A DNA stretch of 35,335 nucleotides from Chthoniobacteraceae bacterium (GTDB lineage Bacteria; Verrucomicrobiota; Verrucomicrobiia; Chthoniobacterales; Chthoniobacteraceae). The position numbers were made by a program, and so were the translations under genes. Below, in pieces: positions 1-35,335 of the stretch. The first letter of the stretch is position 1, and every line of letters begins with the position of its first letter. The stretch covers positions 1-35,335 of the forward strand of contig CANJNZ010000047.1 in NCBI GenBank assembly GCA_947476045.1, given 5' to 3'. The notes beneath the pieces were generated by a model that ran no database searches, was not told the origin of the DNA, and worked only from the letters and a program-made list of their open reading frames with translations.

Positions 1-132
1 AAGGCCCACCTGCGCCAAGCCGCCCGCCGCACTTGGACTGGCTTGATCCGCGCCACCGCCTCAGCACTGGACACCTTCACCACAGCACACTGCCTCAATT
101 TCCTTCGCCATGCCCAGTATGCGACAGAATGA
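1..132 (+). CDS. IS630-type transposase, C-terminal fragment cut by window edge
   Basis: The first 43 codons are open from the window edge to a TGA at 130-132. The translation begins KAHLRQAARRTW and ends near DTFTTAHCLNFLRHAQYATE. It resembles the C-terminus of IS630-family DDE transposases, which typically end in a helix of the type LRKAAERT...LLDxFTPxECANYFxxAGY. The catalytic DDE residues would lie outside the window, so activity cannot be judged. The gene converges on the porin gene with only 12 bp between the two stop codons; the porin C-terminus is intact, so the element did not disrupt it. I could not locate a terminal inverted repeat. The family call rests on a short stretch and is moderately secure. 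Confidence 0.6.
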   Translation, partial: KAHLRQAARRTWTGLIRATASALDTFTTAHCLNFLRHAQYATE

Positions 133-144
133 ATAGAAAATGCT

Positions 145-1293
145 CTAGAAGCTGAGACGCACGCCGGTCGTCCATGACCAGCCGTCGTATTTGCCTCCGT
201 CGTTGGCGCTGTCGTCCATCATGGTGTAGCTGAATCCAGTTTGGACCTTCAGCTTGTGGCCATAGATGTAGTAGTTTAGGCCGGCATAGAATTCCTGATA
301 CTGGTCGCCTTTGCCGCTGGTCATCACGTTTTCGTAGCGACCGAGGCGGATGCCGTTCGGATCTTCGCTTTCCATGTAGGTGTAGCGTGCAACGATTTGG
401 AGTTCCTTGGTGATGTTATACCAAGGCATGATGACGAAGCCCCACACATCGCTCTGACTTCCATAGCCGGTGCCTGCTGCGAGGTCTGTCGAAAAGCCCC
501 AGTTGTCCTGTGCAAACTGGAAGTTCAGCGAGCCGACGTTCTCGAAGGGACGGGTCGCATTGCTCTCAGCATTACGGTCGTTATATACGTAATCAGCACG
601 GAGGAGTGCCTTCTTCACGCCGAGTTGCTTGGCGAAGTCATAGCCAAGGCTCAGGAGACCAAAGTGGCCCTCGTCCATGTTGCCGAACTCTTTCGTGTAG
701 GTGCCGCCGGAGAAATAGCCGGCGTTGTATTGGAAAGCACCGACCTTACCGCTGAGGCTCACACCGCTGATGTATTCATTGGTAAACCACAGGTTGTTAG
801 AGAGACTGTTGCGGTCAATCGTGATGAGCTCGTTCGCGGAGGTGCCACCATCGAGAGTGAACTTCGCCGAGTGCTTACCGATGGTGATTTTCGCCGCTTC
901 GCAGAAAGTCCAGGCGATGTATGCGTCTGTCAGGCGCGAATACCACGGGTTGTCGAACTGAGGATCCAAATCGGTCTCAACGTGGAGATCCAGATTGTGG
1001 AAGAACTTCGCCTTCAAGCCGAGGCGCAGTCGGCGAACACGCCAGTCCGAGTCGGTGCCGAGGCCGGAGTCCACATTATAAACGTCGCCGTGAAAACGGC
1101 CCACGATGCGAAGCTCATTGAGAAAGGAGGAGTCGTCGTTTTTATACAGCGTGGGGTAGCTCCACATTCTGTCATAGATGGATTCTTCTTTTACAGTCTC
1201 CTTCGAGGAGGCTTTCGCTGGAGCGCTGGTTTGGCCAGCGAGCACCGTGGAAGCGGCGACTGTCAGTGCAAGTGTCAGGGTTTGTTTGAACAT
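145..1293 (-). CDS. Phosphate-selective porin O/P-like outer-membrane protein
   Basis: A 382-residue outer-membrane beta-barrel predicted to form a porin for anions or small solutes. The ATG at 1293 gives a clean signal peptide (MFKQTLTLALTVAAS, cleavage near VLAG/QTSA at about residues 19-20); an upstream in-frame start would add 31 residues without a signal and is rejected. The segment WRVRRLRLGLKAKFF (84-98) is typical of the start of the OprO/OprP family barrel, and the rest alternates short amphipathic strands with loops rich in Asn, Gly and aromatics. The protein ends in Phe (GVRLSF), as expected for BAM-dependent barrel insertion. No Shine-Dalgarno sequence and no clear Pho box are visible upstream, so phosphate specificity is not supported. 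It is transcribed away from secA, with a 197-bp gap. Family certain, substrate unknown. Confidence 0.85.
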   Translation of the reverse strand: MFKQTLTLALTVAASTVLAGQTSAPAKASSKETVKEESIYDRMWSYPTLYKNDDSSFLNELRIVGRFHGDVYNVDSGLGTDSDWRVRRLRLGLKAKFFHNLDLHVETDLDPQFDNPWYSRLTDAYIAWTFCEAAKITIGKHSAKFTLDGGTSANELITIDRNSLSNNLWFTNEYISGVSLSGKVGAFQYNAGYFSGGTYTKEFGNMDEGHFGLLSLGYDFAKQLGVKKALLRADYVYNDRNAESNATRPFENVGSLNFQFAQDNWGFSTDLAAGTGYGSQSDVWGFVIMPWYNITKELQIVARYTYMESEDPNGIRLGRYENVMTSGKGDQYQEFYAGLNYYIYGHKLKVQTGFSYTMMDDSANDGGKYDGWSWTTGVRLSF

Positions 1294-1490
1294 GATGATT
1301 GTTGTGTGTGTAGGTGTGTTATCGCGTTGGCGATGACATGGAGATTTCGCGACCAATGTTACAGTTTTATGGCAGGAAAGTGCCAAAGGTGAAAATAAGA
1401 CGACGAATTGCGCAGTTCTGTGTCGTTCTTGTGCGGATTACGACGTTCCGCTCTTTGCTGTCCCTATAAAAAAACTCTCACTCTCCCCTA

Positions 1491-4445
1491 CTATCCTGCC
1501 CGACCGCAGCAGTCTTTGAACTTTTTGCCGCTGCCGCAGGGGCAGGGTTCGTTGCGCCCGACTTTGGGGGCTTCGCGGCGGACGGGTTCGATTTTCACGT
1601 CGTCCTCGGGTTGCGACTCGGCGGGCGCTTCTGGCGATGACATCCCGGCGGTGATGGCGCTTTCATCCGGCGCGCTGAGGAATTGCGGCAGGTTCGCGAG
1701 GAATTGCTCGAAGGCCATGATGTTCGAGGTGCTGCGGAAGAGGTTGTGCAGCACTTCGTCTTTGATGCTGCCCATGAGGACTTCGAACATTTTGAAGGCC
1801 TCTTGTTTGTATTCGATGAGCGGGTCTTTCTGGCCGTAAGCGCGCAGATAGACGCCCTCGCGGAGGCCGTCCATGGCGTAAAGGTGCTCCTGCCACAGCT
1901 TGTCAATCGCGGTGAGCATGATGTAGCGCTCGAGGCCTTTGATGGCGTCGGTGACTTCGTGCTGGCTCTTGAGTTCGTAGGCTTTTTTGACGCGCTCGGT
2001 GAGGATGTTGGCGGCATCTTCGAGGTTCTTTCCAGTGAGCGCGGCTTTGTCGAGCGCGATGGGGAAAGTGACATTCGCCCAAGCGAGGAGGGCGTCAATC
2101 TGCGGGTCTTCGCCAGCGGGGAAGAACTCTTCGCATTTCTCGGGGATGCGGTCTTCCACCACGTCGTAAATGAGTGTGCGCGGTTCGTCGGTGGTGATGG
2201 ATTCGTTGCGCAGGCCATAGACGACTTCGCGCTGGCGGTTCATCACATCGTCGAAATCGAGCGTGCGTTTGCGGATGAGATAGTTCCGGCTTTCGACGCG
2301 CTTTTGTGCCGTCTCGACGGAGCGGTTCAGCCACGGATGTTCGAGCGCCTCGCCTTCCTTCATGCCGAAGCGATCCATGAGTTTCGTCATGCGCTCGGCG
2401 GCGCCGAAATTGCGCATGAGGTCGTCTTCAAACGAAACGAAGAAGCGAGAAAAGCCGGGGTCGCCCTGACGTGCGCAACGACCGCGCAACTGGCGATCAA
2501 TGCGACGTGATTCGTGGCGCTCGGTGCCGAGCACGTAGAGGCCGCCAGCGGCGGCGACGCCTTCGCCGAGTTTGATGTCGGTGCCGCGTCCGGCCATGTT
2601 CGTGGAAATGGTGACCGCGTTCTTTTGCCCAGCGCGTGAGATAACTTCGGCCTCGTCCTGATTCTGGCGGGCGTTGAGGACGGTGTGCGGGATTTTCGCA
2701 CGCTGCAACATGCGCGAGACCAACTCCGACGCCTCGACGCTCGCAGTTCCTACGAGCACGGGCTGCCCCTTGGCGTGCGCCTCGGTGACTTCCTGCACGA
2801 CCGCGCTGTATTTTTCGCGGCGTGTTTTGAAAATGAGATCGTTGCCGTCCTTGCGAACGCACGGGCGGTTCGCGGGAATGACTGCGACTTCGAGTTTGTA
2901 GATGTCGCTGAATTCGTTCGCCTCAGTTTCGGCGGTGCCCGTCATGCCGCTGAGTTTGCGGTAAAGGCGGAAGTAATTCTGCACCGTGATCGTCGCGAGC
3001 GTTTGCGTCTCCTTGTCAATCTGCACGCCTTCCTTCGCCTCGACGGCCTGGTGAAGTCCGTCGCTCCAGCGGCGGCCCTGCATCGAGCGCCCGGTGTTTT
3101 CGTCCACGATGACGACCTTGCCCTCTTCGACGATGTAATGAACGTCCTTCTCGTAGAGGCAGTATGCGCGGAGGAGTTGCGAGATATTGTGGATGCGCTC
3201 GCTCTGGAGATTCATGTGCTCCTGCGCCTTCGCCTTCGTTTCCACCTTCTGCGCGTCGGTGAATTCGTTGTTTTGATCGAGCAGTGCGAACTGCGTGATC
3301 AAGTCGGGCAGCACGAACGCGTCCGGTTCGCCGGGCGACATATACTGGCGGCCCTGCTCGGTGAGGTCGGCTTCGTGGGCGCGCTGATCGATCGTGAAAA
3401 AGAGATCTTCCTTCAACCGCCACATCTCCTCTTTCCGCACGTCGGTGTAGAAAGAGAGTTCCATCTTCTCGATGGCGCGACGCTTTTCCGGATCTTCCAT
3501 CGCGCGGAGGTAGCCTTTGTTGAGCGGATGTCCCCATTTCACTTTCACCATGACTCGCGCTGCGTCCTCCGCTTTCCCCTGCTCGAAAAGCTGGAGCGAT
3601 TCGCTGGCGAGACGATTGCAGAGCATCGTCTGCTTTTTGACGATCTGCTCGACGAGCGGTTTGTATTTATCGAACTGGTGCGTCGAGACCGTGACTGGGC
3701 CGCTGATGATGAGAGGCACGCGCGCTTCATCAATGAGGATGGAGTCCACCTCGTCCACGATGCCAAACCAGTGCCCGCGCTGGACCTGCTGTTCCTTGCT
3801 CGTGGCCATGCCGTTGTCGCGCAGGTAATCGAAGCCAAACTCCGAGTTCATGCCGTAGGTGATGTCGGCTTGATACTGCTCGCGGCGAAGGTCGGGATAC
3901 TGGTCGTGCTGGATAATGCCGACGGTGAGGCCGAGGAATTTGTAGAGCTGTCCCATCCACTCCGCGTCGCGGCGGGCGAGGTAGTCGTTCGTGGTGACGA
4001 GATGCGAGCCGCGTCCCGTGAGGCCGTTGAGGAAAAGCGGGAGCGTGGCGACGAGCGTCTTGCCCTCGCCGGTGCCCATCTCGGCGATCATGCCTTTGTG
4101 CAGGCAGTAGCCGCCGATGAGCTGCGTGTCGAAATGCACCATCGCCCATGTCATCGGCTGTCCACAGACATCGAACTGGTGTTTGCGCTCGGTGAGACGC
4201 CATGCGCCGTTTTTCGCCGCTGCGAATGCCTCGGGTAAAATCTCGTCGAGATACTTTTGCTGCTCGGCCCATTCGAGCTTCGAGAGATCGTCCTTCCACT
4301 TCGCGACCTTCGCGCGGAGTTGGTCGTCGCTGAGTGCGCGGAACTGCTGCTCCATCTCGTTGATTTTTGCGACCATGGGTCGCAGCGTCTTGACGAGGCG
4401 TGCGTTTTTGGAACCGAAGAGTTTTTTGAGAATCCAGCCGATCAT
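1491..4445 (-). CDS. secA: Preprotein translocase ATPase SecA
   Basis: The motor ATPase that drives unfolded preproteins through SecYEG at the inner membrane; 984 residues against about 900 in E. coli. Visible motifs are the Walker A MGTGEGKT (123-130), the DEVD box (231-234) followed by SILIDEAR, the helicase segment [15 protein letters not shown], and [14 protein letters not shown]. The C-terminus carries a SEC-C zinc motif CxCx8CC (Cys968, 970, 979, 980), which in other bacteria binds zinc and contacts SecB or phospholipid. The region after SILIDEAR (about residues 255-430) is much longer than in E. coli and rich in charged helices, as in SecA of Bacteroidetes and PVC bacteria. It is the last gene of a ridA-pyrE-secA cluster, 12 bp after pyrE. 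No clear hairpin terminator follows, only a T7 run in the minus-strand transcript. Confidence 0.97.
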
Positions 4446-4457
4446 TTTTAAAGAGTA

Positions 4458-5027
4458 TTATTTGCTGCCGGGCTTGTGCGCCGGGATTGCTGCGAGGTCC
4501 GCCGGCACTTTGTCCGGCTCGAAAGTTTCCACATTCAGTGCGATGAGCGACACGAACGGTGCGCCGAAATCCGGGCGATTGCCGCCGCTGCGATCCACGA
4601 GCGTCGCGATGGCCACCACTTCGCCGCCGCGCGAACGCACGATGTCCACCGTCTCCTGCACGCGACCGCCGCGCGTCACCACGTCCTCGGCGACGATGAA
4701 TTTTTGTCCGGGCCGAATCTCGAAATTGCGCCGTAACACGAGCTTGTCGTTTTCCTTCTCCGCGAAAATATGCGGCAGCCCGAGCGAACGCGCGACTTCA
4801 TGCCCGACGATGAGCCCGCCGAGCGCCGGCGAGATGACCGCCTCCGCGCCCACGCCGCGCAACTTCTCCGCCAGCGCCGCGCACACACGCGCCGCCACGG
4901 TTGTCTCCTTGAGCAACAGCGCGCATTGGAAAAACTGCCGGCTGTGCAGGCCCGAGCGCAGGACAAAGTGGCCGTCGAGCAGTGCGTTGGTTTGCCGGAA
5001 AAGGCTGAGGATTTCGTCTTGAGTCAT
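4458..5027 (-). CDS. pyrE: Orotate phosphoribosyltransferase
   Basis: Converts orotate and PRPP to orotidine 5'-phosphate in de novo pyrimidine synthesis; cytosolic. At 189 residues it has the normal length of the family. The type I PRPP-binding loop is at about residues 111-121 (IVAEDVVTRGG), the flexible catalytic loop with basic residues at 91-101 (KENDKLVLRR), and the N-terminal substrate region contains RSGLHSRQFFQ (25-34). SPALGGLIVGHEVAR (66-80) is also typical. It lies 4 bp after the ridA stop and 12 bp before secA, so co-transcription is likely. Linkage to ridA and secA is not a biochemical pathway; it probably only reflects shared expression. Confidence 0.95.
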   Translation of the reverse strand: MTQDEILSLFRQTNALLDGHFVLRSGLHSRQFFQCALLLKETTVAARVCAALAEKLRGVGAEAVISPALGGLIVGHEVARSLGLPHIFAEKENDKLVLRRNFEIRPGQKFIVAEDVVTRGGRVQETVDIVRSRGGEVVAIATLVDRSGGNRPDFGAPFVSLIALNVETFEPDKVPADLAAIPAHKPGSK

Positions 5028-5031
5028 CGCG

Positions 5032-5409
5032 TTATTTTGCAGCCGTCACTTCGATTTCCACCCGCGCGCCACGTGGCAACCCGGCGACGGCGACCGTCGA
5101 GCGCGCCGGAAACGGCTCCGTGAAATAGCGCGCATACACCGCGTTCATCGCGGCAAAATCATCCATCGTCGTCAGGAAGACCGTCGTCTTCACCACATCG
5201 GAAAAAGTCATCCCGTTCGCCGCCAGCACGCCGCGGATGTTCTCGCACACGCGCTCCGCCTGCGCCGCCACATCCGCGCCCACGATTTCCCCGGACACCG
5301 GATCGAGCGGAATCTGCCCGGCACAAAACAGCAAATTGCCGAACGCAACGGCCTGCGAATACGGGCCGACTGCCTTGGGTGCTGCATCAGTTGCGATGGT
5401 CTTTTTCAT
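5032..5409 (-). CDS. ridA: RidA family reactive enamine/imine deaminase
   Basis: A 125-residue YjgF/YER057c/UK114 protein. Family members form trimers and hydrolyse reactive 2-aminoacrylate-type enamines released by PLP enzymes, protecting them from damage. The sequence shows PYSQA (16-20), a core GNLLFCAGQIPLDP (24-37), and the active-site segment PARSTV with Arg103 (equivalent to the essential Arg of E. coli RidA), then VEIEV with the conserved Glu near 118-120. E. coli has Cys after ARS; here it is Thr, which is common. The ATG at 5409 is chosen because it gives the family's usual length; the open frame continues 62 codons upstream without family resemblance. A TTGACA-type promoter lies directly upstream. 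First gene of the ridA-pyrE-secA cluster. Confidence 0.93.
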   Translation of the reverse strand: MKKTIATDAAPKAVGPYSQAVAFGNLLFCAGQIPLDPVSGEIVGADVAAQAERVCENIRGVLAANGMTFSDVVKTTVFLTTMDDFAAMNAVYARYFTEPFPARSTVAVAGLPRGARVEIEVTAAK

Positions 5410-5422
5410 CAAAAGGGGCGCG

Positions 5423-5450
5423 AAGCTATCAGGGGAAGACAACCTGTCAA
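5423..5450 (-). promoter_or_regulatory. Candidate sigma-70-type promoter for ridA-pyrE-secA
   Basis: On the minus strand there is a perfect -35 box TTGACA (5450-5445), a 16-bp spacer, and a weaker -10 box TAGCTT (5428-5423). Transcription would begin near 5416, leaving only about 6-8 nt before the ridA ATG at 5409, so the transcript would be nearly leaderless. The -35 match is strong, the -10 match is partial; no experimental support. Confidence 0.4.
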
Positions 5451-5605
5451 TCCACACGCCCGCTGGCGCAGCTTGCTGAAATGATTGCTGGCGTCTCGTC
5501 CTGTTGAAAATTTTCACCGCCCGTAAAGGCATCGTCCAGCGGGTAAAATTCGACTGAATATCCACGAGGGGTGACTTTCCTTTTCTGAGGACCAATGAAG
5601 CGGAC

Positions 5606-6730
5606 CTAAACAGGAGCTAGCTGACCGCGGAATATCCAAAGCAGCGCCTTCAGACCCAGTTCTGGGATGTTGAAAGGTTTTCCAACAAAGTCATTTCCAC
5701 CGCTCAGACTGGCTTGCGCCTTGTTCTGGAAAGAAGCCATGCCCGTGAGGAACACGATGGGCGTATTTTTGTGCGCATCGAGGGCGCGGATTCTACTGCA
5801 GAGATCAAACCCGGTCATTTCCGGTAAACCTACATCGACAAAAATAAGATCGCTTCCTTGCCCGTTGAGTTTTTCGAGCGCGCCGGTCGGCGTTTCATAA
5901 CACTCGTTTTTAAGCCCGGCGAGTTGCATGGCCGCTGTGATGAATTGGAGAGCGCTTGCCTCATCGTCCACCACCACGATGCGGGCAGTGGCGGGGTCCT
6001 TGGTCCGGCACATCGTTTCGGGCTTGCTGAGAGTTCCCAGAAAATCAATCGTCTGGCCGATCGTTCGGAGCGTGGATGCATTAAGTTGCTCCGGAATTTC
6101 ATTCAAATCGCACATCATTAAATCGAAAGAGGCTGTAATTTGAGCCAGTGGCTTGTGCTGAATCAGCACCGACTTTTCAGCAAAAGCATGAACAAGCGCC
6201 CACAATGTGCGCAGCATTGCCGCATCGGGAACCGCAGCAACAAGGCCTGGCAGGCAGTGGCGCATTTGATTGAGGCACTCCGACGTTCCTTCCAACACCA
6301 TACCCAACCATGTCTTATCGGGTTCATAAAGTGGCGTATCCAACGAATCACCGAGCCCCGGCTGACCGAGCGCAATCTTGACTGCATCGATGACAGAGGC
6401 CACCGGACTAATCCCTCGGGAGATTACCTTGGTCGCGCCTGCCTGAAGCGCCGAGGCACCGAGTTGCGTCAGCACTGTAGGGAAAACAAGCACAGGCAAT
6501 TCTTTGGTCGCCGGTTCCTGGCGCAGCGAATTGATGAGTTCAATGCTGTTGCACGTAGGTAAAACCAGATCCATGATCACCACATCCGGCTTCTTGCTCT
6601 CGATGAGTTTCGGCACTTGCTCGTAATTGCGCGTGCTATCAACGGCAAACCCGCTGCCCTCGAGTTTTTCCCGGTAAAGATTACTGAGAAGGCGATCGTC
6701 GTGAATGATTAAAATGCGTTTGTTGCTCAT
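5606..6730 (-). CDS. Double-receiver response regulator without output domain
   Basis: A 374-residue cytosolic signalling protein with two CheY-like receiver (REC) domains joined by a helical linker (about 130-245). REC1 (4-122) has the acidic pair D11/D12 and phospho-acceptor D54 (VIMDLVLP), but the usual conserved Lys of the KP motif is replaced: ATKVISRG has Arg-Gly. REC2 (249-370) is canonical with D255/D256, D299 (FVDVGLP), T329 and K351 (VGKPF). There is no DNA-binding, GGDEF or kinase domain. The linker could be an Hpt-like or dimerisation helix bundle but shows no obvious phospho-His motif. No histidine kinase gene is in the window, so its partner is unknown. It may act as a phosphate sink or relay. 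Transcribed alone, 196 bp upstream of ridA. Confidence 0.85.
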   Translation of the reverse strand: MSNKRILIIHDDRLLSNLYREKLEGSGFAVDSTRNYEQVPKLIESKKPDVVIMDLVLPTCNSIELINSLRQEPATKELPVLVFPTVLTQLGASALQAGATKVISRGISPVASVIDAVKIALGQPGLGDSLDTPLYEPDKTWLGMVLEGTSECLNQMRHCLPGLVAAVPDAAMLRTLWALVHAFAEKSVLIQHKPLAQITASFDLMMCDLNEIPEQLNASTLRTIGQTIDFLGTLSKPETMCRTKDPATARIVVVDDEASALQFITAAMQLAGLKNECYETPTGALEKLNGQGSDLIFVDVGLPEMTGFDLCSRIRALDAHKNTPIVFLTGMASFQNKAQASLSGGNDFVGKPFNIPELGLKALLWIFRGQLAPV

Positions 6731-6838
6731 GCCGTGGGCTGATTGATGTCCCTCTGAGACCGCAAAGACTGTGCCGCACCGCCCGCTGATTTTAAAAGAC
6801 CACGAAATTCGCCGCGCCCTCCTTGCCCGCCGGGGATT

Positions 6839-9800
6839 TTAAACCCTGCGCCGCCGCACTCCGAGCAGCAGGCCGAGGCCACCGAGCAGTGACATCGCCA
6901 CGCCAGGTTCGGGGATCGCCATCAAAGTCAGTGTAACCTCTGAAACCCCGCCAGTGCCATCGTAGGATATCCGATAGGTAAATCCCGAGGGCGCTATAAA
7001 AGTCTGATCGTCATTCATCCCGACAAATACATTGTTCCCGGGTCCTGTGCTCGTCCAACCTCCGTCGGCATAGTCGATGATCGTCAATGGTGTTCCAATA
7101 TAGGGAGTTGCTACCGCTACCGCATCAGACACACTCACTGACAAGTTCAGCACTGCACCACTGGAAATAGTGAGAATGCCGGTTCCCGTGAGATTGAGAA
7201 GGTCTTTGGCAGGTATGTCGTAATCAAACTGAATGTTCAGGGCGGAAGTTCCACTGAAGCTGACGTTGCCGTTGACGGTCAAATCGCCAATGGCGCTGGG
7301 CGCGCTGGGATCGCCGGGTGCAATGACTCCGCCGTTTACTGTCACACTCCCAGTTGTTCCAGTGCCACCGAGCGTGCCGCCGCTGTTCACCACCGTGCTG
7401 CCGGAGAGTGTGCCTTTCGCTATCAGCGTTGACGCGCTATTCACCGTGGTTGCTCCCGCAATCGTCCCGATTAGCAAAATGGTGCTGCCGTTGTTCGCCG
7501 TCACCGTGCCTGTGAGTGTGCCGCTCACCGTAAGCGAGGCGGCGTTTACTGTCGTATTGCTGGTGACGGAACCACTGAGCAGCAAGGAACCCTCATTCAC
7601 GGCTGTCGGCCCGGTGTAGGTGTTAATGGCAGAAAGCGTGAGTGTGTTCGCCCCGAGTTTGGTCAGGGCGCGTGTGGCGGTTGTGAGGGCGTTCGTTTGG
7701 TCGAAGTCGCCCGCCGTGGTGTCTATGGCCACGCCTGATACGGGATCCATGGTGAAACCACTCAAAGTGTTGTTGAAAAGATTGCTAACGTCGTTCGCGC
7801 TGTAAAAACCGGCACCACCCACGCCCAGACCAATGGTGCCCGACGCGCCAGCAGTGACTGCACTGCCGCCCGACCTTGCGGCGGTGTTTTTGAAAAGCAG
7901 AGTTCCAGCATTTACCTGAGTGGCTCCCGTGTAAGTGTTGGCACCCGAGAGAGTCCACATACCTGTGCCGTCCTTGGTCAAAGTGCCTGTGCCTGTGGTG
8001 ATCGTGCCGCTCACCAGACCATTGCTCAATCCGCCGAGGGTCAGATTCTGATTACTCGCTGTGATGCTGTTGCTGGCACTCAGTGTCAAAGTTCCAGCAT
8101 CCGAGTTGATCCGCGAGGACGAGGCGAGAGTGACCGTTGCACCCCATGTGTTGGCGCCGCTGATATTGCGCAACGCGCCCCCGCTGCTGATCCCTGTGCC
8201 GTTCAGCGTCAACACCTCGGTTCCAATTGTCATCCCTGTGCCATGCTGTAATTCCAGCGCTGCTCCAAGATGCACCGTCGTGCCAGACGAAACGCCGGCA
8301 AACCCACTGCCCAACCCGGCACCATTTCGGACACTCAATACTCCCGAATTCACCATCGTCATGCCAGTGTAGGTATTTGTGCCGTTGAGCGCGACCAAGC
8401 CCACTGTAGCCAGATTTGACGCCGAAGCATTATTGGCAATTACTGCGTTGATCGTAATCGCATTCGCGGTGCTGAAGTTATTCAGAAAGAGCGTCCCCCC
8501 CGCTGTGGCCGCCATTGTAGTTCCATCGCCCGCCGCCACACCGACGGTGAGTGCCTGTCTGCCGCTTCCGATCATGATGCCATTGGCCGCCAGTGTCTTG
8601 CCCGCCGTATCCACCGTCCCGGCGAAATTCGCATTGTTCTGCAAAAGCGTATTGACCGTGGTCGTCGCAGCTCCGAGTGCGATATTTCCAGCGCTTCCAT
8701 CACCGAACAGGCGCACGTTGGTGGTCGCGGCATTCGTGATGATGTCGTTCCTTACATTGATGTCGGTGTAGCTGGCATATGCCGTGACCGGTCCATCTGC
8801 TACGTTGGTAAAATTAATCGCCCAATCGTTCCCGGTCACCGTGGCCCAAGCTCCGAGAATGCCGTTGTTATTCGTCCTGTCGGTGTCCGCGATGCTGGCT
8901 GCGCCGAAGTTGAGCACCCCAAGGCCGGGCGTGATGGCATTCAGGCGCAGCACCGAAGTGCCACTCGTCCGCGTCACGCCGCTCAGTCCATCTGCAATCG
9001 TCGTCGAGGCTACTGCTTCATTATGGGAGCCTGCGCCATTTCTCATCTCCACAGTGCCGCCCGCAAAAGTAAGGATGCCCGCATCAGCAAGTTTGCTTCC
9101 CACCACCGTGTAGTCTAGTGCCAGTGTTCCCCGCGCCGCAGTCGTTCCCCCGCTGTAGGTGTTGTCGGCCGTGAGCACGAGTGTTCCTGCACCGGCTTTG
9201 GTGAGAGAGAATGCCCCACTGATCACTCCGCTCGCAGTGAGTATCTGGCTCGCGTCCGTCACCGTCCAAGTCTGCGCCGCCCCGAGTGCCACATTGGTGC
9301 TCAGCGCATGATTGCCAGAGAGACTCGCCACCGTTACCCCGCTCGTGGACGCAGTGGGCGTAATGGTCAGCGTATTGCCGCCGCCGATGCCAACCGCAGA
9401 GGTCGCGTTGCTCCCGAATGTCAGTGACTTGATCGTTGTATCCACGCCCAGCGTTGTGTTCGCAAAATTCGTCGCCCCGCTGGCGTTGAAAATCACGTCG
9501 GTAACACCCGACACCGGCACCCTGATAGGATTTGTGCCCGCACTGTCCTGGGTGAAATTATTCACATTGGCATTCCAGACTCCACTGGTGGTGCCTTTCC
9601 AGTAGGCAACGGTGGGGGGCGTCACCGGGACGATGGAGAAGCCATTGATGCTGCCACCGGTAATCGTCAATGGGCCGGTTTTATCAAGGTAGAGTCTAGT
9701 GTTCCCATTCGACGTAAACCCATCAATATTCGTGAACGATGTAGTGGTGGAATTGCCGTTCACATTATAGCCACCACCGCCGTAGATATAGATATCGTAG

Positions 9801-11134
9801 AGGGAAAACGGAATGACCGTCGTGCTTGTGATCGTAAATTGCCCGTCGTTGGAACGCTCGCCAGTGTTGTAGAGACGTGCAAAATCCGTGGCACCACCGC
9901 CACCACCGTCTTCACCACCTGCATTTCCATGAACGAAGTGGAAGCTGATTGGGTTTCCCAAATTGCTATCTGTGGCTGTCCAAAACCAATTACCAGGACC
10001 ATCATTAACGTCCACATTGGAACTCGTGTTGACCCAGTTAGCTTGGTTCGCAGGACCCGGGCCCAGTATTCCAGTGACATCGGCATTTGGTGCTCGATAA
10101 GCACCGTGAAAATTAATCCCATATGTGCCCTGTGGCACAGGTGGCGACACCAGCGGAACCAATTTCACCGTCACATATTGGCTGCCCACAAATTGATGAA
10201 TCACGGGGACAATATTTGCATCGTCCAAGGTCACTTTACTTGCGTCCGTATTGATCGAACCCGTGTCCCAAAACGTCAGTCCCTCATCTCCGAATTGCGC
10301 AAGCGACGGCCCGGCGCCATGCGGCAATTCCAATGCCGCACGAAGATCCTCCGAAGTTGTATCCAAAATCACCGGCTTCGTATTTGACCCTGCTTTGACT
10401 CCTTCACGCACAGTGATTTTCACCGTGCTCTTCCCTCCATTGCTTGCGGAGCGCACTCCGCCGCGCTCCGCTCCACTGCCAATTCGCAATTCCCCGGCCC
10501 GTGGACCCACGCTCGGTGCCACTCCGATTTGCGTCGTCCCTAAATTTGTAAACGCCAATTTCTCCGCCTTCACCCCAATCATATTTCCCGATACGCTCAA
10601 CGGCCTGTCTTCAACAGCCGTCTTCCCTGCAAAACTGTTCGCGCCTTTCAATGTGAAATCGTCGTAATCGATCCGACTCAAATTCACTTTCGCCCCGTGA
10701 ATCACCCCGTTCGTTGCCAAGGCCTGCCCGGAAATCGCATCTTGCGACTGCTCTGTAGCAAGCGCCACTAAAGCTGCTAACTGCAAATCCTGCAGAGCCC
10801 CGCTCATGCTCATGCCGCCAACTCCGAAGGTCAGCGCATTCACTCCGCCGATGGTAATCAGCCCCGGTAGCGTCGTAACTTTAACTCCCTGATCCGAAGC
10901 ATCCGACACAATCTTCGTGTTCAAATTCGCCACGGAACTCGCATCGAAAACCGCCATGCCTGTATCAGTCTGCGTAACTCCCTTCACCCAATCGCCGCCC
11001 GTGCTCCACACGCCATCCATCTCTCCCGTCCATGAGACTGAAGCCGCCGATGCATTCACCGCGAACAATACTGAGAATGAAACCGAGCAAATGCGAGTTA
11101 CACGACTAAGGGGTGGAGATGAACTTTTTTTCAT
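6839..11134 (-). CDS. Giant autotransporter-repeat protein with PEP-CTERM sorting signal
   Basis: A 1431-residue secreted protein. From the ATG at 11134 a signal peptide is visible (MKKSSSPPLSR followed by a hydrophobic core, cleavage near VNASA/ASV at about 26-30). A TTG start 29 codons upstream would place a stray hydrophobic stretch first and is less likely. Several copies of the autotransporter-associated beta-strand repeat follow, such as LTLSGANTYTGATQVNAGTL, LVLTADNTYSGG and LTLSAINTYTGPTAVNEGSL, implying a long right-handed beta-helix. A distinct Gly/Asn/Thr-rich block (about 370-510, with a GGEDGGGGG run) interrupts them. The C-terminus is a textbook PEP-CTERM: IPEP, a hydrophobic helix, then RRRR, recognised by exosortase, which is not in this window. 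No transporter barrel follows, so despite the repeat name this is not a type V autotransporter. Likely surface or exopolysaccharide-associated; function unknown. Confidence 0.88.
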   Translation of the reverse strand: MKKSSSPPLSRVTRICSVSFSVLFAVNASAASVSWTGEMDGVWSTGGDWVKGVTQTDTGMAVFDASSVANLNTKIVSDASDQGVKVTTLPGLITIGGVNALTFGVGGMSMSGALQDLQLAALVALATEQSQDAISGQALATNGVIHGAKVNLSRIDYDDFTLKGANSFAGKTAVEDRPLSVSGNMIGVKAEKLAFTNLGTTQIGVAPSVGPRAGELRIGSGAERGGVRSASNGGKSTVKITVREGVKAGSNTKPVILDTTSEDLRAALELPHGAGPSLAQFGDEGLTFWDTGSINTDASKVTLDDANIVPVIHQFVGSQYVTVKLVPLVSPPVPQGTYGINFHGAYRAPNADVTGILGPGPANQANWVNTSSNVDVNDGPGNWFWTATDSNLGNPISFHFVHGNAGGEDGGGGGATDFARLYNTGERSNDGQFTITSTTVIPFSLYDIYIYGGGGYNVNGNSTTTSFTNIDGFTSNGNTRLYLDKTGPLTITGGSINGFSIVPVTPPTVAYWKGTTSGVWNANVNNFTQDSAGTNPIRVPVSGVTDVIFNASGATNFANTTLGVDTTIKSLTFGSNATSAVGIGGGNTLTITPTASTSGVTVASLSGNHALSTNVALGAAQTWTVTDASQILTASGVISGAFSLTKAGAGTLVLTADNTYSGGTTAARGTLALDYTVVGSKLADAGILTFAGGTVEMRNGAGSHNEAVASTTIADGLSGVTRTSGTSVLRLNAITPGLGVLNFGAASIADTDRTNNNGILGAWATVTGNDWAINFTNVADGPVTAYASYTDINVRNDIITNAATTNVRLFGDGSAGNIALGAATTTVNTLLQNNANFAGTVDTAGKTLAANGIMIGSGRQALTVGVAAGDGTTMAATAGGTLFLNNFSTANAITINAVIANNASASNLATVGLVALNGTNTYTGMTMVNSGVLSVRNGAGLGSGFAGVSSGTTVHLGAALELQHGTGMTIGTEVLTLNGTGISSGGALRNISGANTWGATVTLASSSRINSDAGTLTLSASNSITASNQNLTLGGLSNGLVSGTITTGTGTLTKDGTGMWTLSGANTYTGATQVNAGTLLFKNTAARSGGSAVTAGASGTIGLGVGGAGFYSANDVSNLFNNTLSGFTMDPVSGVAIDTTAGDFDQTNALTTATRALTKLGANTLTLSAINTYTGPTAVNEGSLLLSGSVTSNTTVNAASLTVSGTLTGTVTANNGSTILLIGTIAGATTVNSASTLIAKGTLSGSTVVNSGGTLGGTGTTGSVTVNGGVIAPGDPSAPSAIGDLTVNGNVSFSGTSALNIQFDYDIPAKDLLNLTGTGILTISSGAVLNLSVSVSDAVAVATPYIGTPLTIIDYADGGWTSTGPGNNVFVGMNDDQTFIAPSGFTYRISYDGTGGVSEVTLTLMAIPEPGVAMSLLGGLGLLLGVRRRRV
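7313..7590 (-). repeat. About five 17-18-residue beta-strand repeats inside the PEP-CTERM protein
   Basis: Near the C-terminal end of the giant protein (residues about 1181-1274) the sequence repeats a unit of 17-18 residues of the form GT(L/I)xGxTTVNxxSTLxxx, for example GTLTGTVTANNGSTILLI, GTIAGATTVNSASTLIAK and GTLSGSTVVNSGGTLGG. Each unit fits one turn of a beta-helix. The repeats precede a short cap and the PEP-CTERM. They differ from the longer NTYTGxTxVNxGTL repeats upstream. Confidence 0.7.
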
Positions 11135-11267
11135 AGGGATAGTGCAACTGCGTGGCACGTGACAAACTTCACATGACCCAAAGAAAAGCAAGGCTGCGGA
11201 TAATGCAATCGTTTTTAACAATCACAAGTAATGATTCTTAGGATATCAGCGAAAATCTACCCACGCT

Positions 11268-12884
11268 TTAGGCCCGATCGCGTAGAAAATCAGAAATTGT
11301 CTCCGCCAGGCGGGATCCGATGCCGGGGAGGGCTGCAATTTTTTCGGTGTTCGCGCGACGGATGCGGGTGACGCTGCCAAAGTGGCGGAGTAGCGTTTGC
11401 TTGCGCGATTCACTCACACCGGGGCATTCGTCGAGCAGACTCTCGGAGACACGGCGTTTCATCAGAACTTGGTGGTAGCCGTTGGCCCAGCGGTGGGCTT
11501 CGTCGCGAATGCGCTGGAGCAACTTCAGCGCGCCGCTTTCGTGTGAAAGTCGGAGGGGTTGCGTGCGCGACGGGCGGTAGATTTCCTCAAACTCCTTCGC
11601 GAGGCCGATGATGGGCACTTCATAAAGACCGAGTTGCTGAAGTTCAGCACATGCGGAGCTGAGCTGGCCTTTGCCACCGTCCACGATAATCAGGTCCGGC
11701 AGGCGCGGCATAGCGGGGTCGTCGTCGCTGACGCGCTTCACGGCATCGCGCAGTTTTTCCTGCGAAAGCTCCGGCGCGTATTCAACATGCATCCCGTCAT
11801 CGCGCTCAAGCGAAGGCACGCGGGCGGCCTGACTCGCGGCATCTCGCAGCACGCGCGTATAGCGGCGGCGCACAACCTCGGCCATGCTGGCAAAATCATC
11901 CTGCCGCCCTTCGAGCGTTTTGATGCGGTAGCGGCGGTAGAGGTGATTTGCTGGTTTGCCATCGAGAAAACATACCATGCTCGCGACGACGTGAGTGGTG
12001 CTGATGTTGGAAATATCGAAGCACTCCATGCGGCGCGGCGGGCCGGGCAGTCCGAGTTCTTCACCAAGTGCGGCGAGATCAGCAGCGGGGTTGATTGCGC
12101 CGGGGAGCTTGAGGCGATGGCGCATCGTCGTCGTGTAGCGCGTCATCGGCTTCGTTGTCTGGCGGAGATCGTCGAGCATGTTGCGCAACTCGGCGGCGCG
12201 CTCAAAATCGAGCTTCTCCGCTGCGGCGCGCATCTCGGCGTCGAGCACATCGAGCAGTTCTTTCGTTTTCCCGCCCATGAATTCGCACGCCATCTCCACG
12301 CGCTCGCGGTATTGCTCCGGTGTCGTATCCGCGAGTTTCATCGGCACTTGGTAGGTAGAGCTTTTCCTCTCTCGCTCCGTCGGCGAGCCGCGCCCGAAAG
12401 TCAGCACGCCGAATCGCTTTCGCATGAACGTCATCGTCTGTCGCAGCGCGCCGGAATTTGCGAACGGCCCGAAATAGCGGCAACCGTCGTCAGGCGTCTT
12501 CACGCGCGTGAGACGAAAGCGGGGCCATTCCTCGCCGATATCCACTTTCACGAGGAGAAAACGTTTGTCGTCGCGAAAACTTACATTGTAGCGCGGACGG
12601 TATTCCTTGATCAGCTTGCCTTCGAGCAGCAGCGCCTCGGGTTCGCTCCCGACGGTGTGCCAGTCGAAATCATAAATCGCCTCAATGAGCGCGCGTGTTT
12701 TCAAATCGGCGCGCATTTGCTTTCCCGGCGTAAAATAGTGCGAGAGCCGCTTGCGCAAATCACGCGCCTTGCCCACGTAGATCACGCGTCCAAAACGATC
12801 GCGATGCAAATAGACACCAGGCTTGTGCGGCACATCACCAAGCCTTTTTTTAAAATCAGCCTTTTCGCGCGGAGCGTTGCTCAT
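11268..12884 (-). CDS. uvrC: UvrABC nucleotide-excision repair endonuclease subunit UvrC, lacking Fe-S cysteines
   Basis: Makes the dual incisions around DNA lesions after UvrA/UvrB recognition. 538 residues, shorter than E. coli (610). The GIY-YIG nuclease domain is at 20-98 (GVY at 23-25, IYVG at 35-38, Arg41); the UvrB-binding UVR motif at about 208-240; the RNase H-like nuclease at about 285-470 with the expected DDH triad D290 (ECFDISN), D402 (IIVDGGKGQ) and H464 (DEAHRWANGYH); and tandem helix-hairpin-helix motifs at about 483-538 (CPGV, LPGIGSRLA). In the region after FGPF (138-200), where UvrC normally has four Cys for a 4Fe-4S cluster, only Cys200 is present, so the cluster seems lost. 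Starts at the ATG at 12884, 48 bp after the lytic transglycosylase gene. Identity is certain. Confidence 0.96.
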   Translation of the reverse strand: MSNAPREKADFKKRLGDVPHKPGVYLHRDRFGRVIYVGKARDLRKRLSHYFTPGKQMRADLKTRALIEAIYDFDWHTVGSEPEALLLEGKLIKEYRPRYNVSFRDDKRFLLVKVDIGEEWPRFRLTRVKTPDDGCRYFGPFANSGALRQTMTFMRKRFGVLTFGRGSPTERERKSSTYQVPMKLADTTPEQYRERVEMACEFMGGKTKELLDVLDAEMRAAAEKLDFERAAELRNMLDDLRQTTKPMTRYTTTMRHRLKLPGAINPAADLAALGEELGLPGPPRRMECFDISNISTTHVVASMVCFLDGKPANHLYRRYRIKTLEGRQDDFASMAEVVRRRYTRVLRDAASQAARVPSLERDDGMHVEYAPELSQEKLRDAVKRVSDDDPAMPRLPDLIIVDGGKGQLSSACAELQQLGLYEVPIIGLAKEFEEIYRPSRTQPLRLSHESGALKLLQRIRDEAHRWANGYHQVLMKRRVSESLLDECPGVSESRKQTLLRHFGSVTRIRRANTEKIAALPGIGSRLAETISDFLRDRA

Positions 12885-12932
12885 TTACCGAAACCAGTAA
12901 GCGCGATTTGCAAACGACGCCAGCCTCGCGAA

Positions 12933-13520
12933 TCACCATCCATGCTCGCGGTAAAAGTGATAGCGGCGGATGATATCGTTCACATACCGGCGCGTGCCGG
13001 GAAAGTCACATGCACGCAGCATTTCGTATGCGTTCGCCGTTTCGCCCGCCCATTGCTGCACACGACTGCGTCCTGCGTTGTATTCCGCAAGCGCGAAGGG
13101 CAGCGGGTCATCGCGATCCTTCCAATGTTCGAGCGCTCGGGCGAGATACCACGTTCCAGCTTGAAGATTTGTGCGGGCGTCAAACAAGTCGGTGAACATG
13201 AACGACTCGATGTGTTGTGCTGCCGCCCAGTCGCGCGCGGCATTCTCACCCACCTGCATCAAGCCGCGTTCACCTGCGGTGCCCACCATTGCTTTTTGAA
13301 ACCGCGTCTCACGCCACACCACCGCCTTCACCAGCAGTGCATCCACTTCCGCCTTCCCGGCGACTTCAGAAATGATCGCGTCGTGCTCGTGATAGCGACC
13401 GAGCGCCAGCCACTCACGCGCCCGATAACGCGGGTCGGGCGAACGCCACAAGACAACACCCGCCGCGATATCCGCAGCGAGGAAGAGCGTGAAAATGAGC
13501 CGCCAGAAATTTCGCTTCAC
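12933..13520 (-). CDS. Membrane-anchored SLT-type lytic transglycosylase
   Basis: Cleaves peptidoglycan glycan strands to anhydromuropeptides in the periplasm. With the GTG start at 13520 the protein has 195 residues: a short basic N-terminus (KRNFWR), one hydrophobic segment (about 8-26) serving as signal or anchor, then the SLT catalytic domain. Catalytic Glu71 lies in WRETRF (canonical ESxF), GERGLMQV (83-90) matches the GxxGLMQ motif, and EYNAGRSRVQQW matches the family's AYNAG motif. A second GTG at 13577 would add 19 residues; the start is therefore uncertain. The frame remains open far upstream, but that part is antisense to priA and is not coding. Divergent from priA and 48 bp upstream of uvrC, so probably co-transcribed with uvrC. 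Confidence 0.85.
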   Translation of the reverse strand: MKRNFWRLIFTLFLAADIAAGVVLWRSPDPRYRAREWLALGRYHEHDAIISEVAGKAEVDALLVKAVVWRETRFQKAMVGTAGERGLMQVGENAARDWAAAQHIESFMFTDLFDARTNLQAGTWYLARALEHWKDRDDPLPFALAEYNAGRSRVQQWAGETANAYEMLRACDFPGTRRYVNDIIRRYHFYREHGW

Positions 13521-13628
13521 TACGAACAGATAGAATCGCCTGCCCACGAAACGCACGGAAAAACGCGGACGATGCACTACTTCGCAGTCAGCCGTGGACA
13601 AAGCGGCGCGGGTTTGCATTCTCGGCTC

Positions 13629-15860
13629 ATGCCCAAATACGCCAGCGTGCTCGTGGATGAGTCCGGCGGGCGCGCGTTCGATTACGAGGTGCCGCCCGCA
13701 CTCACGCTTGCCGTGGGCACGCGTGTGCGTGTGCCCGTGCGAATGCGTTCGGTGCTCGGGACGATCATCGCGCTGAGCGACACCACGGAGGCGAGCGGCG
13801 TGCGGCCCATCACGGATGTCGTGGGCGACGAACCGGCGCTCAGCGCGCAACTCATCCGGCTCGCGGAGTGGATGAGCGATTACTACTGCTGCCCCATCGA
13901 AGCCGCGATGCGCACCGTGCTGCCGAATGTGATTCGCAAGGCGGAGGTCGGGCACAAGATGCGACTCTTTGCGCGGCTCGCGCGGGAGATCACACAGGAG
14001 GAGATTGCGGGCATTGAAAAGAAATCCGAACGTCAGGCCGAGGTGCTTGCCGCTTTGCGCGATGCTGCAAAGGCGATGCCCGTCACGGAGCTTTGCGAGC
14101 AGTGCGGCGCGGCGCACCAGACGATCCAGTCGCTGGCGAAAAAAGGGCTGATCACCATAGAGCCGGAGAAAGTGGGGCGCGATCCGTATGGCGAGGAAAT
14201 CTTCGTCGCGAACACGAATCTCGAATTGAACGAAGAGCAGGCGACGGTGTTTGCGCGCGTGGCGCAGGCGATTGATCAGGTCGCGGCACCGACTCCCGAT
14301 ACGATGCTGAAGCCTTTCCTCCTCCACGGCGTCACCGGCAGCGGCAAGACCGAGATTTACCTGCAAGCCATTGAGCGCGCACTCAATCACGGCCTCGGCG
14401 CGATTCTGCTCGTGCCGGAAATTTCTCTCACGCCGCAGACTGTCGAACGATTCAAGTCGCGCTTCGCCGCCACGCATCACGAAGTCGCGGTGCTGCACTC
14501 GCATCTCAGCGAAGGCGAGCGTCACGACGAATGGCACCGCATCCGCAGCGGTCGTGCGCGCATCGCCATTGGCGCGAGGTCGGCGGTATTTGCGCCGGTC
14601 GAGAAGCTCGGTGTCATCATCGTGGATGAAGAGCACGAGAACACCTACAAGCAGGAGGAAACGCCGCGCTACCACGGGCGCGACCTCGCGGTGTTGCGCG
14701 GGCATTTGGAAAAGTGCGCGGTCGTGCTCGGCAGCGCGACACCTTCGCTCGAAACAGCCCACAACGCGGCGACTGGAAAATACGAACTGCTCCGCCTCAC
14801 GATGCGTGTGGACGATCAGAAAATGCCGTTCATTCGCATCGTGGATATGCGCATGGAGGCAAAGAAATCCTCGCCCATCCTCAGCGATCCACTAAGCGCC
14901 GCCATCACGAAGCGGCTGGAGAAAAAGGAGCAGGTGATTCTTTTCCTCAACCGCCGCGGCTACAGCACTACTCTGCTCTGCGGCAAATGCGGCTACGTCG
15001 CTGAATGCCCGAACTGCTCCGTGTCGCTCACGTTTCATCGCGCTACGAACCGCATCGTCTGCCACATCTGCGGCCATCTCGCGGTCGCGCCCACGAAGTG
15101 CCCAGACTGCAAAGACCCCGGCATCAAATACAGCGGCACTGGCACCGAGAAGGTGGAGGACGCGGTGGCGAAGTTTTTCCCGAAGGCCATCGTGCGCCGC
15201 ATGGACGCCGACGCGATGCAGCGGCGCGAGGCCTACCGCGAGACGCTCGATGCGTTTCGCACGGGAAAAATAGACATCCTCGTTGGCACGCAGATGATCG
15301 CGAAAGGCCTGCATTTTCCGAACGTCACGCTCGTCGGAATCGTCAACGCCGACATGGGCCTCCACCTGCCGGATTTCCGCGCAAGCGAACGAACCTTCCA
15401 ACTGCTCACACAGGTCGCCGGACGCGCCGGACGCGGCGATGTGGAGGGCGAGGTTGTCGTGCAGAGCTACACGCCGTTTCATCCGGCGATTCAGTTTGCG
15501 CGGCATCACGACTTCATCGGCTTTTACGATCAGGAAATCGAGTGGCGTGAAAAGATGGAACAGCCACCGTTCACGCATTTCGTGCTCATCACCGTGCGCT
15601 CACCGCACCAGCAACGCGCGCAGCTTTCCATAGAGACGCTGCACCGGCGCTTGAAGGAAGTGCTGCCGCCGGGCGTCACGCTCGGCGAGCCATCGCCCGC
15701 TCCGCTGGAGAAATCACACGGCAACTTCCGTTTTCACCTGGCACTGCGCACGCGCGCCGTGCTCAAGCTGAGTCGCGCTCTGCGCACCGTGCTGGACAAG
15801 CTGACTTGGCCCGATGACGTCTTCGTCGTAGTGGACGTGGACGCGCACCACTTGCTTTGA
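13629..15860 (+). CDS. priA: Primosomal protein PriA (replication-restart helicase)
   Basis: A 3'-5' DNA helicase that reloads the replisome at collapsed forks. 743 residues from the ATG at 13629 (MPKYASVLVD), close to E. coli's 732; an ATG at 13572 would add 19 residues. An N-terminal DNA-binding domain (1-100, with GTRVRVPVR) precedes a winged-helix region, then Walker A GVTGSGKTE (234-242), Walker B DEEH (333-336) followed by the PriA signature TYKQEETPRYHGRD, the GSATPSLET motif, the two-zinc insertion with eight Cys beginning at Cys451 (CGKCGYVAECPNC through CPDC), and the C-terminal helicase motifs GTQMIAKGLHFPNV and QVAGRAGRG. All key residues are present. No Shine-Dalgarno sequence is evident. 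Divergently transcribed from the lytic transglycosylase gene with a 108-bp intergenic region. Confidence 0.97.
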   Translation: MPKYASVLVDESGGRAFDYEVPPALTLAVGTRVRVPVRMRSVLGTIIALSDTTEASGVRPITDVVGDEPALSAQLIRLAEWMSDYYCCPIEAAMRTVLPNVIRKAEVGHKMRLFARLAREITQEEIAGIEKKSERQAEVLAALRDAAKAMPVTELCEQCGAAHQTIQSLAKKGLITIEPEKVGRDPYGEEIFVANTNLELNEEQATVFARVAQAIDQVAAPTPDTMLKPFLLHGVTGSGKTEIYLQAIERALNHGLGAILLVPEISLTPQTVERFKSRFAATHHEVAVLHSHLSEGERHDEWHRIRSGRARIAIGARSAVFAPVEKLGVIIVDEEHENTYKQEETPRYHGRDLAVLRGHLEKCAVVLGSATPSLETAHNAATGKYELLRLTMRVDDQKMPFIRIVDMRMEAKKSSPILSDPLSAAITKRLEKKEQVILFLNRRGYSTTLLCGKCGYVAECPNCSVSLTFHRATNRIVCHICGHLAVAPTKCPDCKDPGIKYSGTGTEKVEDAVAKFFPKAIVRRMDADAMQRREAYRETLDAFRTGKIDILVGTQMIAKGLHFPNVTLVGIVNADMGLHLPDFRASERTFQLLTQVAGRAGRGDVEGEVVVQSYTPFHPAIQFARHHDFIGFYDQEIEWREKMEQPPFTHFVLITVRSPHQQRAQLSIETLHRRLKEVLPPGVTLGEPSPAPLEKSHGNFRFHLALRTRAVLKLSRALRTVLDKLTWPDDVFVVVDVDAHHLL

Positions 15861-15918
15861 TCTGACGTTCGCAAGTTTCCCAGCTTGTTTTCACACGGAA
15901 GCCCTTTAGCCTTCGGCC

Positions 15919-16182
15919 ATGATGTTTCCGATCACTGCTTACATTGAAGCCGCGTTAGGACTGGCGCGTTATGACAAACTGGAGGACGGCTCCTTCGCTG
16001 GCGACATCCCCAAGCTGAAAGGTGTTGCAGCATTTGGTGACACTTTACGCGAATGCGAAGGCGAGCTTCGTTCGACGTTGGAGGATTGGATTCTAGTCGG
16101 GCTGCGACTCGGACAAAAATTGCCCGTGCTTGCTGGAATTGATTTGAACAAGGTTCAGCATGGCCGTCTGGCGACCGCTTAA
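15919..16182 (+). CDS. hicB: HicB-family antitoxin, short form without DNA-binding domain
   Basis: An 87-residue protein fitting the partly degraded RNase H-like fold of HicB antitoxins: MMFPITAYIEAALGLARYDKL, then DGSFAGDIPKLKGVAAFGDT and a helix ECEGELRSTLEDWILVGL. Canonical HicB proteins often add a C-terminal RHH or HTH domain for operator binding; here the protein ends soon after GIDLNKV, so autoregulation, if any, cannot rely on such a domain. The gene precedes hicA and overlaps it by 23 bp, an antitoxin-first order also known in other HicBA systems. Two adjacent ATGs (15919 and 15922) are possible starts. It begins 58 bp after priA and may be read through from it. Confidence 0.8.
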   Translation: MMFPITAYIEAALGLARYDKLEDGSFAGDIPKLKGVAAFGDTLRECEGELRSTLEDWILVGLRLGQKLPVLAGIDLNKVQHGRLATA

Positions 16183-16390
16183 ACGGCGCGAGTTTGTTCG
16201 CAGACTCCGCGCGCTCGGCTTCGAGGGGCCGATCTCCGGCACGCGGCATCAATTCATGATTTTCGGACAGCACCGCCAGACAATTCCCAGCAATGCGGAA
16301 TACTCCGTGCCGCAAGTCAGGATGTTGCTGCGTCAGGCGGCGTCCATCCTCGGACGTTCGGTTCCCTTGGACGAATGGGATTCGTTGTAA
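16160..16390 (+). CDS. hicA: HicA-family mRNA interferase toxin
   Basis: A 76-residue basic protein matching HicA (YcfA-like double-stranded RNA-binding fold), which cleaves mRNA independently of the ribosome. Visible are KRREFVRRLRALGFE (8-22), the loop GTRHQFMIF with the catalytic His30, and a C-terminal helix VPQVRMLLRQ. The start lies inside hicB with AAGG about 7 bp upstream of the ATG, one of the few good ribosome-binding sites in the window, so translation is probably coupled to the antitoxin. Complete and apparently active. The convergent secDF gene ends 24 bp downstream. Confidence 0.82.
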   Translation: MAVWRPLKRREFVRRLRALGFEGPISGTRHQFMIFGQHRQTIPSNAEYSVPQVRMLLRQAASILGRSVPLDEWDSL

Positions 16391-16414
16391 ATCGGCGCGC
16401 GGCTTGGATGAAGC

Positions 16415-18778
16415 CTACGCCGGAACGACCGCCTGCTCATCGCCTCGCTTGACCTCGGTGCGAAGGTCGCGGCCACCGCGCTTGCTCCACCACAGGACGA
16501 TAGGAGCTGCGATGAAGACGGACGAATAGGTGCCGGTGATAACGCCGACGAGAATGGCGAAGGCGAAATCGCGCAGAACCGGACCGCCGAAGAGGAAGAG
16601 GCCGATGCTCGGGATGAGCGTGGCGCAACTGGTGAGGATCGTTCGGCCCAGCATCTCGTTCACACTTTGGTTCATGATCTGTTCGAGCGAACCGGGGCGT
16701 CCGCTCTTGATCGTCTCGCGGATACGGTCGAACACCACGATGGTGTCGTTGATCGAATAGCCACCGATGGTGAGGATTGCGCCAACGGTGATGAGTGAAA
16801 GCTCGCGGTCGAAAACTGCGAATGCTCCCACGGTGATGATCAAGTCATGCAGTAGCGCGACGATGGCACCGACTGCGAAGCTGAACTCGAAACGCATCGT
16901 GACATAGAGCATCGTGCCGATAATACCGAGGAGGAGAGCCACTCCGCTGGTTTTCTTCAGTTCGTCACCGACAAGCGATCCGACGGTCTCGGATTTGTTC
17001 ACTTTGAATTTTGCCTCGGGGAATTTCGCGAGCAGCGCGTCTTTGATCTCGGTGCGCGTCTGCTTCGGACTGCGGACGGTGACGTAGTCGGTGCCGGAGG
17101 CGGATTTCTCGCTCTGCACAACGACTTCCTTGAATTTCAACCCTTCGCAGACTTCGCGAACCGCGCCGTCTTCAGGTTTTGGACCGACGGCTTCGAGCAC
17201 GAGAAGGTCACCTCCTTTGAAATCAATGCTGTAGTTCTTTTCTCCGCGCGAAGCGAAGACGCCCATTGTGGCGACGATGACGGCGAATGAAATGCCGATG
17301 GCAATTTTGCGGGAGCCGAGGAAGTTGAACTTCGTATTCTGCACGATGTGCATCATCGAAACGCTGGAAAGTTTTCCCTTCTCGATAGCCCACGAGAAGA
17401 ACATCCGGCTGACGATGAGCGAGGAGAAGAGCGAAGCGATGACACCAATGGTCAGCGCGACCGCGAAGCCTTTCACCGGACCGCTTGCCATTAGGAAAAG
17501 GATGAACGACGAAATGAGCGTTGTGACGTTTGCGTCGAAAATCGCGGTGAATGCGCGGTCGAACGCGTGTTCGACGGCGACCTTGAACGATTTGCCCGCC
17601 GCAAGCTCTTCGCGGAGTCGCTCGAAGATGAGCACGTTGGCATCCACCGCCATGCCGAGCGTGAGGATTATACCCGCAATACCGGGCAGCGTGAGCACAG
17701 CGTGGAGCATCGCGAGACAGCCGAAAATCACGAGCATCGTGACGATGAGGCCGATATTCGCGAAGAAACCGGAGAGGCGGTAGTAAATGAGCATCACCAG
17801 CGTGATGAGTGCGACACCGAGAAGGCCGGCGTGCTGGCCGCTCTTGATTGCATCAGCACCGAGCGAGGCGGAAGCAGAACGCTCCTCTTCGATTTCGACG
17901 GGGTTTTGCAGCGGGTTGAGCAATGCGCTGGAAAGATTGCGCGCCTCGGCTTCCGAAAATTTTCCGGTGATGACGCAACTGCCGCCGGAAATACCGCCTT
18001 CGACCTGGGTCGTGGGTGCGGAGAGGATTTTGCCATCGAGCACGATGGCGAACCGATCCTGCCCGACGCGCATTGCCTTGGTGAGTTCGAAGAACGTGTC
18101 TCCGCCCTGCTTGTCGAAATCGATCAGAATTTTCCAACCCTCCATGTCGTAGCGGGCACCAGCGTCTTTGACGTGCTCGCCAGTGATGTCGGGGATGCGA
18201 TGCACGAGCAGCTTCTGCCCTTCAACACCCTTTCCTTCCTTCATTGGCAGGAGCGTCCATGCGGGATCGAGGATTTGCTGCTTCGACTCAATCGCGGGCA
18301 CCAGACGGTTCGAGTCGGGATGCACAATGCGGAAGTCGAGCTTCGCGACTTGCTGGAGCTGTTTGCGCACGTCGTCGAGCTGCTCGGTGGCAAGACCGGG
18401 GATTTGCACGAGAATCCGATCCGCGCCAGTGGGCGTGATGACCGGTTCCGACGTTCCCATCTGGTCCACGCGCTTGCGGATGACCTCGACCGCCTGATCC
18501 ACCGCCTGCGGCGTAATCGGACGCACTTGCCCAGTCTTGTCGTCAACTGCGGGTTTCAGTCGGATCAAAAACGAAGTGCCACCGCGAAGGTCGAGACCGA
18601 GGGTGATTTTACCATTGGGACCAAAAGGCGGATAGACATACACCAGTGCGAAAGCGCAGACGAAGACCGTAAGCAGCGTGGAAAGGATGCGTTTGATACG
18701 CTCTTCGACCGCCGCGAGGTGGCAGCCGAAAAGGATGAGCAGGATGAGGCCGCAAGTAAGAGTGAGTCCGTTCGACAT
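16415..18778 (-). CDS. secDF: Fused protein-export membrane protein SecDF
   Basis: A proton-driven accessory of SecYEG that pulls preproteins out on the periplasmic side. 787 residues carry SecD and SecF in one chain. The SecD half begins with two hydrophobic segments (about 4-22 and 30-50), then LGLDLRGG (60-67), the periplasmic P1 region, and the transmembrane core with AMAVDANVLIFERLREEL (near 374). The SecF half starts near 500 with YSIDFKGGDLLVLE (near 515) and ends with ILTIGGYSINDTIVVFDRIRE (near 671). Both D4-type motifs, including conserved Asp/Arg, are intact. The first hydrophobic segment appears to be an addition relative to the single N-terminal helix of standard SecD. It follows yajC by 12 bp in a hom-lgt-yajC-secDF series. 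Confidence 0.95.
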   Translation of the reverse strand: MSNGLTLTCGLILLILFGCHLAAVEERIKRILSTLLTVFVCAFALVYVYPPFGPNGKITLGLDLRGGTSFLIRLKPAVDDKTGQVRPITPQAVDQAVEVIRKRVDQMGTSEPVITPTGADRILVQIPGLATEQLDDVRKQLQQVAKLDFRIVHPDSNRLVPAIESKQQILDPAWTLLPMKEGKGVEGQKLLVHRIPDITGEHVKDAGARYDMEGWKILIDFDKQGGDTFFELTKAMRVGQDRFAIVLDGKILSAPTTQVEGGISGGSCVITGKFSEAEARNLSSALLNPLQNPVEIEEERSASASLGADAIKSGQHAGLLGVALITLVMLIYYRLSGFFANIGLIVTMLVIFGCLAMLHAVLTLPGIAGIILTLGMAVDANVLIFERLREELAAGKSFKVAVEHAFDRAFTAIFDANVTTLISSFILFLMASGPVKGFAVALTIGVIASLFSSLIVSRMFFSWAIEKGKLSSVSMMHIVQNTKFNFLGSRKIAIGISFAVIVATMGVFASRGEKNYSIDFKGGDLLVLEAVGPKPEDGAVREVCEGLKFKEVVVQSEKSASGTDYVTVRSPKQTRTEIKDALLAKFPEAKFKVNKSETVGSLVGDELKKTSGVALLLGIIGTMLYVTMRFEFSFAVGAIVALLHDLIITVGAFAVFDRELSLITVGAILTIGGYSINDTIVVFDRIRETIKSGRPGSLEQIMNQSVNEMLGRTILTSCATLIPSIGLFLFGGPVLRDFAFAILVGVITGTYSSVFIAAPIVLWWSKRGGRDLRTEVKRGDEQAVVPA

Positions 18779-18790
18779 GACGATGTTGGG

Positions 18791-19135
18791 TTAAGCTTCT
18801 TTGACGTCTTTGGGGAGCACGAGGGTGACGGCGGATTTGTCCACGGTCAGCTTCACATTGTCATCCACTTTGAGGATGAAAGTGGAGCCGTCCTTGACGT
18901 TGGAAATGACGCCGTGGATGCCGCCGATGGTGACGACCTTGTCGCCAGTCTTGAGCCCCGCGATCTTGGCGGCGAGTTCCTTCTGCTTCTTTTGCTGCGG
19001 GCGAATCATCAGCACCCACATGACGACCATGATGGCACCAAACCAGACGAGCGTGCCGCTCATGTCGGGTGCTGGCTGTGCAGGGCCAGCGGGCGCGGGA
19101 GTTTGGGCGATGAAAGTAAGCAGAGCAGTAGGCAT
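18791..19135 (-). CDS. yajC: Preprotein translocase accessory subunit YajC
   Basis: A 114-residue single-pass inner-membrane protein that associates with SecDF and YidC. A Pro/Ala-rich N-terminus (to about residue 25) precedes the transmembrane helix LVWFGAIMVVMWVLMI (about 29-44), then the family hallmark RPQQKKQKE and a small beta domain with LKTGDKVVTIGGIHGVI. Length and motif order are normal. It is 12 bp upstream of secDF and 63 bp downstream of lgt on the same strand, the usual yajC-secDF pairing. Confidence 0.95.
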   Translation of the reverse strand: MPTALLTFIAQTPAPAGPAQPAPDMSGTLVWFGAIMVVMWVLMIRPQQKKQKELAAKIAGLKTGDKVVTIGGIHGVISNVKDGSTFILKVDDNVKLTVDKSAVTLVLPKDVKEA

Positions 19136-19198
19136 GGTTTAGAAAAAGGGCGCGCAGGCTATTCGGCGACGCCCTTTTGTCCAAGGTTTTCCTCTCGG

Positions 19199-20164
19199 CT
19201 ACAAATCGGCGCGCTCGAACTGACGCGCACGCAGCGACCATGCGATGAACGCGGCGCCGATTCCGAACATGAAAAGCGAGAGGAATTGCCCGGCGGAAAG
19301 TCCGGCGACGCTCCAAGCGGGATCAGGCACGCGGAAGACTTCGCCGGTGATTCGTGCGATGGCGTAAAGGATGAAGAACAGCCCGGTGAGCATCCCGCGC
19401 GGGACGCGGCAGCGCGTGCGCACGAGCCAAAGCACGGCGAAAAGAAGCACTCCCTCCAAAAACGCCTCATAGAGCTGCGAGGGATGGCGCGGTGTGAGCA
19501 CAGTGGCGAGCGTTGCGCGAACGGCGGGTTCGTGTCGCGCGGCTTCGATGGTTTGATCGATCCATCCGTTCTTCGGGTCGCCGTATTTGGCGATTGTCTC
19601 GCTCAGCGGAGCGAGCGCAGCGTAGGCGCGGTCGGCGACCGGGGCGAAACGCGAGTCGTTCATCTCCGTGGGAAATTGCACCGCCCACGCGGCGTGGGTT
19701 TCATGGCCGTAAAGTTCGCCATTGATGAAATTGGCGCAGCGCACGAGGAAAAGCCCGACGGGCGCTACGACGCAAAGCGAGTCGCCGATGCTCGTCCACG
19801 AAACCTTCCAGCGCCGGGATAGGATGAAAGTGACCACGACAATCCCGAGGATGCCGCCGTGGCTGGCCATCCCGCCTTTCCACACCTGCAACCACCACCA
19901 GGGACTATCGTGACTTTCGCCAAAGCCGTAGAAAACAATCCACCCGATCCTCCCTCCTAGCAAAACCCCAAACAAACCAATCCATGTAATGAAATCCGCG
20001 ACCTTCGCGACGGCGAGATCGGTGTAGCCACGCTTCGCCAGCCAGCAATAGAGCCAGTATCCGGCGAGGGCGGAGAGCACATAGGAAAGACCATACCAGC
20101 GCGGGCCGATGCCGTTGAATTGAAAGACAAAGGGATCGAGATGATGGAGCCAGGCAGCGAACAC
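19199..20164 (-). CDS. lgt: Prolipoprotein diacylglyceryl transferase Lgt with enlarged loop
   Basis: Transfers diacylglycerol from phosphatidylglycerol to the lipobox Cys of prolipoproteins in the inner membrane. 321 residues with seven likely membrane segments. Hallmarks: GGRIGWIVFYG (70-80), GGMASHGG with His102, the signature LVRCANFINGELYG (140-153, Arg142, Asn145, Glu150), HPSQLYEA (227-234), and IARITGEVFRVPD. Between FPTEM (164-168) and HPSQLYEA there is a segment of about 58 residues, partly helical and charged, where E. coli Lgt has a short loop. The enzyme core is complete. Its presence fits the putative lipoproteins encoded further on. It lies 36 bp after hom and 63 bp before yajC. 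Confidence 0.95.
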   Translation of the reverse strand: MFAAWLHHLDPFVFQFNGIGPRWYGLSYVLSALAGYWLYCWLAKRGYTDLAVAKVADFITWIGLFGVLLGGRIGWIVFYGFGESHDSPWWWLQVWKGGMASHGGILGIVVVTFILSRRWKVSWTSIGDSLCVVAPVGLFLVRCANFINGELYGHETHAAWAVQFPTEMNDSRFAPVADRAYAALAPLSETIAKYGDPKNGWIDQTIEAARHEPAVRATLATVLTPRHPSQLYEAFLEGVLLFAVLWLVRTRCRVPRGMLTGLFFILYAIARITGEVFRVPDPAWSVAGLSAGQFLSLFMFGIGAAFIAWSLRARQFERADL

Positions 20165-20200
20165 CTCGCGCTTGTGCCACAGACTTGCGGCGTTTGTCAG

Positions 20201-21493
20201 CTACGCTGCAAAATTTTCGACGCGGAGCAAAAGCGGGGTGCCTTTCACGCAGGCGAGGGATTGGATGCGCTCGATGGCGTTGCGCACTTGTGCGTGCGTG
20301 GCGTCGTGGAGCATGAGGATCAGCTCCGCCTGTTCGCCCGCGCTCTCGGGCTGAATCATCGAACTGATCCCCACATTGCTCGCGCCGAGCGCGCCAGCGA
20401 CTTGTGCAAGCACGCCCGGTTTGTCGTCCACGGGGATTCGCAGATAATACTGGCACGTGATCGCGTCGAGCGCCTTGCAATCGCCGTAGAGGCCGTGCGG
20501 CATAAAACCGCAATCCCTTCGCGTGGCGGATGCACACGCTGCTTCCGCGAGGTCGGCGATGACTGCGCTCGCAGTCGGGTCCTGCCCCGCGCCGCGTCCG
20601 TAGAAAAGCGTCTCGCCCACGACATCTCCGTGGACGCACAGCGCGTTATAGACGCCGTTGACGCTCGCGAGCACGTGTTTCTCCGGGATGAGCGTCGGGT
20701 GCACGCGCACTTCGATTTCGCCGGAAGCGTCGGCCTTGATGATGCCGAGCAATTTAATCCGGTAGCCGAGGATTTTCGCAAAAGCGATGTCCCGCGCCGT
20801 CACGTGCTCGATGCCTTCGACAAAAACTTTCTTCGGGCAAATCCAAGTGCCGTAGGCGAGCGATGCGAGGATGATCGCTTTGTGCGCGGCATCCCAGCCA
20901 TTCACGTCGAGCGTCGGGTCCGCCTCCGCGTAGCCCTGCGCCTGCGCCTCGGCGAGCGCCTCCGCGTAATCAAGCCCCGCGTCCGTCATCCGTGTGAGGA
21001 TGTAATTGGTCGTGCCATTGATGATCCCGTGGATGCTCAGGATGTGATTGCCCACAAAGCTCTCGCGCACCGCCTTGATAATTGGAATCCCTCCCGCCAC
21101 CGCCGCCTCAAAGAACACCGGCACATTCTTCGCCGCAGCGAGATCAAAAATTTCCTTCCCGTGCTCGGCGAGCAGCGCCTTGTTGCCCGTCACCACGATT
21201 TTTCCAGCCTCGATCGCGCGCGTGATGAGCGCGAGCGGCTCGGAAATGCCGCCCATCAGCTCCACCACGATCTGCACCGCGGGGTCATCCACCACCTTCT
21301 TCCAGTCATCGGTGAAAAGAGCCGCCGGAGCATCCACCGAACGCGCCTTTTTCAAATCGCGCACCGCCACGCGCCGCACCGCCAGTTCCACGCCGAGCCG
21401 CTCCGAGAGCAAAGCGCGGTTCTTCGCCAGATTTTTAAAAACCCCCGCACCCACGGTGCCGAAGCCTGCGAGGCCGATGCCGATTTGTTTCAT
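20201..21493 (-). CDS. hom: Homoserine dehydrogenase with ACT domain
   Basis: Reduces aspartate semialdehyde to homoserine, the branch point towards threonine and methionine. 430 residues. The NAD(P) Rossmann motif is GLAGFGTVGAG (7-17); TGNKALLA (102-109) and the catalytic region GYAEADPTLDVNGWDAAHK (187-205, with Lys205) are intact. A C-terminal ACT domain begins near 354 (RIPVDDKPGVLAQVAGALG), the usual site of threonine feedback in the monofunctional long form. It heads a series with lgt, yajC and secDF. No leader peptide or riboswitch was recognised upstream, although the region beyond is repeat-rich. Confidence 0.95.
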   Translation of the reverse strand: MKQIGIGLAGFGTVGAGVFKNLAKNRALLSERLGVELAVRRVAVRDLKKARSVDAPAALFTDDWKKVVDDPAVQIVVELMGGISEPLALITRAIEAGKIVVTGNKALLAEHGKEIFDLAAAKNVPVFFEAAVAGGIPIIKAVRESFVGNHILSIHGIINGTTNYILTRMTDAGLDYAEALAEAQAQGYAEADPTLDVNGWDAAHKAIILASLAYGTWICPKKVFVEGIEHVTARDIAFAKILGYRIKLLGIIKADASGEIEVRVHPTLIPEKHVLASVNGVYNALCVHGDVVGETLFYGRGAGQDPTASAVIADLAEAACASATRRDCGFMPHGLYGDCKALDAITCQYYLRIPVDDKPGVLAQVAGALGASNVGISSMIQPESAGEQAELILMLHDATHAQVRNAIERIQSLACVKGTPLLLRVENFAA

Positions 21494-21678
21494 AGAAAAG
21501 GCGCGGACTATCAGCGTTCACGCGCCCCTCGCGCAAGTGGAGAGTTGCCCGCCGCCAAAAAGGCACATGTTTCCCCGCGCAACGATCCGATTTCCTCGCG
21601 CAAAGACGCCAAGGCGTAAAGAAGGGGTGAGGTTTGCTGGGAAAAGGCGGGCGTTTTCGCGCGCCAGCGCGTGGTGCG

Positions 21679-21711
21679 GCAATCCGCAATCCGCAATCTG
21701 CGATCTGCAAT
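21679..21711. repeat. 7-bp tandem repeat (GCAATCC), about five copies
   Basis: Copies read GCAATCC, GCAATCC, GCAATCT, GCGATCT, GCAAT, in strict 7-bp register, followed by an A6 run. No coding role is apparent. Confidence 0.75.
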
Positions 21712-21723
21712 AAAAAATGCCTC

Positions 21724-21760
21724 GCACGGCGGACACGGAGTTCACAGAGAGGACCGTGCG
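21724..21760. repeat. CACGGAG-type interspersed repeat in a small hairpin
   Basis: The string GGACACGGAGTTCACAGAG is flanked by GCACGG and CCGTGC, which can pair as a 6-bp stem. It belongs to the same CACGGAG/CACAGAG repeat type seen again at 22889-22957. Confidence 0.5.
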
Positions 21761-21784
21761 TGATAGAAGAAGCGGGCCGCGAAC

Positions 21785-22031
21785 GAGTCCCGGAGGGACT
21801 GCCCGCCATTAGCCGGTGGTGATAACCACCGGATCGCGCACAAAAACGACAACGCCCCGGAGGGGCGGCGGAACGGCTGAGGCGCGACCGCGATTGCGTT
21901 CAAGGTGCGGGCGGGGTTTGGATGCGCTTGCGACGGGATATCCCGCGCCCCTGCCGGGGCGCTTGCCGTTTATGGCCATGATCCGGTGGCTGACGCCGAC
22001 CGGCTAATATCAGGCAGTCCCTCCGGGACTC
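21785..22031. repeat. 247-bp nested palindromic element with 19-bp perfect terminal inverted repeats
   Basis: The ends are GAGTCCCGGAGGGACTGCC (21785-21803) and its exact reverse complement at 22013-22031. Similarity between the arms continues inward for about 51 bp on each side (21785-21835 and 21980-22031) through ATTAGCCGGT and CCACCGGATC. Each arm folds on itself: AGTCCC-GGA-GGGACT, the perfect CCGGTGGT-GATA-ACCACCGG (21813-21832), and matching hairpins on the right. Two more hairpins lie inside: CGCCCC-GGA-GGGGCG (21853-21867) and GCGCCCC-TGCC-GGGGCGC (21945-21962). It encodes no protein. It looks like a REPIN- or MITE-like element, possibly a structured RNA; no RAYT transposase is in the window. 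Confidence 0.7.
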
Positions 22032-22119
22032 ATTGCCTTCACTTCATGGCTTCATGGCTTCCAAATTAAAAACCTGCACGCAACTTTGCGCCTTGGCGTC
22101 TTTGCGCGAGGCCCATTCC

Positions 22120-22150
22120 GTCAATCCTGCAAATCCCGTGAATCTTGTTT
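22120..22150. repeat. AAATCCCGTGAATC-type interspersed repeat
   Basis: Contains TCAATCCTGCAAATCCCGTG then AATCTTGTTT, a degenerate repeat of an ATCCTGT-like 10-11-mer that I recognise from intergenic regions of several phyla. Function unknown. Confidence 0.4.
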
Positions 22151-22262
22151 AAAGAGAGGGGCGGGGTTTTCGGGGGTTTTTGTTTTGGCGGGATTCTGGA
22201 TGGTCGCTTCGGTGGCGAGGCGGGGGGCGGCTTTATGAAAGCGTGAGGGATATGTAGAGCAT

Positions 22263-22871
22263 CAAGGCTCTGAAAGCGGGAGTTTTATGGCTATATGATT
22301 CCCGATTCGTGGAAATGGCATATCGCATTGGCATTCATGTCATTTGCTTCCTTCACAGTGAACAAATTTTGTGGCTCTGGGAAGGTTTCTTGCGGCATTG
22401 GGATGTTCCAAAAGCCATTTGCAACTCTCCCATTGCCACAAGTGACGTTCCCATTGCCACGAGTGACGTTCCCGTTGCCACGAGTGACGTTCCCATTGCC
22501 ACGAGTGACGTTCCCATTGCCACAAGTGACGTTCCCATTGCCACAAGTGACGTTCACATAGGCATCCTGCACTCTCACATAGGCATCCTGCACTTTCACA
22601 TTGGCATCATGCACTTTCCCATTGCCATTCTGCACTCTCTCATTGCCATCCTGCACTTTCACATAGGCATCCTGCACTTTCACATTGGCATTTCATTCCT
22701 TCCCATTGGCTCCAATTTTTCACCCAGAGCCACTTCACTCTTTCCCATTGCCATGAATGACTCTCACATTGCCTCGAATATCTCAAAATTCGGCTTTAAT
22801 GAATCTCTCGCTGCATTTAATGAGTGCGTTTCTGCGCTATATGACGCTATCTTTTGTTTTTATGATTATGT
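22263..22871. repeat. 21-bp tandem array, about 29 units in exact register
   Basis: Consensus unit CATTGCCACAAGTGACGTTC plus one base. Six near-identical units start at 22431, 22452, 22473, 22494, 22515 and 22536. Then follow units of the type CATAGGCATCCTGCACTTTC at 22557 to 22662, and increasingly diverged ones at 22683, 22704, 22725, 22746, 22767, 22788, 22809, 22830 and 22851. All 21 units from 22431 to 22871 keep exactly 21 bp. Weaker units in the same phase can be seen upstream at 22410, 22389, 22368, 22347, 22326, 22305, 22284 and 22263. The period is seven codons, so every frame gives a heptapeptide repeat. Confidence 0.9.
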
Positions 22872-22917
22872 GTTCGAGGCAAGACCTCCCTCTCTGCGTC
22901 CTCCGTGCCCTCTGTAG
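22309..22917 (+). CDS. Possible heptapeptide-repeat protein encoded by the 21-bp array
   Basis: This frame is open from 22258 and ends at a TAG at 22915-22917. It would encode up to 202 residues from a GTG at 22309, or 200 from the ATG at 22315. The product is built of 7-residue repeats: PIATSDV (about six), HIGILHF/PIAILHS (about seven), then diverged units such as PIAMNDS, HIASNIS, KFGFNES and LAAFNEC. It is the only frame on either strand that I find open across the whole array. Against coding: no Shine-Dalgarno sequence, no signal peptide, no recognised family, and the stop falls in an interspersed repeat. An alternative minus-strand frame (22683 to 22291, heptads like NGNVTCG and KVQDAYV) covers only part of the array. 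I do not know its function. Confidence 0.3.
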   Translation: MEMAYRIGIHVICFLHSEQILWLWEGFLRHWDVPKAICNSPIATSDVPIATSDVPVATSDVPIATSDVPIATSDVPIATSDVHIGILHSHIGILHFHIGIMHFPIAILHSLIAILHFHIGILHFHIGISFLPIGSNFSPRATSLFPIAMNDSHIASNISKFGFNESLAAFNECVSALYDAIFCFYDYVFEARPPSLRPPCPL

Positions 22918-22957
22918 TTCAAAAAAATGACTACCAAGGACACAAAGAGCACAGAGG
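22889..22957. repeat. Imperfect inverted repeat of CACAGAG/CTCTGTG type
   Basis: The left arm CCTCTCTGCGTCCTCCGTGC continuing to TGTAGT (22889-22918) is an imperfect reverse complement of the right arm ACTACCAAGGACACAAAGAG continuing to CACAGAGG (22930-22957), with an A-rich loop. It belongs to a repeat type seen also at 21724-21760 and abuts the end of the 21-bp array. Confidence 0.55.
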
Positions 22958-23034
22958 TGGGCATCTCCAATACGCCCGCCGCAGGAAGGTTCTCTTTCGA
23001 TGGCTATCGGTTGGGTGGAGTGGAAATCTTGGCT

Positions 23035-23064
23035 CTAACATCCGGCGTTTTCGGGGGATGTTAG
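23035..23064 (+). promoter_or_regulatory. Perfect 9-bp inverted repeat in the leader of the metallophosphoesterase gene
   Basis: CTAACATCC (23035-23043) and GGATGTTAG (23056-23064) flank a 12-nt loop with a possible inner CG-TTTT-CG pair. It lies 19 bp before the ATG at 23084 and is not followed by a T run, so it is more likely an operator or leader hairpin than a terminator. The binding factor is unknown. Confidence 0.45.
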
Positions 23065-23083
23065 GGCGCAACTTTCTCTGTTT

Positions 23084-24220
23084 ATGAATCACGAACCTTC
23101 ACTTTCCACGATGATGACTCGCCGCCGGATGCTCGCTGCGTCGGGTGGGGCGCTGGCGTGGCTGCCGTTTGCGAAATTGTCGGCAGAGGAGGTGAAGCCG
23201 GCGGGAAATGCGCCGCTTTTACCACCAAAGCCGCCGCAAGCGCCAAAGGGGCCGTATGCGGACGGGGTGCTTGTGTATGGCGAGCCGCCGTTGCCGCAGG
23301 AGGGGGCGTTCACTTTCGCGGTGTTGCCGGATACGCAGTTCTATTCGGAGAGCCATCCCGATACTTACTTGGCGCAGACGACTTGGATCGTGGAGCAGAG
23401 GGCGCAAAGGCGCATCGCGGGGGTGTTTCATCTGGGCGACATCACGAACCGCAATTCGCGTCCGCAATGGGAGAATGCGCGGCGGGCGATGAAGGTGCTG
23501 GATGAGGGGAAAATGCCCTACTGTCTGGTGACGGGGAATCACGATTACAGCGACGGGGGTTCGTGCAAGGACCGCACGACGCTCTTGAATGAGTATTTCA
23601 AGGCGGAGGAGCTGCGAAAGACGGCACACTGGGGCGGAAATTACGACAAGGAGCCGGAGCGGATGGAGAACAACTTCCAATACATGGAGGCGGCGGGGCG
23701 GAAGTTTCTGATTCTGGGGCTGGAGTTCGGCCCGCGCGAGGATGTGATCCGCTGGGCGAATGAAGTGGCCGCCGCGCACAAGGACCGGGAGATCATCCTG
23801 CTCTCGCACGCGATCATTTACCACGACGACACGCGCTACAATTGGAAGAAATTCGGCGGCAAGCAGGCAAACAATCCACATTCGTTCGCGATGGCGAAGG
23901 CGACGGGGGATGACGTGAACGACGGGGAGGAGTTGTGGGACAAGCTGGTGTCGAAGCATGAAAATTTCATCCTCACGCTGAACGGGCACGTGACGCAGGA
24001 CGGCCTTGGCCGCTACGAGAGCCAGACTCCCGCAGGCCGCGCGATTCCGCAGGTGCTGGTGAATTTCCAGATGCGCCCCAAAGGCGGCGACGGCTGGCTG
24101 CGTTTGATCGAGATGCGCCGCGACGGTTCCGCGCAGATTTACGATTTCTCCCCGACGCGGAAGCAGAGGAACGAGTCGGTGCAAAATCAATTTGCGGTGA
24201 AGTTCGCTCCGGTGGCGTAG
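23084..24220 (+). CDS. Tat-exported calcineurin-like metallophosphoesterase
   Basis: A 378-residue secreted phosphoesterase. The N-terminus has a twin-arginine motif (TRRRMLAASGG, Arg13-15) and a hydrophobic stretch, so folded export by Tat is predicted; an ATG at 23111 (MMTRRRML) is a possible alternative start. A Pro-rich segment (42-60) follows. The metal-binding motifs are in order: PDTQ (82-85), GDITN (118-122), GNHDY (151-155), SHAII (241-245) and NGHVTQD (near 303), forming the di-metal site of the calcineurin-like superfamily. The substrate is not evident; relatives hydrolyse phosphomonoesters, diesters or nucleotides. It is preceded by an inverted repeat and followed by the CotH-like gene. 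Its codon use is strongly GC-rich, like most of the window. Confidence 0.9.
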   Translation: MNHEPSLSTMMTRRRMLAASGGALAWLPFAKLSAEEVKPAGNAPLLPPKPPQAPKGPYADGVLVYGEPPLPQEGAFTFAVLPDTQFYSESHPDTYLAQTTWIVEQRAQRRIAGVFHLGDITNRNSRPQWENARRAMKVLDEGKMPYCLVTGNHDYSDGGSCKDRTTLLNEYFKAEELRKTAHWGGNYDKEPERMENNFQYMEAAGRKFLILGLEFGPREDVIRWANEVAAAHKDREIILLSHAIIYHDDTRYNWKKFGGKQANNPHSFAMAKATGDDVNDGEELWDKLVSKHENFILTLNGHVTQDGLGRYESQTPAGRAIPQVLVNFQMRPKGGDGWLRLIEMRRDGSAQIYDFSPTRKQRNESVQNQFAVKFAPVA

Positions 24221-24238
24221 TGGGAGTGTGACTGCTCA

Positions 24239-24274
24239 GGGGAAATATCCCCTCCCCTTTTCGTGTGATTTTTT
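24239..24274 (+). terminator. Weak terminator-like hairpin after the metallophosphoesterase gene
   Basis: GGGGA-AATA-TCCCC (24239-24252) is followed by TCCCCTTTTCG and, further on, a T6 run ending at 24274. The stem is short. A second possible pairing, GTGATTTTTTC (24265-24275) with GAAAAAA and TCAC (24283-24295), competes with it. Intrinsic termination is plausible but weak. Confidence 0.3.
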
Positions 24275-24340
24275 CGTGCGTTGAAAAAATGTCACTTTGA
24301 CTATTGCGGGAAACGGGTGGATTCAAAAGCATCCGCGCAC

Positions 24341-26194
24341 ATGCCTCGCTCACTTCGCTCCGTGAAGACGATTCAATACTCCATCGCTACCATCGTGTTT
24401 GGCGGGCTGGCGTTTTTGCTGTCGCCGCTGGTGACTGGCAAGTCGCCGGGGACTTCTTCGCCAGCGGTTACGCCCGCAGTGGTGGAGCAGGCTGTGATTT
24501 CGCCGCCGGCGCAAAAGGTCGCGCCGCCCGCAGTGACTGCACAGCCGGTGGTGCTCACGCAAAATCCGCAGACGCCGAAACCCGTAGCGACAGAGCCGCC
24601 GCCCGCGTCGCCCGCGCCACCCGCGCCGACGAAACCTGCCAAAGCGCCGAAGACTGCACTGACGAAGGAGCAGAAGAATCGCAAAACAGCGGACGCTTTT
24701 TTCGCCGGGCCGGTGGTGCAGTTGGAGTTCACGTTCAAACCCGAGGAGTGGGAGAACGTGAAGAAGGACAACCGCCGCTATGCAGAGTGCGAGTTGGACG
24801 TGATCGAGCCCTCGGGAAAAAAGACGCACTTCAAGGGCGTGGGCGTGAAGCTCAAAGGCTCAGCGGGCAGCTTCCGCGGGCCGGATGACAAGCCGGGCAT
24901 CACGGTCACTTTCGACAAATACAAAGGCGCGGAGCGTTGCTTCGGCATGGAGAAATTTCACCTCAACAACGGGGCGCAGGACGCGTCATTGTTGAATGAA
25001 TACATCGGCGGCGAGATGAGCCGCGCCGCCGGGGTGCCTGCTTCGCGTTGCACGCACGTGCTCGTGAAATGGAACGGCAAGGACAACGGCCTGTATTTGC
25101 TGAAGGAGGCGTTCACGAAGGACTTTCTCTCCTACTTTTACGAGAAGCCGGACGGTGCGCTCTACGACGGGCATTTCATCGGGGAAATTGACGGCAATCT
25201 GGAGAAGCAGCAAGGCGGCGACCCGAACAACAAAGCCGATTTGCTGGCGCTCGTCGCCGCTTGCAAGGAGGGCGACGCAAAGGTGCGCTGGGCCAAGATC
25301 GCCGAGAAGCTCGACGTGGATGAATACCTGCGCTCGCTCTTCATGGAGATCGTCTTCTCCCACTGGGACGGTTATAATTTCAACCGCAACAACTACCGCG
25401 TTTACTTCGACTCGAAGACGGGAAAGGCGTCGTTTTTCATCCACGGCATAGACCAGATTTTCGGCGACCCGAACTGGCCCATCGTGCGTGATCCCGGCTC
25501 GCTCGTCGGCGGCGTGGTGTGGGGCAATCCCGAATGGAAGGCGCGCTACAGCGTGCTCGCAGAGGAGATTTACCGGAAGGTGCTGAAGCCCACGGATTGG
25601 GACGCGATGCTCGTCGCGCAGGGGAAGAAAATCCAGGATGCACTCGATGCCAAGCTGCCGAAGAATCCGCAACTCGCGAAGGATTACCAAGGCCAGATCA
25701 ACGGTGCGCGCGACCGCGTGCGAAACCGCATCACAAACATCGCACGGCAATTCAACGACGGCCCGAAGCCGATTGATTGGTCAACGAAGGCAGTGAGCAT
25801 CGGCGACAAGGAATGGCGGAGCGAAGGCGGCGGAGCGAAGGACGAAGTCGTGGTGGACGGACAGAAGTGTTTTCACATCCGCGCCGATGACGCGGCGAAT
25901 GCCTCGTGGCGCCGCACCCTTTCACTTCCCGCTGGCCACTTCAAATTCACAGCCATGGCGAAGGTGACAGGCGCAGACGGCCCGCAAGGCAGGACCGGCG
26001 AAGGCGCAGGACTCCGCATCGGAGGCGGCACCCGCGTCGGCCTCAACGGCATCAAAGGCACCACGCCCTGGCAGAGTCTCGCCTTCGAGTTTGACTCCCC
26101 CGGCAACGACGTCGTCCTCGTCATGGAGCTATCCACCCCCATCGGCGAAGCATGGTTTCAGGCCGACAGCATCCAGCTCATCAAGCTGAGGTAG
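24341..26194 (+). CDS. Membrane-anchored CotH-like (spore-coat kinase fold) protein with C-terminal beta-sandwich
   Basis: 617 residues from the ATG at 24341; an upstream TTG would add 20 residues that do not fit a signal. One hydrophobic segment (about 11-31) anchors or exports the protein, followed by a Pro/Ala/Thr-rich linker (35-110). The CotH domain spans roughly 125-470: the LEFTFKPEEWENV entry, KLKGSAGSFRG, HLNNGAQDASLLNEYIGGEM, KWNGKDNGLYLLKE, and FIHGIDQIFG (His368, Asp371) where the family's metal-binding Asp is expected. In Bacillus, CotH phosphorylates coat proteins. In Verrucomicrobia and Planctomycetes the domain is common in secreted proteins of unknown role. The last 130 residues form a jelly-roll-like domain ending in WFQADSIQLIKLR, resembling carbohydrate-binding modules. 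Kinase activity here is inference. Confidence 0.82.
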   Translation: MPRSLRSVKTIQYSIATIVFGGLAFLLSPLVTGKSPGTSSPAVTPAVVEQAVISPPAQKVAPPAVTAQPVVLTQNPQTPKPVATEPPPASPAPPAPTKPAKAPKTALTKEQKNRKTADAFFAGPVVQLEFTFKPEEWENVKKDNRRYAECELDVIEPSGKKTHFKGVGVKLKGSAGSFRGPDDKPGITVTFDKYKGAERCFGMEKFHLNNGAQDASLLNEYIGGEMSRAAGVPASRCTHVLVKWNGKDNGLYLLKEAFTKDFLSYFYEKPDGALYDGHFIGEIDGNLEKQQGGDPNNKADLLALVAACKEGDAKVRWAKIAEKLDVDEYLRSLFMEIVFSHWDGYNFNRNNYRVYFDSKTGKASFFIHGIDQIFGDPNWPIVRDPGSLVGGVVWGNPEWKARYSVLAEEIYRKVLKPTDWDAMLVAQGKKIQDALDAKLPKNPQLAKDYQGQINGARDRVRNRITNIARQFNDGPKPIDWSTKAVSIGDKEWRSEGGGAKDEVVVDGQKCFHIRADDAANASWRRTLSLPAGHFKFTAMAKVTGADGPQGRTGEGAGLRIGGGTRVGLNGIKGTTPWQSLAFEFDSPGNDVVLVMELSTPIGEAWFQADSIQLIKLR

Positions 26195-26426
26195 AGCGCA
26201 GACCGTGCTCGCTGAAAAGCAAAAGGCAAATCAGCCGCCAAGGCACCCGTCCCGACCATCCCACACCGGAGGAAAGTGCAAATAATCTGCCCTCAACTTC
26301 TTTTCATGAGTTTGCTCACGCAAACGCTGACACTCATCGCGGCATTTTCCGAGTTCCCTTGAAGATTTGAGATCCGGCGGGGTGCTAAGATTTCTTTGGG
26401 TGTGAGGTTGAGGGTGCAAGGCATTC

Positions 26427-27242
26427 ATGATAAGCATCGCTCCCAGACCGCATCTGAATCAGATCTCCCTCATCAAAAGAAGAAACAGGAATTGGTTCCG
26501 ACATGGTGTGGCTGCCGTGCTCGCGCTCATAGTGGCTTGCACCGTCTCCGAGGCTGATGGCCTTGAGCAGAAAACTCCGGCAGCTATGGCTTATCAAGTG
26601 CCCCGGCGCACGGAGGCCATGTCGATCGATGCCAATTGGGACAAGCCCTTTTGGAAAGGTATTACCCCGATTTCGCTCGAACACTACATGGGGAAACAAC
26701 CTGAGCACCGGCCCAGGACCCAGGCGAAGATGACTTATGACGATGAAGCGGTTTACGTGATTTTCCGCGTCGAAGACCGCTATGTTCGAGCCCGGGCCAC
26801 GGAGCACCAAAAAGGCGTCAGCCAGGATAGTTGTGTGGAGTTCTTCTTTTCGCCCGGTCCTGAAGTGACTGCGGGCTATTTCTACCTGGAGATGAACTGC
26901 GGGGGCACCATGCTTTTTCGTTTCAATGGTCCCAACAACACAGTCGTCGAGATCAAGCAGGAAGACTACGGCACGATGAAGATTGCACACTCCTTGCCCA
27001 AGACGGTTGATCCCGAGATTCAAGATGCGTTGACTTGGACGTTGGAATATCGTCTGCCGCTTGCGCTATTGAGGAAGGTCTGCCCAGTGGTATCGCCCGG
27101 CCCGGGTGTCGCTTGGAGGGCTAACTTCTACAAATGCGCTGACGACAGTTCGCACCCCCACTGGCTGACATGGTCGCCTGTGGAAAACCCCGAGCCATAT
27201 TTTCATCTACCGAAGTTTTTTGGCGTTTTGAACTTTAACTAA
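26427..27242 (+). CDS. Secreted CBM9-like (DOMON-type) carbohydrate-binding protein
   Basis: A 271-residue protein with a basic N-terminus (KRRNRNWFRH), a hydrophobic segment (about 27-40), and a possible lipobox IVAC with Cys38, so it may be a lipoprotein. The mature part is one beta-sandwich of the CBM9-like family found in secreted proteins: IDANWDKPFW, then AKMTYDDEAVYVIFRVEDRYVRA, SQDSCVEFFFSPGP, YFYLEMNCGGTMLF, WTLEYRLPLALL, and the terminal WSPVENPEPYFHLPKFFGVLNF, which closely fits the family ending. Such domains bind sugar chain ends; many in this phylum stand alone beside glycosidases. It ends 9 bp before the GH42-like gene, so the two are probably co-transcribed and act together. 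Family good, ligand unknown. Confidence 0.82.
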   Translation: MISIAPRPHLNQISLIKRRNRNWFRHGVAAVLALIVACTVSEADGLEQKTPAAMAYQVPRRTEAMSIDANWDKPFWKGITPISLEHYMGKQPEHRPRTQAKMTYDDEAVYVIFRVEDRYVRARATEHQKGVSQDSCVEFFFSPGPEVTAGYFYLEMNCGGTMLFRFNGPNNTVVEIKQEDYGTMKIAHSLPKTVDPEIQDALTWTLEYRLPLALLRKVCPVVSPGPGVAWRANFYKCADDSSHPHWLTWSPVENPEPYFHLPKFFGVLNFN

Positions 27243-27251
27243 ACAACATCC

Positions 27252-29585
27252 ATGAAATCCCCGAACCGAATTTACCCGCCCTGCCCATTGAAACCCAAGA
27301 GAGCCAGACGCATCGCTTTTCGAGCGGCCCTGGCAATCGTATTCTTCTTAGTGGGCGGCGCCATGCCGGCCCCTGCCGCTGACGAAGCTGTTTCACAGAC
27401 GCCAAAGAGATTGGAGCACTCCGCTCAGGTGGGCCGGCACAACGGACGGACCACCATTTTGATCGATGGCCAGCCGGTCCCGGGAATCGCATACCTCGGA
27501 CCGCTTCCTGCAGAGGGAGAAAAGGCTCCCACAAGCGTGAAGGATACTGTGAACGCAGGTGTCCGAATTGTCCTCGTCGGTGGCGGAGGAGAATGGAAGG
27601 GACCTGGCCGCTGGGACTTCTCCGGCTACTTGGAGGTCTTGAACCGAGCTGCCAAGCTTCATCCGGACGTGTGGTTGGTAGTGCGGACTGGTATGGATGC
27701 GCCTGAGTGGTGGAGGACCGCACATCCGAATGAATGCGCAAGGCACGCAGACAGCCAGGGACCGGAAGACTTCGTTTCAACCGGTTCCGAGCTTTGGATC
27801 AAAGATTCCTCCGAGTTTCTTACTGCACTTGTCCGTGCCATTGAGTCGTCACCGGCCGGCAAACGCGTCATCGGTTACTCGCTGATGAATGCCCATGGCG
27901 GTGAGTGGATCTATCCGGGGGCGGGGTCCGGGCGGATTGGTGACTACAGCGCGCCAGCGGTCCATTACTGGCGCACCTGGCTCCGCCGCAAGTATGGCGA
28001 TCAATCCTGGATTGCCGAGGCAGGTATCCCCACAGAAGAGGAACGCAAACGTTCGCTGCCGGGAATGATGCGCGACCCCAAGCTCGATTCGCGAACCATT
28101 GATTTCGATCTGTGTTTCTCCGAGATGAACGCCGACAACCTGCTGGCCTGGTGCCGCACTGTGAAACGCGAGACGGGTGGCCGTCGGTTAGTCGGAGCCT
28201 TCTACGGCTATTTGCTTTGGCAGACCGGCCTGGTCAACTCAACGGCTACCAACGGCCATCTTGCCTTGAGGCATGTTCTCAACAGCCCGGATCTGGATTT
28301 CCTAACGTCCTTTCCCAGCTATGATGCCCGCGAACCAGGCGCGGCCGCCCCTTTATTACTGCCTATTGAAAGCATACAAGCGGCAGGCAAGCTCATCTTC
28401 AACGAATGTGACGATCGCACGCACCTAACCGGTGGCGACGTTCCAATCCGTTTTTTTATGCAACGCGACCAGCGCGATCCGGCTCAGGGCCCCCAGCTCT
28501 GGTCGGGCATGTGGAATTGCTGGCAGGTGGAGAACAAGGAAATTGCGGTCAGCGTCCTGCGACGCGAATATGCCCAGAACCTCATTCGGGGAGCGTCGTG
28601 GTGGTGGTTTGATATGCAAGGAGGCATCTATTCCTGCCCGGAAATACTCAATGATTTTAAGCAAGAACAGAAGATTGCCGAGCAGGCGATCCACTGGGAT
28701 ATGTCGAGCAATTCGCAGGTGGCTGGTGTAATGAGCGGTGATAGCCCGGCCTTCCATTCGTTCACCAGGATGTTCGACGTAGACCCGCAGCCGGCCTTGG
28801 TCGATCTGAATGCCGATATGTCAACCCGTGAGATGTTCAAGGCGGGCGCTCCGATTGATTGGTGGATGGCCGATGACCTGTCCCGGCCCGAGATGAAACG
28901 CTATCGCGCTCTCTACTTTCATAACGCAACGTTTCTTAACGATGGCCAGCGCAAGGGACTTGAGCAGCTCAAAGCTGATGGCCGATCGTTGATCTTCGTA
29001 GGCTATCCAGGCATTGTTCTTGACGGCAAACTCGACGTGGAGTCGGCCTCGCGAGTCTGCGGTATCCACTTGAAACTCTCCACGACACGCGATGCCGCAC
29101 GCCTGACGATCAAGGACTACAATTTGCCCTGCATGCGAGAAATGCCCGCAGCGACGGTCTTGGGCAGTGGGGTCGTCGTTTCGCCGCGATTGATTATTGA
29201 TGATCCGGGCGCGGAAATAATTGCGACATGGCCGGACGGCCAGCCCGCTGCAGCCGTGAAGAAACATGACGGCTGGACTGCCTATTACTTCCCTGTTCCG
29301 CCAAATAACGCCTGGCTCTTCCGGGCAATTTTCCGCGAGGCCGGATGTCACATTTACACGAACAAAGTCTGCCGCGATATCGTCTACGCCAACAAATCGT
29401 TGCTGGCCATCCATTCGAGCCATTATGGGCAGGCCATAGAATTGCCGGGACCAGCCCGCGTCACCGATTTATTCACCGGCAAGGTCGTAGTCGAGAACGG
29501 TCAGCGCATCAATCTGGGCCGTGCCTGGCACTGGACCGGCGGCACGTTCCTGTTTCACGTGGAGTATCAAGCGGCCACGAAGTAA
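27252..29585 (+). CDS. Secreted GH42-like glycoside hydrolase (clan GH-A type)
   Basis: 777 residues with a signal peptide (basic PKRARR, then AFRAALAIVFFLVGGA, cleavage near PAPAA/DEA at about 43). The N-terminal half is a TIM barrel: GYSLMNAHGGEW (208-219) is at the usual place of the acid/base strand, with Glu218 the likely acid/base, and KLIFNECDDRTHL (380-392) carries the likely nucleophile Glu385. In classical GH42 the acid/base is in an Asn-Glu pair; here Asn213 and Glu218 are separated, which I also associate with uncharacterised GH42-related proteins from PVC bacteria. The C-terminal part (about 500-690) resembles the glutaminase-like trimerisation domain of GH42 (ALYFHNATFLNDGQRKGLEQL, GRSLIFVGYPG), followed by a small beta domain. 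Activity on beta-galactosides is only a guess. Confidence 0.75.
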   Translation: MKSPNRIYPPCPLKPKRARRIAFRAALAIVFFLVGGAMPAPAADEAVSQTPKRLEHSAQVGRHNGRTTILIDGQPVPGIAYLGPLPAEGEKAPTSVKDTVNAGVRIVLVGGGGEWKGPGRWDFSGYLEVLNRAAKLHPDVWLVVRTGMDAPEWWRTAHPNECARHADSQGPEDFVSTGSELWIKDSSEFLTALVRAIESSPAGKRVIGYSLMNAHGGEWIYPGAGSGRIGDYSAPAVHYWRTWLRRKYGDQSWIAEAGIPTEEERKRSLPGMMRDPKLDSRTIDFDLCFSEMNADNLLAWCRTVKRETGGRRLVGAFYGYLLWQTGLVNSTATNGHLALRHVLNSPDLDFLTSFPSYDAREPGAAAPLLLPIESIQAAGKLIFNECDDRTHLTGGDVPIRFFMQRDQRDPAQGPQLWSGMWNCWQVENKEIAVSVLRREYAQNLIRGASWWWFDMQGGIYSCPEILNDFKQEQKIAEQAIHWDMSSNSQVAGVMSGDSPAFHSFTRMFDVDPQPALVDLNADMSTREMFKAGAPIDWWMADDLSRPEMKRYRALYFHNATFLNDGQRKGLEQLKADGRSLIFVGYPGIVLDGKLDVESASRVCGIHLKLSTTRDAARLTIKDYNLPCMREMPAATVLGSGVVVSPRLIIDDPGAEIIATWPDGQPAAAVKKHDGWTAYYFPVPPNNAWLFRAIFREAGCHIYTNKVCRDIVYANKSLLAIHSSHYGQAIELPGPARVTDLFTGKVVVENGQRINLGRAWHWTGGTFLFHVEYQAATK

Positions 29586-29669
29586 ATTTCCTGAAGTTTA
29601 CATGTGCGCTGCCCACCAATCTCCATCTGACGATTTCCGCGATGTTACCATTCCTGTCCCCGACCATAG

Positions 29670-29699
29670 CGGTTTGGCCGAAGTAAAGCGGCCAAACCG
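29670..29699. promoter_or_regulatory. Perfect 11-bp inverted repeat between the two glycosidase genes
   Basis: CGGTTTGGCCG (29670-29680) and CGGCCAAACCG (29689-29699) are separated by AAGTAAAG. There is no T run, and the site is 45 bp upstream of the ATG at 29745. It could be an operator for the downstream gene, an mRNA-processing hairpin, or a terminator lacking its U tract. Confidence 0.5.
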
Positions 29700-29744
29700 T
29701 GAAGTGCAAATGCCGCAACTCTTACTAACGAAATTCTTGCCGCT

Positions 29745-31124
29745 ATGAAACTCACCTTGCTCGCTTGTGTCACATTCTCCCTCCTTGTTACCCTCAAAGC
29801 TGAACCAGTAACTGCCAATCATGCCGGTTTCTTCACACCTCAACGCAAGGGCAAGATGTGGGATACGTGGATGTATTTTAATGAAGGGAAATTCCACCTA
29901 TTTTATCTCGGTGGGGATTTCTTGAAATGGGACGCTCATGCATTGGCGGTATCGCCGGATGGCGTTCATTGGGAAGACCGGGGGACGACATTGGAGCGAA
30001 GCGCGGGCGTGATCTGGATGGGAACAGGCCATATTTGGGAAGCGCCTGATTTCGCCAAATCCCATACTTGGATTTCTAATTATTCCGAGCACATCGGCGA
30101 TAAGCAGGACATTAAATTTGCAACTTCCACGGACCTTTTCCACTGGACGAAGGCGGATGAGAAATTCCATTTCGTCCAAGACACCCGTTGGTATAAAGCG
30201 AAAGGCCGATGGGATTGCATTGACACCATCAAGCGCGCCGATGGCGGCTTCTACGGCTACTTCACGGCTGATCCAGACCCTGACAAAGTGAAGTATAAAT
30301 GCTGCGGATTCGGATTTGCCGAGAGCAAGGACGGACTCAACTGGACTGCACTGCCGCCTATTGAAGGCGATATGACGGGAGAATTCGGCGGCATCCAGCA
30401 GATCGGGAACAAATATTTCATCCTGATCAGCGAAGGCCGCGTGGGTGTCGGCGACAAGCCTGAAGGTCCTTTTCTCGCACAGAAGAAAAATCCAAACGTC
30501 TTTGGTGAAGGCTGTGAAATTTACTTCCCGCGCTTTTTTCACAACGCACCGGGCGGCCCTTTGGTAAATCATTTTTACAACAACGACTCGGGCAGAAACG
30601 GCGATGTCTATTCCGGGCCTCTAAAGGCCGTGGAGGTGGATAAAGAGGGAACCCTTCGTCTCAAGTGGTGGAATGGAAATGAAAAACTCAAGGCAGCCGA
30701 AATCGCCAACTCCACCAGAGAAGGCGGTGCGTCATTGAAGTTACTGACGGAAAAATTGGACTTGAGTCACACCTACGTCATGGAGGGCACCGTTGAAACC
30801 ACGCAAAATGCCATCGCAAGTGCGATCTACTTCGAGTTGGAAAACAGTCAGGGACGATGCCTGCGCTTCACGAACAATACAGTTCAATTTGGTGAGATCA
30901 AAGCAGATGGCAGCGATTTTAAGGGTCTCCAGACGTCTAATCGCGATCTGGACATGGGGGTAGCGAAGACTTTCCGCCTCGTCTTCAGACATGATATGGT
31001 GGAATTATACGTCAACGACCATCTGATGAACCTCAAACGTTTTATTTGGAACGGCCAACTCGGATTTATCAGTGAGAACTCGGGAGATGCATTCAAGAAC
31101 GTCAGGATATGGCGAAGTAAATAA
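29745..31124 (+). CDS. Secreted five-bladed-propeller glycosidase (GH32/43-like) with C-terminal beta-sandwich
   Basis: 459 residues with a signal peptide (MKLTLLACVTFSLLVTLKA, cleavage about residue 19). KMWDTWMYFNEGKFHLFYLG (37-56) is the first blade, with Asp40 where GH32/GH43-type enzymes have their nucleophile or base. WDCIDTI (157-162) supplies the central acidic residue and GEFGGIQQIGNKYFILISE (212-230) the likely acid/base Glu213. The C-terminal 130 residues form a sandwich with VELYVNDH, very like the GH32 C-terminal module. The catalytic strings are not the standard invertase WMNDPNG/RDP/EC set, so the substrate is probably not sucrose or fructan; related proteins in PVC bacteria are uncharacterised. 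It follows the GH42-like gene by 159 bp with an 11-bp inverted repeat between them. Codon use looks less GC-rich than in the surrounding core genes. Confidence 0.75.
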   Translation: MKLTLLACVTFSLLVTLKAEPVTANHAGFFTPQRKGKMWDTWMYFNEGKFHLFYLGGDFLKWDAHALAVSPDGVHWEDRGTTLERSAGVIWMGTGHIWEAPDFAKSHTWISNYSEHIGDKQDIKFATSTDLFHWTKADEKFHFVQDTRWYKAKGRWDCIDTIKRADGGFYGYFTADPDPDKVKYKCCGFGFAESKDGLNWTALPPIEGDMTGEFGGIQQIGNKYFILISEGRVGVGDKPEGPFLAQKKNPNVFGEGCEIYFPRFFHNAPGGPLVNHFYNNDSGRNGDVYSGPLKAVEVDKEGTLRLKWWNGNEKLKAAEIANSTREGGASLKLLTEKLDLSHTYVMEGTVETTQNAIASAIYFELENSQGRCLRFTNNTVQFGEIKADGSDFKGLQTSNRDLDMGVAKTFRLVFRHDMVELYVNDHLMNLKRFIWNGQLGFISENSGDAFKNVRIWRSK

Positions 31125-31648
31125 CTTCTCCGAAGAATCATACCCACTCCCTCACGGACGCCGGCCCCTATTCTGAACGTCCGCGGAACGGCGGGCTTGA
31201 AGGGGAGGCAGGAGGAAATAGGGATAGGCAGATTATGTGCATGGGTGAGGGTGTGCTTCCTGATTTTGGGAAGTTCGTTGGGGTGCTTTAACAGAGAGAT
31301 CGGTTCGGCTTGTTTGATATGCCTCCAAGCCAGTCCGGCTCCGTCGTTGTGCTCCAAAAAAGCACTGCCCGAAGTATTCACCGAAGACCGCTGGCCGATT
31401 GCATTCGCATTGGATGGGTCCGTGAAAATGTTCGCCTCGCCACTCCTGTTCTCCTTCTTGCCCAAAACATCGCGCGTGCATTGTGGGTGGAGAAAAGTTA
31501 CCGAGTCCGCCCGCTCAAAAGGTCCGGGCGGCATCGTTTCCCGCTCCATCAGATTACCGGGGAAGCCTTTCACCCCTCCCCATATCCTTAAACCTTCTAA
31601 GTTCAGCGCACTATCGCGCTCTACTAAGTCCGTTAGTTTTTAAAAGAA
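31125..31648. other. 524-bp stretch without a recognised gene
   Basis: Frames on both strands are partly open (plus 31197-31643; minus from 31573), but neither translation shows a signal peptide, family motif or typical codon bias, and they overlap each other. I see no strong hairpin or repeat. It may be a decayed gene, or the long regulatory region of the haem-protein gene that starts at 31649. Confidence 0.5.
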
Positions 31649-34600
31649 ATGAACCGCGCCTTCATCACGACAATCACGAGTCTCCATATCCTCGCCGGCT
31701 GTATTTTTGCAGCAGACGAGGCAGTCGGCCACGGAGATGGCAAAGTGGAAGCAGGGGCAAAAGACGGAAACAATGCCATCAAGACTTTTCGATACGACCA
31801 AGGAATGAAGGTCGAGCTTTGGGCCAATGAGCCGCAGCTCGCAAACGGTGTCGCATTTTCGCCGGATGAAAAGGGACGCTGGTATGTGAGTGAGAGCTAC
31901 CGGCAAGAAGGGCGACGCGAGGCAGGCAGAATCCTGCTCGGCGGTGTGCTGGACAATCGCAGCCACATGAACTGGCTCGATGACGACATCGCCTCCCGCA
32001 CCGTCGAGGATCGTCTCGCGATGATGCACAAATTTTACCCCCAGCCGGAGCGGTTCAAGACATCGTTCGAGACTCAGGAGGAACGCATCGTCGTCCTCGA
32101 AGATACGAAGGGCGCCGGACGCGCGGACAAATCCACGGTCTTCGCCGATGGCTTCCGCGAAGCACTCGACGGAACGGCGGCGGGCATCATCGCACGTGGC
32201 AACGAAGTGTGGTGGACGTGCATCCCGAGCCTCTGGCGTTTCACCGACAGCAACGGTGACCTCAAGGCGGACACGAAGGACAAACTGCTGACCGGCTTCG
32301 GCGTGAAGTTCGCCCTGCGCGGCCACGATATGCACGGGCTGCGCTTCGGGCCCGATGGAAAACTCTATTTCTCCATCGGCGACCGCTCGATCAACGTGAA
32401 GAGCAAGGAAGGCAAGCAGTGGGAGGTGAGCGACACCGGGTCCATCATGCGCTGCAACACCGACGGCACGGACTTCGAGGTCTTCATGACCGGCGTGCGC
32501 AATCCGCAGGAGCTGGCCTTCGACGAATACGGCAATCTTTTCACCGGCGACAACAACTCGGACAGCGGCGACAAAGCGCGCTTCGTCCAACTCGTCGAAG
32601 GCGGAGACAGCGGCTGGCGCATGGCTTTCCAATACCTCGGGGACCGCGGCCCGTGGAATCGCGAACTGCTGTGGGATGAAAAAGAAGGACAGAAGGCGAG
32701 ATATCTCATCCCGCCCATCGCCAATCTCTCCAACGGCCCGAGCGGCATCACCTACAATCCCGGCACCGGCCTTTCCGCGAAATACGCGCGACGTTTTTAC
32801 CTCTGCGACTTTCGGGGCGGCGCTAGAACAAGCTCCATCCACGAGATTGCAGTGGAACCAGCGGGAGCGTGGCACCGGCTGAAGGAACGACGTGATTTTG
32901 TAAGCGGCATCCTCTGCACCGATGTCGAGTTCGGCACCGACGGCGGGCTTTACGTGCTCGACTGGGTCGAGAGCTGGACCGGAGTGAACAAGGGCCGCAT
33001 CTTTAAATTCACTTCGCCCGACGCCGACGCCGGCAAACAGGCCGAGGTGAAAAAACTTCTCTCCGACGGCTTCGCGAAACTCGCTGACGCGGAGTTGGAA
33101 AAACTCCTCGCCCACGAAGACCAGCGCATCCGCCAGGGCGCGCAATTTCAACTCGCCACGAAGGGCGCGGCAGCCGTGCTCACCAACGCCGCGCAAAAAG
33201 GCGCAAACACACTCGCCCGTATTCACGGCGTCTGGGGCCTCGGTCAGCTTGGCGCAAAACAGCCGGCCGCACTCACCGCAGTCGCAGCATTGCTCACGGA
33301 CAACGATGGCGAAGTCCGCGCCCAGTCCGCACGCGTCCTCGGCGACAATCACTTCACCGGCGCAAACGACAAGCTCATCGCGCTGCTCAAGGACAGCAAC
33401 GCACGCGCACGCTTTTACGCCGCGCTCGCGCTTGGCAAAGCAGCGCACAAACCTGCAGTCGAGCCGCTCTTTGCCATGCTCGCGGAAAACGCGGACAAAG
33501 ACCCCATCCTGCGCCACGGCGGAGTGATGGGACTCGCCGGTTGCGCAGATGCCACCACACTCGCCGCCAAGGCCACCGACACGAATGCCTCCGTCCGCGG
33601 CGGCGCAGTCGTTGCGCTCCGTCGTCTCCGCAGCCCGCTCGTCTCTTCATTTCTCCGCGACACAGACCAAAGCATCATCCTCGAAGCCGCGCGCGCCATT
33701 TACGACATGCCCATCCCCGAAGCCATGCCCGCACTCGGCGGTGTGCTCGCGAACAAAGCAGTCACCGACCGCAACATCCTGCTCCGCGCCACGAACGCAC
33801 TCTATCGCCACGGCCAGCCGGAAAGCGCCAAGGCACTCGCTCAATACGCCGCGCAGCCCGACGCAAATGAATTCGCACGCGGCGAAGCGCTGAACCTTCT
33901 CACCAACTGGGCCAACCCAAGCCCCAAAGACCGCCTCAGCAACGCATGGCGTCCCCTCCCCGCCCGCACCGCCGAAGATGCAGCAACCGCGCTCACTCCC
34001 GTCCTGCCCGCGCTCTTCAACGGCCCCGGCCCCGTGCAGGAAGCCACCGCCGCCGCAGTCTCCAAACTCCAAATCCCCGGCAGCGGCGACGCGCTTTTCA
34101 CCCTCGTCGCCAACGACAGCGCCAGCAAAGCCGCACGCACCGAAGCCCTCCGCGCCCTCACCGCGATGAAGCACCCGCGCCTCGGCGCAGCAGCCAGCGA
34201 AGCTTTGACCGACAAGGATCCGAAATTCCGCGCCGCCGGTCTGAAAGCACTCGTCGCCACCGACTCCGCCATCGCGCTGAAAGCCATCTCCGAAGCACTC
34301 GCCTCCAACACCAGCGCCGTCGAAAAACAAGGAGCCGTCCTCGCGCTCGCCGAAAGCAACACCGCCGACGCCGAAAAACTTCTCGGCGGCCTGATGGATC
34401 AACTCATCGCGGGAAAACTCGCCCCCGAAGTGCAGCTCGACGTGATTGAAGCCGCCAAAAAACGCGGCGGCCTTGCGGAAAAAATCCAGCAATGGAAAAC
34501 CTCGCTTCCAAAGAGCGACGAACTCGCCGAATACAAAATCGCCCTCATGGGCGGCGACGCCGAGCGTGGAAAAAAAACCTTCCGCGAACACGTCTCCGCG

Positions 34601-34981
34601 CAATGCTTCAAATGCCACAAATGCGAAGGCGGCGACAGCATTGTCGGCCCCGACCTTTCCAAAATCGGCGCACAAAAAGACCGCGCTTACATTCTTGAAA
34701 GCATCGTTTTTCCGAACAAGAAAATCGCGCAGGGCTTCCAAATCGTCGTCCTCGAACTCACCGACGGCATGACCATCGCAGGCCGCCTCATCAGCGAAGA
34801 AGGTGGCAACCTCGTAGTCGAAAGCGTGGACGCCACCGGCAAGCCTCAAAACGTCACCGTCGCCGCCAGCAAAATCAAAACCCGCACCAGCGCCCCTTCA
34901 CCCATGCCGGAAAACGAACGCGACAACCTCACCCGCGCCGAACTCCGCAACATCATCGAATACCTCGCCACAAGAAAGTAG
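31649..34981 (+). CDS. PVC-type propeller-HEAT-cytochrome c protein (putative secreted dehydrogenase)
   Basis: A 1110-residue protein of a type abundant in Planctomycetes and Verrucomicrobia. The N-terminus (MNRAFITTITSLHILAGC) ends in a good lipobox LAGC with Cys18, though cleavage after IFA is also possible. The beta-propeller (about 45-480) resembles PQQ or sorbosone-type dehydrogenases: GRWYVSES, HGLRFGPDGKLYFSIGDRS, VRNPQELAFDEYGNLFTGDNN, GGLYVLDWVESW. Several Ala-rich HEAT repeats (about 490-950) follow. The C-terminal PVC-type haem domain begins at GDAERGKKTF and has CFKCH (Cys986, Cys989, His990) for covalent haem c, with a likely axial Met1086 in SPMPENE. Probably oxidises a sugar or alcohol outside the cytoplasm and passes electrons to the haem; the substrate is unknown. 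It ends 15 bp from a convergent small gene. Confidence 0.9.
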   Translation: MNRAFITTITSLHILAGCIFAADEAVGHGDGKVEAGAKDGNNAIKTFRYDQGMKVELWANEPQLANGVAFSPDEKGRWYVSESYRQEGRREAGRILLGGVLDNRSHMNWLDDDIASRTVEDRLAMMHKFYPQPERFKTSFETQEERIVVLEDTKGAGRADKSTVFADGFREALDGTAAGIIARGNEVWWTCIPSLWRFTDSNGDLKADTKDKLLTGFGVKFALRGHDMHGLRFGPDGKLYFSIGDRSINVKSKEGKQWEVSDTGSIMRCNTDGTDFEVFMTGVRNPQELAFDEYGNLFTGDNNSDSGDKARFVQLVEGGDSGWRMAFQYLGDRGPWNRELLWDEKEGQKARYLIPPIANLSNGPSGITYNPGTGLSAKYARRFYLCDFRGGARTSSIHEIAVEPAGAWHRLKERRDFVSGILCTDVEFGTDGGLYVLDWVESWTGVNKGRIFKFTSPDADAGKQAEVKKLLSDGFAKLADAELEKLLAHEDQRIRQGAQFQLATKGAAAVLTNAAQKGANTLARIHGVWGLGQLGAKQPAALTAVAALLTDNDGEVRAQSARVLGDNHFTGANDKLIALLKDSNARARFYAALALGKAAHKPAVEPLFAMLAENADKDPILRHGGVMGLAGCADATTLAAKATDTNASVRGGAVVALRRLRSPLVSSFLRDTDQSIILEAARAIYDMPIPEAMPALGGVLANKAVTDRNILLRATNALYRHGQPESAKALAQYAAQPDANEFARGEALNLLTNWANPSPKDRLSNAWRPLPARTAEDAATALTPVLPALFNGPGPVQEATAAAVSKLQIPGSGDALFTLVANDSASKAARTEALRALTAMKHPRLGAAASEALTDKDPKFRAAGLKALVATDSAIALKAISEALASNTSAVEKQGAVLALAESNTADAEKLLGGLMDQLIAGKLAPEVQLDVIEAAKKRGGLAEKIQQWKTSLPKSDELAEYKIALMGGDAERGKKTFREHVSAQCFKCHKCEGGDSIVGPDLSKIGAQKDRAYILESIVFPNKKIAQGFQIVVLELTDGMTIAGRLISEEGGNLVVESVDATGKPQNVTVAASKIKTRTSAPSPMPENERDNLTRAELRNIIEYLATRK

Positions 34982-34996
34982 CGGGAGGATGATTGA

Positions 34997-35206
34997 TTAC
35001 TCCTCGCGCGGGAGTTTGCGGAGGCTGGTTTCGATTTCGCTGAGGATTTGAGACGTTTCAGGACTGGCCTTTCCTGTGCCCTTGGCGCGCTGGATGTATT
35101 TTTTCCCATCCTCGTAACTTGCGCGGGCTTCACCGTGCGAACCTCGATTGAACTCCATCTGTCCAAGTTTCTGACAGATGCGCGCGGCTTCGATGAGTGA
35201 TACCAT
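34997..35206 (-). CDS. Small helical protein of unknown function
   Basis: A 69-residue charged protein beginning MVSLIEAARICQKLGQMEF, likely all helical; the segment AARICQKLGQMEFNRGSHGEARASYEDGKKYI resembles a single TPR-like helix pair. There is no signal peptide or membrane segment. It starts 9 bp after the stop of the gene at 35216, a typical operon spacing, which supports it as real. I do not recognise a family. Confidence 0.5.
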   Translation of the reverse strand: MVSLIEAARICQKLGQMEFNRGSHGEARASYEDGKKYIQRAKGTGKASPETSQILSEIETSLRKLPREE

Positions 35207-35215
35207 CTGCTCAAA

Positions 35216-35335
35216 TTAAACAGACATTCGAGTTTTCCGCATAGCGTTTAGTTGAACCAGCAGCCAGTCGCGACCGATGAGTTGGAGGACGGATTTGGCG
35301 TCCTCCCAGTAACGTTGCAGGGTGTCCCTCATTCG
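35216..35335 (-). CDS. C-terminal end of an unknown gene cut by the window edge
   Basis: The minus strand is open from the edge for 39 codons to a TAA at 35218-35216. The residues include DTLQRYWEDAKSVLQLIGRD and end in MRKTRMSV. The spacing of 9 bp to the next start suggests an operon with the 69-residue gene. The family cannot be judged from this fragment. Confidence 0.4.
   Translation of the reverse strand, partial: RMRDTLQRYWEDAKSVLQLIGRDWLLVQLNAMRKTRMSV

Follow-up and report, generated by a model that had tools for sequence, protein, structure and literature searches.

The window, a stretch of 35,335 nucleotides from the genome of a Chthoniobacteraceae bacterium, contains between positions 22263 and 22871 a tandem array that raises the question of what can hold a repeat unit at exactly 21 bp while its sequence is let go. 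Ageing repeats normally hold their sequence and lose their spacing, whereas these arrays retain the spacing and let the sequence vary, at many loci per genome and in more than one class of the phylum Verrucomicrobiota. The step itself is sharply defined. Lag-21 identity was 0.61 across 22263–22871, against 0.33 or less at all other lags from 15 to 29; it rose to 0.89 in the array core and was 0.50 among the diverged units at the 3′ side (22704–22871). TRF detected 21-bp repeats at 22428–22691 without indels, and the register of the whole array is unbroken by any indel. These values bear out the exact 21-bp step reported in the preliminary description of this DNA and support its view that so strict a register is unusual and unlike the outcome of simple decay. 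The homogeneous centre and diverged edges also fit the expansion from the centre that it had proposed.

The same description had counted at least 21 and probably 29 units. In a leave-one-out profile analysis, 19 consecutive units at 22410–22808 (plus strand) were individually significant (p < 0.003 per unit, best phase 0), namely six copies of the core unit CATTGCCACRAGTGACGTTCC followed by units of the CATWGGCATCCTGCACTYTCA type; one further significant unit was detected at 22326, and all of them share one phase. The three units that close the array on the 3′ side (22809–22871, plus strand), which carry a conserved ATGA column, were marginal alone (p = 0.04–0.075) and are supported by unit-by-unit homology to another array of this genome, on contig C87. 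The last five units of the window array share 65% identity with this homologue at register 0 and no more than 50% at other shifts. At the opposite end, units 0–2 and 4–5 were indistinguishable from background and unit 6 was marginal. Because of the profile significance and the C87 homology of the last three units, about 20–23 units are supported: some 20 stand individually and three more by homology, and the full count of 29 does not hold.

The 5′ edge (22284–22409, plus strand), with its single significant unit at 22326, is the fast-diverging part of the array. Between 22263 and 22430, the window and the sister species G001 differ by 45 substitutions without a single indel (73% identity), whereas the adjoining flank (22179–22262, plus strand) is 92% identical at the orthologous site. 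Thus, the edge diverges faster than the flank and its length is unchanged. This conserved, G-rich flank, which runs from GCGGGATTCTGG to TTTATGAAAGCGTGAGG, forms the 5′ boundary. An 11-bp direct repeat, GTTTTCGGGGG, flanks the array region at 22166–22176 and 23047–23057 and could be a chance occurrence.

Upstream of the array lies a homoserine dehydrogenase gene (20201–21493, minus strand; Pfam PF00742), which anchors the ortholog: the orthologous array of G001 (L005, G001:C243) adjoins the same gene, the encoded proteins being 99% identical. This gene was found in eight species of the genus, and only two of them, the window genome and G001, have an array beside it. The core units have been replaced between these two arrays, the core units of G001 being CCAATGGCATTTGCGTCCMTC. 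The G001 array (reverse strand of L005, from about 1815 onward) seems to be cut short by MTEDYPRTLLELERRFSDEAGCRAYL, a sequence that to the eye looks like the beginning of an IS1595-like transposase. Downstream of the window array, a spacer (22872–23083, plus strand) leads to a metallophosphoesterase gene (23084–24220, plus strand; Pfam PF00149), which is not a cassette gene in the sense described below. Cassette copies have in this place a CA-rich leader and a gene for a protein of ~230 aa, as comparison with C87 reveals. Both are missing in the window, and a tblastn search of the cassette proteins against it gave zero matches and thus no remnant of a cassette gene. The window array is therefore an orphan member of the class of arrays described below, while its homologue C87 is still located 5′ of a gene. 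A dispersed repeat of ~74 bp (88% identical) lies upstream of each of the two homologous arrays, with its orientation relative to the array unchanged (window 21718–21791; L003 13678–13750).

A protein-space search with the window array matched many places in its own genome and in relatives, and the matched places turned out to be arrays with unrelated units and a shared step of 21 or 42 bp. In a 1.23-Mb sample of its own genome, which contains the window and C87 arrays known beforehand, the long intergenic tandem arrays have periods of 21, 42, or 84, and the remaining long arrays look like coding repeats, for example leucine-rich-like units of 69 and 138 bp. Three of the six strong arrays in this sample have a cassette gene beside them, and about half are without one. 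Two orphan arrays on different contigs (L068:9086–9740 and L088:18779–19371) have in common a 42-bp double unit, ~87% identical, which suggests that arrays can be copied between loci. Rfam 15 at gathering score returned nothing on the arrays of the window, L003, L110, L226, and L124. Moreover, a mobile or viral origin was rejected, given no plasmid match, no relative in IMG/VR, and no convincing PHROG or PADLOC family.

Several arrays immediately precede, on the 5′ side, a gene for an unnamed protein family of ~233 aa (MKRxxYYPSRxADQxxWLxN). Upstream sequence sufficed for 39 homologues from GTDB genomes, and in 38 of them the strongest period there was either 21 or 42. The mean best identity upstream was 0.66 and 0.69 at lags 21 and 42, compared with 0.35–0.41 at every other lag, and the downstream control gave 0.41 with no 21/42 period. 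The period was also found upstream of 13 of 15 further copies from across the phylum, including a genome of another class, although several of these 15 may duplicate GTDB loci and the two counts are not independent. Likewise, seven of nine usable copies of two other unnamed families, one of which neighbours the C87 array, show 21/42 upstream. The background frequency was 13 of 747 genes (~1–2%), cassette and neighbouring genes being counted in. An A+C-rich leader unlike the array, with a composition that would be expected of an unstructured leader, occupies the final 45 bases ahead of the start codon in 40 of 50 copies. Paralogues that are 65–81% identical within one genome carry unrelated array units.

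Searches of Pfam, NCBIfam, and PADLOC gave no match for the ~233-aa family, and the PDB contains no convincing sequence relative. Its AlphaFold2 model (pLDDT 89) consists of an N-terminal helical domain and a C-terminal fibronectin type III (FN3) domain, the latter scoring a Z of about 11 to FN3 chains. A fold search in solved structures gave no clear match for the N-terminal domain, which does not show a new fold. Common homology of the three cassette families was rejected, because the ~233-aa and DYIPN families align only weakly over their full length (hhalign probability 16%, E = 0.0016) and the MANSETS family matches neither. Further arrays (L018:1485–1813 and 1954–2664 in G014; L029:1492–1757 and 1839–2786 in G037) are positioned directly upstream of more unnamed, helical-looking proteins of 237 and 316 aa, which fall outside the three families studied; the association may thus be wider. 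In addition, L097:14713–14802 encodes, in isolation from any full gene, a C-terminal fragment of 30 aa that matches a cassette protein from the sister species at 97% identity.

Many units have internal symmetry. Dyad symmetry exceeded that of column-permuted arrays in 22 of 55 cases at p < 0.05 (~40%) and in 14 of 55 at p < 0.01; the combined excess (Fisher, 7e-17) is overstated, since some of the arrays are related. One such array is L226, whose unit is CCGAANNTTCGG with a variable 9-bp spacer. In the dyad arrays, paired columns co-change, with 51 double changes versus 20 expected. Dyads are absent from the window array and from the most homogeneous arrays, and dyad symmetry as a universal feature was consequently rejected. 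Sigma-54 promoter units were also rejected, as TTGGCAT..TGCA has the wrong GG–GC spacing when judged by eye.

We read the window array as a non-coding, helically phased DNA platform that would bind protein and regulate what lies downstream, and we give this reading a probability of roughly 0.4. The fixed period, the location, the non-coding behaviour, the rapid turnover of units, the gain or loss of whole units in pairs that can be aligned, and the dyad symmetry of ~40% of arrays without strand bias are established by the comparisons presented here. Each unit would span exactly two helical turns in its 21 bp, so that every unit would present the same face of the helix, and proteins may bind the units side by side on that face. 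The arrays usually lie directly 5′ of a small cassette gene, for the helical/FN3 protein or for one of at least two other unnamed families, with the A+C-rich leader between array and start codon; from there, the bound proteins may control the promoter downstream or organise it. The unit sequence would be swapped by unequal exchange or by slippage of whole units, and selection or a protein ruler would purge the changes that break the phase. In keeping with this, orthologous arrays that can be aligned change by substitutions and by whole units (21 and 84 bp): L116 and L117 differ inside the array by one 84-bp gap, L187 and L194 by one 21-bp gap, and L158 and L161 by none, with indels counted in the alignable pairs and many distant pairs aligning too poorly for counting. 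Against this platform, one factor could hardly recognise so many unrelated units. The array of L118 contains one-base register slips, so such slips can happen. The lack of dyads in the window and in the most homogeneous arrays, the orphan arrays, and a scan of L110 and L038 that yielded no promoter consensus also speak against it.

Direct repeats with a step of about two helical turns are familiar from plasmid iterons and partition centromeres, where they are bound side by side by an adjacently encoded initiator or adaptor. Unlike these, the arrays described here occupy many dispersed chromosomal loci and differ in unit sequence, and the Pfam assignments of the neighbours place neither a replication nor a partition gene next to the window array. 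On a broader scale, we tentatively propose, at somewhat less than even odds, that the arrays belong to an undescribed two-part chromosomal cassette of Verrucomicrobiota. It would combine an array of two-turn step, with free, rapidly replaced, and often palindromic units, with a small helical/FN3 protein, and a genome would hold many such copies whose arrays differ from one another. Such a cassette may act by DNA phasing or by orthogonal pairing of array and protein.

Because the unit sequences are so free, the strongest rival, if an unlikely one, is a neutral minisatellite governed by a mutational ruler. Replication, repair, or recombination would then make and homogenise duplications in 21-bp steps, with hot spots upstream of the multicopy cassette. 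This would account for the homogenised centre and diverged edges, for the replacement of unit sequence between sister species, and for the existence of orphan arrays and of homogeneous arrays without dyads. However, a near-universal position 5′ of one gene family across classes is unexpected for neutral repeats. In diverged arrays such as that of L226, a motif of conserved columns also persists between spacers that vary, and the dyad excess likewise argues against a purely neutral origin.

Less probable still is a repeated non-coding RNA that acts on or with the downstream protein in the manner of type III toxin–antitoxin systems. In ToxIN, CptIN, and TenpIN, a tandem-repeat RNA is encoded 5′ of the toxin gene with a Rho-independent terminator between them (PMC5086642). 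The cassettes share this gene order, with short tandem repeats directly 5′ of one small gene (the window copy being without the gene), and several paralogous cassettes per genome carry mutually different repeats, as orthogonal pairs would. Self-complementarity also lies above the null, with a mean z of about −1.6. However, the cassettes differ from these systems in their period of 21, their unrelated units, and their 7–25 units per array, and a scan of three cassettes (L110, L038, and L226) detected no Rho-independent terminator separating the array from its gene. The protein has a helical and FN3 architecture and no Pfam, NCBIfam, or PADLOC match that would mark it as a ToxN-like endoribonuclease, the toxin expected of such a system. 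Type III repeat RNAs fold into pseudoknots; nested folding of the arrays showed no difference between sense and antisense strands (p = 0.41), and GT mismatches were as frequent as AC mismatches in the dyad arrays (47 versus 44). The lack of strand bias and the parity of GT and AC therefore favour symmetry at the DNA level over RNA, and an RNA hairpin array as the general rule was rejected, the folding excess being equal on both strands.

The preliminary description had explained the constant step by coding selection for a heptapeptide-repeat protein (PIATSDV/HIGILHF). The plus-strand frame at 22258–22917 is indeed free of stops, the frame is also open in the C87 and G001 copies, and 30 arrays together hold 89 open frames against 66 expected. 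However, an open frame is unremarkable here, because repeated 21-mers are often open by chance: the window array has one such frame versus 0.78 expected in column-permuted versions (p = 0.59), and the L060b and L125 arrays have none across all six frames. The edge substitutions between the window and G001 are spread evenly over the three codon positions (16/13/16), with dN = 0.30 and dS = 0.43 at the edge (dN/dS ~0.69) and dN = 0.44 and dS = 0.46 over the whole array (~0.95). Nothing in these values points to a conserved protein, and purifying selection on a heptapeptide-repeat product is so improbable that we rejected the coding reading. Frame-breaking indels or stops in relatives had been put forward as marks of a non-coding array; the indels did not appear, the 21-bp step being kept. 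That relatives keep the step therefore indicates a DNA-level constraint or a mutational ruler rather than a protein.

Upstream repeats are known as ToxI, as TAACTGA heptamers, and as iterons, each recognised by its sequence or RNA fold. The TAACTGA heptamers are intergenic direct repeats of Beggiatoaceae, Cyanobacteria, and Bacteroidetes for which a regulatory role has been suggested (PMC4679880). They resemble the present arrays in lying upstream of genes in many sets per genome; however, a single 7-bp sequence is constant in them and the genes downstream vary, whereas the present arrays hold the period constant and leave the sequence free. The TAACTGA unit does not occur in these arrays, whose 21-bp units have other sequences. 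Similarly, the tandem repeats of archaeal Borgs are fast-evolving, independently formed, and in some cases intergenic (PMC9879509). The arrays share these traits but lie on bacterial chromosomes, and the Borg repeats are not known to be tied to a single period or gene family. A class that keeps the period alone and is tied to unnamed families in more than one class of a phylum was absent from the family libraries and literature covered, which is weak evidence given their limited coverage, and a similarly limited literature search on such arrays in Verrucomicrobiota returned nothing relevant. The arrays would thus represent either a new kind of cis-acting DNA element, read by its helical phase and not by its sequence, or a mutational ruler whose length is exactly two turns. 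Among L144–L207, many homologues start no more than ~200 bases from where their contig ends, as though assemblies broke in the arrays, and the copy numbers per genome are probably underestimated. Either reading could explain why assemblies seem to break so often at cassette genes.
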